Below, piece by piece: positions 1-58,564 of a stretch of 58,564 bases of DNA; within the stretch, counting starts at the first letter, position 1; each line of letters begins with the position of its first letter. The notes under the pieces were generated by a model that saw only the letters and a list, made by a program, of their open reading frames with translations, made no database searches and was not told the DNA's origin. The DNA comes from Gammaproteobacteria bacterium (GTDB lineage Bacteria > Pseudomonadota > Gammaproteobacteria > SURF-13). Both the position numbers and the translations under genes were made by a program. The stretch lies in contig JAUXUQ010000009.1 in NCBI GenBank assembly GCA_030680605.1, positions 1 through 58,564 of the forward strand. Reading direction: 5' to 3'.

Positions 1-4
1 AGCC

Positions 5-247
5 ATGAAGATCGAAATTGGCTCATATGAGGCGAAAACAAGGCTCCCTGAATTGCTGCGGCAGGTAAAAACCGGCAAAAGCTTTACCATCACCAATCGC
101 GGCGTAGCCATTGCGGATTTGGTGCCCAGTCTGGGCGCACGGGTGAAGGACAAGGTTGCGGCGGCAGAAAATCTCAAAGCCTTCATGCGGGCCGATCCGG
201 TGCGTGGTGTAAACATCAAGGCTCTCATCGAAGAAGGGCGCGCGTGA
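5..247 (+). CDS. Phd/YefM-like antitoxin (VapB role)
   Basis: This 80-residue protein has the Phd/YefM-type antitoxin layout. The N-terminal region (IEIGSYEAKTRLPELLRQV, then FTITNRGVAIADLVP) resembles the DNA-binding fold that autoregulates toxin-antitoxin operons. The C-terminal half (about 45-80) is charged and would wrap the toxin. The gene overlaps the next one by GTGA, so the two are translationally coupled, which is typical of antitoxin-toxin pairs. The start lies 5 bases from the window edge, so the ribosome binding site and promoter are not visible. The toxin partner is a PIN protein, so the pair is VapBC-like. Confidence 0.85.
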   Translation: MKIEIGSYEAKTRLPELLRQVKTGKSFTITNRGVAIADLVPSLGARVKDKVAAAENLKAFMRADPVRGVNIKALIEEGRA

Positions 248-663
248 GCTTCGTCCTTGATAGCTCGGTGACCATGCGCTGGTACTTTGGTGACGGCAGG
301 CCACAAGAACTCGCCTACGCCGGCAAGGTGCTTGATGCGATGAAAAAGACCAACGCCCTCGTACCCGTGACATGGGGGCTGGAAGTGGCAAACGTCATTG
401 CCAGAGCGGAAGCGAAAGACCTTGTGACAGAAGCGCGGAGCGGGGCGTTTCTTGAGATGCTGGAAGGCGTGGATATTGAGGTGGACGCGGCCACATTCCA
501 GCACGCGCTGTCTGATACCCTGCAACTGGCGCGGCGCTACAAACTGTCTGCTTACGATGCCTCCTACCTCGAACTGGCCTTAAGACTGGGCATACCGCTG
601 GCCACGCTCGACGAAGATTTGCAGAAGGCGGCAAAGAAAGCTGGCGTGAAAAAGCTTGCTTGA
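244..663 (+). CDS. PIN-domain ribonuclease toxin, VapC-like
   Basis: This is a 139-residue PIN domain, the usual VapC length. The expected acidic metal-binding positions are visible: Asp near residue 6 (FVLDSS), Glu in WGLEVANVI (about residue 48), Asp in AYDASYLELA (about 101) and Asp in ATLDEDL (about 119). VapC toxins are Mg2+-dependent RNases that cleave tRNA or rRNA and are held inactive by the upstream antitoxin. The start is GTG, overlapping the antitoxin stop. The module looks intact. The RNA target cannot be read from sequence. Confidence 0.88.
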   Translation: MSFVLDSSVTMRWYFGDGRPQELAYAGKVLDAMKKTNALVPVTWGLEVANVIARAEAKDLVTEARSGAFLEMLEGVDIEVDAATFQHALSDTLQLARRYKLSAYDASYLELALRLGIPLATLDEDLQKAAKKAGVKKLA

Positions 664-675
664 AACTCCAAACAT

Positions 676-744
676 AGTGATAAATAAGGGTAGCGTCCCC
701 TTATCACTCGGTCGCTGGACGCTGCGCGATAAAGACGCGCAGCG
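676..744. repeat. Two adjacent inverted repeats after vapC
   Basis: Arms AGTGATAA (676-683) and TTATCACT (701-708) bracket a stem that continues with AAGGG/CCC. A second perfect 9-bp stem follows directly, CGCTGCGCG (720-728) with CGCGCAGCG (736-744). Neither is followed by a clear T-run, so they are not convincing terminators. They fill the gap between the toxin gene and the broken RelA/SpoT gene. Confidence 0.5.
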
Positions 745-788
745 CCGTTTAGCTTCACGTTCGGCGTCGCACACATGACCAAACCACA

Positions 789-1862
789 ATGAACGCAGTT
801 AACAATCCGGATTACCCAGGAGGTTCTAAAGCGCGGGTAAACCGTGCAGGCGATAACGTTCGCGCCAATATGCCTACGGTCGATGATCTTCAGGTTATTG
901 ATGACTGGCGCGCGGCTCACCGGGGCGTCCTTAATACGTTTCAGGCGATTTTGAGAAATCGTACACGTGGCACGCGAATAACCGTCGCACAGAGACATAA
1001 ACGTAAGTTAACGATCTTCGATAAGCTCACAAGACTTCCGGGAATGAATCTTTCCCGTATGGATGACATCGCGGGATGTCGGCTGATATTCCGTAGCATA
1101 AAGTAACTGTATTTATTTCGAGATAAGTTTCATAAAGCCCGCTTCAATCACAAGCATCGAAATGACATTGACAAGTACGACTACATAAAAAGCCCCAAGC
1201 CTACCGGTCACCGCGGGGTTCATGATGTGTACGAGTACGATGTCAATTCTGAAGTTGGTAAAAGACTTGCCGGGCTATACGTTGAGATTCAATATAGAAC
1301 GCTAGTACAACATTCATGGGCCACGGTGGTCGAAGTTATTGGTTTCATTACAGAGAGCCAGCCTAAATTTGAGAGAGGCGACAAACGCTACGAGCAAGCT
1401 ATGGCGCTAGCAAGCGAAATTCTGGCTAGGGCTTATGAGAGTATGAAAGGGCCATTTCCTGCGCTGGAAGATCGTGAAATTGTAAAACAATTTCTTGCGC
1501 TCGATAACGAACTTTCAATGTTAGATACGTTGCGCGGGCTTAATGCGGCGGACAAAGCCATGTCGGACAATCGCAACGCGATTCTAATCTTTTCAGAATC
1601 AGGTGAACTTGAAATCAAGACATTCCGAGACTCTACCGATGCCGTACGTGCATTGTTCGAGCTTGAAAAGCAGATGCCTGGCCAAGATATCGTTCTGGTG
1701 CGCGCGGATACCAGTGACGAAGTGAGGTTGGCGTTCAAGAACTACTTCTCTGACGCGCGTGACTTTATTCGTATGGTTGAAGATGGGTGCGAAAAGCTCA
1801 CAAAGGTCAGGCAACTTGTTCACCCCGCTCGTAGGCTAAAGAAGAAGAAGAAGCGTACATAA
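789..1862 (+). pseudogene. RelA/SpoT-domain nucleotide synthetase, interrupted by one in-frame stop
   Basis: Two open stretches (789-1106 and from 1107 to 1862) are in the same frame and are separated only by the TAA at 1104-1106. Read through, they give about 357 residues with RelA/SpoT synthetase motifs: DDIAGCRLIF before the stop, then YDYIKSPKPTGHRG, VEIQYRTLVQHSWA and a helical C-terminal region. Family members transfer pyrophosphate to nucleotides ((p)ppGpp alarmones; some stand-alone forms are toxins). No frameshift is needed: one base change (for example CAA or GAA to TAA) explains the break. Either the gene is newly dead, the base is a sequencing error, or the second half (possible ATG at 1227) is made separately, though without the G-loop region. 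No good ribosome binding site is seen at 789. Confidence 0.8.
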
Positions 1863-2024
1863 TTCACGAACTTGCTTCTTCGCAGGAGATCGACCGGCTG
1901 GTTAGGGCCGAAACCGGCTATGCGCTAAAGGCCCTTCGACTTGTTTCAACACTGATCAGCCAGCCATCGAGGAAGCTTGGCGCACACGCAGATTCCGGAT
2001 ACCCTTTTTATTCGATACTAGTCA

Positions 2025-2228
2025 CTAATCGAGCAGAAAGGTGATGCTGGCATTGATGCGGTATTTGGTGATCTTGTTGCCTTCCACCTTGGCCTCAAAA
2101 TTCTTGATGTAGATTGACTTGATGCCATGCAGAGACTTGGAGGCGCGCGCGACGGCCTGTGCCGCTGCGTCTTCCCAGCTTTTTTCAGACTCTGCGAGCA
2201 CCTCGATTACTTTCAGAACGTCCGGCAT
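2025..2228 (-). CDS. Dodecin family flavin-binding protein
   Basis: This 67-residue protein has the dodecin pattern: VLKVIEVLAESEKSWEDAAAQAVARASKSL, then GIKSIYIKNFEAKVEGNKI and a final beta strand. Dodecins form twelve-subunit hollow spheres that bind flavins (or CoA) and are thought to buffer free flavin. The Trp at about residue 18 is the residue that stacks on flavin in the family. The start is preceded by GAGGAG. It is divergent from the DksA-like gene, so the 150-bp intergenic region with the FNR-type box could serve both. Confidence 0.9.
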   Translation of the reverse strand: MPDVLKVIEVLAESEKSWEDAAAQAVARASKSLHGIKSIYIKNFEAKVEGNKITKYRINASITFLLD

Positions 2229-2301
2229 GGTGCGCTCCTCGTTTCCCGTGGTTGTATTTTATATCGTGATTGTAATATATCCGACGAAGGATGGAAGGAA
2301 A

Positions 2302-2344
2302 TTGATCTATATCAAACTCGCGCGGAGAATATCTGGAGTATCTT
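2302..2344 (+). promoter_or_regulatory. FNR/Anr-type box with matching -10, upstream of the DksA-like gene
   Basis: TTGATCTATATCAA (2302-2315) matches the FNR consensus TTGAT-N4-ATCAA exactly. A -10 candidate TATCTT lies at 2339-2344, placing transcription start near 2351 and the box centre near -42. That is the class II activation position used by FNR in E. coli. The ribosome binding site AAGGAG (2366-2371) sits 8 nt before the ATG at 2380. The site suggests induction when oxygen is low; binding is inferred. Confidence 0.75.
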
Positions 2345-2379
2345 AAGCAAAAGTATCTTCGAACCAAGGAGCAGCGCCC

Positions 2380-2775
2380 ATGTCCACCCTGACCAATGCC
2401 CAATTGAAGCAACTCCGGCAACTGCTGAACAGCCGCCTCACTGAATTGCTCGAGGAGGTGCGCCAGGAGATGATCGCCTCGGGCGATCAGCACTATATCG
2501 ACCTCGCCGCAGGCGTGATGGACGTTGGCGATGAATCCGTGGCGGACATGCTGACGGACATGAATGCCGCTCTTTTCGACCGTCATATTCAGGAAATACG
2601 CGATGTTGAAGCGGCACAACTGCGTATGGCCGACCTGAGCTACGGTGCGTGCATCGACTGTGGCGCCACGACCGGCTACGACCGGCTCGCGGCGTATCCG
2701 ACCGCGAAACGCTGCTACGAATGCCAGAGCCAGCACGAAAAGCGCTATGCCCACGAGGCAACGCCGCGCCTTTAG
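2380..2775 (+). CDS. DksA/TraR-type C4 zinc-finger protein
   Basis: This 131-residue protein has an N-terminal helical region (1-80, with acidic MDVGDESVADM) and a C-terminal zinc finger, CIDCG (about 91-95) and CYECQ (about 112-116). Family proteins insert into the RNA polymerase secondary channel and change initiation, usually with ppGpp. Whether this one does so is inferred. It has a good Shine-Dalgarno and an FNR-type box upstream. The following DNA is the wreck of an anaerobic ribonucleotide reductase operon, so this was probably the first gene of an oxygen-responsive unit. Confidence 0.85.
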   Translation: MSTLTNAQLKQLRQLLNSRLTELLEEVRQEMIASGDQHYIDLAAGVMDVGDESVADMLTDMNAALFDRHIQEIRDVEAAQLRMADLSYGACIDCGATTGYDRLAAYPTAKRCYECQSQHEKRYAHEATPRL

Positions 2776-2798
2776 CGATAGCGTCCCGCGCGGCACCT

Positions 2799-3313
2799 GC
2801 GCTCGTGCAGAGCCAGGTCGTCAATTTCTTTTACACCCTGCAGGGCGAGGCGGAGGGGGCGCAGGCCTTTTCCAATTTCGACACGCTGCTGGCGCCGTTC
2901 ATCAGCTACGACGGCCTGGCCTACGCCGAGGTGAAGCAGGCGTTGCAGGAATTCATTTTCAACATCAACGTGCCGATGCGCGTCGGCTTTCAGGCCCCCT
3001 TCACCAACATCACGCTGGATTTGCAGGCGCTGAACTATCTTGCCGAACAGGGCGTCATCATCGGCGGTAAATTGCAGGACACCCGGTACAAGGATTTCCA
3101 GCGGGAAATGGACCTGTTCAATCGCGCGTTGTTCGAGGTGATGCTGGAGGGCGACGCCGCCGGCAGGGTATTTACCTTCCCCATCCCGACCTACAACATC
3201 ACCAAGGGATTTGACTGGGACAATCCGAACCTCGACGGCCTGTGGCGCATGACGGCGTGCCGTATTTTTCCAACTTCGTCAATTCCGGCATGAAACTGGA
3301 AGACGCGCGCAGC
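2799..3313 (+). pseudogene. nrdD: Anaerobic ribonucleotide reductase NrdD, internal fragment
   Basis: From 2799 the frame reads VVNFFYTLQGEAEGAQAFSN, NINVPMRVGFQAPFTNITLD, VFTFPIPTYNITKGFDWD: highly characteristic NrdD sequence. Near 3250 the reading jumps from LWRMTA to GVPYFSNFVNSGMKLEDARS in another frame. The loss is best explained as a 10-nt deletion between ACGGC repeats that removed the codons for the usual A-K-Y (inferred). The N-terminal ATP-cone region and the C-terminal glycyl-radical region are both absent, so it cannot be active. NrdD makes deoxyribonucleotides without oxygen; the cell would need another reductase. Confidence 0.88.
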
Positions 3314-3565
3314 ATCGGGCTGATCATGAAGTCCGGCGTTGATTACGAATTTCGCACGACCGTGGTAAAGTCACAACTGGATATCACAGACATCGCAAGC
3401 ATGGCGCGGCTGATTAAAGGCGCGCACCGGTATATCCTGCAGCGGTTTGCCAGCGGTGAGGTATTGGACCCGGCCTTTCGTGACCGGCAGACCTGTTCCG
3501 GCGCGGAGTTCGAGCAGATGCGGCGCGCCGTGCAGCCGTTTGTGGCACACTGTAGCGTGCGTTGA
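3314..3565 (+). pseudogene. nrdG: NrdG-type activase, C-terminal remnant fused to nrdD
   Basis: In frame with the second nrdD piece, the sequence changes at residue I of RS-IGLIMKSG to the C-terminal third of an anaerobic RNR activating protein: GVDYEFRTTVVKSQLDITDI, RLIKGAHRYILQRF, ending VAHCSVR. NrdG is the radical-SAM enzyme that installs the glycyl radical on NrdD. Its CxxxCxxC cluster motif and N-terminal half are missing. The junction lies in CGCAGCAT, which could occur at both original sites (nrdD EDARSM, nrdG RSI), so deletion by short homology is likely. Confidence 0.82.
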
Positions 3566-3591
3566 GTGCGGGCCGCAATGGGGAGGTGTGC

Positions 3592-3783
3592 ATGGATATC
3601 GACGTGATCCAGGAGGTCTGCCAGCACTGCGCGCGCGGGCCATGACTTGATCAAGCTCGCGCGGTAATACTCAACGCCCGCATGCTCCGCTATGCCGATC
3701 TAGACAAGGGCATCATATTGCCCATGATGGAGAGGCAGTCATCCTCGATGTGCTCGGCGCATCCGTGCCCGCGCATATGTAAA
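3592..3783 (+). pseudogene. Possible degraded small gene after the nrd wreck
   Basis: GGGGAGGT precedes an ATG at 3592 that opens MDIDVIQEVCQHCARG with a CxxC pair and soon hits a stop. Plausible coding segments then follow in changing frames (HDLIKLAR; AVILNARMLRYADLDKGIIL; HDGEAVILDVLGASVPAHM, ending at the stop near 3783). This reads like one small gene with several frameshifts, but I do not recognise the product. It could also be non-coding. Confidence 0.3.
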
Positions 3784-3796
3784 GATTGGCAACCTG

Positions 3797-6175
3797 CTAA
3801 TTGCACACGGTGCGAATCTGATGGATATCAGTGTTGCCTTGCAGGACTTTCTCTATCCCGTCCTGCTTCAGGGTGCGCAAACCCTCGGCAAAGGCCGTGT
3901 TTCGCAGTTCCTCTACGGTTGCGCGCCTCTGGACCAGTCGCTTAATCGTGTTGCTGCCGATAAGCAGTTCATGCAGGCCAAGACGTCCCTTGTAGCCGGT
4001 GTTTCCGCATTCTTCACAACCGCATGCCTTGTAAAGAATAAACTCACCCTTAACGGTGTAGGTGCTTTTCCAGTGTTGCAATACAGTGGCCGGATCGATA
4101 GGCATGTCCAGGCAATATTCCTGCAACAATTCATCAATTTCGTCACTGCTTGCGGTGTAGGATTCTTTGCATTTTTTACACAAGCGCTTGGCGAGTCGCT
4201 GCGCCAGAACGCCCAATAATGCATCGGAGAAATTGAAGGGATCCATGCCCAAATCGAGGAGCCGCACGACACTTTCCGGGGCGCTATTGGTGTGCAGGGT
4301 GGAAAACACAAGATGACCTGTAAGGGATGCCTCAATGCCGGTTTTGGTGGTCTCGGCATCGCGCATTTCGCCGACCATGATAACGTCTGGATCAGCTCGC
4401 AAGAATGCACGCATCGCAGCTGCAAAGGTTAATCCAATTTTTGTATTTACCTGCACCTGCCGCAGTCCTTGCTGCGTGATCTCGACGGGATCTTCCGCAG
4501 TCCATATCTTGCGCTCCGGCGTGTTGATGTAGCTGAGTACGGAGTGTAGCGTAGTGGTTTTGCCTGAGCCTGTGGGACCGCATATCAGAAATAAACCATG
4601 CGCCTTGACAGCGATATTTTTAATGGCTTCCAGGAGTGTTGAGTTAAGTCCAAGATCATCTATGGGAACCGGTTTGGCCCCGGCCAATAGTCTCATCACC
4701 ACGTCTTCCATGTTCCTGGTGGTTGGTATGGTGGCCACACGTAATTCTATTTTTGCCGGGCCAAATTGCTGAAAATCGATCTTGCCATCCTGTGGCTTGC
4801 GCCGCTCGGAGATGTCGAGCCCACACATGATCTTGATCCTGGAGACCACGGCATTTCTATAATTAGCTGGAATTTCAAAATAATCAGACAGCGTGCCGTC
4901 GTTGCGAAAACGGACACGGGTATTTTGTTTGCCTGGGTAAGACTCAATATGGATATCGGAGGCTCCCTGTTGCAGGGCGTCCATTATCATTTTGTTGACT
5001 AGCCTGACGAGGGTGTTGTCAGATTCCGCAATGGTCTCATCAGGTTCGTCGTTGTCAGATTCGGACACCAGTTGTGATGTGAGTTCACCAATATCCCCGC
5101 CGCCTCCGTCATAACCATAAAAATTATCTATCGCAAGAGAGAGGTCTTCCTCGGTTGCCATGACAGGCTCAATCGCTAATTTTGTATAGAAACGTAATGC
5201 GTCCAATGGCTCCCACTTCATGGGATCCGATACGGCTACCACTAATGTTTCTCCCGCCCGGTACAGCGGCATAATCTTGTGCTTGCGCAGGATATTTTCG
5301 GGGATCAGCTTAATGACATTCGGGTCAACATTGAATTTGCGCAGATTGACAACCGGAATGCCAAGCTTTCGCGCCAGCGCACGTTTGATGGTGTCCCTGT
5401 CCACAAGGCCCATGTTGACCAGAATTTCACCCAGGGGCATTTTGCGGTCTTTCTGCTGGCCACCCAGTGCCTCATCCAGTTGCTGCTGGGTAACCAACTT
5501 CTCGTTAACCAGCATTTCACCCAATTTCAGGCTGGGCTTGCTCTTCTGCTCTTGTAGCGCCCGGATGATCTGCTCTCGTGTGACGAGTTGTTCGTCGGCC
5601 AGGTAATCACCTATGCGCTGGTTGCGCAGTTGCTGTTGTTTCTTCAGACCGAGATCAATATCTTTTGAAGTCGCGGACTTTTCCTTGACGAGCAACTGGC
5701 CTATGGGTGTGCCAATCTGACAGTTTTTAATGGCATGGCTGGGGATGAAGTAGCGAATGATTTTCCCTTCACGGTTCAATATGAATAAATATAGGCCGGC
5801 CTTTTTCCGGATGGACCCCATGGTCTCACCAGTAAGCTTGTCGCCGTCCGTAAACTCTATATTGCATTTTTGCTTGTCTGAGCCAGAAATTACCTCATCC
5901 CCAAGTTGCGTCTTGAGCAGGTCATCCTGTTTTTTTGGGGGGAGTGGCTGGGCCAATCGCAGGTATTTGAGGCTGTTCAGGTCAACGGTGGAGTTGGCGC
6001 CGGATTCGCTGGCGCGTATTTCAAGCGCTGATTCATCAGGGGAAAAGCGGATCAACTCACCTGATATTTGTTTGCCATTGGCAAGAAAGGCGATACAGGA
6101 CTCGGGGGCATCGCCAGCTGCCTTGGGCGGCAATGTAAAGTGCAGTGGGGTGGGCCAATTCACTTGTTTTGTCAT
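3797..6175 (-). CDS. GspE/PilB-family assembly ATPase with MshEN-like repeats
   Basis: From the start at 6175 (MTKQVNWP) the protein has 792 residues; an in-frame start at 6220 is also possible. Residues about 25-155 resemble a small beta-rich (PilZ-like) domain. Four units about 30 residues apart follow (for example RIGDYLADEQLVTREQIIRA, KLGEMLVNEKLVTQQQLDEA). They match the MshEN pattern that binds c-di-GMP in related ATPases. The ATPase core has Walker A GPTGSGKTTT (about 533), Walker B DPDVIMVGEMRD, a His box TGHLVFSTLHTN and a four-cysteine zinc site (CKKC...CEECG). Such ATPases power type II secretion or type IV pili. No pilus or secretion genes lie beside it. Confidence 0.9.
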   Translation of the reverse strand: MTKQVNWPTPLHFTLPPKAAGDAPESCIAFLANGKQISGELIRFSPDESALEIRASESGANSTVDLNSLKYLRLAQPLPPKKQDDLLKTQLGDEVISGSDKQKCNIEFTDGDKLTGETMGSIRKKAGLYLFILNREGKIIRYFIPSHAIKNCQIGTPIGQLLVKEKSATSKDIDLGLKKQQQLRNQRIGDYLADEQLVTREQIIRALQEQKSKPSLKLGEMLVNEKLVTQQQLDEALGGQQKDRKMPLGEILVNMGLVDRDTIKRALARKLGIPVVNLRKFNVDPNVIKLIPENILRKHKIMPLYRAGETLVVAVSDPMKWEPLDALRFYTKLAIEPVMATEEDLSLAIDNFYGYDGGGGDIGELTSQLVSESDNDEPDETIAESDNTLVRLVNKMIMDALQQGASDIHIESYPGKQNTRVRFRNDGTLSDYFEIPANYRNAVVSRIKIMCGLDISERRKPQDGKIDFQQFGPAKIELRVATIPTTRNMEDVVMRLLAGAKPVPIDDLGLNSTLLEAIKNIAVKAHGLFLICGPTGSGKTTTLHSVLSYINTPERKIWTAEDPVEITQQGLRQVQVNTKIGLTFAAAMRAFLRADPDVIMVGEMRDAETTKTGIEASLTGHLVFSTLHTNSAPESVVRLLDLGMDPFNFSDALLGVLAQRLAKRLCKKCKESYTASSDEIDELLQEYCLDMPIDPATVLQHWKSTYTVKGEFILYKACGCEECGNTGYKGRLGLHELLIGSNTIKRLVQRRATVEELRNTAFAEGLRTLKQDGIEKVLQGNTDIHQIRTVCN

Positions 6176-6831
6176 GACATTGTCCATGCGAATGGAGGAT
6201 GTGTGCCTGCAGTTATACACGAACTCGAGGGGCCAAGCCTTGTACTGCAGCGTCGCCAGGGCCCAAATCGGTCTGCCCAGCCGAGGCCCTGGTGGCGGCA
6301 GCGGCTATTTTCGTTAATTGTGAGCTCTAGTTTTGGTGACGACATATGGCGGTCTTGGTTGAGGTGGCGTATATGCCATGGTTTCTTGTCGGCAGCATGG
6401 TGCTTATACAAGTCACGTTAACATTTTATTGCGTCGGGCCTGGCGCATTATTCGGGACTTATCGGAACAGGTAGACGACGTAACGATGTTCTTGATTGCG
6501 CAGTGGCGTGCACTGCAGGCAGGGGCAGCGCGTTGCAGGGCCTGCTGGATCAAAATCTTCCATCTATTTATTAAGCATCCCGTAGTTCGACACGTTTTCC
6601 GGCTCTTTCGATTTCATCGGCAAGCGGGAGTGGCGTGTCGAAATAGTAGCGCTTTTCAGGAAAATAGGAAAGTCCCGTTATAAGGAGCTTCCGGCCTCGG
6701 GTTGAGTTCCCGGCTGATCCATTTGCCGGTCCCCGTGTGTGTGCGTCCCCGCCAAGGGTGCCTCAGGGCGACGTGAGGTTTGCAGCAGTATCCCGCGTAT
6801 CAGCTGACAGTACGGTTTTGAAATGCTGCGG
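6176..6831. other. Gene-free stretch with one strong hairpin
   Basis: About 650 bp between the ATPase and nadA. The open frames here (for example 6378-6683) have no family resemblance and look like chance. A strong inverted repeat, CGCCAGGGCC (6254-6263) with GGCCCTGG (6285-6292) and a bulged extension, lies upstream of the ATPase gene. No T-run makes it a clear terminator. Confidence 0.5.
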
Positions 6832-7965
6832 TCATGTCGCTGTGGTCGGGGTTCGGGGTGACAAGGGGCTGACGGCCAGCATGCGCTCCACCGCGCGGCG
6901 CGCGGCGTGGATGATGCTTTCATCCACTTCAACTTGCGGTGACAGGGTTTCGAGGGCAGTCAGTATTTTTGGCAAGGTGATGCGCTGCATGTGGGGGCAC
7001 AGCACGCAGGGCCGCACAAAATCCACGGCGGGATTTTCTACGGCGACATTATCCGCCATGGCGCATTCGGTCACCATGACGACCTTCGCTGCGCCGGAGT
7101 TTTGCACATCACGAATCATGCCGGAGGTGGAGCCGACAAAATCGGCTTCGTCGCAGACCTCGGGTGGGCACTCAGGATGCGCCAGCACGCGTACGCCGGG
7201 GAATTGTTCACGCAAGGCACGGATCTGGTCGGGCGTGAAGCGCTCGTGCACCATGCAGGCGCCATGCCAGGCGATGATTTCGACAGCGGTTTGTCGCGCG
7301 ACGTTGGCGGCCAGATAGCGGTCGGGCAGAAAGATGACGCGTTGTACACCAAATGCGCGCGCCGCCGCTTCGACCACGCGCGCCGCATTACTGGAGGTGC
7401 AGCAGTAGTCGGATTCCGCCTTCACTGCGGCGGAGGTGTTCACATAGCTCACCACCGGGACACCGGGATAGCGCTGTTTGAGGAGGCGCACGTCGGCAGC
7501 AGTGATGGATTCGGCGAGCGAGCAGCCCGCCGCAGTGTCGGGTATCAGCACGGTGCGTTCGGGCGCCAGCACCTTCACCGTCTCGGCCATGAAGTGTACG
7601 CCACACATCACCACCACCGGCGCATCCTCCTGGTTGAGGGCGGCCGCATACTGGGCCAGTTGCAGTGAATCACCCACCTTGTCGGCCACGCCATAGGCGA
7701 TCTCCGGCAGCTGGTAATTGTGCGCCAGAATGAGTGCGCGCTTTTCCTGTTTGAGCTGGTTTATGCGGTAGATGAGTGGCGCCTTGAGCAGCCAGTCCAC
7801 GTCGGCGATCAGGCCGTGCAGTTGCTCCCACACCGGCTGGGTTGCGTGCGCAACTTCATCGGTGAACTGATCGTCGCGCCAGGTCAGCACCGGTGCCGTG
7901 CCACGCCCACCCTGCGCTACGCGGGTAGTGATTGCAGTAGGCGCTGTGGTTGCGGTGGGGGTCAT
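6832..7965 (-). CDS. nadA: Quinolinate synthase A
   Basis: NadA condenses iminoaspartate with dihydroxyacetone phosphate to quinolinate, the first part of de novo NAD synthesis, using a [4Fe-4S] cluster. Visible signatures are LILAHNYQLPEIA, the three cluster cysteines (VVMCGVHFM, the CPPEVC region, CVLCPHM) and TSSNAARVVEAA. From the ATG at 7965 it has 377 residues, with an N-terminal tail longer than the roughly 350 of E. coli. In-frame starts at 7992 and 8001 (TTG) are possible. It is last in the fmdB-DUF502-aspS-nadA run. NadD, a later step, is encoded at 53.3 kb. Confidence 0.95.
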   Translation of the reverse strand: MTPTATTAPTAITTRVAQGGRGTAPVLTWRDDQFTDEVAHATQPVWEQLHGLIADVDWLLKAPLIYRINQLKQEKRALILAHNYQLPEIAYGVADKVGDSLQLAQYAAALNQEDAPVVVMCGVHFMAETVKVLAPERTVLIPDTAAGCSLAESITAADVRLLKQRYPGVPVVSYVNTSAAVKAESDYCCTSSNAARVVEAAARAFGVQRVIFLPDRYLAANVARQTAVEIIAWHGACMVHERFTPDQIRALREQFPGVRVLAHPECPPEVCDEADFVGSTSGMIRDVQNSGAAKVVMVTECAMADNVAVENPAVDFVRPCVLCPHMQRITLPKILTALETLSPQVEVDESIIHAARRAVERMLAVSPLSPRTPTTAT

Positions 7966-8038
7966 TGCTCGTATTCCCGGGCCGATAAGCATTTGACCCA
8001 AAAGCTAGCGTGTCAGTTCAGGCTACGGCACTGTGCCG

Positions 8039-9832
8039 TCAGGTTGCGGCAGGCCTGGGCTGACGGTCATTCGGGCGCAATTGGATAGAGAGTTCACGCA
8101 ACTGTGCTTCCGAGGCGGGCGATGGTGCGCTGGTGAGCGGGCAGGCGGCCGTCTGTGTCTTGGGGAAGGCCATCACCTCCCTGATCGAGCTGGCGCCGGC
8201 CATGAGCATGGTGAGGCGATCGAGCCCGAAGGCGATGCCGCCATGTGGCGGGCAGCCGTATTGCAGGGCATCAAGCAGGAAGCCGAATTTTTCCTGCGCC
8301 TGCTCATCGCTGATGCCCAGCAGGCGGAAGACCGCGCTCTGTATTTCGGGCCGGTGAATACGTACCGAGCCGCCGCCAAGTTCGGTGCCGTTCAGCACCA
8401 GATCATAGGCGCGCGACAGGCATGCACCGGGGTCACGCTCCAAGGCACCAATGTCATCCACTGCGGGCGCGGTGAAGGGGTGATGCAATGCCTGCCAGCG
8501 CTGGTTGTCTGCATCGTGCTCGAACATCGGGAAGTCCACCACCCACAGCGGCCGCCAGCCATGTTGTAGCAGGTTGCAGTCGTGGCCGAGCTTGATACGC
8601 AGCGCGCCGAGTGCGTCGCAGACAACCTTGGCCTTGTCGGCACCGAAGAAAATGAGATCACCGTCGGCAGCGTGTGTGCGCTGCATGATCTGGCTGATAA
8701 CGGTGTCCGGCAGGAATTTGAGGATGGGTGATTGCAGGCCATCACGGCCCTTGGCCCATTCGTTGACCTTGATGTAGGCAAGCCCCTTGGCGCCATAAAT
8801 GGTGACGAACTGCGTGTAGTCGTCAATCTCCTTGCGCGTGAGTGCGCAGCCGCCCGGCAGGCGCAGTGCGGCTACGCGTCCGGCGGGGTCATTGGCCGGT
8901 CCGGAGAACACCTTGAATTCAACATCGCGCATGAGGTCGCCGATATCCACCAGCTCAAGCGGTATGCGCAGATCAGGTTTGTCGACACCATAGCGCGTCA
9001 TGGCATCGCGCCAGGTCATGCGCGGGAATGGTTTGGGCAATGCGATCTCGAGTGTTTTCGCGAACAGCTCGCGCATCATGTCTTCCATCAGCGTAGTGAT
9101 GGCGTGTTCGTCCATGAAAGAGGTCTCGATGTCGATCTGGGTGAATTCCGGCTGTCGGTCGGCGCGCAGATCCTCATCACGGAAGCAGCGGGCGAACTGG
9201 TAGTAGCGCTCCAATCCCGACATCATCAGCAGTTGCTTGAACAGCTGTGGTGATTGCGGCAGCGCAAAGAAGCTGCCCGGATGAGTGCGCGAGGGCACCA
9301 GATAATCGCGCGCACCTTCGGGCGTAGCCTTGGTGAGCATCGGTGTTTCGATGTCGAGGAATCCATGCGCATCGAGAAAACTGCGCAGGGTGCGGGTGAT
9401 GCAGGCTCGTAGCTGTAAACGTCCCAGCATTTCCTTGCGGCGCAGATCGATATAACGATAGCGCAGGCGGGTTTCCTCGTGCACGCCCTCCTCATCGAGC
9501 TGGAACGGCAGTGGCTGGGCGGCGTTGAGTATTTCAACTTCCACGCTCAATACTTCAACCATGCCTGTCGGCAGGGAGGTATTTTCCGTGCCCGGCGGAC
9601 GTTTGCGCACGCAGCCCTTGATGCGCAGTACGTATTCGTTGCGCACGCGCTCCGCCAGCCTGAAGGCCTCGACCTGCGCCGGGTCGAAGACGACCTGCAC
9701 CAGTCCCTCGCGGTCGCGCAGGTCGATGAAGATCACGCCGCCGTGGTCACGCCGCCGGTGCACCCAGCCACAGAGGGTGAGATTCTGGTCGAGCAGGGCT
9801 TCGTTAACCTGCCCGCAATAATGGCTGCGCAT
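8039..9832 (-). CDS. aspS: Aspartyl-tRNA synthetase
   Basis: This 597-residue class II synthetase of bacterial type has an N-terminal OB-fold anticodon domain (about 1-105, [20 protein letters not shown]). Motif 2 is [18 protein letters not shown] and motif 3 [13 protein letters not shown], with the bacterial GAD insertion between them. It charges tRNA-Asp; whether it also charges tRNA-Asn cannot be told here. AGGAA precedes the ATG. It lies 35 nt downstream of the DUF502 gene and 73 nt upstream of nadA, so probably within one transcript. Confidence 0.97.
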
Positions 9833-9867
9833 GACGGGGTTCCTGATAATGTAGGGGCAGCGCGGTC

Positions 9868-10515
9868 TCAGGCGCCGGGTGTGGCGACCGGTGCCGTGCT
9901 GCCAAGGGGTTTGGTACGCGGGCCGGGTACGATCACGCCCATCGAGATGATCATTTTGAGCCCTTCGTCGACGCTCATGTCGAGCTCGATGGTGTCTTGC
10001 TTCGGCACCATGAGAAAGAAACCCGAGGTCGGGTTGGGCGTGGTGGGCATGTAGACATTGACCACCTCGTCACGGGTTTTGGTCTGTGCCTCACCTACCG
10101 TGGTGCCGGTCTGGAAGGCCACAGTCCACAGCCCACGGCGCGGATATTCGATCAGCAGCACCTTGCGGAAGGACTGGCCGCCGGGCGCAAACAGCGTTTC
10201 AGAAACCTGTTTGGCGCCGGAGTAGATGGAGCGTACCAGCGGGATGCGCGCAAGCAGACGCTCCCAGGCATCTACCAACTGTTGCCCGAAGAAGTTGGCA
10301 ACTACGATGCCGGTGACCAGCACCACAGTGATGGTAAGTACGACCCCGAGGCCGGGAATGTGCAGGCCGAGAAGGACATCCGGATGATAGGCGGCGGGCA
10401 GCAGCAGCAGGGTGCGATCCATGATGTCTACCATGAGCTTGATGACCAGCACGGTAACCGCGAGTGGCACCCAGATGAGCAGGCCGGCGATGACGTAACG
10501 ACGCAGATGTGACAT
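9868..10515 (-). CDS. DUF502 family membrane protein
   Basis: This 215-residue protein has two N-terminal membrane segments (about 8-30 and 52-75) and a soluble tail. The family signature is [21 protein letters not shown]. The C-terminal end (about 195-215) is Pro/Thr/Ala-rich and variable. Function is not established. In many gammaproteobacteria a DUF502 gene lies between fmdB and aspS, as here. A second, divergent DUF502 paralogue is at 37.6-38.2 kb. Confidence 0.9.
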
Positions 10516-10526
10516 GGTGCGCGAGG

Positions 10527-10865
10527 TCAGGCGGCAGAGTCGGTGCTGGGCGCCGACGGTTTGGCCGTGCTGTCAGCAGCGGACTTTTCGGCCGGCGTCT
10601 TGGTGGCTTCGGCAGTGTCGGAGTTTGTACTCGCTGGCTTCTCCGACTCAGATTTCGCAGGATCGGCGGGTTTTTTCTGCCCTGCGTGTTTGAAGTCGGT
10701 CTGGTACCAGCCGCTGCCTTTCAGGTGAAAGGAAGGCGCCGAGAGCAGTTTGCGCAGTGTGGGTTGGCTGCAGGCGGGGCATGCGGCGGGCGGGGCGTCA
10801 CTGAATTTCTGCATTACTTCAACGCGGTGTCCGCACTGGGTGCATTCATAGTCGTAAATGGGCAT
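10527..10865 (-). CDS. FmdB-type zinc ribbon protein
   Basis: This 112-residue protein starts MPIYDYECTQCGHRVEVMQK and has a second CxxC (CPACSQ, about 29-32), the four-cysteine FmdB zinc ribbon. Family members are putative regulatory proteins of unknown role. Residues 65-112 are a low-complexity Ala/Glu/Ser/Thr/Lys tail. It is the first gene of the fmdB-DUF502-aspS-nadA run, 11 nt ahead of DUF502. Confidence 0.9.
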   Translation of the reverse strand: MPIYDYECTQCGHRVEVMQKFSDAPPAACPACSQPTLRKLLSAPSFHLKGSGWYQTDFKHAGQKKPADPAKSESEKPASTNSDTAEATKTPAEKSAADSTAKPSAPSTDSAA

Positions 10866-10944
10866 AGGACGGGCCGCAGTTGCGTGTGTCGATTAAATAA
10901 ACAGGTGATGAGAAAAGTTATTGCCGTATTATACTCTAAAGAAA

Positions 10945-10980
10945 GCCCCGGAAAATCCTCAGGTTGAGCTTTTCGGGGGC
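10945..10980. other. Inverted repeat between fmdB and the ABC exporter
   Basis: GCCCCGGAAAA pairs with TTTTCGGGGGC across a 14-nt loop with one mismatch. It lies between two divergent genes, so it ends neither of them. It could be part of a 5' leader of the exporter. Confidence 0.4.
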
Positions 10981-11129
10981 GGCAATAGAGGCAGGCCGGG
11001 CTTTTGCGGGAGCCGCCTTGCAGCCGCAGCCACAATGGAGCACGAGCGGGCCGCATATGGGCCACAACCACGATAGAGTGCGGGTAAGCCCGGAGACCCT
11101 CTCCGGCCCAATGGCGCGACGATAACAGC

Positions 11130-12950
11130 ATGCACGGTTTTACCACCCCACCACCCCCCCCGGGGCACCGCTCTGACTGGAAGACGGTGCGCAGCCTGTT
11201 GCCCTACCTGTGGGAGTTTCGGGGCCGGGCGCTGTTTGCCATTGGCTGCCTGATATTAGCCAAGTTCGCCAATGTGGGCGTGCCGCTCATGCTCAAGGAG
11301 ATCGTGGATCGGCTGGATGTGGCGCATAACCCGGTGCTGGTGTTGCCGCTCATGTTTGTGCTGGGTTATGGCCTGTTGCGCCTGAGCGCGGCATTGCTGG
11401 GCGAGCTGCGTGATGCCGTCTTCGCCAAGGTGACGCAACGCGCCATCCGTCGCATCGCGCTCAAGGTGTTCCGCCACCTGCATGCCCTGGCGCTGCGCTT
11501 TCATCTGGATCGGCAGACCGGCGGGCTGTCGCGCGACATCGAGCGCGGCACGCGTGGTATCAGCTTTCTGCTGTCGTTCATGCTGTTCAATATTCTCCCA
11601 ACATTGCTGGAGATAACGCTGGTAGCGGCCATCCTGCTGGGGAAGTATTCGGCCTGGTATGCGCTGGTGACGTTCGGCACATTGGCGATGTATGTTGTAT
11701 TCACGCTGGTCGTTACCGAGTGGCGGTTGAAATATACGCGCGCCAAGAATGAAATGGATTCGAAGGCGAACACGCGCGCCATTGACAGTTTGATCAACTA
11801 TGAAACAGTCAAGTATTTCGGCAACGAAGAGTACGAGTCGCGCCGTTATGACGAGAATCTTGCTGCACTGGAGCGTGTGTCAGTCAAAAACCAGACCTCC
11901 ATGGCGCTGCTGAATTTTGGCCAGAGCGCGATCATCGCAGTGGGCGTCACTGTGTTGATGTGGCTGGCGAGTGCCGATGTGGTAAGCGGCGCAATGACCC
12001 TCGGTGATCTGGTGCTGATCAACGCCTTTTTGTTACAGATATTTATCCCGCTCAATTTTCTGGGCTTTGTCTACCGTGAGATAAAGAATTCGCTCGTCGA
12101 CATGGAGCGCATGTTTGGCCTGATGGCGGTTGAGACTGACATCAAGGACAAGCCCGATGCGACAGCACTGGCCGTGGGTGACTGCCGCGTCCGCTTTGAG
12201 GGCGTGAGCTTCGGCTATGACATGGAGCGCAATATCCTGTCCGATGTTGATTTTGAAATTGCCCCCGGCAGTAAGGTAGCTGTAGTAGGGCCGAGTGGGG
12301 CCGGCAAGTCTACACTGGCGCGGTTGTTGTTCCGCTTCTACGATGTCAGTGCGGGTCGCATCATGGTCAATGGTGTTGATATTCGTGATGTCAGTCAGGC
12401 CAGCCTGCGTGCGGCCATCGGTATCGTGCCGCAGGACACAGTGCTGTTCAACGACACTATTTATTACAACATCGCCTATGCCAAACCCGAGGCATCGCGG
12501 GAGGAAGTCGTGCATGCCGCGCAGCAGGCGCATATCCACGACTTTATCGAGACCTGGCCCAAGGCGTACGACACGGTCGTCGGCGAGCGCGGGCTCAAGC
12601 TTTCCGGGGGCGAGAAGCAGCGCGTCGCGATCGCGCGTGCGATTTTGAAGGGGCCGCAGATTCTTATCTTTGACGAAGCCACTTCGGCGCTGGATTCACG
12701 TTCGGAGCGCGCCATTCTCTCGGCGCTGGATGAGGTTGCTGCCCGCCATACCACACTGGTGATTGCGCACCGCCTCTCCACGGTGATAGATGCCGACGAG
12801 ATACTGGTGATGGAGCACGGCCGCATTGTCGAGCGTGGCACACACCGCAGCTTGTTGGCGCAGGCTGGGCATTATGCGCATATGTGGGCGTTGCAGCAGG
12901 AAGAGCGGCGCAGACAGAGTGAACAACAAGCCGTACCCGATGCGGGATGA
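11130..12950 (+). CDS. Atm1/HMT1-type ABC exporter (membrane domain plus ATPase)
   Basis: This 606-residue half-transporter works as a homodimer in the inner membrane. Residues about 20-330 hold six membrane helices, including the Atm1-type stretch NTRAIDSLINYETVKYFGNE. The ATPase has Walker A GPSGAGKST (about 387), signature LSGGEKQR (about 491) and Walker B ILIFDEATSALD (about 512). Bacterial Atm1 relatives export glutathione conjugates or glutathione-bound metals. The substrate here is inferred. The C-terminus overlaps the SDR gene by ATGA. Confidence 0.9.
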   Translation: MHGFTTPPPPPGHRSDWKTVRSLLPYLWEFRGRALFAIGCLILAKFANVGVPLMLKEIVDRLDVAHNPVLVLPLMFVLGYGLLRLSAALLGELRDAVFAKVTQRAIRRIALKVFRHLHALALRFHLDRQTGGLSRDIERGTRGISFLLSFMLFNILPTLLEITLVAAILLGKYSAWYALVTFGTLAMYVVFTLVVTEWRLKYTRAKNEMDSKANTRAIDSLINYETVKYFGNEEYESRRYDENLAALERVSVKNQTSMALLNFGQSAIIAVGVTVLMWLASADVVSGAMTLGDLVLINAFLLQIFIPLNFLGFVYREIKNSLVDMERMFGLMAVETDIKDKPDATALAVGDCRVRFEGVSFGYDMERNILSDVDFEIAPGSKVAVVGPSGAGKSTLARLLFRFYDVSAGRIMVNGVDIRDVSQASLRAAIGIVPQDTVLFNDTIYYNIAYAKPEASREEVVHAAQQAHIHDFIETWPKAYDTVVGERGLKLSGGEKQRVAIARAILKGPQILIFDEATSALDSRSERAILSALDEVAARHTTLVIAHRLSTVIDADEILVMEHGRIVERGTHRSLLAQAGHYAHMWALQQEERRRQSEQQAVPDAG

Positions 12951-13816
12951 GTGTTTCCAACATGACAGGTGCCAGTGCGCAAACCATTCTGATTACAGGC
13001 TGTTCCAGCGGTATCGGCCTGTGCCTGGCGGAAAGCTTGCATGAGTTGGGCCACCGTGTGTTTGCCACGGCGCGTAAACCCGAAGATGTGGCCCGTCTTG
13101 CGGCACAGGGTATCGAAAGCCTGCAACTCGATCTGGACGATTCTGTTTCCATACGTTGCGCCGTGGACGAAATTCTGCGGCGTACCCACGGGCGCCTGGA
13201 TGCGCTCATCAATAATGGTGCCTACGGCCAGTCCGGGGCGGTTGAGGATTTGCGGCGCGAGGTATTGCGCGCCCAGTTTGAAACCAATTTGTTCGGCTGG
13301 CTGGAGCTGACTAACCTGCTGCTCCCGGTCATGCGCCAGCAGGGTCATGGCCGCATCATCAATATCGGATCGCTACTGGGTTTTGTTGCCCTGCCTTACC
13401 GTGGTGCGTATAACGCCAGCAAGTATGCGCTGGAAGGCCTTACCGATACCCTGCGGCTGGAGTTGGCGGACACCGCCATCCATATTTCCCTCGTCGAGCC
13501 CGGCCCGATTAGCAGTCGCTTTCGCGCCAATGCTTTTGCCAGCTACCAGCGCAACATTGACGCCGAGCACAGCGCGCACCGCGAGCGTTATGCTGCACTT
13601 GAGCGGCGCCTGACCCAAGCCGGCCCGGTGGTGCCTTTCACACTGCCGCCCGAGGCCGTGCTGCGCAAGGTGCTGCATGCGCTGACCAGCCGCCGCCCGC
13701 GCTTGCGCTACTATGTCACCTTCCCGAGTTATCTTTTCGCCGTGCTGCGGCGGCTGTTGTCTGCACGGATGCTGGATAGGATATTGTTGCGTGTTGCCGG
13801 AGGTGAGCAGCGCTGA
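12947..13816 (+). CDS. Short-chain dehydrogenase/reductase
   Basis: This 289-residue classical SDR has the NAD(P)-binding TGCSSGIG motif near the N-terminus, LINNGAYG in place of NNAG, a catalytic Ser in INIGSLLG and YNASKYAL (YxxxK). The substrate is unknown. It is coupled to the ABC exporter by a 4-base ATGA overlap. The tail (about 230-289) is longer than in minimal SDRs and ends with a hydrophobic, Arg-rich segment. Confidence 0.9.
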   Translation: MSVSNMTGASAQTILITGCSSGIGLCLAESLHELGHRVFATARKPEDVARLAAQGIESLQLDLDDSVSIRCAVDEILRRTHGRLDALINNGAYGQSGAVEDLRREVLRAQFETNLFGWLELTNLLLPVMRQQGHGRIINIGSLLGFVALPYRGAYNASKYALEGLTDTLRLELADTAIHISLVEPGPISSRFRANAFASYQRNIDAEHSAHRERYAALERRLTQAGPVVPFTLPPEAVLRKVLHALTSRRPRLRYYVTFPSYLFAVLRRLLSARMLDRILLRVAGGEQR

Positions 13817-13839
13817 AAAAAGCCCTCCCGTGGGAGGGC
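13815..13839 (-). terminator. Intrinsic terminator for the cytochrome P460 gene
   Basis: A perfect 8-bp stem, GCCCTCCC-GT-GGGAGGGC (13822-13839), is followed on the minus strand by a run of six T (the A-run before 13822). It lies 20 bp beyond the stop of the minus-strand P460 gene. On the plus strand there is no T-run, so it should not end the SDR gene efficiently. Confidence 0.85.
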
Positions 13840-13859
13840 CAAGATGCAGGGCATCGCTC

Positions 13860-14336
13860 TTAATTACGCGGTTGGCTGAAAACAAAACCTGATTTTTCCT
13901 GCGGTGCATGACAGGCGAAGCAGGACTTGCCGCCATCGGTGACCAGACGCTGGTCGTGACTGTTGCCGGCGAAGCCTTCAAAGCCCCAGCCGCCCGTCTC
14001 CTTGTAGCGCTTGGCGTTGCGTTGCATGACGCCCACCAGTTTGCGCTCACCTTCCTGCAGGGCATGGCCACCCTCGTTGTATTGCAGTAAATCAAACACC
14101 AGCACGGCACCATCGGCATAATTGCCGGTTTTCAGTCCCTGTTGAGCCTTCTTGTTGGCGTATACGTGATGGATGCCGCCGAACGGATTTTCCAGCGCGT
14201 GGCCGGGCTGAATCACCATGCTTTTGACGTGATGCCAGTCTCGATAGCCATCCGGGTAGCTTACGCCGGCATCACCCGCCCAGACGGCGGTACACATAAG
14301 TCCGGCAACCAGTACAGCGGGAATACGGTAGTTCAT
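13860..14336 (-). CDS. Cytochrome P460-family haem protein, secreted
   Basis: This 158-residue protein has a signal peptide (about 1-20, ending AVWA-GD) and a single haem-binding CFACH near the C-terminus (about 140-144). Typical P460-family sequence includes YPDGYRDWHHVKSMVI, PFGGIHHVYANKKAQQG, GAVLVFDLLQY and RLVTDGGKSCFACHAPQ. The family covers cytochrome P460 (hydroxylamine oxidation with a lysine-haem cross-link) and cytochrome c'-beta (NO binding); I cannot tell which from sequence alone. AGGAGG sits 8 nt before the ATG. It is divergent from a MarR regulator. Confidence 0.9.
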   Translation of the reverse strand: MNYRIPAVLVAGLMCTAVWAGDAGVSYPDGYRDWHHVKSMVIQPGHALENPFGGIHHVYANKKAQQGLKTGNYADGAVLVFDLLQYNEGGHALQEGERKLVGVMQRNAKRYKETGGWGFEGFAGNSHDQRLVTDGGKSCFACHAPQEKSGFVFSQPRN

Positions 14337-14354
14337 GACGGGAGCCTCCTGTAT

Positions 14355-14409
14355 TATGGTATCGAGTCGATACTATAAGACGGGACATCAGCGTTTGTCA
14401 ATACAGTAT
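14355..14409. promoter_or_regulatory. Palindromic operator candidates between P460 and marR
   Basis: A 23-bp near-perfect palindrome, 14355-14377, is centred on GTATCGA-G-TCGATAC with one mismatch in the outer arms. A second, shorter one (ATACAGTAT) is at 14401-14409. Both lie in the 93-bp gap between the divergent genes. MarR proteins bind such palindromes as dimers. That this regulator binds here is inferred from position. Confidence 0.6.
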
Positions 14410-14429
14410 GGAGGCGCTACTATATCGCC

Positions 14430-14993
14430 ATGAGCGGACTGCGTGACTATGAACTGGTGGAGCGTATCAGCAACCTGCTGCGGGTCGAGTTGCGGCAGGA
14501 GGGTGCGAAGCATGGTCTGCAACCGGCGCACCTGCAGGCGCTGGCGTATTTCGCGCGCGCCAACCGTTACAGCAATACCCCGGCAGCGCTGACTGACTAC
14601 CTGGGTGTGACCAAAGGCACGGCCTCGCAGACCCTGATGGTGCTGGAGGGGCTGAGGCTGGTGACCAAGCGCGAAGACAAGGATGACCGCCGCGTTACCC
14701 GCGTGGCACTGACCCCCAAGGGCAGCAGTCTGCTGGATAAGCTGTTGCCACCTGCTGTCTGGGGGCGTGCCAATGCCAGTCTCGGTGTGGCGGCAACACG
14801 CCAGATAGATGAGGCCATGGTAGAACTGCTGCGCGCCCTGCAAGTGGCCAACCAGTCACGCACCTTCGGCGTCTGCAATACCTGTACCCACCTTCTCCGG
14901 GAGGGTGGCAGAAAATTCCGCTGTGGTCTGACCGGGGAAGCGCTGGATAACGAGGATATCAGCCTGATCTGCCGCGAACATGCCGTAGGCTGA
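14430..14993 (+). CDS. MarR-family regulator with four-cysteine C-terminal tail
   Basis: This 187-residue protein has a winged-helix core at about 10-105 (PAALTDYLGVTKGTASQTL recognition region, then the wing KREDKDDRRVTRVALT). The C-terminal 45 residues are an extension not found in ordinary MarR: C149-x2-C152, C165, C181 and H184 (CNTCTHL...FRCGLTGE...CREH). Four Cys plus His suggest a metal or Fe-S site or a thiol redox switch (inferred). It is divergent from the P460 gene and has palindromes upstream. Its stop lies 1 nt before apaH. Confidence 0.88.
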   Translation: MSGLRDYELVERISNLLRVELRQEGAKHGLQPAHLQALAYFARANRYSNTPAALTDYLGVTKGTASQTLMVLEGLRLVTKREDKDDRRVTRVALTPKGSSLLDKLLPPAVWGRANASLGVAATRQIDEAMVELLRALQVANQSRTFGVCNTCTHLLREGGRKFRCGLTGEALDNEDISLICREHAVG

Positions 14994-14994
14994 G

Positions 14995-15840
14995 ATGGCG
15001 ATATATGCCATAGGTGATGTGCAGGGCTGCCATGTTGAACTGCAGGCTCTGCTGACGCATGTGGAATATGCGCCCGGGCGTGATCAGCTCTGGTTTGTGG
15101 GTGACTTGGTCAACCGCGGCCCGCAGTCATTACAGGTGCTGCGCTTCGTCAAGAATCTTGGCCCTACTGCCCACTGTGTGCTCGGCAATCATGATCTGCA
15201 TCTGCTGGCCGTGGCGGCAGGGTGCGAGCGTTACCGGGACAGCGACACCTTCGCCGATGTGCTGGCCGCGCCAGACCGCGATGAGTTGCTGGACTGGTTA
15301 TCTCATTTGCCGCTGCTGCACCACGATGCAGCGACGGGTTTCACCATGATTCATGCCGGCTTGCCACCGCAATGGGATTTGGCGCAGGCCAGTGCCTGCG
15401 CCACCGAGGTGGAAACCGTGTTGCGTGGGCCAGCACGCGAGGCGTTTCTGCGCCAGATGTATGGCAGCGAGCCGGATAGCTGGTCGGATGCATTGAGTGG
15501 TATGTCCCGGCTGCGGTTTATCACCAACTGCTTCACCCGGTTGCGTTATTGTGACGCGCAGGGACGCCTTGCGCTGCAGGTGAAAGGGCCGCCGGGCAGC
15601 CAGCCCGCGCCCTGGCTGCCGTGGTTCGAGGTGGCGGAGCGGCGCAGCCGCAATCTGAATCTCGTCTTTGGCCACTGGTCAACGCTGGGGGTGTCCAGCG
15701 CACCCGGTGTGCATGCGCTGGACACCGGCTGTGTATGGGGTGGCAGCTTGAGTGCACTGCGTATCGATGGACGGGAGCACAGCCGGGTGCACGTAGCGTG
15801 CGGTACACAGCGCCGCCCCCTGCCAGCCAACACAAAGTAG
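14995..15840 (+). CDS. apaH: Symmetrical bis(5'-nucleosyl)-tetraphosphatase
   Basis: This 281-residue member of the calcineurin-like phosphatase superfamily has IGDVQGC, FVGDLVNRGPQS and VLGNHDLHLL metal-binding motifs, then MIHAGLPPQWD and FGHWSTLG. ApaH splits Ap4A into two ADP and also removes Np4-type RNA caps in E. coli. The ATG lies one base after the MarR stop, so they are probably co-transcribed. The 3' end nearly meets the convergent propeller gene. Confidence 0.95.
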   Translation: MAIYAIGDVQGCHVELQALLTHVEYAPGRDQLWFVGDLVNRGPQSLQVLRFVKNLGPTAHCVLGNHDLHLLAVAAGCERYRDSDTFADVLAAPDRDELLDWLSHLPLLHHDAATGFTMIHAGLPPQWDLAQASACATEVETVLRGPAREAFLRQMYGSEPDSWSDALSGMSRLRFITNCFTRLRYCDAQGRLALQVKGPPGSQPAPWLPWFEVAERRSRNLNLVFGHWSTLGVSSAPGVHALDTGCVWGGSLSALRIDGREHSRVHVACGTQRRPLPANTK

Positions 15841-15844
15841 ATTC

Positions 15845-17305
15845 TTAATGTAACACTGCGACCAGTGCGGCGGACGCGGATACGGCATCCTGCTGTTGCA
15901 GCGTGTGGCTGACCAGATAGGCCTTGTCATCCTTGAAGGCGACGTAATGCAGCCCTTCGCTGCCATCAAATCTGACGCTATTGAGAATCAGGTCGTACGG
16001 TGGGCCCGGGGTGCCGTCCACCACCACATACATTGTGGTGCCCGCCAGGGCACGGTAGGCAACATGTTTGCCGTCCGGACTGAAGGCCGGACTTTCCTCG
16101 CCGATGGCATCGTAGCCCTGTTGCTGCTCGCCATCCACGACCGCGAATACCTTGTCGCTGGCGCCTGCGCGATAGGCGAAGCGCGTGTTGTCCGGGCTGA
16201 AGGGCTCTGCCAGTGCGCCGATGTAATCGTGCGTGGCATAGGTTTTGCCATCCATCACCAGCAGGTGCTTGTCGCCGCGCTTGCCGACAAAGGCGACATG
16301 CTTGCTGTCAGGGCTGAAGGTCAGGCCGCCGATAGTGATGGTGTCGTATTTTCCGCCGGGCTGGTCATCCATTACGATGTAGTACTGCTCGTTGTGCTGG
16401 GCGATAAAGGCAATGTGGCGACTGTCGGGGCTGAACTGTGGCAAGGCACTCTGGATGCTGCCGTGGGCGGAGCCTTCCTTGCCATCCAGCACGACAAACT
16501 GACGACTACCCCGTTCAGCGATGTAGGCCACGTGTTTGCTGTCAGGGCTGAAGACCGGGTGGATGGTGTTGATACCGTCATAGCGCGGTTGTTCCTTGCC
16601 ATCAATGACCGCAAATTCCTTTTCATTCAGCATGGCGCGGTAGGCCACCCGCTGTCCATCCGGGCTGAAGCTGAGGGTGTCTTCGCCGATGGCGTCATAC
16701 GGGCTGCCTTCAGTGCCATCGACGACAACAAACTCTACCGGTGCTCGCCCTGATTCTTGCCGGCGCGCGACATAACCGATACGGCGACTGTCGGGGCTGA
16801 ATACGATGGAGCGAATGACAATACTGTCATAAGGTTTGCCCGCCACCCCGTTGATGATGACCGAGATATTGCCGTCGGCGGTCATGGCCTTGTAGGCGAC
16901 ACGTTTGCTGTCCGGACTGAACAGCGGACTGACCAGCGCCTCGTAGGGGCCTTCTTCCTTGCCGTCGATTACGGCATACCATTTACCCTTTTGCTGCGCT
17001 ATGTAGGCTGTGCGCCTCCTGTCAGGGCTGAAGAAGTTGGCGTATACCCCGATGTCGTCGTAGGCCTTGCCCCTGGCGCCGTCCAGAATCACCCGTTGTT
17101 TATTGCCGTCCTGCAACACATAGGCAATATGTCTGCTGTCGGGGCTGGCCCGGAATGAGCTCTGTTTCCAGGCGCGGGTGTTGATATTGTCTACCAGGAC
17201 TTCCGTAACCGCCTGTGTGGCAGGCGCAGCAGACGTCGCATCCGCAGCGATAGCCGCGGATGCGAGTACGGACAGAAATATCACGACACAGGATGTGCGT
17301 AACAC
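15845..17305 (-). CDS. Secreted beta-propeller protein with about ten PD40-type repeats
   Basis: This 486-residue protein has a signal peptide (about 1-21, ending AIAA-D). Residues about 50-470 are ten clear repeats of about 39-43 residues plus a degenerate eleventh. Each reads like FSPDSKHVAYIA ... VVDGKEGxxYDxI, related to the TolB/WD40-like PD40 repeat. Such proteins fold as beta-propellers and usually act as binding scaffolds in the periplasm. The repeat-ending VxDGKE..YD motif is unusually regular. Partner and role are unknown. It stands alone between convergent apaH and a small membrane gene. Confidence 0.85.
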   Translation of the reverse strand: MLRTSCVVIFLSVLASAAIAADATSAAPATQAVTEVLVDNINTRAWKQSSFRASPDSRHIAYVLQDGNKQRVILDGARGKAYDDIGVYANFFSPDRRRTAYIAQQKGKWYAVIDGKEEGPYEALVSPLFSPDSKRVAYKAMTADGNISVIINGVAGKPYDSIVIRSIVFSPDSRRIGYVARRQESGRAPVEFVVVDGTEGSPYDAIGEDTLSFSPDGQRVAYRAMLNEKEFAVIDGKEQPRYDGINTIHPVFSPDSKHVAYIAERGSRQFVVLDGKEGSAHGSIQSALPQFSPDSRHIAFIAQHNEQYYIVMDDQPGGKYDTITIGGLTFSPDSKHVAFVGKRGDKHLLVMDGKTYATHDYIGALAEPFSPDNTRFAYRAGASDKVFAVVDGEQQQGYDAIGEESPAFSPDGKHVAYRALAGTTMYVVVDGTPGPPYDLILNSVRFDGSEGLHYVAFKDDKAYLVSHTLQQQDAVSASAALVAVLH

Positions 17306-17362
17306 AATACCACCTCTGCAGCAGTTCGGACAGCGTTGAAATGCAGCGTCCAGCGTCTCAAT

Positions 17363-17572
17363 TCACTCGTGCGTGCATTGTCCCGCCGGGCAGGTATTGA
17401 TGCCCAGCAACTTCCAGGCTGGGCACCAGCGCACGGCGGCGGTGGCGAGTGGTATGAGACCGAGCAGCCCCCAGTAACTTGCGTTGCCTTCCAGAATAAA
17501 TAACAGTGACAGCAGCGCAAGACCTAGGATGATGCGGATGAGTCTTTCGGTGTTTCCGATATTGGCCTGCAT
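17363..17572 (-). CDS. DUF2892 (YgaP-like) small membrane protein
   Basis: This 69-residue protein reads MQANIGNTERLIRIILGLAL, then two hydrophobic segments and CPAWKLLGINTCPAGQC. This matches the DUF2892 inner-membrane family, where the cysteine-rich C-terminus is common and sometimes follows a rhodanese domain. GGAGGT lies just upstream of the ATG at 17572, which decides this start over the longer frame. A second DUF2892 gene is at 25.5 kb. Confidence 0.88.
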   Translation of the reverse strand: MQANIGNTERLIRIILGLALLSLLFILEGNASYWGLLGLIPLATAAVRWCPAWKLLGINTCPAGQCTHE

Positions 17573-17682
17573 GAGACACCTCCGTGACCTGATGTAGTGG
17601 ATGGGCGTGGCTATTGCGGTCAGCTTTGTAACATTTTCAGCATAGCGCCAACAGTAAGGCGGGGCAAGGGCCCTAAGGGTGG

Positions 17683-18165
17683 TCAGGCCCGCTCCAGCGT
17701 TAAAAAGCTGCAAGCATGCGGGTTCTCTGTATCCGCCGCATGCTCTGTGCGCTCGGTCTCTACCCAGGCATCGGTGTCAAAAGGGGGGAAAAAGGCATCG
17801 CCGTCAAAGTCGCCATGCACACAGGTGAGGTAGAGGCGCGCGGCATGCGGCAGAAACTGGGAAAAAATATCCGCCCCACCCAGCACCATGATTTCGTCAC
17901 TGCCTCCGGCCGCCGTCAGCGCCTCGGCCACCGAGTGCACCACGCGGCACTCAGGCGCGGTGTAGGTCGGATCGCGGGTGATGATGATATTGGTACGACC
18001 CGCGAGCGGCTTGCCGAGCGACTCGAAGGTCTTGCGTCCCATCAGTACCGGCTTGCCCATTGTGACGCGGCGAAAATGGCGCATATCGGCGGGCAGTCGC
18101 CACGGCAAGGTGTTGTGCTGGCCGATGACGCGATTACGCCCCATGGCGGCGATGAGCGAGATCAT
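17683..18165 (-). CDS. folA: Dihydrofolate reductase
   Basis: This 160-residue type I DHFR has ISLIAAMGRNRVIG, LPWRLPADMRHF (with catalytic Asp), MGRKTFESLGKPL and IMVLGGADIFSQFLP. It regenerates tetrahydrofolate after ThyA oxidises the methylene donor to dihydrofolate. It lies 6 nt downstream of thyA, so the two form one operon with lgt. Confidence 0.97.
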   Translation of the reverse strand: MISLIAAMGRNRVIGQHNTLPWRLPADMRHFRRVTMGKPVLMGRKTFESLGKPLAGRTNIIITRDPTYTAPECRVVHSVAEALTAAGGSDEIMVLGGADIFSQFLPHAARLYLTCVHGDFDGDAFFPPFDTDAWVETERTEHAADTENPHACSFLTLERA

Positions 18166-18171
18166 GCCGTA

Positions 18172-18966
18172 TCAGATCGCCACCGGCGCCTTGATGGACG
18201 GGTGGGCCTGATAGTTTACGATTTCAAAGTCATCGAATGTGTAATCAAAAATAGACGCCGGTGTGCGCTTGATGACAAGCTGTGGCAGCGGGTAGGGTGT
18301 GCGCGTCAGTTGTAGATCCACCTGCCCAAGGTGGTTAAGATAGATGTGGCAGTCGCCGCCACACCAGATGAAATCACCTACCGCAAGATTACATTGTTGC
18401 GCCACCATGTGGGTGAGCAGTGCGTATTCGGCGATGTTGAACGGCACGCCGAGCAGGGCGTCGCACGAGCGTTGCGTGAGCTGGCAGGAGAGCTTGCCTG
18501 CGGCTACGTAAAACTGGAAAAATGCATGACACGGCGGTAGCGCCATATGAGGCAGCTCACCCACGTTCCATGCGCTCACTATCAGGCGCCGTGAATCCGG
18601 GTTGGTCTTGATCTGATGGATGAGCTCGCTGATCTGGTCGATGCGGTCGCCCGCTGCGGTTTTCCACGCCCGCCACTGTGCGCCATACACCGGGCCGAGT
18701 TCGCCGTCAGGGCCGGCCCACTCGTTCCAGATGCGTACGCCATTGTCGTTGAGATATTTGATGTTGGTGTCGCCACTCAGAAACCACAGCATTTCATGGA
18801 TAACGGACTTGAGGTGCAGCTTCTTGGTGGTCACCAGCGGAAAGCCGGCCTCGAGCGGAAAGCGCATCTGGTAGCCGAATACACTGAGCGTACCAGTGCC
18901 GGTACGATCCTCCTTGCGAATGCCGTGGGTGCGGATGTGCCTCAGAAATTGTAGATATTGCTGCAT
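18172..18966 (-). CDS. thyA: Thymidylate synthase
   Basis: This 264-residue protein has the E. coli length. It converts dUMP to dTMP with methylene-tetrahydrofolate. Conserved segments are [12 protein letters not shown], the catalytic Cys in [26 protein letters not shown] and [15 protein letters not shown]-like text near the end. It lies 17 nt after lgt, an lgt-thyA order common in gammaproteobacteria. Confidence 0.98.
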
Positions 18967-18983
18967 GGGGAAATCTTACCCGA

Positions 18984-19763
18984 TCACGTCCTGCGCCGGG
19001 CAAATAACAGCATGCCTGCACCCGCGAGCAGCATGGGCAGCGATAACAACTGGCCCATCGTTACCCAGCCAAGCGCGAGATAGCCAAGATGCGCATCCGG
19101 CAGGCGCACAAATTCGACTGCAAAGCGAAACAACCCGTACAGCAGGAGAAACATGCCGGACACTGCCATTACCGGGCGCGGCTTGGCAGAATACAGCCAC
19201 AGGACAATAAACAGCAGCACACCTTCCAGCGCCACCTGATACAGCTGAGACGGGTGGCGCGCCAGCGGACCGCCACCGGGGAAGACCATGGCCCACGGCA
19301 CATCGCTCACCTTGCCCCATAACTCACCGTTGATGAAGTTGCCGATGCGCCCGGCGCCGAGACCAATGGGCACCAGTGGCGCAACGAAATCCGTCAACAC
19401 AAAGAAGCCAAGTCGCAGCTTGCGCGCATACAGCCACAGGGCGAACAGCACACCGGCCAGTCCACCGTGAAACGACATGCCGCCCTGCCATAATTTGAGG
19501 ATATTTAACGGTTCGGCAAGATGGCTCGCCAGATCGTAAAACAGGATGTAACCGATACGCCCGCCCAGCACCACGCCCAGCGCGCCATAAAAAATGAGGT
19601 CATGGACATGCTGGGGCGTGAGCGCCGAGCCCGGTTGCCGGGCACGGCGCATACCGAGCCACCAGGCCGCAGCAAAGCCGGTGAGGTACATGAGGCCGTA
19701 CCAGTGAATCTTGAGCGGTCCCAGCTGCAGGGCAATGGGATCAATGGCGGGATAGGTCAGCAT
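18984..19763 (-). CDS. lgt: Prolipoprotein diacylglyceryl transferase
   Basis: This 259-residue, seven-helix inner-membrane enzyme attaches diacylglycerol to the lipobox cysteine. Signature segments are [21 protein letters not shown] and [16 protein letters not shown]. Lnt, the last enzyme of the pathway, is at 46.2 kb, and a client (LptE) at 50.4 kb. It is the first gene of lgt-thyA-folA. Confidence 0.97.
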
Positions 19764-19929
19764 GGACTGGAATTATGACTCAGCCGGCCGGCGGCGTGAA
19801 GTGGAATACGCGTCAATCGCAGGTGACATTATGCACTGCTGGGCTCAGGCAGACGTGGGTGGGCAGGAGGAGTGCTGAAGAGCAGGCGCACCCGGGTGCC
19901 AGCCCGGCAATGGCGGGGGGTATCCCGAA

Positions 19930-20286
19930 ACGGTTGTCACCGCGGGCCTGCACCTGCGGGCGTGACTCCAGCTCCTGCAATGCAAACGGCTTGACCAGAT
20001 AATCATCCGCCCGCTGTCGAGCCCCTTGAGCTTGTCCGGGAGCGTATCACGCACAGTGAGCCTCAGAACCGTGGTGGATTTGCGCCCGTCATGGCACAGT
20101 TTGCGGCAGATCTCGGTGCCTGTCAGCTTGAGATCAAGCACGATAGCGTCGTAGTTATTGACAACCGCGAAATGCAGGCCTGTGACACCATCACCGGCGG
20201 TGTCTGTGACATGTCTCCTCGCTTGCCAAGGAAGTCGCGAACATTAGCTGCGATATGGGGTTGTCTTCTATAATCAGGACGCGCAT
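19930..20286 (-). pseudogene. OmpR-type response regulator, receiver-domain remnant with frameshifts
   Basis: From the ATG at 20286 the minus strand reads MRVLIIEDNPISQLM. After a frame change it reads GDGVTGLHFAVVNNYDAIVLD and CRKLCHDGRKST...TVRDTLPDKLKGLDSG. After a second change it reads ADDYLVKPFALQELESR. These are consecutive receiver-domain motifs, including the phospho-acceptor Asp and the conserved Lys. The DNA-binding domain and any sensor kinase are gone. At least two frameshifts, with part of the first helix region missing, show that the gene is dead. Confidence 0.8.
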
Positions 20287-20342
20287 GTTTACCCCGCATG
20301 CGTGTTACCCATGCAGGCGGGGCGAGCGCCCAAGCCCAAGCG

Positions 20343-20356
20343 TATAGTTAACTATA
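20343..20356. promoter_or_regulatory. Perfect 14-bp palindrome before the YyaL-type gene
   Basis: TATAGTTAACTATA lies 19 bp upstream of the ATG at 20376. It may be an operator or just an AT-rich promoter element. The start is preceded by AAAAGG. Confidence 0.4.
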
Positions 20357-20375
20357 AGGTAGTACGAAAAGGTCA

Positions 20376-22436
20376 ATGACCATGACAGCTCCGTCCGTAA
20401 ACCGGCTGGCCCATGAAACCAGCCCCTATTTACTACAGCATGCCCATAATCCGGTGGACTGGTATCCATGGGGGCAGGAGGCGTTGGCACGTGCACGCCA
20501 TGAGGACAAGCCGATATTGCTATCGATTGGATATTCCGCATGTCACTGGTGTCACGTGATGGCGCATGAGTCATTTGAAGACAGTGCCACGGCTGCTGTC
20601 ATGAATGCGTTATTTGTGAATATCAAGGTTGATCGCGAGGAGCGCCCTGACCTTGACCGCATATACCAGGAAGCCCACCGCCTGCTCAACCGGCGTGGCG
20701 GCGGTTGGCCGCTCACCATGGTGCTTGCCCCCGACAGTCGCACGCCGTTCTTTGGGGGTACCTATTTCCCGCGTGAGGCACGCTATGGGTTACCAGCGTT
20801 TGCGGATCTGCTGCAACGCATCGCAGGCGCCTGGCAAGACCAGCGTGACGAGATTGAGGCGCAAAACAAGACTCTGCTGGCGGCGCTTACAGTAGTTCCG
20901 ACACAGTGCGGGCAGGTGCAACTCAGCGCGGCACCACTGGCAGCCGCACGGCAGCAGCTGGGGTCGAGTTTCGATGAGCGTCACGGCGGCTTTGGTGCTG
21001 CGCCAAAATTCCCGCACCCACCACACATCGAGCGCCTGCTGCGGCATCAGGCATACAGCAGCGAGCCGGATCCTGAGGCGTTGCACATGGCCACCGCCAC
21101 ATTGCAGGCGATGGCGCAGGGCGGCATCTACGATCAACTCGGTGGCGGTTTCTGTCGCTATGCAGTCGATGAACGCTGGTTGATTCCACACTTTGAAAAA
21201 ATGCTGTATGACAATGGCCTGCTGCTCGGGCTTTACGCACAGGCTTACGCACGTACACAGAATGACTTGTTCAAGCGCATTGCCATAGAAACCGCGCGCT
21301 GGGTAGTGCGTGAGATGCAGGCCGCCGAGGGCGGCTATTACTCCGCGCTCGACGCCGATTCGGAAGGTCACGAAGGGAGGTTTTACGTATGGACGCGGGA
21401 GGAGGTGCATGCCCTGCTGGATGAGCAGGCGTATGAGGTCATCGCGCGCCGCTTCGGGCTGGATCAGGCGGCCAATTTTGAAGGCAATGCCTGGCACTTC
21501 TACGTGGCGGAGGACAGCACCGCCATCGCGCGCGCTTTGAATTTGACCGAAGCACGGGTGGCGGAAATTATGGAGCTGGCGCGCAACAAGCTATTCACCG
21601 TGCGCGAGGCGCGCGTGCGCCCCGGGCGCGATGATAAAATTCTTACTGCGTGGAGCGCGCTTATGGTCAAGGGCATGGCGTTGGCAGGGCGTCTACTCAA
21701 TGCGCCTGCGTGCATCGTCTCTGCTGAGCACGCCCTCGACTTTATTCGCACTACGCTCTGGGTCGATGGCCGACTGCTTGCCACCAGCAAGGATGGCCGT
21801 GCCCATCTGTCGGCCTATCTGGATGATTATGCATTTCTGCTGGATGCGCTGCTCGAGATGTTGCAGGCACGCTGGCGCAGCAGCGATCTGCATTTTGCGA
21901 TCGAGGTGGCCGATGCCATGCTGGCGCATTTCAGTGACAAGGCGGATGGCGGATTTTTCTTCACGGCGGACGATCACGAGCAGCTGATTCAGCGGCCCAA
22001 ACCGTATGCTGACGAGGCGACACCGTCCGGCAACGGCATTGCGGCCCAGGCGCTGGGGCGACTGGGCCATCTGCTGGGGGAGCCGCGCTATCTGGAGGCC
22101 GCCACGCGCACGCTTGAATCTGCCTGGGGGGAGATTGTGCGCATGCCCTACGCCCATGGCACCTTGCTCAGCGCGCTGGAAGATCATCTGTCACCGCCGC
22201 AGATGGTGATTCTGCGCGGCGATAGCGAGGCTATGCAGCCATGGGTGGAGTATTGCCGGGAAAATTACGCGCTGCGGCGACTCTGCTTTGCCATACCTGC
22301 TACCGAACAAAATCTGCCCGGCATACTGGCGCAGCAGTGTGCGGATACAGGCGTCACGGCCTATGTGTGCGAGGGCGTAACGTGTTCGGTGCCGCTTAAA
22401 ACGCAGGCGGCGCTGGCGGCAAGGCTGGCGCTATAG
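20376..22436 (+). CDS. YyaL/SSP411-family protein with thioredoxin-like domain
   Basis: This 686-residue protein starts [21 protein letters not shown] and has the family's [20 protein letters not shown] (CxxC at about 53-56), [13 protein letters not shown] and [12 protein letters not shown] in a thioredoxin-like domain (about 5-165). It is followed by a large all-helical (alpha6/alpha6-like) domain with [28 protein letters not shown]. The family is widespread; its biochemical role is unsettled. The stop overlaps the convergent PfkB gene's stop. Confidence 0.93.
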
Positions 22437-23363
22437 CGCGTAACCGAAATTTTCCTTGAAACGCGCCGCAAATTCATCGCGGCTGTAACTGTGGTTTTGG
22501 GTGCCCGCCCACTCTACCTTGATGGCACCCATGAGTGCCGCCACCCGCCCGGTGGTTTTCCAGTCCATGCCGTTCATCAGGCCGTAGAGCAGGCCGGCGC
22601 GGTAGGCGTCGCCGCAGCCCGTGGGATCAACGACTTTACTCACCTTCGCTACCGGAATTTCCAGGTGGGTGCTGTCGGCATAAATGCTGGAGCCTTTGGC
22701 GCCGTGGGTAACAATGAGGGCATCGACGAGCCTTGAGAGTTCTTGCAGCGATTTTCCGGTGCGCTGCTGCATGAGCTGCAGTTCATATTCGTTGAATGCG
22801 GCCCAGGTCGCCTGTTGCATGAAGGTCATCAGCTCCTCACCGTTGTACATGGGCAGGCCTTGGCCGGGGTCGAAGATGAAAGGGATTGCGGCGGCGTGGA
22901 ATTGCGCGGCATGTTCGATCATGCCCTCGCGGCCATCCGGGGCAACAATGCCGTGGGTTACCCCGGTCGCATCAGTCACACGGTTGGCATGGGCAAAGTT
23001 CATGGCGCCAGGATGGAACGCGGTAATCTGGTTGTCGTCCATGTCGGTGGTGATGAACGCCTGTGCGGTGTAGCTATGGTCAATGAGTTTGATATGCGTG
23101 CTATTGATGCCGCAGCGACCGAGCCAGTCCTCATACGGCCCGAAATCATTGCCAACCGTACCCATAGGTAATGCCTTGCCGCCAATCAGGCTGAGGTTGT
23201 AGGCAATGTTGCCAGCACAGCCACCGAGCTCGCGTCGCAGCTCCGGTACCAGAAAAGATACGCTCAGGATATGAACCTGCTCGGGCAGGATGTGGTTTTT
23301 GAACTGGTCCTTGAACACCATGATGGTGTCGTAGGCGAATGAGCCGCAAATCAGCGCAGACAT
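22431..23363 (-). CDS. PfkB-family (adenosine kinase-like) sugar/nucleoside kinase
   Basis: This 310-residue protein has the ribokinase-family N-terminal motif [16 protein letters not shown] and the C-terminal catalytic motif [16 protein letters not shown], with the base Asp in TGCGD. The substrate cannot be assigned; adenosine or a sugar are the usual candidates. It lies 15 nt downstream of dgkA, so it is probably co-transcribed. Confidence 0.9.
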
Positions 23364-23378
23364 ATAAACCTCTTATAG

Positions 23379-23759
23379 TTAAAAATGCAATCGATCCAGC
23401 AGCACCAGCGCCCAGATCAGGGCTGCGTTGACAAGGGTGAGTAGTACCGCACCCGAGCCCATGTCCTTGGCGCGTCCGGCGAGCGTGTGCTGCTCGGTGC
23501 CGATGCGGTCGACGACGGCTTCGATGCTGGAGTTGATGACTTCCGCAATCAGCACCAGCATCAGGCTACCCAGCAGGAGAGCACGTTCCGTGCCATTATC
23601 ACCCAGCCACAGTGCAAGTGGCGCCAACACGGTGAATAATGCCACTTCGAGCCGGAATGCGGCTTCGTTTTGAAATGCCGATTTAATGCCTGCCAGTGAA
23701 TATCCGAAGGCGCGGATAAGGCGTGCGATTTCACCACCTTTCGATATTTTATTGTTCAT
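23379..23759 (-). CDS. dgkA: Diacylglycerol kinase
   Basis: From the ATG at 23759 the protein is 126 residues, close to the 122 of E. coli DgkA. It has the small three-helix kinase pattern: RAFGYSLAGIKSAFQNEAAFRLE, then EVINSSIEAVVDRIG and AKDMGSGAVLL. It recycles diacylglycerol in the inner membrane to phosphatidic acid. The longer frame to 23798 has no family resemblance in its first residues. Confidence 0.95.
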   Translation of the reverse strand: MNNKISKGGEIARLIRAFGYSLAGIKSAFQNEAAFRLEVALFTVLAPLALWLGDNGTERALLLGSLMLVLIAEVINSSIEAVVDRIGTEQHTLAGRAKDMGSGAVLLTLVNAALIWALVLLDRLHF

Positions 23760-23991
23760 GGCTGGGTGCTTGCATGGTTGACTGACGCAAATCAACACGT
23801 TGAACAGGGAGATAAAAGTGTAACACAGTGGAGGGTGCAGTCAGTTAACGCGCAGGCCAGAGGCCCTGTTACGGTGCTACCCGATACTGAATGCTCGAGG
23901 TGCCTTCAGAGAGGCATGTCAGGCGGGTGAGGTACTTGCCCGCTGTTCCCGTATTACGCAATCAGATACCGGCGGTCTTTACCGGGGCCGG

Positions 23992-25440
23992 TTACGGTTT
24001 CCAGGCGAGGTCGAGATCACGCGCTGCCTTTACATCATCGAGGCGGCGTACCGGTGTGGTATAGGGCGCCCCCTTGACGGTAGCCGCCGATGTGCGAGCT
24101 TCGTCCAGAATTTTTTTCATGGCGTCGATGAAGCCGTCCAGCTCTTCCTTGCACTCAGTCTCTGTCGGTTCGATCAACAGGCATTCCGGCACCAGCAGCG
24201 GAAAGTAGGTCGTGGGGGCATGGTAGCCATAGTCCAGCAAACGCTTGGCTACATCCATCGCGATGACGCCGGTCTCATCCTTGAGCTTTTTCAGGGTAAG
24301 AATGAATTCGTGTGTGGCGCGCCGATTGGCATAGGCGGCGGTGTAGCCTGCCTGGGTGAGGCGGGCCATCAGGTAGTTGGCATTGAGAGTCGCATAGTGG
24401 GCGACACGGGGCATGCCTTCACGCCCGAGCAGGCGCGCATACACATAGGCACGCAGCAGCACGCCCGCATTGCCCATGTGGGCTGACAGTCGGCCGATGC
24501 TTTGCGGGCAGTCTTTTTCGGTGAGCCAGCGGTAATGGCCGCTCGCTTCCTTGCCCACGATGGGGATGGGTAGAAAGGGTTTCAGGCGCTCGCTCACGCC
24601 CACCGGGCCAGCGCCGGGGCCACCGCCACCGTGTGGGGTGGAGAAGGTCTTGTGCAGGTTCATGTGGATGACGTCGAAACCCATGTCGCCGGGTTTGACC
24701 AGTCCGAGAATGGCATTGAGGTTGGCGCCATCGTAATACAGCAAACCACCTGCGTCGTGCACAATGTTACGTACATCCAATATGTCTTTTTCGAACACGC
24801 CGAGTGTCGAGGGGTTGGTGAGCATCAGGCCCGCCGTGTGCGGGCCGACGGCGGCGCGTAACAGCTCCAGATCGATGTCGCCGTCGGCGTCGGTCGGGAT
24901 CTCGCGCACCGTGTAGCCGCACATGGCGGCAGTGGCGGGGTTGGTGCCGTGGGCGGCATCGGGTACCAGGATTTCGGTGCGTGCCGTGTCGCCACGCGCA
25001 TCGTGATAGGCGCGGATCATGGCCACACCGGCGAACTCGCCCTGCGCGCCCGCCATCGGTGTGAGCGAGATGGCCTGCATGCCGGTGACGTCTTTCAGAA
25101 TTTCCTGCAAGTCATACATGCAGGCGAGATAGCCCTGGCTGAAATTCTCCGGCGCCTGCGGGTGACGGCCCGTAAAGCCCGGCAGCAGCGCGAGTTTGTT
25201 GCAGGCGCGCGGGTTGTACTTCATGGTGCAGGAGCCGAGCGGGTAAAACTGGGTGTCGATGGAGAAGTTCTTCTGCGACAAACGGGTGTAATGGCGCACC
25301 ACCTGCATCTCAGACAGCTCCGGCAGCAGCGGGCGCTGCGTGCGGCGCAGGTGTGCGGGTATGCCGCTGACCGCCGCCCTGGTGAGCGGCGACTGCGATG
25401 CATTGAAGCGACCGGGTTGTGACTGTTCAAAAATCAGCAT
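23992..25440 (-). CDS. gcvPB: Glycine decarboxylase P-protein subunit 2
   Basis: This 482-residue C-terminal half of the P-protein includes the PLP-lysine motif [34 protein letters not shown] and [14 protein letters not shown]. With GcvPA it forms the alpha2beta2 decarboxylase that transfers glycine's aminomethyl group to the lipoyl arm of GcvH. It is separated from gcvPA by tpx and by an opposite-strand DUF2892 gene, so it either depends on read-through of about 280 bp or has its own promoter. Confidence 0.97.
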
Positions 25441-25515
25441 GGTGTGTTCGCGGCCAGCTTGACCGCACTCCTGATGGCGCGTAGTGTGCTTAGTGGTTAA
25501 TGGAGGTTATCTATC

Positions 25516-25719
25516 ATGACGACTGATCGCATCGTGCTCGCCTTTGCAGGCAGTGTTATTCTTGTCAGTCTGGTGTTGTCGCAATGGCACTCGCCTTACT
25601 GGCTCTGGGTTACTGCATTCGTCGGGGCCAATCTGCTGCAAACCGCGTTCACGGGATTCTGCCCGCTGGCCAGAATCCTGGTCGCCTGCGGCGCCAAGCC
25701 CGGCCCCGGCTGCATGTAG
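25516..25719 (+). CDS. DUF2892-family small membrane protein
   Basis: This 67-residue protein has two hydrophobic segments and the family's [22 protein letters not shown] ending (cysteines near positions 49, 58 and 66). GGAGGT precedes the ATG. It is the only plus-strand gene inside the minus-strand gcv cluster, between gcvPB and tpx, and its stop lies 4 nt from the tpx stop. Confidence 0.85.
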
Positions 25720-25723
25720 GCGC

Positions 25724-26224
25724 TTACTTCAGCGCTGCCAGCGCCTTGTCGTAGTCAGGCTCCTGCCCGATCTCGGGCACCAGTTCCGTGTATGTCACCT
25801 TGTCGTTTTCATCCAGCACCACTACTGCGCGTGCGGTGATGCCGGCGAGCGGGCCGTCCTCAATCAGTACCCCGTAGTCCTTGGCGAAATGCCGGTCGCG
25901 CATCATGGAGAGGGTGACGACATTCCGGGTGTTCTCTGCGGCGCAGAAACGGTTCATGGCAAACGGCAGGTCGGCGGAGATCATCAATAGCACGGCACCG
26001 CCGTTGGTCTGGGCATGCTCATTGAATTTCTTGGTGCTGAGCGCACACACCGGGGTATCGAGGCTGGGCACGATGTTAAGCAGTTTTTTCTTGCCGCGAA
26101 AATCGGCCAGGGTCTTGTTGGCCAGATTGACATCGGCGAGGCTGAAATCAGGTGCCTTGGTGCCGACCTTGGGCAGGTCGCCATTGGTGTGTATCGGGTT
26201 GCCTTGCAGGGTGATGGTCGCCAT
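25724..26224 (-). CDS. tpx: Thiol peroxidase
   Basis: This 166-residue Tpx-type peroxiredoxin has the peroxidatic Cys in [17 protein letters not shown] (about 60) and the resolving Cys in [12 protein letters not shown] (about 94). It starts [18 protein letters not shown], typical of the family. It reduces hydrogen and alkyl peroxides with thioredoxin. GGAGG precedes the ATG. It sits between gcvPA and gcvPB, 36 nt after gcvPA. Confidence 0.96.
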
Positions 26225-26260
26225 CGTATGTTCCTCCTTTGTTGGGGTGAGGCAGAAGTG

Positions 26261-27613
26261 TCAGGCCAGTCTGCGCCGCAGACTGGCCGCATAGGCATCC
26301 AGATCGGTATCGAGTTTGGTTTCGGTGACACAGACCAGTATCGCTGACCCCAGCTCGGGGTAGTCGGTACTTAAATCGTAACCGCCGAGGATGTTGTCTG
26401 TGGTGAGCGCCTGCAGTATTTCCTGTGCCGGTTTGTCAAAGCGCAGCGCCGTTTCATGAAACGTCGGGCGCTGGAATACCCGGCTGACACCGGGGATGGC
26501 GCAGAGCATGTCCACCAGCCGTTGGGTATTGGCGTGGCTCTGTGCCGCGACGCGTTCCAGGCCTTCAGGTCCCAGCAGCGCCATGTGGATGGTAGCGGCG
26601 GTGACCAGCAGACCCTGATTGGTGCAGATGTTGGAGGTCGCCTTGGAGCGGCGGATATGTTGCTCGCGTGCCTGCAGCGTGAGTGAGTAACCCGGTTTGC
26701 CATCGAGGTCGACGGTACGGCCGATGATGCGCCCCGGCATCTGGCGCACATATTTTTTCTTGCAGCACATGAAGCCGAAATAGGGGCCGCCGGAGGACAG
26801 CGGTGCGCCCAGCGGTTGACCTTCACCACACACGATATCGGCGCCGGTTTCACCCCACGTACCCGGTGGCTTGAGCAGTGCGAGCGACACCGGGTTGACC
26901 ACGGCAATGACCAGCAGATTGTGCTGGTGTGCCCAGTCGGTGAGCGCATCGACTTCTTCCAGTACGCCGAAAAAGTTCGGTTGCGGGATGACCAGTGCGG
27001 CGAATTCGTCCGGGTTAAACCGTTGCAGCGAATCCGGCACGGTGTAGCCGTCGTCTGTGCAATAGGCAAGCTCAACCAGCTCGATGTGCTGGTGCTGCAC
27101 AATGCTGCGCACGACTGCCCGATAGGCCGGATGCACCGTGGCAGGCATCAGCACGCGGCGTGATTTGCCGTGGGTACGCACCGCCATGAGTACGGACTCG
27201 GCCAGTGCCGAGGCGCCGTCGTAGAGCGAGGCATTGGAGACCTCCATGCCGGTGAGCTGGGTCATCATGGTCTGGAATTCGTACAGCAATTGCAGTGTGC
27301 CCTGGCTCGCTTCCGCCTGGTACGGTGTGTAGGCGGAATAAAATTCGCCGCGCGTAGTAATCTCCCACACCGCAGCAGGGATGTGGTGCTCGTACGCCCC
27401 AGCGCCGATGAAGCACAGCGGTGCGCCATCCTGCGCGGCACGCGCCGCCATCAGGCGGCCGGCTTCCATTTCCGGGAGGCGCGTGGGTACCGTGTTCAAG
27501 CTTGAGTTGCGCAGCTGCGCCGGAATTTCCTCAAACAGTTCGTCGATGCTTTTCGCGCCGATGGCGTCGAGCATCGCGCTGACATCTTCCGGGGTGTGTG
27601 GAATGAAGGGCAT
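26261..27613 (-). CDS. gcvPA: Glycine decarboxylase P-protein subunit 1
   Basis: This 450-residue N-terminal-half-type subunit starts [31 protein letters not shown] and has [34 protein letters not shown] and NICTNQGLL. It is the partner of GcvPB. It lies 11 nt after gcvH in the riboswitch-led gcvT-gcvH-gcvPA transcript. Confidence 0.97.
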
Positions 27614-27624
27614 GATGTGGCTGC

Positions 27625-28020
27625 TTAATGGGCGTCGGCGGCGATCAACGCTGCATAGCCCGCTGCGTCCAGCAGGCCATCGATGTCCGCTGCATTGGTG
27701 GGCGTGAGGTGCAGTATCCAGGCTGCACCGTAGGCATCTTTATTGACCAGCTCGGGTTGGTCGGCGAGTGCCGGGTTGGCTTCGATCACTTTTCCCGCAA
27801 GGGGGCTGTAGATATCCGAGGCGGCCTTGACCGACTCGACCACGGCGCAGGCGCCGCCGGCTGCGACCTGCTTGCCGACCGAAGGTACATCGATAAAGAC
27901 AACGTCGCCGAGCAAGTCCTGGGCATGATCCGTGATACCGATGGTGGCCGTGCCGTCTTTGTGCAGCTCCACCCACTCATGGGTTTTGGTGTACTTGAGA
28001 TGTTTTGGAATAGTGCTCAT
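27625..28020 (-). CDS. gcvH: Glycine cleavage H protein
   Basis: This 131-residue lipoyl carrier has [12 protein letters not shown] at the start, [15 protein letters not shown] in the middle and the lipoyl-lysine in [16 protein letters not shown] (about 64). It shuttles the aminomethyl group between P-, T- and L-proteins. The L-protein gene (lpd) is not in the window. It lies 19 nt after gcvT. Confidence 0.97.
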
Positions 28021-28039
28021 GTCTGATCCTCGGGAAATT

Positions 28040-29134
28040 TCAGATTAAGGATTTGCCGCCACGTACAAAAGGTGGTTTCACCGCGCGCGCCGGATGCAGC
28101 GTGCCGCGAATGTCGACGGCCACCTGTGCGCCAGTGGTGGCGGGTACACGCGCCAGTGCGATGGCCTGGCCCAGGGTGGGGGAGAAGCTGCCGCTGGTGA
28201 TTTCACCTTCGCCAACACCCTCGACGATGACCTTTTGATGGTTGCGCAGTACGCCTTTGTTTTCCAGTACCAGCCCCACCAGTTTACGTGTAGCACCTTG
28301 TGATTTTTGAGCTTCCAGTGCACTGCGCCCGATGAAGCCCCGCTCTTTGGGTTCCCACGCCACAGTCCATTCCAGCCCGCACTCCAGCGGTGAGATAGTT
28401 TCATCCATATCGGTGCCGTAGAGATTCATGCCGGCTTCCAGTCGCAGCGTGTCGCGCGCGCCCAGCCCGACAGGCTTCACACCCTGGGCCAGCAATGCGC
28501 GCCACAGTGGTACTGCTGCCTGCCCCGGCAGCAGTACCTCGAAGCCGTCTTCACCGGTATAGCCGGTGCGGCCGATGAAGATATCGCCGCTGCAGGCGGC
28601 ATAAAAAGGTTTAAGTTGCAGGGCAGCATCACGCAGGGTGTGCTCGCCACTGTCGGCCAGCACGTTCGCCACGCGTTCGCGCGCCTGCGGGCCTTGTACG
28701 GCAATCATGGCCAACTCGGGTCGTTCCGTTACGCTGACGCCGAATGCCGCCGCCTGGGTGTTAATCCAGGCCATGTCCTTGTCGCGGGTGGCGGCATTCA
28801 CCACCATCCGGAACCACTGCTCTTCCATGAAGTAGACGATGAGATCATCGATGACACCTGCCTGCTCATTCAGCATACAGGTGTAAAGTGCCTGTTGTGG
28901 TTTGAGCTTGTCGACGTTGTTGGCGATGAGATGTTGCAGAAAGGCACGTGTCCTGGCGCCGCGCAGGTCAACGATAGTCATATGCGAGACATCAAACATG
29001 CCGGCATCGCGCCGTACCTGATGATGCTCTTCGACCTGTGAACCATAGTGGATGGGCATGTCCCAGCCGGCGAAATCAACAATCTTGCCGTGCAGCGAGA
29101 GATGCTCGTTGTAAAGCGGTGTCTGATGGCCCAT
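28040..29134 (-). CDS. gcvT: Aminomethyltransferase (T protein)
   Basis: This 364-residue protein releases ammonia and makes methylene-tetrahydrofolate from the H-protein-bound aminomethyl group. Motifs are [52 protein letters not shown] and [14 protein letters not shown]. It is first in the gcv operon, 20 nt after the terminator that closes the glycine riboswitch. No strong Shine-Dalgarno is seen. Confidence 0.97.
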
Positions 29135-29154
29135 GGCAGTAGTTGTCCGTACGC

Positions 29155-29202
29155 AAAATAAAAAAGGCGATGGCCGCGCGCGGAATGCGTGCTGCCATCG
29201 CC
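29155..29202 (-). terminator. Intrinsic terminator in the glycine riboswitch expression platform
   Basis: On the minus strand a perfect 9-bp stem, GGCGATGGC/GCCATCGCC (29194-29202 with 29166-29174), is followed by TTTTTTATTTT (29165-29155). It starts at the very end of aptamer 2 and lies 20 nt before gcvT. Termination when glycine is scarce and read-through when it is bound is the known mode for such switches. The pairing alternative here is inferred. Confidence 0.85.
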
Positions 29203-29403
29203 CCTCTGTCCTGTGACCTGAGAGATTGAACCCCTTCGGTGTCAGTCAGGTGTGCACCTGGCCGAGCTCTCCAGAATTGTGGGATGCCTAAGATTGCGGC
29301 GGCATCCTGTTGTCTCGCGGTCCTTTTGCCTGAGCGTTTCCGGGCGGTTTGCGCCGTCGGCGGTTGTCGCTGCTTGTGCCGCGACAACTCTCTCCCGCAA
29401 GAC
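29203..29403 (-). promoter_or_regulatory. Tandem glycine riboswitch
   Basis: Two aptamers lie in order on the minus strand. Aptamer 1 (29403-29312) has GCGGGAGAG, CTCAGGCAAAAGGAC and a closing 9-bp P1 (GTCTTGCGG/CCGCGAGAC). Aptamer 2 (about 29277-29203) has CTGGAGAG, CACCGAAGGGG, CTCTCAGGTCACAGGAC. These are the conserved glycine-aptamer segments. The linker holds an extra 7-bp inverted repeat (29282-29288 with 29301-29307). It would raise gcvTHP expression when glycine is plentiful. Confidence 0.93.
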
Positions 29404-29560
29404 CTCACTACTATACCGTGCGCTGTGGGTGAATCCAAGCCAAATTGCGTGGTTTGATGTGAACAACGCACCACCTTGGGCGCTGCCACGCCGGGCCAGC
29501 GTTGACAGACGCCAGCTCGCCGTTGATGATGGATGAAATTCTGCCTAGGGGGCTCTCTAA

Positions 29561-29956
29561 ATGGATATGCAGCGGCCGGCATCGCGTCGGGTCATGCGCT
29601 CTTTGCACATCATTGAGTGGGTCGGCCTGCTGCTGATCACTATGGCCACCATGGTGGCGGTGTGGCAGGAAGTCATGCTGATGGTGCACCGGCAGGAAGT
29701 GCTGTTGCAGGACATCCTGCTGCTGTTCATCTATCTTGAAATCTTTACCATGGTTGGCCTCTATTTCAGCAGCGGCAAGTTGCCGGTGCGTTATCCGATT
29801 TATATCGCCATGGTGGCGATAGCGCGTTATATCATCATCGGCCTCAAGGATTTGGACGGTTGGTCGATGGTGGCGCTATCGCTCGCCATTTTGGTGCTTG
29901 CACTCGCGGTGCTGGCCATACGTTACGGCCACACGCGCATGCCTTATGCGGAGTAG
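29561..29956 (+). CDS. PsiE-like membrane protein
   Basis: This 131-residue protein has four hydrophobic segments and the PsiE-type stretch VLLQDILLLFIYLEIFTMVGLYF followed by LPVRYPIYIAMVAIARYII. PsiE is phosphate-starvation-inducible in E. coli; its function is unknown. It is divergent from the glycine riboswitch and convergent with fbpB. Confidence 0.88.
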   Translation: MDMQRPASRRVMRSLHIIEWVGLLLITMATMVAVWQEVMLMVHRQEVLLQDILLLFIYLEIFTMVGLYFSSGKLPVRYPIYIAMVAIARYIIIGLKDLDGWSMVALSLAILVLALAVLAIRYGHTRMPYAE

Positions 29957-29968
29957 CTGCGCGGTGAC

Positions 29969-31627
29969 TCAGCCCTGAGGGCGGGTGGCGCGCATCAGCA
30001 GTCGCACCGGCACCAGGCCGACCAGCACCAGCGCCAGCGCGGGCAGTGCCGCGCGCTCCCACTCGCCTTCCGAGGTCAGTTCGAATATGCGTACCGCCAG
30101 TGTGTCCCAGCCGAAGGGGCGCAGCAGCAGTGTCGCCGGTAGCTCCTTCATCACCTCCACCAGCACCAGCAACGCGGCCGACAGCAGGCCCGGACGCAGC
30201 ATCGGCAGATAGATGCGCCAGAGAATTTCCTTGTGCGCCGCACCCAGGCTGCGCGCGGCTTGGGCAATGGACGGCGTGATGCGTTCCAGCCCGCTGTCCA
30301 CCGGGCTGTGTGCTACGGCGAGAAAGCGCACCAGATAGGCAAACAACAATGCTACCAGCGAGCTTGCGAGCGCGAGCCCCACTGGGCCGCCAAACCACGC
30401 CTCGCTGAGGCTGTCGATGCCTTGATCAAGCCAGGTCAGCAGCAGCATGATGCCGACGGCGAGCACGGTGCCGGGCAGGGCATAGCCCAAGGTGGAGAGC
30501 CGTAGCAGCATGTCGCTCAGGCGGTTTTGCGGCTGGAGCCGCCGCACGGCGGCCAGCAGCAGCGCAACGCTGACGGTAATAAGCGCAGCCAACGCGCCCA
30601 GTGCCAGGGTGTGCAGCACAAACTCAAGGTAGCGTGCATCCAGATCGTCCAGCGCAGATTCTCCCGCCCACAGCAACAGTTGCCCCAGTGGAATGAGAAA
30701 GGCGACCAGCAGAACAGTGGTGGCCGCCGCCGTGGCACCCCATGCGCGGGCGCCGGTGAGTTGCAGCCGCCGCTCGTGGGCCGGTTTGCCACTGTTGTAA
30801 TAACGCGCTGCGCCCCGAAAGCGCCGTTCCAGATACAGCGCGAGCGCGACCAGTAGCAACAGCAGCGTAGAAAGCTGGGCCGCCGCCTCGAGACTGAACA
30901 GCCCGAACCAGGCCTTGTAGATCGCGGTGGTAAAGGTGTCGTAATTGAAGATGTACACGGCGCCAAAATCGGCCAGTGTCTCCATCAGCGCCAGCGCCAC
31001 GCCTGCGGCCAGCGCAGGCCGTGCGGTGGGCAGCGCCACCCGCAAAAAGGCCTGCCAGGGCGTGAGCCCCAGCATGCGGCCGCACTCCATCATGGTGCGG
31101 CCCTGGGAGAGAAACGCAGTACGGGCCAGCATGTAAACGTACGGGTAGAGTGCCAGCACCATCACCGTGATGACGCCGCCGGTTGAGCGGATCTGCGGTA
31201 ACCGCAGATCATCGCCAAACAGGCTACGCAAGGCAGTTTGCAGCGGACCGCTGAAGTCCAGCAGGCCAATGGCGACAAAGGCCAGCACGTAGGTGGGCAC
31301 CGCCAGCGGCAACATCAGCGCCCACTCGAACAGGCGGCGGCCGGGAAACTCGCACAGGGTGGTGAGCCAGGCCAGCCCCGCGCCCAGTACCAGCACGCCA
31401 ATCCCGACACCCAGTGAGAGCACCAGCGTGTTGTAGAGCAGTTCGCCCAACACGGTGTCTGTCAGGTGGCGCCAGACCTCGGCCTCCGGCGTCAGCCAGG
31501 CGAAGAAGGGGACCAGAATGGGCAATACCACCAGCGCCGCAATGCACAACGATGCCACGTGCCAGCGATTGCACCGACTGCGGCGGCGTGCCGTATGTGT
31601 GACGGCGGTGCTGGACAGGGCACTCAT
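29969..31627 (-). CDS. Ferric iron ABC transporter permease
   Basis: This 552-residue protein has about 12 membrane segments, a fused double permease of the FbpB/SfuB type. The EAA-loop motifs are recognisable in both halves (near RTAFLSQGRTMMECGRMLGLTPWQAFLRVALPTARP and ITPSIAQAARSLGAAHKEILWRI, each read in part). It lies 62 nt after the substrate-binding gene. No ATPase gene follows; psiE, on the other strand, comes next. Confidence 0.92.
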   Translation of the reverse strand: MSALSSTAVTHTARRRSRCNRWHVASLCIAALVVLPILVPFFAWLTPEAEVWRHLTDTVLGELLYNTLVLSLGVGIGVLVLGAGLAWLTTLCEFPGRRLFEWALMLPLAVPTYVLAFVAIGLLDFSGPLQTALRSLFGDDLRLPQIRSTGGVITVMVLALYPYVYMLARTAFLSQGRTMMECGRMLGLTPWQAFLRVALPTARPALAAGVALALMETLADFGAVYIFNYDTFTTAIYKAWFGLFSLEAAAQLSTLLLLLVALALYLERRFRGAARYYNSGKPAHERRLQLTGARAWGATAAATTVLLVAFLIPLGQLLLWAGESALDDLDARYLEFVLHTLALGALAALITVSVALLLAAVRRLQPQNRLSDMLLRLSTLGYALPGTVLAVGIMLLLTWLDQGIDSLSEAWFGGPVGLALASSLVALLFAYLVRFLAVAHSPVDSGLERITPSIAQAARSLGAAHKEILWRIYLPMLRPGLLSAALLVLVEVMKELPATLLLRPFGWDTLAVRIFELTSEGEWERAALPALALVLVGLVPVRLLMRATRPQG

Positions 31628-31689
31628 GCGGGTCTATGGAGGCAGAATAAGCGTGCGGTTGAGGTTATCAGTCGCCCATACCTGCCGAC

Positions 31690-32697
31690 TTACTTGTACC
31701 CGGCACGATCCATCAGTTTTACCGCTGCCACCTGACGCTTGCCGGCCTCGGCGACGTTGATGGTATTGTGCTTGAACTCACCCCAGGACGCCACCAGTGA
31801 ATCGGGTGCTACGTTCGGGTTGGCGGGAAACTCCAGGTTGGAATCGGCAAACAGGTGTTGCGCCTGGTCGCCCGACAGCCACTCGAGGAACTTGACGGCG
31901 GCCTGTGCGTGTTTGGCGTGGGCGGTCACACCGGCGCCGGAAATGTTTACATGCGCACCTTGCTGATCTTGGTTGGCCCAGAAGATGGACACGGGCGCGT
32001 CGGGCTGGTTGCGCTTGAGGCGGCCAAAATAATAGCTGTTGACGATACCCACATCGCATTGACCGGCAATAACGGCATTGAGTACGCTGTCGTCATCTGA
32101 AAATGCCGGTGCGGCAAGATTGGCAACCCAGGCCTTGACGGTGGCCTCGGTCGCGGCTTCGCCTGACTGGGCGATCATCATGGCAACCAGCGACTGGTTG
32201 TACACCTTCTTGGAGCTGCGCAGGCACAAACGCCCCTTCCATTGTGTGGCACCCAGGGCTTCATAGGTGGAGAGCTCGCCGGGTTTCACCTTGTTGGGGT
32301 TGTAGACGATGGTGCGTGCGCGCACCGAGAGGCCGTACCAGTAGCCATCAGGGTCGCGCAGGTGGGCGGGAATATTGCTGTTGAGCGTCTGGGAGTTGAC
32401 CTTGGCCAGCACCCCCTCCTGCACAGCTTGCCACAGGTTGCCAGCGTCTACTGTGATCAGCAGGTCGGCAGGGGTCTTGGCGCCCTCGGCCTTGAGGCGC
32501 TCGAGCAGGGGGCCTTCCTTGCCGGTGATGAATTTTATGGCGACGCCGGTTTCCTGGGTGTAGGCATCAAACAGCGGTTTGATGAGTTGCTCGTTGCGCG
32601 CCGAATAGACCACGATCTCGTCGGCGGCCTGCACCGGTGGCAGGGCGAGTGGCAGCAAGGCCAGTAGCGACAACAGGGTACGATACACAGATTTCAT
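31690..32697 (-). CDS. Periplasmic ferric iron-binding protein
   Basis: This 335-residue protein has a signal peptide (about 1-24, ending VQA-AD). The FbpA-type start is DEIVVYSARNEQLIKPLFDAY, then FITGKEGPLLERLKAEG, CDVGIVNSYYFGRL (with the Tyr pair that binds Fe3+) and HVNISGAGVTAHAKH. GGAG precedes the ATG, and a perfect Fur box lies upstream. It would hand Fe3+ to the permease just downstream. Confidence 0.93.
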   Translation of the reverse strand: MKSVYRTLLSLLALLPLALPPVQAADEIVVYSARNEQLIKPLFDAYTQETGVAIKFITGKEGPLLERLKAEGAKTPADLLITVDAGNLWQAVQEGVLAKVNSQTLNSNIPAHLRDPDGYWYGLSVRARTIVYNPNKVKPGELSTYEALGATQWKGRLCLRSSKKVYNQSLVAMMIAQSGEAATEATVKAWVANLAAPAFSDDDSVLNAVIAGQCDVGIVNSYYFGRLKRNQPDAPVSIFWANQDQQGAHVNISGAGVTAHAKHAQAAVKFLEWLSGDQAQHLFADSNLEFPANPNVAPDSLVASWGEFKHNTINVAEAGKRQVAAVKLMDRAGYK

Positions 32698-32731
32698 TTT
32701 CGGGCTCCAGGCAGGAGGTCTAATGTTTAGT

Positions 32732-32750
32732 AATGATAATTATTATCATT
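32732..32750 (-). promoter_or_regulatory. Fur box upstream of the iron transporter
   Basis: The perfect 7-1-7 palindrome TGATAAT-T-ATTATCA (32734-32748), extended by AT on both sides, matches the Fur consensus. It lies 35-53 bp upstream of the iron-binding protein gene, so iron-replete cells should shut this operon off. The TauE/SafE gene, on the same strand, ends 31 bp before it. Confidence 0.9.
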
Positions 32751-32780
32751 TAAATGCGCAAGTGCCGCCTGAGAATTTTT

Positions 32781-33533
32781 TTACAGCCAATTCCCCTTGA
32801 TCAGTTTGAAGCCTGCCATCAGCAGCACCAGCGCGAGCACGCGCAGCAAAACAGGTGATGACAGGCGGAAGGCCCCACTGTAAGAGCCCAAGGCCCCACC
32901 GAGCAGCACGGCCGCGCCAAGCCACCCAGCCAGGCTCCAGTCGGGCAGTACCTTGCCCGTTTGCGCCAGCAGGCCGGCGGCTGAATTCAGGAAGATGAAG
33001 GCGGCGGAGAGGGCGGCTGTTTTTTTTGCATCCGCCCAGCCCAGCACCAGCAGCAGCGGGCTGAGGAAAATTCCACCGCCGATGCCAAGCAGCCCGGCCA
33101 TAAACCCCAGCAGCAAGCCCACCGGGACACCCACGCCATACAGGCGTGCTGGCGTAATGGCGGTCAGGGTCGCGATGGGGCGGGGTAGCAGAAAGCGCAG
33201 GGCGGCAGCCAACAAGGTGAAACCCAGCAGCAGCGAGAAGGTCTCGGGTGTCAGCTGTGTGGCGCCGCCGACATAGGCGGCCGGAATGGAGGCGATGATA
33301 AACGGCAGCAGCAGCCGTGGTTCAAAATGCCCGGCCCGCTGATAGTTGAGGAAGGCCAGCCCGCTCACCAGCAGATTGAGCGCCAGCACCGTGGGTACGA
33401 TATCCGCGCGCGCAAAGCCGAACAGGGCAAAGATGGCGAGGTAGGTGGTGGCACCGCCGTGGCCTACCGAGCTGTAGGCCAGCGCAGCAAGGAAAAACAG
33501 CGGCACCAGCCACAGTACGGCATCATGATCCAT
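32781..33533 (-). CDS. TauE/SafE-family membrane exporter
   Basis: This 250-residue protein has about eight hydrophobic segments and the family's SSVGHGGATTYLAI near the start and GFMAGLLGIGGGIFLSPLLL in the middle. TSUP family members export sulfite, sulfoacetate or related anions. The substrate here is not known. Confidence 0.9.
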   Translation of the reverse strand: MDHDAVLWLVPLFFLAALAYSSVGHGGATTYLAIFALFGFARADIVPTVLALNLLVSGLAFLNYQRAGHFEPRLLLPFIIASIPAAYVGGATQLTPETFSLLLGFTLLAAALRFLLPRPIATLTAITPARLYGVGVPVGLLLGFMAGLLGIGGGIFLSPLLLVLGWADAKKTAALSAAFIFLNSAAGLLAQTGKVLPDWSLAGWLGAAVLLGGALGSYSGAFRLSSPVLLRVLALVLLMAGFKLIKGNWL

Positions 33534-33640
33534 AACGCAGGGTGGGCAACTGGCGGCTAATCGTCGTCACAATGTAGCATGCCTGTGTCTACCTGCGACA
33601 TCCGCAGAACCCTTCGCTACGCTCTTCCCTGCGCAGCCGT

Positions 33641-33686
33641 CGCTCCTGCGCATCCATGCGCCCGCGACATTCGCACGTCCATGTGC
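33641..33686 (-). repeat. GGA-loop hairpin cluster (copy B)
   Basis: On the minus strand three small hairpins have GGA in the loop: GCAC-ATGGAC-GTGC (33686-33673), GCGC-ATGGAT-GCGC (33661-33648) and CGC-AGGA-GCG (33650-33641, sharing the end of the previous stem). They follow the cytochrome c terminator and share the 11-mer GGACGTGCGAA with copy C at 37.5 kb. GGA in a loop is what CsrA/RsmA binds, but a repeat element without such a role is equally possible. Confidence 0.55.
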
Positions 33687-33691
33687 AGCAC

Positions 33692-33719
33692 AAAAAAAAG
33701 CCAGCGGTTAAGCTGGCTT
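33692..33719 (-). terminator. Intrinsic terminator for the cytochrome c gene
   Basis: On the minus strand AAGCCAGC/GCTGGCTT (33719-33712 with 33705-33698) is followed by a T-run. It lies about 25 bp beyond the cytochrome stop at 33744. Confidence 0.88.
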
Positions 33720-33743
33720 TTAGTACCGGATGGAGCGGTGTGA

Positions 33744-34079
33744 CTATTTGGCCAGGGAGATAATGAAATCAGCCAGGGCGTCGATGTCGGCATCGGCAAC
33801 GCGCGGCGAGTAGGCCGGCATCACACCCATCTGCCAGCGGCCCGTGCCGCCCTTCTTGGTCCACTCGACCAGGCTGGCCTTGGCGCCGGCATCGCCTGCG
33901 TACTTGGCGCTAATATCTTTCCAGGACGGTCCGACACGCTTCTGGTCGATGTTGTGGCAAGCAAAGCAGCCGCTCTTCTTGGCCAGTTCCGAGCCTGCTG
34001 CCATGTCCAGTGCGGCGCTTGCCTGGCCTGCGAATAACAGGGCGGCGGCAGCGGAAGCAATCAACAAATGTGACTTCAT
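33744..34079 (-). CDS. Class I c-type cytochrome, periplasmic
   Basis: From the ATG at 34079 it is 111 residues: a signal peptide (about 1-22, ASA-A), then the haem site CFACH and the axial Met in GVMPAYSP. Small mono-haem cytochromes of this c551/c552 type carry electrons to oxidases or reductases. An AAGGAG Shine-Dalgarno (AGGAGAAGATTC) precedes the ATG; the longer frame to 34112 adds no family sequence. An intrinsic terminator follows, so it is a single-gene unit. Confidence 0.92.
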   Translation of the reverse strand: MKSHLLIASAAAALLFAGQASAALDMAAGSELAKKSGCFACHNIDQKRVGPSWKDISAKYAGDAGAKASLVEWTKKGGTGRWQMGVMPAYSPRVADADIDALADFIISLAK

Positions 34080-34259
34080 GAATCTTCTCCTTTTACGTGA
34101 TGAATTAAACAAATGTAAGGGTTCTGTTTACAGGGTTGTGGCCCTCGGCAAGCACCCGACGCCGTATTATCTCATTCATTAACGCAGAAATAGCAAGCGC
34201 GTAGCAAAAAATGCTGGCGCATGTACTGCGCGCAGGTGATAGTCTTGGGCACGCAAGAA

Positions 34260-36434
34260 CTATGCCGTTTGCAGATTGGCATAGGCCACCATCAGCCATT
34301 TGCTGCCCGCGCGCGCAAAACTTACCTGAACCCGTGCCTGCTCGCCTCGCCCCTCATAATTCATGATCACACCTTCGCCGAAAGCGGCGTGACGCACATG
34401 CTGGCCCAGCCGGAGACCGGTAGGCGTAACTTGGTTATCGGTCGTGGCGGAGAATACTTGAGTGGCAGTGACCGGAGTGGAGGCAGCCACTGTGCCGTGC
34501 AGGCGTACCTCGCGCATGAGTTCGGCAGGAATCTCGTTCACGAACCGGGACGGATTGGGATAGGTGTCGGTGCCGTGCAGGCGGCGGCGTTCGGCGTGGG
34601 TGACGTAAAGCTGGCGTTTGGCGCGTGTCAGCCCGACATAACACAGGCGGCGCTCTTCTTCCAGGCGGCGGTCTTCCTCAATGGAAAGCCGGTGCGGAAA
34701 CAGCCCCTCTTCCATGCCGCAGAGGAACACCAGCGGAAATTCGAGCCCCTTGGCCGAGTGCAGCGTCATGAGCTGCACACAGTCATCCCAGGCATTGCCC
34801 TGGCCTTCGCCTGCTTCCAGCGCGGCATGCGAGAGAAAGGCCGACAGGGGATCCAGGCCCTCCTCCGGCTCATGGCTGAACTGGCGCGCGGCGCTGGAAA
34901 GCTCTTCCAGATTTTCCACCCGCGCCTGGCCCTTTTCGCCCTTGTCCTTGCGGTGATGGTCAAGCAGACCGCTGCACTGCACCACGTGATCAGTCTGCTC
35001 ATGCAGTTCAAGATGGGCTGTGTCACGCGCCAGTGCTTCGATCAGATTGAGAAAGGCCGCCAGCGCCGAGGCCGCGCGCGCACTCAGTTTGGCTTCCGTG
35101 GTGAGTGCAAGTGCCGCCCGCCACAGCGGGATTTGCTGGCTGCGGGCATGAGCGCGCAGTACCTCCAGCGTGGTGTCGCCGATGCCGCGCGTCGGCATGT
35201 TGACCACTCGCTCAAACGAGGCATCGTCATCGCGGTTGGCAATCAGGCGCAGATAGGCCAGTGCGTCCTTGATCTCGGCGCGCTCGAAGAAACGCAGGCC
35301 GCCATAGACCCGGTACGGCATGCCGACCTGTAGCAAGGCCTCTTCAAAGTTGCGCGACTGTGCATTGGATCGGTAGAGAATGGCGGCCTCGGCGCGTTGC
35401 CCGCCCTGTGCTACCCACTGGCGGATCCGTTCGACCACGAAGCGCGCCTCGTCCAGATCATTGAATGCCGCATAACGCAGGATGGGCTCGCCGTCGGCAT
35501 CGTTGGTCCACAGGTTTTTGCCGAGACGTCCGCTGTTGTTGGCAATGAGCGCGTTGGCGGCCTTGAGGATGGTGCCGGTGGAGCGGTAGTTCTGCTCCAG
35601 CCGCAGTGTTTGCGCGCCATGGAAGTCGCGTGCGAACTGCTGGATATTTTCGATGCGTGCGCCGCGCCAGCCGTAAATCGACTGGTCGTCATCGCCGACT
35701 GCAAACATGCGCCCGTGCGCGCTTGCGAGCATGCGCAACCAGGCGTATTGAATCGCGTTGGTGTCCTGAAATTCGTCCACCAGAATGTGCTGAAAACGAT
35801 TCTGATAGTGCGCCAGCACCTGCGGCTGTTTGAGCCATAACTCATGTGCGCGCAGCAACAACTCGGCAAAATCCACCAGGCCGGAGCGCTCACACAATGC
35901 TTCATAAGCCTGATAGATGCGGATCATCTGGCGTGCATAGGGGTCGCCGCGGTCATCGATGTGCTGCGGACGCACGCCCTCGTCCTTGCGGGCATTGATG
36001 AACCATTGTGCTTGACGCGGTGGCCACTTGGCCTCATCAAGGTCGAGCGCCTTCAGTACACGGCGCAGCGTACGGTATTGGTCATCGCTGTCGAGAATCT
36101 GGAAGGTCTGGGGCAGGCGCGCCTCGCGCCAGTGCGCGCGCAGCAGGCGGTGTGCCAGCCCGTGAAACGTGCCTACCCACATGCCGCCCGCCGGGCGTTG
36201 CAACAGGCCTTCAATGCGTCCACGCATCTCGGCCGCAGCCTTGTTGGTGAAGGTGACGGCGAGGATGGAAAACGGCGTGGCGTGTTCCACCTCCATCAGC
36301 CAGGCGATGCGGTGCGTGAGTACCCGCGTCTTGCCGCTGCCTGCGCCAGCCAATACCAGCAGCGGGCCTTGCGGGGCGCACACCGCCTCGCGTTGCGCGT
36401 CGTTCAGCGGGTCAATCAGGCGGGAAACATCCAT
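34260..36434 (-). CDS. uvrD: UvrD/Rep-family DNA helicase
   Basis: This 724-residue protein matches the 720 of E. coli UvrD. It has motif I LVLAGAGSGKTRVLTHRIAWL, motif II VDEFQDTNAIQYAWL, motif III GDDDQSIYGWRGA and motif VI VGLTRAKRQLYVTHAERR. It is a superfamily 1 helicase for excision and mismatch repair. It is divergent from the dioxygenase-like gene with a 43-bp gap that holds a perfect palindrome. The end (about 660-724) has the family's HAAFGEGVIMNYEG segment. Confidence 0.96.
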   Translation of the reverse strand: MDVSRLIDPLNDAQREAVCAPQGPLLVLAGAGSGKTRVLTHRIAWLMEVEHATPFSILAVTFTNKAAAEMRGRIEGLLQRPAGGMWVGTFHGLAHRLLRAHWREARLPQTFQILDSDDQYRTLRRVLKALDLDEAKWPPRQAQWFINARKDEGVRPQHIDDRGDPYARQMIRIYQAYEALCERSGLVDFAELLLRAHELWLKQPQVLAHYQNRFQHILVDEFQDTNAIQYAWLRMLASAHGRMFAVGDDDQSIYGWRGARIENIQQFARDFHGAQTLRLEQNYRSTGTILKAANALIANNSGRLGKNLWTNDADGEPILRYAAFNDLDEARFVVERIRQWVAQGGQRAEAAILYRSNAQSRNFEEALLQVGMPYRVYGGLRFFERAEIKDALAYLRLIANRDDDASFERVVNMPTRGIGDTTLEVLRAHARSQQIPLWRAALALTTEAKLSARAASALAAFLNLIEALARDTAHLELHEQTDHVVQCSGLLDHHRKDKGEKGQARVENLEELSSAARQFSHEPEEGLDPLSAFLSHAALEAGEGQGNAWDDCVQLMTLHSAKGLEFPLVFLCGMEEGLFPHRLSIEEDRRLEEERRLCYVGLTRAKRQLYVTHAERRRLHGTDTYPNPSRFVNEIPAELMREVRLHGTVAASTPVTATQVFSATTDNQVTPTGLRLGQHVRHAAFGEGVIMNYEGRGEQARVQVSFARAGSKWLMVAYANLQTA

Positions 36435-36454
36435 ATTTCAATTTTAACATAAGC

Positions 36455-36466
36455 GCCAGTACTGGC
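36455..36466. promoter_or_regulatory. Perfect 12-bp palindrome between uvrD and phyH-like genes
   Basis: GCCAGTACTGGC sits in the centre of the 43-bp gap between two divergent genes. It is not a LexA box of the CTGT-N8-ACAG type. It is a possible operator. Confidence 0.35.
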
Positions 36467-36477
36467 CGGGGTGTAAA

Positions 36478-37242
36478 ATGCCGCGCATGTTCAATGCGCA
36501 CGAAGTTGAGGGTTTTCGCAAAGACGGCTATGTGATTGTGCGCCAACTCGCCGCACCCGAGACGGTGCGCGCCATGCGCTCGCTCGCTGCAGCAGCGCTG
36601 GAAGCCGAAGTGGGGCCGCTCGAATATGAGGCCGATCTGCATTATCCCGGTGCGCCGCCATCCCGCACCGCGCCGGGTGGCCACACGGTACGGCGCTTAT
36701 TGCAGGCCTATGCGCGTGCCCCGGTATTTCGTGACTGGGCGCTGAGCGCGCCGGTTACCGGGCGTCTGCAGCAACTGCTGGGGCCGGATATCCTGCTGGC
36801 GCAGGCGCATCACAACTGTATCATGACCAAGCAGCCGCGCTACAGCAGCATCACCCACTGGCATCAGGACATCCGCTACTGGGCGTTTGAGCGCCAGGAA
36901 CTGGTGAGTGTCTGGCTGGCACTCGGGCCGGAGCGCGTGGAGAACGGCTGTCTGCTGCTGGTGCCCGGTAGCCAGGCCATGGCGTTTACCCCGGCACAAT
37001 TTGATAAGACGATATTTTTCCGTCCCGAACTGCCACAGAATCAGCAACTGATCGCTACCGGTATCCCGGCAGAACTCGATGCGGGCGATGTGCTGTTCTT
37101 CCACTGCCGCACGCTGCATGCCGCCGGTCGCAATGAGACCGATGCGACCAAGTTTTCAGTAGTATTCACCTATCACGCGGTTGACAATCACCCGCTCGCC
37201 AACACGCGCTCGGCCAGTACGCCTGAGGTTGCGGTGGCCTGA
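36478..37242 (+). CDS. Phytanoyl-CoA dioxygenase-like Fe(II)/2-oxoglutarate oxygenase
   Basis: This 254-residue PhyH-family protein has the HxD metal pair in THWHQDIRYW (about 119-121), the distal His in FFHCRTLHAAGRN (about 207-212) and a KFSVVFTYH ending typical of the family, which reads the 2-oxoglutarate-binding Arg slightly upstream. The substrate is unknown. A start at the second Met (36487) is possible. Confidence 0.88.
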   Translation: MPRMFNAHEVEGFRKDGYVIVRQLAAPETVRAMRSLAAAALEAEVGPLEYEADLHYPGAPPSRTAPGGHTVRRLLQAYARAPVFRDWALSAPVTGRLQQLLGPDILLAQAHHNCIMTKQPRYSSITHWHQDIRYWAFERQELVSVWLALGPERVENGCLLLVPGSQAMAFTPAQFDKTIFFRPELPQNQQLIATGIPAELDAGDVLFFHCRTLHAAGRNETDATKFSVVFTYHAVDNHPLANTRSASTPEVAVA

Positions 37243-37268
37243 CTTAAGAGTGCCTTTGGCCATTTACC

Positions 37269-37299
37269 TTGACGCATGCAGCGGCTGACGCGGTACAAT
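37269..37299 (+). promoter_or_regulatory. Promoter of tRNA-Phe
   Basis: -35 TTGACG (37269-37274) and -10 TACAAT (37294-37299) are 19 nt apart. A GC-rich discriminator (GCGCC) follows, as in stringently controlled tRNA promoters. The tRNA starts at 37321. The spacer is longer than the ideal 17. Confidence 0.6.
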
Positions 37300-37320
37300 A
37301 CGCGCCTTTCCGCAGTATCA

Positions 37321-37396
37321 GGCCAGGTAGCTCAGTCGGTAGAGCAGGGGACTGAAAATCCCCGTGTCGGCGGTTCGATTCCGTCCCTGGCCACCA
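37321..37396 (+). tRNA. tRNA-Phe (GAA), CCA encoded
   Basis: Full cloverleaf: acceptor GGCCAGG/CCTGGCC, D-arm GCTC...GAGC, anticodon arm GGGGA-CTGAAAA-TCCCC with anticodon GAA, variable GTGTC, T-arm GGCGG-TTCGATT-CCGTC, then A and encoded CCA. The 3' end is repeated 175 bp downstream. Confidence 0.98.
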
Positions 37397-37516
37397 CACA
37401 GATACCTTAATGAGCGGTTGCTGTATCACTATAAATAACTTGGGTGGGCCGGAATCTCACAGCATTCAGGTCGGGGTTGATGCGCACCGTCCTTGGCGTG
37501 CACCCTGCGGGCATGC

Positions 37517-37549
37517 TTCGCACGTCCCGTTTTGCTCCGGGCAAAACGG
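37517..37549 (-). repeat. GGA-loop hairpin (copy C) next to the tRNA 3'-end duplicate
   Basis: On the minus strand CCGTTTTGC-CCGGA-GCAAAACGG (37549-37527) is a perfect 9-bp stem with GGA in the loop. GGACGTGCGAA follows, the 11-mer shared with copy B. A weaker hairpin with loop AAGGAC continues to about 37480. It abuts the repeated tRNA end. Confidence 0.55.
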
Positions 37550-37571
37550 TCGATTCCGTCCCTGGCCACCA
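37550..37571 (+). repeat. Direct repeat of the tRNA-Phe 3' end
   Basis: A 22-bp exact copy of 37375-37396 (T-arm 3' half, acceptor strand and CCA). Such copies mark integration at tRNA 3' ends or old tRNA duplications. Only 153 bp lie between the two copies, and no integrase gene is in the window. Confidence 0.85.
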
Positions 37572-37637
37572 ATAATCAATAAGGTACAGGTCATGCTTTG
37601 GCGTGCGCACAGCGTGTTCCCCGTTGCACGTACCGGC

Positions 37638-38246
37638 CTACGTCTTCGCTGTGTGACGCTCGGTACTCGAGCGGATGCCCGCAGTCACGACAAACTTCAT
37701 TGCTTCCTCGCGTGACATGTTGACCGGTGTGACCGACGCGCGCGGCAGGAATACGGTATAGCCGCCGATCATGTAGCTCATCGGCAGATAAACCGCCACT
37801 TCGCTGTCGCGTCCGATGCCCTCAGGAAGGCTGGAGAAATCGGTGCGTGTGATGAAGCCGAGCAGACGCATGCCGCTGCCGGGCAGCTCCACCGACACCA
37901 CCTGCATGGGCAGGTCATCGCCGTGCCGCGCGAACAGGCCGAGCAGGTCACGCAGCGCGGTGTAGATTGAGCGTACCAGCGGGATTTCGAGAAGGACACG
38001 CTCGGCGCGATTGAACAGCTCCCGAAACAACCACATGTGCATCAGTATGCCAATGAGAAATACACCCACGAGCGCAACCGCGATACCCATACCTGCGAGG
38101 TAGCGTTCGTCCGGGATCAGCCATCGAACTTGTGCGCCAATCAGCCGCTCAGCACCGGAGAAGAACCACACGATCAGGTATGCGGTGGCGAGGATGGGTA
38201 GCACAGTAAACAGGCCGGTGATAAAAATCTTGCCGATCATTTTCAT
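37638..38246 (-). CDS. DUF502 family membrane protein, second copy
   Basis: This 202-residue protein has two N-terminal membrane segments (about 8-30 and 55-76) and [21 protein letters not shown], the DUF502 signature, followed by LPGSGMRLLGFITRTDFSS and VYLPMSYMIGGYTVFLP. Function is unknown. It is clearly different from the fmdB-linked copy. Confidence 0.88.
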   Translation of the reverse strand: MKMIGKIFITGLFTVLPILATAYLIVWFFSGAERLIGAQVRWLIPDERYLAGMGIAVALVGVFLIGILMHMWLFRELFNRAERVLLEIPLVRSIYTALRDLLGLFARHGDDLPMQVVSVELPGSGMRLLGFITRTDFSSLPEGIGRDSEVAVYLPMSYMIGGYTVFLPRASVTPVNMSREEAMKFVVTAGIRSSTERHTAKT

Positions 38247-38322
38247 GGCGAGGCTCCTGCAGCAGGCAATGGATAAGGGGATTCATGGCGTACCACACCG
38301 GCATAGCGGAAAACGTTGCCTG

Positions 38323-39405
38323 TCATGGCTTGGTCTCCGCTGCCCGCACCAGCAGCACGGTCAGGGTGACCACTGTGAGCGGCAGCACGAAGCCAAGCAT
38401 GGCAGTGCTGAACGCCGGCAGCGCCGCGTGTTGCGTGGCCGCCAGGATCAGGTACAGCACATAGGCTGCATAGTAGCCGAGGAACAGCGCCCCCTCCCAG
38501 CGTGCGATCAGGTGGCCGGTGGCGAAGATCGGCAGACACGCGAGCGCCACCGCGATCATCACCGGGATGTCGAAGCGAATCAACGCGGGCGCGACCTCGA
38601 GCCCGCCCGGCGTGACCACGGCGGCGATGCCGGCGATGGCGAGGATGTTGAACAAGCTGCTGCCAATCACATTGCCGACGGCAATGTCGCGCTCGCCGCG
38701 CAGCGCCGCCACGATGGAGGTCGCAAGCTCGGGCAGTGAGGTGCCGGCGGCGACGATGGTGAGGCCGATGATCAATTCGCTCACGCCAAACATGCGCGCG
38801 AACGCCACCGCCCCTTCCACCAGCCAGTGAGCGCCGAGCACGAGCAGCGCGAGTCCGGCGATGATAAGCGCGATCTGCAACGGCAGCTGCCCGCGTCCGG
38901 CGGTAGCACTGCCGCCGAATTCCTGTGCGTACTCAGTCTGTACCGCCACGGCCTCTTTGCGGCTCTGGTGCAGCGCGAACACCGTATAGGCCACGATGCC
39001 GGAGGCGAGCAGCACGCCGTCATACCCGCTGATGCGTCCATCGAGCGCCATAACCAGCAGCAATACCGAGACACCGATCATCAGCGGCACCTCGATTCTT
39101 ACCAGTTGCTGGGACACCGCCAGCGGCGTAATGAGTGCCGCGAGGCCGAGGATGAGCAGCACGTTGAAGATGTTGCTACCGACCACGTTGCCCAGCGCGA
39201 TATCCGCCTGACCTGCGAGCCCGGCCTTGATGCTCACCGCGAGTTCCGGCGCGCTGGTGCCGAACGCGACCACGGTGAGTCCGATCACCAAGGCCGAGAT
39301 GCCGAAGCGTGCCGCCAGCCGCGAGGCCCCGCGCACTAACAGCTCAGCGCCGCCGACCAGCAGGATCAGTCCGATCACAAACAGAGCCACCACTGTGAGA
39401 CTCAT
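38323..39405 (-). CDS. Ca2+/Na+ antiporter of the CaCA (YrbG) family
   Basis: This 360-residue protein has about ten membrane segments in two repeated halves. Each half carries an alpha-repeat: VVAFGTSAPELAVSIKAGL...GNVVGSNIFNVLLILG (about 45-90) and VAAGTSLPELATSIVAAL...GNVIGSSLFNILAIAG (about 230-275). The paired Glu residues bind Ca2+ in the family. It extrudes Ca2+ in exchange for Na+ or H+. Confidence 0.94.
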   Translation of the reverse strand: MSLTVVALFVIGLILLVGGAELLVRGASRLAARFGISALVIGLTVVAFGTSAPELAVSIKAGLAGQADIALGNVVGSNIFNVLLILGLAALITPLAVSQQLVRIEVPLMIGVSVLLLVMALDGRISGYDGVLLASGIVAYTVFALHQSRKEAVAVQTEYAQEFGGSATAGRGQLPLQIALIIAGLALLVLGAHWLVEGAVAFARMFGVSELIIGLTIVAAGTSLPELATSIVAALRGERDIAVGNVIGSSLFNILAIAGIAAVVTPGGLEVAPALIRFDIPVMIAVALACLPIFATGHLIARWEGALFLGYYAAYVLYLILAATQHAALPAFSTAMLGFVLPLTVVTLTVLLVRAAETKP

Positions 39406-39612
39406 TGGCTGAACTCCAGAAAAATAAACGCGCCGGATTTAATCGGGCCGATTACATGCCACATGCTGTTCATTGCTACACCTTTTTGCGCTGAATTTTG
39501 AGCTCGATTTTCTGTGTGATTGGGTTGCCGGTCATCGTCACACCACGGTTTGTTCGGCGTATAATCTCACTTAATACTACCCTTGGCTTTGTTTTTATAC
39601 TGGAGGTCGGTC

Positions 39613-40308
39613 ATGTCTTCCATTCTTGTGACAGGTGCAAATCGAGGCTTGGGCCTGGAATTTGTGCGCCAGTATGCCAAGGAGGGTTGGGACGTGCTTG
39701 CCTGTTGCAGGTATCCCGACCAGGCGCGCGAACTGAAGCAGTTGGCGGGACGGCACGACACGGTGAGCGTGCATGCACTTGATGTGGCGGATCATAAGCA
39801 GATCGATGCGCTGGCCCAGACGCTGCACGATAGGGCGATTGATGTCCTGCTCAGCAATGCGGGTGTGTATGGCGGCGCGGAGGATGAGAGTTTCGGCAGT
39901 CTGAGATACCCGGTCTGGGAGCGCGAGCTGCGTATCAATACCCTGGCCCCGGCAAAAATGGCCGAGGCGTTTGTAAGTCATGTCGCGCGTAGCGACAAGA
40001 AGTTGATTGCGTCGGTCAGCAGCCTGATGGGCAGCATGGCCGACAACGGCAGCGGCGGCAGTTATCTGTACCGCTCCAGCAAGGCTGCGCTCAATGCCGT
40101 GATGGTGAGCCTGGCGCGCGACCTCGCGCCGCGCAAGATCGGGGCGCTGGTGTTGCATCCCGGCTGGGTGAAGACCGATATGGGCGGGCCGAATGCTGAA
40201 ATTACGCCGGAGACCAGCGTGCGCGGCATGCGCGGGGTGATAGAGGGTTTCAGGCTCAAGGACTCGGGGCGGTTTATGGCCTACGATGGCGCCGAACTGC
40301 CCTGGTAG
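39613..40308 (+). CDS. Short-chain dehydrogenase, C-factor-like
   Basis: From the ATG at 39613 (after GGAGGT) it has 231 residues. It has TGANRGLGLEFVRQYAKEG, LLSNAGVYGG, SVSSLMGSM (catalytic Ser) and YRSSKAALN (YxxxK). The text resembles C-factor-like SDRs. It is a single gene whose substrate is unknown. Confidence 0.9.
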   Translation: MSSILVTGANRGLGLEFVRQYAKEGWDVLACCRYPDQARELKQLAGRHDTVSVHALDVADHKQIDALAQTLHDRAIDVLLSNAGVYGGAEDESFGSLRYPVWERELRINTLAPAKMAEAFVSHVARSDKKLIASVSSLMGSMADNGSGGSYLYRSSKAALNAVMVSLARDLAPRKIGALVLHPGWVKTDMGGPNAEITPETSVRGMRGVIEGFRLKDSGRFMAYDGAELPW

Positions 40309-40317
40309 CTGGTTGCG

Positions 40318-40866
40318 CTAGGGCGCGGTGTAAAGCTTGTCGCGCACGATAAACAGCGCGGCGATGGAGCGCGCCTCGGTGCATTCCGGATGCGCGAGCA
40401 ATTCTCCGAGCTGCGACAAGCGCCACGGTATGACTTCAATCGGCTCCGGTTCATCACCCACCAGTTTTTGCGGGTAGAGATCTTCCGCCAGCACTACGTG
40501 CGTGGTGTGGTTGAGATAGCCCGGCGCCAGCGTCATGGAGGTGATGTGCCTCAGGCGGCGGGCGCCATAGCCGACCTCTTCCTTCAGCTCGCGGTCGGCG
40601 CCAGCAAGCAGATCTTCGTCGGGTTCGAGGCGGCCCTTGGGCAGTGCCAGTTCGTAGCGTCCTGCCCCTGCGGCGTATTCGCGGATGAGCAGCACGGTGT
40701 CGGCGTCGAGCATCGGCACCACCAGCACCGCGCCACGCGGCGCGCTGTGCAGGCGCTCGTACTGTACCTCAACGCCGTTGGAAAAGCGCAGGTCTACCTG
40801 CTCGACGTGAAAGATGCGCGTTTTGGCCAGGGTTTCGACGCGCAGAATCTCCGGTGTTTTAGGCAT
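40318..40866 (-). CDS. nudE: ADP-sugar/ADP compounds pyrophosphatase, NudE-like
   Basis: This 182-residue Nudix hydrolase has a complete Nudix box G-x5-E-x7-REL-KEE-VG (GRLEPDEDLLAGADRELKEEVG, stated in pieces: GRLEPDEDLLAG and RELKEEVG). The text matches NudE-type enzymes (hydrolysis of ADP-ribose, NADH, Ap2A). It is convergent with the SDR gene. A repeat and hairpin region lies upstream of its start. Confidence 0.88.
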   Translation of the reverse strand: MPKTPEILRVETLAKTRIFHVEQVDLRFSNGVEVQYERLHSAPRGAVLVVPMLDADTVLLIREYAAGAGRYELALPKGRLEPDEDLLAGADRELKEEVGYGARRLRHITSMTLAPGYLNHTTHVVLAEDLYPQKLVGDEPEPIEVIPWRLSQLGELLAHPECTEARSIAALFIVRDKLYTAP

Positions 40867-40881
40867 GCGCCCATCATACTC

Positions 40882-40904
40882 ATAAGTCAGTAAGTAAGAC
40901 TACA
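40882..40904 (+). repeat. Dispersed repeat, left half (copy A)
   Basis: A 23-bp segment (ATAAGTCAGTAAG... to ACTACA) with one mismatch to 55851-55873. The continuation is not here but resumes at 41060, so copy A appears split by the hairpin block between. No function is known. Confidence 0.65.
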
Positions 40905-40922
40905 CTTCCCGTTGCGTCCCCG

Positions 40923-41018
40923 CCCCTGTTTAGGGGTGAGGCCGTGAAACGGCCGAACGCCAAGCCAGGACGGCTTGGCTGGACTTTTGCGCGGGGCATG
41001 GATAGCGCAGCGCAAAAG
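40923..41018 (+). ncRNA. Array of four hairpins, two with GGA in the loop (copy A)
   Basis: Four stems follow each other: CCCCT/AGGGG (40923-40936), GGCCGT/ACGGCC (40940-40954), GCCAAGCC-AGGAC-GGCTTGGC (40959-40979) and CTTTTGCGC/GCGCAAAAG (40984-41018; loop includes ATGGAT). Perfect stems this dense suggest a structured RNA or a palindromic repeat element. GGA-in-loop is the CsrA/RsmA site type (established); a sponge RNA is a guess. Located between nudE and amt; could also be part of the amt leader. Confidence 0.5.
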
Positions 41019-41053
41019 GGGGCAGGGTGGGGGTAGAGTAAACAGGGTTTTTA

Positions 41054-41122
41054 CTCAGGAGTCACAGCATTATTGTTGTAGCTTTATTTACTGGCTCCTG
41101 AGTAGCAGTGTGGCGCCGCCGG
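41054..41122 (+). repeat. Dispersed repeat, right half (copy A), with an inverted repeat
   Basis: AGTCACA (41060), TGTAGC (41077), CTCCTGA (41095) and GCGCCGCCGG (41113-41122) recur in the same order and similar spacing at 55873-55938. CTCAGGAG (41054-41061) also pairs with CTCCTGAG (41095-41102). Confidence 0.5.
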
Positions 41123-41215
41123 TTCGACTTTTAGGGAGTCCGGCCTTAGAATTACGGGCTTAACGTGCTCGCAATGGGTGTGGGGCAGGATAAATCAGTG
41201 ACAGCGGGGGCGGGA

Positions 41216-42412
41216 ATGGAGAGTTTGCAGTCGGGCAGCGATGTATTGTTTGTCTTGGTCGGCGCCGTGATGGTGTTGGCCATGCATGCCGGTTTTGCCT
41301 TTCTGGAGGTGGGGACGGTACGGCACAAGAACCAGGTCAACGCCCTGGTCAAGATCATCTGTGATTTCGCTGTTTCCACTATTGCCTATTTCTTTATCGG
41401 CTACGGCGTGGCCTATGGCGTGTATTTCATGCAGGGAGCAGAAGAGCTGGCGGCGAAAAACGGTTATGAGCTGGTGAAGTTTTTCTTCCTGCTCACGTTT
41501 GCCGCCGCCGTGCCTGCCATCATTTCGGGCGGCATAGCCGAGCGGGCCAAGTTTAACCCGCAACTGGCAGCGAGCTTCGTGTTCGTGGCGCTGATCTACC
41601 CGTTCTATGAGGGCATGGTATGGAACGGCCATTACGGCGTACAGGACTGGCTGGCGGCCACCTTTGGCGCCAGCTTCCATGACTTCGCCGGCTCGGTGGT
41701 GGTGCACGCGATGGGCGGCTGGATGGCGCTGGTCGCAGTCGTGCTGCTGGGCGCGCGCCGAGGGCGTTACGGCAAGGACGGGCAGGTGTCCATGCATCCG
41801 CCGTCGAATATCCCCTTTCTGGCGCTGGGCGCGTGGGTGCTGACCGTGGGCTGGTTCGGCTTTAATGTCATGTCGGCCCAGTCGGTCGCGGCGGTGAGCG
41901 GGCTGGTGGCGGTGAATTCGCTGATGGCCATGGTAGGCGGCATACTGGCGGCGCTGTTCATCGGCCGCAACGACCCCGGCTTTGTGCACAACGGCCCGCT
42001 GGCCGGTCTGGTGGCAGTGTGTGCGGGCTCAGATATCATGCACCCGCTGGGTGCGCTGGTGACCGGGGTGCTGGCCGGTGCGCTGTTCGTCTGGACGTTC
42101 ACGCTGACGCAAAACAAATGGAAGATTGATGATGTGCTCGGCGTGTGGCCGCTGCACGGGTTGTGCGGCGCGTGGGGCGGCATCGCGGCAGGCATTTTCG
42201 GGTTGGAGGCGCTGGGCGGCCGTGGTGGGGTCAGTTTTACCGCGCAGTTGATCGGTACGGCAGGCGGCGTCGCGATCGCAGTGATTGGCAGTTTTGTGGT
42301 GTATAGCGTGCTCAAGAAAGCTGTCGGGCTACGCCTCAGCGCGGAAGAGGAGTTTGCCGGCGCTGACCTCAGCATACACAAGATCGGCGCTACCCCTCCC
42401 TATAATGATTAA
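41216..42412 (+). CDS. amt: Ammonium transporter
   Basis: From the ATG at 41216 (MESLQSGSDVLFVL) it has 398 residues; earlier GTG (41165) and ATG (41174) starts exist, but the family text starts here. It has about 11 membrane segments, the twin His in FHDFAGSVVVHAMGG and PLHGLCGAWGG, and ISGGIAERAKF. There is no N-terminal signal peptide, and no glnK gene lies beside it, although Amt and GlnK are often paired. Confidence 0.94.
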   Translation: MESLQSGSDVLFVLVGAVMVLAMHAGFAFLEVGTVRHKNQVNALVKIICDFAVSTIAYFFIGYGVAYGVYFMQGAEELAAKNGYELVKFFFLLTFAAAVPAIISGGIAERAKFNPQLAASFVFVALIYPFYEGMVWNGHYGVQDWLAATFGASFHDFAGSVVVHAMGGWMALVAVVLLGARRGRYGKDGQVSMHPPSNIPFLALGAWVLTVGWFGFNVMSAQSVAAVSGLVAVNSLMAMVGGILAALFIGRNDPGFVHNGPLAGLVAVCAGSDIMHPLGALVTGVLAGALFVWTFTLTQNKWKIDDVLGVWPLHGLCGAWGGIAAGIFGLEALGGRGGVSFTAQLIGTAGGVAIAVIGSFVVYSVLKKAVGLRLSAEEEFAGADLSIHKIGATPPYND

Positions 42413-42427
42413 CACGCTGGGCGACGT

Positions 42428-43804
42428 ATGACGCGCAAGCTGTACATCCATACTCACGGTTGTCAGATGAATGAGTATGATTCCGCCAGAATGGCGGACG
42501 TACTCGCGGCCTCCCATGGCCTGGTACCCACGGCCACGCCGGAAGAGGCGGACGTGTTGCTGCTGAATACCTGCTCCATTCGCGAGAAGGCACAGGAAAA
42601 GGTATTTTCACATCTGGGGCGCTGGCGTGAGTGGAAGCTGGCGCGGCCCGAACTGGTCATTGGTGTCGGCGGCTGCGTGGCGAGCCAGGAGGGTGAGGGT
42701 ATCCGCGCCCGCGCGCCCTATGTCGATATGGTGTTCGGCCCGCAGACCCTGCACCGCCTGCCCGAGATGGTGGAGAGTGTGTGGCGCACACGCACGCCTG
42801 TGGTCGATGTTTCATTTCCTGAAATAGAAAAATTCGACCGGCTGCCTGAGCCGCGCGCCACAGGCCCCGTCGCCCTGGTTTCCATCATGGAGGGTTGCAG
42901 TAAATATTGCACCTTCTGCGTGGTGCCCTACACCCGGGGTGAAGAGATCAGCCGTTCACTCACCAGCGTGTTGCAGGAGGTCAGCCAGCTCGCCGCGCAG
43001 GGCGTGCGCGAGGTAACGCTGCTGGGACAGAATGTGAACGCCTATCGGGGCGTGATGGATGACGGCGACTGCGCCGACCTCGCATTGCTGATTCATCATG
43101 TGGCTGCGGTCGACGGCATCGAGCGCATTCGCTTCACAACCTCCCACCCGGTGGAATTCTCCGACAGCCTGATCAACGCCTACGCCGAGGTGACGAAACT
43201 GGCCAATCACCTGCATCTGCCGGTGCAGAGTGGTTCTGACCGCATCTTGGCGCTGATGAAGCGTGGCCACACCGTGCTTGAGTACAAATCGAAGCTGCGC
43301 AAGTTGCGTGCGTTGCGCCCCGGCATCTGTATTTCATCGGATTTTATCGTGGGCTTCCCGGGGGAGACCGAAGAGGATTTTGCGGCGACACTGAGGCTGA
43401 TTGATGAGGTCGGCTTCGATCACTCCTACAGTTTTATCTACAGCCCGCGCCCCGGCACACCGGCGGCAGGGCTACCGGACCCGGTGCCACTCGCAGTGAA
43501 GCAACGTCGCCTGGCTGAGTTGCAGGCACGCATTAATGTGCAGGCCGCCGACATCAATCGCCACATGCTCGGCAGCGTGCAGCGTATTCTGGTCGAGCGC
43601 CCTGCACGCAAACATGCGAATCAGTATGCCGGGCACACCGAAAACAACCGGGTGGTGAATTTCTTTAGCGCCGAAAACATCATCGGCCAGTACGTCGATG
43701 TGCGCATCACTGAGGTGCAGCCAAACTCGTTGCGGGGCGAATTGTTGGCAGGGCATGCGTTGCCAGCACAGCAGACTGTAGTACCGCTGCACGCACAGGC
43801 CTGA
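42428..43804 (+). CDS. miaB: tRNA-2-methylthio-N6-dimethylallyladenosine synthase
   Basis: This 458-residue radical-SAM methylthiotransferase has the N-terminal cluster cysteines in [21 protein letters not shown] and [10 protein letters not shown], the radical-SAM [15 protein letters not shown] (about 155-162) and a C-terminal TRAM domain (about 385-450). It adds the ms2 group at A37 of tRNAs reading U-initial codons, including tRNA-Phe. It leads the miaB-phoH-ybeY-corC-lnt run. Confidence 0.97.
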
Positions 43805-43811
43805 CGTCTTC

Positions 43812-44837
43812 GTGGCCAAACGTCTTACACCCCGCATCGTCAAGGTCGAGCCGCCGCACCAGATTGATATTACGCTCGAGCCCGCCGACAACCAGCGGCT
43901 TGCCAATCTGGGTGGCCAATTCGATGAGCACCTGCGCCAGATGGAGCGCAGACTCGGGGTGGAGATCAACAGCCGTGGCAATGTGTTCCGCATTATTGGT
44001 GACGCAGCTGCAGCGCAGGCCGGAGCCAAGGTGCTGAAAGAACTCTACGCCGAGACGCTGCGCGAAACACTGACGCCGGAGCGCATACATTTGTTGCTCA
44101 ATCGCGGCGAGATGGATACGCTGTCAGCGGCTGGGGCGAGTGCACCAGTCACGCTCGCGGAAGTCAGTATCCGTACCCGCCACGGCCTGATTCAGGGTCA
44201 GAATCCGAATCAGCGGCGTTACCTGCAACACATCCTGGCGCACGACATTAACTTCGGCATCGGCCCGGCGGGCACCGGCAAGACCTATCTTGCGGTGGCA
44301 TGTGCGATCGAGGCGCTGGAGAGCGAACGCGTGCGACGGCTGGTGCTGGTGCGCCCGGCGGTTGAGGCCGGTGAGCGGCTGGGTTTTCTGCCCGGTGATC
44401 TGGCGCAGAAAATCGATCCCTATCTGCGTCCACTTTATGACGCACTCTACGAGATGCTCGGTTTTGAGCGTGTGGCACGGCTGATCGAGCGTAACGTGAT
44501 CGAGGTTGCGCCGCTTGCCTACATGCGCGGGCGTACGCTGAACGAGGCGTTTATCATACTGGACGAAGCGCAAAACACCACGGTCGAGCAAATGAAGATG
44601 TTTCTCACCCGCATCGGTTTTGGCTCCACCGTTGTGGTGACAGGCGATGTCACCCAGATCGATCTGCCGCGTGAACGCAGGTCGGGACTGCGTCATGCAG
44701 TTGAAGTCTTGAAAGGTATAGATGGTATCAGTTTCAGTTTTTTTCGCGCCCAGGATGTAGTACGTCATCCGCTGGTGCAGCGCATAGTCACGGCCTATGA
44801 AAACTACGAGCGCAACACAGACGCGCCGGAAAAATAG
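43812..44837 (+). CDS. ybeZ: PhoH-family ATPase (YbeZ)
   Basis: This 341-residue protein begins with GTG, 7 nt after miaB. It has an N-terminal KH-like region (about 20-90) and a P-loop domain with Walker [20 protein letters not shown] (about 153) and [11 protein letters not shown]. The family partners YbeY in ribosome/RNA metabolism. Its 3' end overlaps ybeY by 41 nt. Confidence 0.93.
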
Positions 44838-45282
44838 CATCCAGGTGCAATACGCAGTGCCACGTCGTGGTCTGCCGCTGGTCAAAGACTTCCGGCGCTG
44901 GGTGCTCGCTACACTGAATGGGCGTCCGGCGGTGGAAGTGACGCTGCGCATTGTGGATGAGGCAGAGAGCGCGTTGCTCAACAGCACCTATCGTCATAAG
45001 CACGGCGCGACCAACGTGTTATCCTTCGCATTTGAAGCGCAGGCTGCCGGAGATTATCTGGGCGACATCGTGATCTGTGCGCCGGTGGTGGTGCGGGAGG
45101 CCCGCTTGCAGGGCAAGTCGACGCAGGCCCACTGGGCGCACATGGTGGTGCATGGTATCTTGCACTTACTGGGCTATGACCACCGTAACACTGCCGAGGC
45201 CAGTGTCATGGAACGGCTGGAGACGCGCCTGCTGGCGGATGTTGGCTACCCCGACCCTTATCAAACAGATAAAAACGTATGA
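44797..45282 (+). CDS. ybeY: Endoribonuclease YbeY
   Basis: This 161-residue protein has the zinc motif [15 protein letters not shown] (H-x3-H-x5-H). YbeY acts in 16S rRNA 3' end maturation and ribosome quality control. The start overlaps phoH/ybeZ; the first residues are rich in Lys, Thr and Arg. It overlaps corC by ATGA (45279-45282). Confidence 0.95.
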
Positions 45283-46157
45283 ACGACGACAATACCTCCG
45301 AACCCCCGCAACGATCCTGGCTTGACCGCCTGAGCAAGGTGTTGCTCGGCGAGCCGCATGACCGCGAGCAGCTGGTTACGCTGTTACGTGATGCTGAAAG
45401 CCGTAATCTGCTCGATGCCGACGCGCTCGCCATGATCGAAGGTGTATTGGCGGTATCCGAGCTGCAGGTGCGAGACATCATGGTGCCGCGTTCGCAGATG
45501 GTGGTCGTGCCGCGCGATCAGCGGCCGGAAGAGTTCCTGCCGTTGATTATTGAGTCTGCCCACTCGCGCTTCCCCGTGATTGGCGAAAGCCGGGACGAGG
45601 TGACGGGCATATTGCTGGCCAAAGACCTGCTCGCCTATTTTGCCGAGGGCGGCAAGGATACATTTCAGCTCAACGACGTATTGCGACCAGCGGTATTTAT
45701 ACCGGAGAGCATGCGCCTGAACGTATTGCTCAAGGAATTCCGCAACAGTCGCAATCATATCGCCATGGTGGTGGATGAATATAGTGGTGTGGCGGGCCTG
45801 GTGACTATTGAGGATGTGCTGGAGCAGATCGTGGGCGAGATCGAGGACGAGCACGATGTTGAAGACGAGACCTTTATCGTCAAGAACAGTGATTCCAGCT
45901 ACACAGTGAAGGCATTGATGCCGGTGGAGGACTTTAATCGTGAGTTCGGCACCGAGTTCAAGCAGGAGGAGTTTGACACCTTGGGGGGCGTACTTACTCA
46001 TCATCTTGGTCGTCTGCCCAAGCGCGGTGAAACCATCAGCATAGGACGCATGCGCTTCAAGATATTGCGCGCCGACAGTCGCCGCCTGCATTTGCTGCAG
46101 TTGATGCTGCGCGCGCCAGCCGAGGGCAGCACGCCCGCCGCTTCCTCGCAGGTGTGA
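45279..46157 (+). CDS. corC: CorC-type CBS-domain protein
   Basis: This 292-residue protein has two CBS domains (about 70-200; [11 protein letters not shown] and [23 protein letters not shown]) and a C-terminal CorC_HlyC domain (about 205-285). The N-terminal membrane region of CNNM-type relatives is absent, as in CorC, which helps Mg2+/Co2+ efflux in Salmonella. The stop overlaps the GTG of lnt (GTGA). Confidence 0.92.
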
Positions 46158-47680
46158 CGCAGTCCCAGTGGGTTGATAAAGGCTGGCGCGACGACCTGTG
46201 CGCGCTGGTGGCAGGTGTGTTATTCCCGCTGGCCTTTGCCCCCTTTCACTGGTTTCCACTTTCCATCCTGGCGTTGGCGCTGTTGTTTGGTGTATGGCGG
46301 GGCACGACGCCGCGCCGGGCCGCCTGGCGCGGCTGGCTGTTTGGCGTGGGCCAGTTTGGGGTGGGCGTGTCATGGGTGTATGTGGCCATCCATGACTTTG
46401 GCTATGCCAGTGTAGCGCTGGCGGGTTTCATGACGGCGTTATTCGTAGTGCTGCTGGCGCTGTTTCCTGCGCTGCTCGGATACGCCATGGCCCGCCTGCC
46501 CCCGCTGGCGGGCATTGTGCAAGCCCTGCTGGTGTTTCCTGCGGGCTGGACGCTGTTTGAGTGGCTGCGTGGCTGGGTACTGACAGGCTTTCCCTGGCTC
46601 CATGCCGGCTACAGCCAGATAGATGCACCGCTCGCCGGACTGGCCCCCATCGTCGGTGTGTACGGTGTGTCGTGGGCGGCGGCATTCTCCGCCGGGGTGT
46701 TGCTCATGCTGGTGCAGACAACGGGCAGGGCCAGGTACTTCAGCGCCGCCGTGTTGCTTGCGCTGTGGCTGGTTGCACTGCTGGCGGGACGGGTGGTGTG
46801 GACCCAGGCCGAGGGTGTACCGCTGCGCGCTGCCCTGGTGCAGGGCAATATCCCGCAGGACATCAAGTGGCAACCGGAGCAGGTGCAGCGCACGCTGGAG
46901 CGCTATCTTGAGCTTACGCGCCAACACTGGGACAGCGATCTGGTCGTGTGGCCGGAGGCCGCACTGCCGGTGTTTTATGATCAGATTGCGGACAATTATC
47001 TTGCCCGGCTGCAGGATGAAGCGCGCGCAAACCATACGGATATGTTGATCGGTATTTCAGTGCGGGAGCAGGGCTCACGCCGTTATTACAACAGCATGTT
47101 GAGTCTGGGCAGCAGCACGGGTTTTTACCATAAACGCCATCTGGTGCCATTTGGTGATTACGTGCCGCTAGAGGCATGGCTGCGCGGGCTGATCCGCTTT
47201 TTCGATCTGCCCATGTCAGGTTACAGTCCCGGCCCGGCCCAGCAGCCACTGCTGGAGGTGGCCGGCCACAAGGTCGGTGTATCGATCTGCTACGAGGATG
47301 TGTTTGGTGAAGAGGTGATTCAGTCGCTGCCGCAGGCCGCGCTACTGGTGAATGGTACCAACAATGCCTGGTACGGCGATTCCTTCGCCCCGCATCAGGC
47401 CTTGCAGATGTCGCGCATGCGGGCGCTGGAATCCGGACGGTACATGCTGCGCGCCACGACCAACGGCATCTCGGCGGTGATCGACGCCCGCGGCAAGGTC
47501 GTGGCGCAGTCCGAGCAGTTTCAAGAGGATGTGGTGGCGGCGACCTTTCAGCCGCTGACCGGCGCCACACCCTATGCGCGCTGGGGCAACTACCCGGTGG
47601 TGATCGCACTGCTGCTGGTGCTGGCGTGGACTGCGCTGCGCGGCTGGCGCGGGCAACAAAACCCGACCGATTCCGCGTAA
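46154..47680 (+). CDS. lnt: Apolipoprotein N-acyltransferase
   Basis: This 508-residue enzyme starts GTG, coupled to corC. It has about six N-terminal membrane helices (1-200) and a carbon-nitrogen hydrolase domain with the catalytic triad visible: Glu in WPEAALP (about 275), Lys in FYHKRHLVPFGDYVP (about 328) and Cys in VGVSICYEDVFGE (about 380). It adds the third acyl chain to lipoproteins, finishing what Lgt starts. Confidence 0.96.
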   Translation: MTQSQWVDKGWRDDLCALVAGVLFPLAFAPFHWFPLSILALALLFGVWRGTTPRRAAWRGWLFGVGQFGVGVSWVYVAIHDFGYASVALAGFMTALFVVLLALFPALLGYAMARLPPLAGIVQALLVFPAGWTLFEWLRGWVLTGFPWLHAGYSQIDAPLAGLAPIVGVYGVSWAAAFSAGVLLMLVQTTGRARYFSAAVLLALWLVALLAGRVVWTQAEGVPLRAALVQGNIPQDIKWQPEQVQRTLERYLELTRQHWDSDLVVWPEAALPVFYDQIADNYLARLQDEARANHTDMLIGISVREQGSRRYYNSMLSLGSSTGFYHKRHLVPFGDYVPLEAWLRGLIRFFDLPMSGYSPGPAQQPLLEVAGHKVGVSICYEDVFGEEVIQSLPQAALLVNGTNNAWYGDSFAPHQALQMSRMRALESGRYMLRATTNGISAVIDARGKVVAQSEQFQEDVVAATFQPLTGATPYARWGNYPVVIALLLVLAWTALRGWRGQQNPTDSA

Positions 47681-50353
<2,673 letters not shown>

Positions 50354-50372
50354 CCAATTGCAGGGAGTGAAA

Positions 50373-50870
50373 ATGACATTACAGATACGGATGGGGGCGT
50401 TGGGGCTGGTACTGCTGCTGGCGGGTTGCGGCTTCCATTTGCGCGGCAGCGGTGTGGACGATATTGCACTGTCGGATATGCCGATGGTCTATCTGCAAAG
50501 CGGTAATCCGCAGAGCGGCATGCTGGAGGAATTGCGGCGCCGGGGCGGGCTGCAGGGGGCTCGCTTTACGCTGGACAGCGCCGCCGCCGATCTGGCGCTG
50601 AACATCACGTCCGAGCGTTTCGATCGTCGCGTGCTGTCTGTGGGTGGCGCCGGTAAGGTGAGCGAATACGAAGTGCACTATGCAATTTCGTACAGCGTGC
50701 TCGACAATAATGGCGAGGAAAAGCTGGCCAACAGGATCAGCCTGGTGCGGGATTACCGCTTTGATGAAACGCAAGTGCTGGGCAAGGAAGCAGAAGAAAA
50801 GCGATTGCGTCAGGATATGGTGCAGGACGCGGCACAACAGATCATGCGCCAGTTACGCACCATACGCTAA
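50373..50870 (+). CDS. lptE: LPS-assembly lipoprotein LptE
   Basis: This 165-residue protein has a lipoprotein signal, GLVLLLAGCGFHLRG (lipobox LLAG-C, Cys at about 17). The mature part matches the LptE pattern (FHLRGSG start, FDRRVLSVGGAGKVSEYE). It plugs LptD in the outer membrane. AGGGAG precedes the ATG at 50373. Position between leuS and holA is the standard one. Confidence 0.92.
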   Translation: MTLQIRMGALGLVLLLAGCGFHLRGSGVDDIALSDMPMVYLQSGNPQSGMLEELRRRGGLQGARFTLDSAAADLALNITSERFDRRVLSVGGAGKVSEYEVHYAISYSVLDNNGEEKLANRISLVRDYRFDETQVLGKEAEEKRLRQDMVQDAAQQIMRQLRTIR

Positions 50871-50892
50871 TGCCTGGGCGGCTCCTGCCACG

Positions 50893-51921
50893 ATGAAGCT
50901 GCGCACCGACCAGCTGGCAGCACGCCTCGCTCGGGGGCTGGCGCCGGTGTGGCTGGTGTCGGGTGATGAGCCATTGCAGTTGGAGGAGGCATGCGACGCG
51001 ATCCGCAGTGCGGCGCGGGGGCAGGGGTACTCCGAACGCATCGTGTTTCAGGCCGCCAGCAGCTTCGACTGGGGCGCGCTGACGGCGTGCGCACAGAACA
51101 GATCACTGTTTGCCGAGCGCAAGCTGATCGAGTTACGCCTACCCACCGGCAAGCCGGGCGAGGTCGGTGCTGCCGCGCTCATACAGTATGCCGCGCAAGC
51201 GGCGGGTGACAGCGTGTTGCTGGTCATCTGTCCCAAGCTGGATGCCGCTACTCAGAAAACAAAATGGGTGAGTGCGCTGGATGCGGTGGGCTTGCTGCTC
51301 CAAGTCTGGCCGGTTGAGGCACGCCTGTTGCCGGAATGGATCCGCCGTCGGCTGGCTACGCGCGGCATCAAGGCGAGCGACGAGGCTGTCGCGCTGCTGG
51401 CAGAGCGCGTGGAGGGCAATCTGCTTGCCTGCGCGCAGGATATCGAAAAGTTGTATCTGCTGCATGGCGCTGCCGAAATTGACGCTGCTGCAGTGGCCGC
51501 AGCAGTGGCGGACAATGCCCGCTTTGACATCTATGCGTTGGTAGACAGCGCACTTGCAGGCGATGCTGTGCGCAGCACACGCATACTTGAGAGCCTGCGC
51601 GCCGAGGGTGTTGATCCTGTGTTGGCGCTGTGGGCGCTGGCGCGTGAGGTGCGCGCACTGGCGCGGATGGCGTATGATTGCTCCCAGGGCATGGGCGTCG
51701 ATCAGGTGCTGGCGGGGCACAAGGTGTGGGAGAAACGCAAGGGACTGGTCAGGGCCGGGCTGGTGCGCCACAAGCTGCGCGCATGGCGACACTTGCTGTT
51801 GCTCGCCGGGCGCATTGAACGCATCATCAAGGGTGTGCAGGCAGGCAATGCCTGGGATGAACTGCTGAAGTTGGCGCTGGGCATCGGTGGAGTACGACTG
51901 TTTACAGGTATGCGCACGTAA
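50893..51921 (+). CDS. holA: DNA polymerase III delta subunit
   Basis: From the ATG at 50893 ([18 protein letters not shown]) it has 342 residues, matching the family. It has [19 protein letters not shown] and [20 protein letters not shown]. HolA opens the sliding clamp in the clamp loader. The stop overlaps the proA start by one base. Confidence 0.94.
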
Positions 51922-53177
51922 TGGACATTAAAAACTACATGGCGGATGTTGGCCAGCGTGCCCGTGCAGCGGCACGTCAGATGGCGCGCGCCGATACGCA
52001 AGCCAAGAACGCCGCGCTGCTGGCCATGGCCGAAGGCATGGAGCGTGAGAGTGCGGCGCTGTTGGCTGCCAACCGCAAGGATGTCGAGGCCGGGAAAAAG
52101 GATGGGTTGGATGCCGCCATGCTCGACCGGCTGACGCTGAATCAGGAGCGGGTTCAGGGCATGGCCGAAGGTCTGCGCCAGATCGCAGCGCTGGCGGATC
52201 CGGTCGGCGAAGTCACCGATCTCAAATACCGCCCTGCCGGTTTTCAGGTGGGCAAGATGCGCGTACCGCTCGGCGTGATCGGTATCATCTATGAGTCGCG
52301 CCCCAACGTCACTGCAGACGCCGCCGGGCTATGCCTCAAGTCCGGCAATGCCGCGATACTGCGCGGCGGCTCCGAGGCGCTGCACTCCAATCAGGCCATC
52401 GCTGCCTGCATACGCGCCGGCTTGCAGAGTGCGGGCCTGCCGCAGGACGCCATACAGGTCATTGAAACTACCGACCGCGCTGCGGTGGGTGAGCTCATAC
52501 GCATGAAGGACTCAGTCGATGTCATCGTGCCGCGCGGCGGCAAGGGGTTGATCGAACGCATCAGCAACGAGGCCACAGTGCCGGTCATCAAGCATTTGCA
52601 TGGTGTGTGCCATGTGTATATCGACGACAAGGCCGATATTGAAAAGGCAGTGAATGTGGCCTACAACGCCAAGACCCAGCGCTACGGCACCTGCAATACC
52701 ACTGAGACGCTGCTGGTGGCCGAGAGCATCGCACCGCGCGTGTTGCCGCAGCTCGGCAAGATGTATCAGGAGGCCGGTGTCGAGCTGCGCGGTGATGCCG
52801 CGGCGCGCGCGCAGATGCCGGGTGCCAAGGCCGCAACCGCAGAAGACTGGGATACCGAATACCTCGCGCCGATACTCTCGGTGCGGGTGGTGAAAGACTT
52901 GAGCGAGGCGATAGAGCATATCGCGCAGCACGGTTCGGCGCACACCGACGCCATTGTCACCGAGGACTTATCGCACGCGCAGCGGTTTCTGCGTGAAATA
53001 GACTCAAGCTCGGTGATGGTGAACGCCTCGACCCGACTTGCCGATGGCTTCGAGTACGGCCTTGGCGCCGAGATCGGCATCAGCACAGACAAGCTGCATG
53101 CACGCGGCCCGGTTGGGCTGGAAGGGCTTACCACGCAGAAATTCATCGTGATCGGCGATGGGCATATTAGAAAATAG
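51921..53177 (+). CDS. proA: Gamma-glutamyl phosphate reductase
   Basis: This 418-residue enzyme reduces glutamyl-5-phosphate in proline synthesis. It has [37 protein letters not shown], the catalytic Cys in [12 protein letters not shown] (about 257) and a family end [20 protein letters not shown]. The proB gene is not in the window. Confidence 0.97.
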
Positions 53178-53179
53178 TA

Positions 53180-53251
53180 GCGAGGGACGAGCGGCGAGTA
53201 GCGAGGTAAAAAATACCGGTCTTTACACGCCCCTCACCACTCGCTCCTCGC
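53180..53251. repeat. Imperfect long inverted repeat between proA and nadD
   Basis: Arms 53180-53198 and 53233-53251 (19 nt each) match at 15 positions; two of the rest can form G-U pairs. The arms are built of GCGAG/GAGCG words. It lies between proA and nadD, without a T-run, so it may be an RNA hairpin or a repeat remnant. Confidence 0.5.
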
Positions 53252-53264
53252 CACTGCCTTAACA

Positions 53265-53900
53265 ATGATCGGTATTCTCGGCGGCAGCTTTGATCCTGTG
53301 CACTACGGCCATTTGCGGCTGGCTGTCGAGTTGTATCAAGACCTGGGTTTAAGCGAAATGCATCTGATGCCGTGCGGCGTTCCGCCGCATCGAGCACCCC
53401 TGGCAGCGAGCGGTGCGCAACGGCTTGCCATGTTGGAGGTGGCAATTGAGGGTGAGCGGGGGCTGATTGTGGATCAGCGCGAATTACAGCGCACAGGCCC
53501 GTCGTATACCGTGGATACGCTGACCTCCCTGCGCAACGAACTGGGCAGTATTCCGCTGTGCCTGGTGATGGGCAAAGACGCCTTTCTCGGCCTGCACACC
53601 TGGCATCGTTGGCGTGAGCTGATGGGTTTGGCCCATATCGTGGTGGCGGAGCGGCCGGGATGCGACAAGCCGATTGCAGGTGAGGTAGCGCAGATATTCT
53701 CAGAACGCCGCGTGGATAGCCCGGCGCCACTCAGCAAGTCAGCTGCAGGCTGCATTCTGCCATGGCCGGTGCCCGCGCTCGATATATCCTCTTCGCGCAT
53801 ACGGGCGCTGTGTGCGGCAGGCAAAAGCATTCGCTATCTGGTGCCGGACGCAGTGAGGGGAATCGTGCAATCGCAACAGATTTACAAACAGTCACAGTGA
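53265..53900 (+). CDS. nadD: Nicotinate-nucleotide adenylyltransferase
   Basis: This 211-residue protein has GGSFDPVHYGHLRLAVE (nucleotidyltransferase HxGH), GKDAFLGLHTWHRWREL and DISSSRIRALCAAG. It makes deamido-NAD from nicotinate mononucleotide and ATP, a step downstream of NadA. It is followed 13 nt later by rsfS. Confidence 0.96.
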   Translation: MIGILGGSFDPVHYGHLRLAVELYQDLGLSEMHLMPCGVPPHRAPLAASGAQRLAMLEVAIEGERGLIVDQRELQRTGPSYTVDTLTSLRNELGSIPLCLVMGKDAFLGLHTWHRWRELMGLAHIVVAERPGCDKPIAGEVAQIFSERRVDSPAPLSKSAAGCILPWPVPALDISSSRIRALCAAGKSIRYLVPDAVRGIVQSQQIYKQSQ

Positions 53901-53913
53901 GGGCAGCAGCATA

Positions 53914-54513
53914 ATGCAAAGGAACCGGTTACAGAGTCTGGTCGTACACACGCTGGATGAGATGAAGGCGCAGGACATCACGGTGCTGGATGTTCATGGC
54001 GTGAGTGATGTTACCGATGTCATGGTGATTGCCAGCGGTAGCTCCAACCGTCAGGTCAAGGCCATGGCGGCTGCCGTGGTCGAAAAGGCGAAGGAGCATA
54101 AATACCGCCCGCTTGGCATGGAGGGTGAGCAGGCCGGCGAGTGGGTACTGGTGGACCTGGGGGACGTGGTAGTGCACCTGATGCTGCCGCAGGTGCGCGA
54201 TTTTTATAACCTCGAAAAACTGTGGGGTGATGCCGTACATGGAAGTACCAATGTCGCGAGAGGCAGGAAGCCGGGAGCGACTGTAGCGCAGGCCCATCGT
54301 GCTGAGAGCGCGGCAACTGCCGATAAAAATCCTGCCAGGAAAGTCGTGAAAAAATCTGCAACCAAGACTGGGAAAAAGGCCGCGGCTGCCATGGGCCCAG
54401 CAGAAAAAAAGAAGTCGGCTACCAGCAGCAAGAAGACAATAAAGCCAAAGCCAGCAAAACCAGTGGCCCACAAGCTGGCCATCGCCAAGCGCAGCCGCAA
54501 GATCGGGGAGTAA
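53914..54513 (+). CDS. rsfS: Ribosome silencing factor with a long Lys/Ala-rich tail
   Basis: Residues 1-115 are the RsfS fold (DITVLDVHGVSDVTDVMVIA, GEWVLVDLGDVVVHLML, RDFYNLEKLWGDA). RsfS binds ribosomal protein uL14 and keeps subunits apart. Residues about 116-199 are an unusual basic tail rich in Lys, Ala and Thr, like a histone H1/AlgP tail. E. coli RsfS has only 105 residues. The tail may bind RNA, which is a guess. Confidence 0.9.
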   Translation: MQRNRLQSLVVHTLDEMKAQDITVLDVHGVSDVTDVMVIASGSSNRQVKAMAAAVVEKAKEHKYRPLGMEGEQAGEWVLVDLGDVVVHLMLPQVRDFYNLEKLWGDAVHGSTNVARGRKPGATVAQAHRAESAATADKNPARKVVKKSATKTGKKAAAAMGPAEKKKSATSSKKTIKPKPAKPVAHKLAIAKRSRKIGE

Positions 54514-54517
54514 AGCG

Positions 54518-54985
54518 CTGCGTATTCATCTGCTCGCGGTCGGAAACCGCATGCCCGCGTGGGTAACCAGGGGCTACGAGGAATACGCACGCCGCCTGCC
54601 GCCCGAGTGCCGTTTGCAACTGGTCGAGATCGCCCCCGGGGCACGCACCAAGGGCGCTGATCCTGCGCGCAGCGTACGCGACGAAGGCGAGCGCATGCAG
54701 GCCGCGATTCCGAAGGATGCCCTGGTGATTGCGCTTGATGTGGGCGGTGTGCAGTGGGCTACCGAAAAACTGTCGCAACAACTGGAGCAGTGGCTGGGCT
54801 GTGGGCGCGATATCGCGCTACTGGTGGGCGGGCCCGACGGCCTGAGCGAGGCCTGCCGCAAGCGCGCTGATCAGGCATGGTCACTCTCCAAGCTTACCCT
54901 GCCGCATCCACTGGTGCGAATTGTCCTCGCCGAACAGATTTACCGTGCGTGGAGCATTCTCAAGAAACATCCCTATCACCGCTAA
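54518..54985 (+). CDS. rlmH: 23S rRNA pseudouridine-1915 N3-methyltransferase, CTG start
   Basis: The first ATG (54551) would drop the first beta strand. Reading upstream gives the full family start (M)RIHLLAVGNRMPAWVTRGYE from CTG at 54518, with GGGGAG (54505-54510) 7 nt before it. That gives 155 residues, exactly the E. coli RlmH length. It has LLVGGPDGLS and the family end LAEQIYRAWSILKKHPYHR. It methylates pseudouridine 1915 in helix 69. It follows rsfS by 4 nt. Confidence 0.9.
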   Translation: MRIHLLAVGNRMPAWVTRGYEEYARRLPPECRLQLVEIAPGARTKGADPARSVRDEGERMQAAIPKDALVIALDVGGVQWATEKLSQQLEQWLGCGRDIALLVGGPDGLSEACRKRADQAWSLSKLTLPHPLVRIVLAEQIYRAWSILKKHPYHR

Positions 54986-55345
54986 GGCTCTTTACTTTGG
55001 CAGCCCTGATTCTTTAGATCTGCCAAATCGGAGAGTCTGTCTGAAAGGCGTTGTTAACCATCAGCCCTCAATTAACGTAATTGCTATCAATTTTCTTCGT
55101 TGCATATGACGTGACAGGAGTAACCTCAACATGATTTTACCCGCTTTCGTAGCCATGTATCAGCTTCCGGGTTGGTCGTTGTTCGAACGCCATTGGGCTC
55201 ATCTGACCGAGATGGCTGCGCAGGCGAAGTATTGCTGTAGTCTTGATTAGTATGGTTATTTCCCACAAAAGCGTTTTCGGCGGGGGCAGGGTTGGGTTAT
55301 AGTAACGCGCTTACCGTATATTCTCAGACGACAAAAGGAACCCCC
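54986..55345. other. Gene-poor gap after rlmH with a hairpin and a small ORF candidate
   Basis: TTTGGCAG/CTGCCAAA (54996-55003 with 55020-55027) makes an 8-bp stem just after the rlmH stop, without a T-run. A 39-codon frame, 55131-55250, starts with ATG after AGGAG and reads MILPAFVAMYQLPGWSLFER onward; I recognise no family. Nothing else stands out. Confidence 0.4.
55131..55250 (+). CDS. Possible 39-residue small ORF
   Basis: An AGGAG motif (55116-55120) is 10 nt before the ATG. The peptide has an N-terminal hydrophobic start and ends KYCCSLD. There is no family resemblance and no further support. It could be a chance ORF or a decayed gene start. Confidence 0.25.
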   Translation: MILPAFVAMYQLPGWSLFERHWAHLTEMAAQAKYCCSLD

Positions 55346-55825
55346 ATGAAAACTGCCGACGACATGGTTGTGACGCTGAACTACACGCTCACCGACGACA
55401 GCGGAACCGTGCTAGACAGCAGTGCGGACGGCATGCCGCTGAGCTACCTGCATGGCCATGGCAACATCATCCCGGGTCTGGAACGCGCGTTGGAGGGGAC
55501 AGATGTGGGCTACAAGTCACAGGTGACAGTGCCCGCCGTGGAAGGCTATGGCGAGAAAGACCCCAAGGCCGTGTTCGAGGCGCCCCGGGATCAGTTTCCG
55601 CCAGATATGGATATCGCCCCCGGCATGCTGGTAACTTCCGAGGACGGGAAAGCCCCGCTCACGATCGTGGAGATCACTGACAGTGTGGTGGTGCTGGACG
55701 GTAATCACCCGCTGGCGGGCAAGACGCTGCATTTCGATGTAGAGATCGTCGATATTCGCGCCGCGACCGAAGCAGAGCTGACCCACGGCCACGCACACTC
55801 CGGCGACGGCCACCATCACCATTAA
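55346..55825 (+). CDS. slyD: FKBP-type peptidyl-prolyl isomerase, SlyD-like
   Basis: From the ATG at 55346 (AAAAGGAAC upstream) it has 159 residues. It has the SlyD layout: split FKBP domain (about 1-70 and 120-150), an IF-insertion (about 70-120, VPAVEGYGEKDPKAVFE) and a His-rich end (THGHAHSGDGHHHH), shorter than in E. coli. SlyD is a proline isomerase/chaperone and metal binder. The region after it holds a dispersed repeat. Confidence 0.93.
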   Translation: MKTADDMVVTLNYTLTDDSGTVLDSSADGMPLSYLHGHGNIIPGLERALEGTDVGYKSQVTVPAVEGYGEKDPKAVFEAPRDQFPPDMDIAPGMLVTSEDGKAPLTIVEITDSVVVLDGNHPLAGKTLHFDVEIVDIRAATEAELTHGHAHSGDGHHHH

Positions 55826-55850
55826 ATAACTCTGGAACTCTTGATTACTG

Positions 55851-55938
55851 ATAAGTCAATAAGTAAGACTACAGTCACACCCTGAAGTAATGTAGCCTTG
55901 CTTTGTGACTCCTGATTAACTCAATAAAGCGCCGCCGG
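55851..55938 (+). repeat. Dispersed repeat, uninterrupted (copy B)
   Basis: An 88-bp intergenic element whose left 23 bp match 40882-40904 (one mismatch). Its right part shares AGTCACA, TGTAGC, CTCCTGA and GCGCCGCCGG in order with 41060-41122. Internal inverted repeat: AGTCACA (55873-55879) with TGTGACT (55904-55910). Confidence 0.6.
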
Positions 55939-56016
55939 GATAAATCCGGTAGCGGAGAAATACCTGTTACTGCAAACGGGCGTGCCTGGCTTGTTCAGAC
56001 GGTGCAGTCTCATGCG

Positions 56017-58059
56017 TTAACTTGTTGATCTCTGGCCGGGCTTCGATGCGGATGACGTTATCCCCAGAAGCAGGGTTTCGAATTTCTCCGTCGGCACCGG
56101 CCTGCTGAACAAATAGCCCTGCATCTCGTCACAATGGTGCGCGCTGAGGAAGGATTTCTGTCCCTCGGTTTCGACCCCCTCGGCGATCACCGTGAGTCCC
56201 ATACCGTGCGCCATGGAGATGATGGTCTTGGAGATTGCCGCATCATCCGGATCGGTGGTGATGTCGCGCACGAACGACTGGTCAATCTTGAGCGTGTCGA
56301 TCGGGAAGCGCTTCAGGTAGGCAAGCGATGAATAGCCGGTGCCGAAATCGTCGATAGACAACCTCACCCCCATCGCTTTGAGCCTGGTCAGCGTGTCGGT
56401 GGCCGCCGCCACGTTCTGCATAATCTGGCTTTCAGTCAATTCCAGCTTGAGATAGGCGGGGTCGAGGCCGGTTTCCTTCAGTATCCCCGCCACCACCTCG
56501 ACCAAATCCGGCTGCGTGATCTGGCGTGCCGAAAGGTTGACCGCGATGTACACGGGCTGGAGCCCGGCGCTCTGCCATGCCTTGTTCTGTGCGCAGGCGG
56601 TGCGCAGCACCCATTCGCCGAGCGCCACGATGAGGCCGCTTTCCTCGGCCACGGGGATAAATTCCGCCGGTGAAATCCAGGCCCCGTGAGCATTTGGCCA
56701 GCGCAGCAACGCCTCGGCGCCGACGATCACGCTCGCGCCCGACTCGATGGTGACGATGGGTTGGTAATGGAGCGCAAACCCGTCCTGCTCGAAGGCGCTC
56801 CGCATTTCTCTCTCCATGGTCAGCCGCTGCTGCGCCCGCATATCCATGTGCTCGGCGAATATTTGGGACTGGTTGCGGCCGAGCTTCTTGGCGCTGTACA
56901 TTGCCATGTCAGCGTGGCGCATCAGCGTCTCCACGTCTTGCCCGTGATCGGGGTAGATGGCGATGCCGACACTCGCTGTGATACGAAGCTTGTGCCCCGC
57001 GATCTCGATGGGCAGGGCGGTGGCATCAATCAGCTTCTGTACCATCCCGGGCAGATCAGCGTTGGGCTGGATGCCGGGTAAACTCAGGACGAACTCGTCG
57101 CCGCCGACGCGTGCGATGGTGTCGCCTTTGCGCAGGCAGGCTGCCAGACGCTTCGCCACGGTCTGCAGCACCTGGTCGCCGACGTGATGGCCCAGGGAAT
57201 CGTTAATGATCTTGAAGTCGTCGAGATCGATAAAAGCCACAGCGAGCTGATTACTGAGGCGCTCCGCCGAAATCAGCGATTGCCTGATCCGATCCTGTAG
57301 CAGCACACGGTTGGGCAGGCCCGTCATGGCGTCGTGGTAGGCCATGTGTTCTAGTTGCTGATCGGTGCGGCGTTGTTTCTCGTGTTGCAGTCTCCTGATG
57401 ATCCCGTCGGCGCGGCGGACGATCAAGAACAGGATGCCATAGAGCAGGGCCAGCACTGCGGACACGCTCAGGATGACGGAACGCTGTTTATATGTGATGT
57501 TCTCGAGCAGGGGTGTGACGTCGGCATAGATCTCGAACACGCCTTCGATAGGCGCGCCTGCGTTGCGACGTATCGGGACGTAACTGGATAGCACATCGCG
57601 ATTCTCGATCTGCTGCTCGAAGGCGCTGAACGTGTCGCGGTGAGTCAGCTCGCTCATTGCCCGTCCTTCAAGTGCCCCGATAAAACCAAAGTTGGTGCTT
57701 TTGTCCTGGCCGATCTGTTCAGGCTCCGTCGAAAACAGCGTGCGACCGCTGGGCGCGTAGACTTTCACCTTGATCACAGAGGTATTGCGCATCTCCTCAA
57801 GCACCTTCTGGTGCAGCTGGGCGATGTCGGGATGAAGCCTCAGGGCACCGGCGTCGAGTCGCGCCGCTTCTTCAGAAAAGCCGCGGAACTGCGGCCAGAT
57901 GGTATTTGAGAAAATATGGGTCAGCGTAACATTGCTGCTCTCGCCCAGTTCAAGCAGATGCTGCACCGCATAACGCTGGTAGAGCGCGCCGAGGATAACT
58001 GTCGCCAGCACCACCGAGATCAGGCTCGCGATCGAAAAATAGCGCAGCAGCCGAAACAT
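56017..58059 (-). CDS. Membrane-bound GGDEF-EAL protein (c-di-GMP turnover)
   Basis: This 680-residue protein has a membrane helix (about 10-28), a periplasmic sensor part (about 30-190), a second helix (about 193-215), a GGDEF domain with RVGGDEFVLSL (about 318) and the inhibitory RxxD site RKGD placed five residues before GGDEF, then an EAL domain (about 425-670) with AEALLRW, DDFGTGYSSLAYLKRFP and LKIDQSFVRD. Both catalytic motifs look complete, so it could make and break c-di-GMP. The ATPase at 3.8-6.2 kb is a possible c-di-GMP target. Confidence 0.93.
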   Translation of the reverse strand: MFRLLRYFSIASLISVVLATVILGALYQRYAVQHLLELGESSNVTLTHIFSNTIWPQFRGFSEEAARLDAGALRLHPDIAQLHQKVLEEMRNTSVIKVKVYAPSGRTLFSTEPEQIGQDKSTNFGFIGALEGRAMSELTHRDTFSAFEQQIENRDVLSSYVPIRRNAGAPIEGVFEIYADVTPLLENITYKQRSVILSVSAVLALLYGILFLIVRRADGIIRRLQHEKQRRTDQQLEHMAYHDAMTGLPNRVLLQDRIRQSLISAERLSNQLAVAFIDLDDFKIINDSLGHHVGDQVLQTVAKRLAACLRKGDTIARVGGDEFVLSLPGIQPNADLPGMVQKLIDATALPIEIAGHKLRITASVGIAIYPDHGQDVETLMRHADMAMYSAKKLGRNQSQIFAEHMDMRAQQRLTMEREMRSAFEQDGFALHYQPIVTIESGASVIVGAEALLRWPNAHGAWISPAEFIPVAEESGLIVALGEWVLRTACAQNKAWQSAGLQPVYIAVNLSARQITQPDLVEVVAGILKETGLDPAYLKLELTESQIMQNVAAATDTLTRLKAMGVRLSIDDFGTGYSSLAYLKRFPIDTLKIDQSFVRDITTDPDDAAISKTIISMAHGMGLTVIAEGVETEGQKSFLSAHHCDEMQGYLFSRPVPTEKFETLLLGITSSASKPGQRSTS

Positions 58060-58382
58060 GATACCCCCGCGTCACGCGCCCCGCCAACCATGGCTCACCC
58101 AGGCTGCTTGAAAACTCCAATACTGCATACTATCCAGTGCAATATGGCAATGCAATGGCGGAATGTTCCGCCATTGCGGGCCAAAGAGAGTGAAGCCGTG
58201 CGGCAGCAGGCAAGGCACCAGGCGGCATCGCGCAATGTTTCCGTGAATCTCCGTCGCCGCAGGCAGGTGACTTACGGCTCATCAACAACAATATCTGCTG
58301 TCTTGCAGCCGAAGAGGCTGCATAATATACTCGCAAAGGTTGTGTCAATTGAGCCCGATATCGAAGTGAAAAAGTGGCTGCG
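58060..58382. other. Intergenic gap with a perfect palindrome
   Basis: About 320 bp between the divergent GGDEF-EAL gene and the last ORF. It carries a 12-bp-arm palindrome (58152-58177). No other gene is supported; the frame 57916-58386 is a shadow of the GGDEF-EAL gene. Confidence 0.5.
58152..58177. repeat. Perfect 12-bp-arm palindrome
   Basis: GCAATGGCGGAA-TG-TTCCGCCATTGC (two perfect 12-bp arms around TG). It is not followed by T-runs on either side. It is about 95 bp upstream of the GGDEF-EAL start and about 205 bp before the next gene, so an operator is possible. Confidence 0.6.
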
Positions 58383-58564
58383 GTGACAAGTACCCAGGCT
58401 GACTGGGTTTGTACATTTTGTGCCGCCTTACTCACGGCCGGGTTGATGTTATTTTCGTTGCCAAGCCTGTCAGCGGAAGCTGCCGGCAAGTATGACCCGC
58501 CGCCGAACCTGCTCGAAGGCCATCAACTCGTGGAGGCGCTGCGGGCAGGCGGCTACGTCATCTA
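58383..58564 (+). CDS. Partial secreted protein, possibly histidine phosphatase family
   Basis: A GTG start opens a frame that runs to the window end (60 codons). It has a long signal peptide (about 10-31, hydrophobic core TAGLMLFSLPSLSA) and a mature part KYDPPPNLLEGHQLVEALRA then GGYVIY. The last text is what precedes the RHG motif in histidine phosphatases; the motif itself is beyond the edge. The assignment is a guess. Confidence 0.5.
   Translation, partial: MTSTQADWVCTFCAALLTAGLMLFSLPSLSAEAAGKYDPPPNLLEGHQLVEALRAGGYVI

Follow-up and report, generated by a model that had tools for sequence, protein, structure and literature searches.

A three-hairpin unit that was probably added repeatedly, at one position, to copies of a TA-inserted MITE, one of which lies between nudE and amt

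The window, by which we mean the whole stretch of 58,564 nucleotides analysed here, contains the NudE gene on the minus strand (40318-40866) and, on the other side of the element described below, amt, an ammonium transporter gene whose start at 41216 was assigned from start-region conservation. The gene named slyD in the original prediction encodes an FKBP-type peptidyl-prolyl isomerase, and a GGDEF-EAL protein is also encoded among the neighbouring genes. It had been proposed that a dispersed repeat is continuous beside slyD and split beside amt, with a hairpin block of about 155 bp lying exactly between its two halves. The match between the two loci was confirmed by comparison within the window, both for the left part (40877-40904 versus 55846-55873, 26 of 28 bases, E ~1e-6) and for the right part (41060-41104 versus 55874-55918), which had an alignment score of 12 when the best of 2000 shuffles reached 7.5. 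The spacing of about 155 bp beside amt and the hairpins within it were likewise real. However, the two halves beside amt proved to be mutually inverted repeats, that is, the ends of a single 228-bp MITE with the end sequence TACTCAKRAGTCA, and much of the supposed block was ordinary MITE sequence: the stretches 40905-40936 and 41018-41059 are also present in ordinary MITE copies, and the true surplus at amt is only the 81 bp from 40937 to 41017 (Table 1). The sequence GCGCCGCCGG at 41113-41122, considered as a further part of the repeat, lies outside the element, which ends at 41104, and with four occurrences in the window it was attributed to chance. The right end of the MITE (41052-41104) is in itself a 53-bp hairpin with TACTCAGGAGTCA tips, and in relatives such tips frequently occur in pairs with a spacing of about 40 bp, so that a shorter stand-alone element may exist.

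Table 1. Positions in the window of the MITE copies, their parts and the likely amt promoter
Feature	Position	Strand	Description and evidence
Long-form MITE between nudE and amt	40877..41104	+	228 bp including one TA per end; inverted arms, empty TA site in L056, homologous copies
Element proper of the amt MITE	40879-41102		TAs left out
Left terminal inverted repeat	40877..40904	+	28 bp including TA; complementarity to 41077-41104 of 79%; also conserved in further copies
Right terminal inverted repeat	41077..41104	-	28 bp including TA; inverted-arm search and copy census
Internal inverted copy of the right tip	41052..41064	+	TACTCAGGAGTCA; pairs with 41092-41104
Remnant of the central C-run/G-run palindrome	40918..40936	+	CCCCGCCCC-TGTTTA-GGGG; copy alignments and variant list
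Inserted three-hairpin unit	40937..41017	+	81 bp; independent dispersed repeat family; missing from every other MITE copy of its own genome; covariance model R1; covarying stems
Hairpin 1	40940..40954	+	GGCCGT-GAA-ACGGCC
Hairpin 2	40959..40979	+	GCCAAGCC-AGGAC-GGCTTGGC; invariant GGA loop, covarying stem
Hairpin 3	40984..41018	+	CTTTTGCGC...GCGCAAAAG; apical loop with GGA
Likely amt promoter, downstream of the MITE	41124..41152	+	TCGACT - 17 nt - TAGAAT; largely kept in empty-site relatives
MITE copy downstream of slyD	55846..55918	+	73 bp, internally deleted; window match, copy census, C10 alignment

In a relative of the same genus (L056, genome G001) nudE and amt are adjacent and the site is empty, reading CCATAATAGCAGTG with a single TA. 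The filled site in the window reads CCATCA-TA-element-TA-GCAGTG. The single TA of the empty site, compared with a TA on both sides of the element in the window, indicates that the element was inserted whole, at TA. Two further clean pairs of filled and empty sites, again with one TA when empty, were found (L250 versus L177, and L220 versus window positions 20149-20551), and insertion at TA with duplication of the TA was seen at three loci including amt. The presence of a flanking TA in 70 of 70 copies was not used as evidence, being circular since the query itself starts and ends with TA; the empty sites were used instead. A target-site duplication at 40905 and 41059, the limits of the supposed block, had been suggested as a check on its movement, and no direct repeat was found there (AGACTACA|CTTCCCGT versus TACTCAGG|AGTCACAG). 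A second same-genus relative (L057, 3781-4070) contained an unrelated hairpin insertion, CCGCAGGTTGCTGAAAAAC..GTTTTTCAGCAACCTGCGG, between nudE and amt and a few bases from the MITE site.

Searching the whole genome to which the window belongs revealed MITE copies or remnants at seven other places. The fuller of these contained both ends and the sequence adjoining the supposed block, but without the 81-bp hairpins. The MITE was abundant in two genomes of the same genus (G001 and G002, about 76-80 first-look candidates each) and in one of the same family (G004, 62 candidates), and few were found in G003 (far fewer candidates), all of these assemblies being fragmented MAGs. In the copy-rich genomes only top-ranking candidates were retrieved, scoring being confined to the best 40 each of G001, G002 and G004. 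Among 122 distinct copies with both ends recognisable, collected over six genomes, 103 measured 146-154 bp, nine 225-231 bp, three 173-174 bp and one, that of slyD, 73 bp, the lengths being taken from fetched DNA with some ends extrapolated. The element is short, multicopy and without a transposase gene, its modal length being too short to encode one. The three copies of 173-174 bp (L198, G002:C53:3462; L169, G002:C35:11056; L229, G001:C2:469) shared an additional block of another sequence, AGAGCCTRCCCCCGGCTTGARCGGGGGG, immediately 3' of the central palindrome, which is a second kind of internal addition.

Apart from one gap of about 77 bp, the copy beside slyD was almost the same as the C10 copy, and because of this one-gap alignment we regard it as a deletion; no other of the 122 copies had the 73-bp form. 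Since BLAST detected no MITE near slyD in G001-G004, there was no direct ancestor of the slyD copy for comparison. The case advises caution, as a repeat copy that is shorter and looks "continuous" can have arisen by deletion and not be the ancestor.

The three hairpins of the surplus unit were supported by covariation. In an alignment of ten unit copies, 13 of 24 pairs had changed on both sides with pairing kept, a number reached in none of 500 shuffles, and slid controls went down to 2-4 pairs. The loop CA(N)GGA of hairpin 2 remained constant while its stem varied. Of 274 class genomes sampled, 28 contained the unit according to the covariance model; its matches numbered about 29 in G003, 25 in G004 and 18 in G005. 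The amt copy was the sole one in the window, where no second copy was found by BLAST, hairpin scan or covariance model. There was no relevant match to the unit in Rfam even at a permissive E-value, and no literature on this exact three-hairpin unit was found with the search terms tried.

The unit was also found in relatives without the MITE repeat, which partly contradicts the original prediction. Its other host palindrome is a non-MITE repeat, CCAAAGGGG-AGAGCTGCACTT-CTCCCCTTTGG. Empty copies of this palindrome (CCAAAGGGGAGA..CTTCTCCCCTTTGG) numbered 21 in total, in G001, G002, G003 and G005, and filled ones with both halves kept around the unit were seen at L261, L264, L270 and L280. The unit also stood 3' of G-runs in other C-run/G-run hairpins (L258, L191), and in 60 of 68 cases the matched unit began with GGG. 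The palindromic repeat of 32-33 bp, CCAAAGGGG..CCCCTTTGG (e.g. G001:C15:51134-51165), had 21 copies in these four genomes, and its exact pattern was absent from the window's genome. In a second setting (L272, L277) the unit came directly after a repeated piece of a tRNA 5' end (...TAGCTCAGTTGGG-TGAG...), and the intact tRNA itself followed. One unit follows such a copied 5' end before tRNA-Arg (L272, G000:C12:89694), and tandem units do so before tRNA-Thr (L277 and L282, G000:C2:134215-134425); these look like the outcome of repeated insertion at the tRNA D-loop or of tandem duplication. In two genera (L278, G001:C1:21272; L327, G004:C1:260767) the unit was observed at what is apparently the same gene end, ITGRYG, where it supplies the stop codon (GGG-TGA-G); the gene is presumably PstB-like.

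Short MITE copies have an intact central palindrome (CCCGCCCCCTGTTTAGGGGGCGGG). At amt its 3' arm GCGGG is absent and the hairpin unit occupies the spot, standing in place of about 4 bp (GCGG) that short copies keep. No clean target duplication was found around the unit; a few bases were replaced instead. If a long copy were to lose the unit by deletion, GCGG would not come back, and the short MITE was therefore taken to be the older state. In G004 the unit was found at an identical position in seven long MITEs, whose inserts had a mean identity of 97.3% (46 mismatches over 1680 positions) and whose bodies were 87.7% identical on the left and 88.8% on the right (355 mismatches in 3036). For three pairs of copies with identical inserts the contrast between body and insert gave p < 5e-4. 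When the unit was left out, several long bodies were very close to short copies, some with 98-99% identity: L045 differed from the short L189 at 2 of 147 positions and L049 from the short L187 at 3 of 144, while between the amt copy and a short copy of G001 (L050) 7 of 147 differed. Four loop variants beside the junction occurred among long copies, and all four were also present among short ones. Between genera the insert was conserved no better than the body, so selection or slow evolution does not explain the uniformity of the unit. The histories of unit and body thus disagree at an identical junction, which indicates that several MITE lineages, already in existence, each received the unit at exactly the same position. 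The central palindrome is supported as a preferred landing site of the unit. The earlier suggestion that the repeat is a preferred target therefore survives in altered form, for the 81-bp unit and the seven G004 MITEs and not for the boundaries that had been given.

Taken together, we assign a probability of roughly three in four to an account with two repeats. A MITE of 146-154 bp with 28-bp inverted ends, dispersed in this bacterial family, inserts at TA and duplicates it, presumably moved in trans by an IS630/Tc1-mariner-type transposase, as suggested by the TA target and the empty sites. The amt copy reached its place between nudE and amt as a whole, and the slyD copy later lost about 77 bp of its middle. 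The three-hairpin unit of about 80 bp would place itself after the G-run in G/C-rich palindromes and, in relatives, would have been added many times over to different MITE copies, always at the same position. Site-specific insertion most simply explains these additions at one position; we infer it, perhaps with recognition of single-stranded hairpins by analogy with REP/RAYT and IS200/IS605-type systems, in preference to very short conversion. On the two-repeat account, this is a clean natural case of one small repeat colonising another repeatedly at a fixed nucleotide. Empty sites, short copies and unit-holding copies are all available for it, and the mobility of non-coding hairpin units, which is usually guesswork, becomes testable by comparative genomics.

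Other explanations were weighed against this account. That a 155-bp hairpin block moved into a repeat still intact at slyD would agree with the continuous slyD copy and the interrupted amt copy, but both halves are missing from the empty amt site and 103 of the 122 copies contain the 74 bp that form the flanks of the supposed block; together with the lack of a duplication at 40905/41059 this leaves the movement proposed in the original prediction with hardly any credibility, and the whole copies of other build (146-154 bp) also speak partly against it. An alternative with a single entry of the unit into a MITE, followed by transposition of the whole long composite to amt and elsewhere, has in its favour that position and orientation of the unit are the same in both genera and that MITEs of two sizes are known, as in the 107- and 155-bp elements of Neisseria (PMC2229807). 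It must, however, contend with the strong mismatch of divergence between bodies and inserts in G004 and with the short copies that are the closest relatives of several long bodies, and we consider it improbable. In a further alternative the unit, after a single entry, spread between MITEs by gene conversion via MITE homology, the tracts measuring about 100 bp. The unit version borne by MITEs in G004 was not found outside MITEs there, so that spread by conversion also fits, as do the exactly identical junctions. Such tracts would nevertheless need to stop very near the unit, within about 6 nt on its left and about 14 nt on its right (e.g. in L049), since the neighbouring variants follow the short siblings; we therefore regard conversion as unlikely, while giving it some weight.

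It was also considered that the unit is kept for its action as RNA, for example as putative CsrA/RsmA-binding hairpins, and that its presence in the MITE is selected and not a by-product of mobility. CA(N)GGA loops were found in 64 of 68 units when about 20 were expected from shuffles, the CsrB repeat CAGGA(U/A/C)G and the SELEX consensus RUACARGGAUGU fit some of the unit loops (PMC7652899), and the stems covary. On the other hand, with the likely amt promoter situated 3' of the element, the amt mRNA need not include the unit, and the motif would also be part of conserved family sequence for any other reason. An RNA function as the cause of retention thus seems doubtful. The unit resembles CsrB/RsmZ-type sRNAs in having GGA motifs in hairpin loops and differs from them in not being a single sRNA gene.

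Returning to the favoured account, in which MITE and unit are separate repeats, we compared both with known systems. The TA-targeting MITEs ERIC, RUP and NEMIS have a standard behaviour like that of the amt element (PMC2229807). The element is like ERIC, RUP and Correia/NEMIS in its size below 250 bp, its inverted ends, the TA at both ends with duplication, the lack of a gene, the intergenic location and the foldable RNA, a likeness of layout and not of aligned sequence, and its length differs from the 127-bp ERIC consensus. As with NEMIS, there are two size classes, the longer with an additional block in its interior (PMC2229807); unlike in NEMIS and the others, that block belongs to a dispersed repeat family of its own, which also occurs outside the MITE and was added to it more than once. 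A transposase was found neither for the three-hairpin unit nor, with ends to match, for the MITE: a search with PF13358 in five genomes, as fragmented assemblies, led to one gene, in G004, with flanks unlike the MITE ends, and this IS630 partner candidate was rejected.

Similarly, REP units stand inside palindromes, some families of which also occur empty, the filled state including Halothiobacillus neapolitanus (PMC3733652). The unit is comparable to REP/REPIN/BIME as a dispersed set of hairpins within palindromes that also exist empty, and it differs from REP in having three unlike hairpins over about 80 bp and no GTAG/CGTC tag at the foot of hairpins 1-3, as read in 40937-41017. In single-strand transposition of the IS200/IS605 type, elements with hairpins near both ends are inserted 3' of a short fixed sequence and no target duplication arises. 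The unit is similar by mechanism in these three respects and differs in that a few target bases are replaced and no HUH protein is linked to it in the present case. It is conceivable, though speculative, that the unit stands for an unnamed class of mobile element that homes to the G-runs of palindromes (including those of MITEs) and to tRNA 5' ends, lacks inverted ends and target duplication, and scatters CsrA-type GGA hairpins.

With regard to the adjoining genes, the predicted amt promoter follows the element and is similar in both relatives, so that amt may be little affected by the insertion. The opposite end of the MITE is located about 10 bp before the nudE start codon, and the nudE leader or promoter has for this reason probably been changed.
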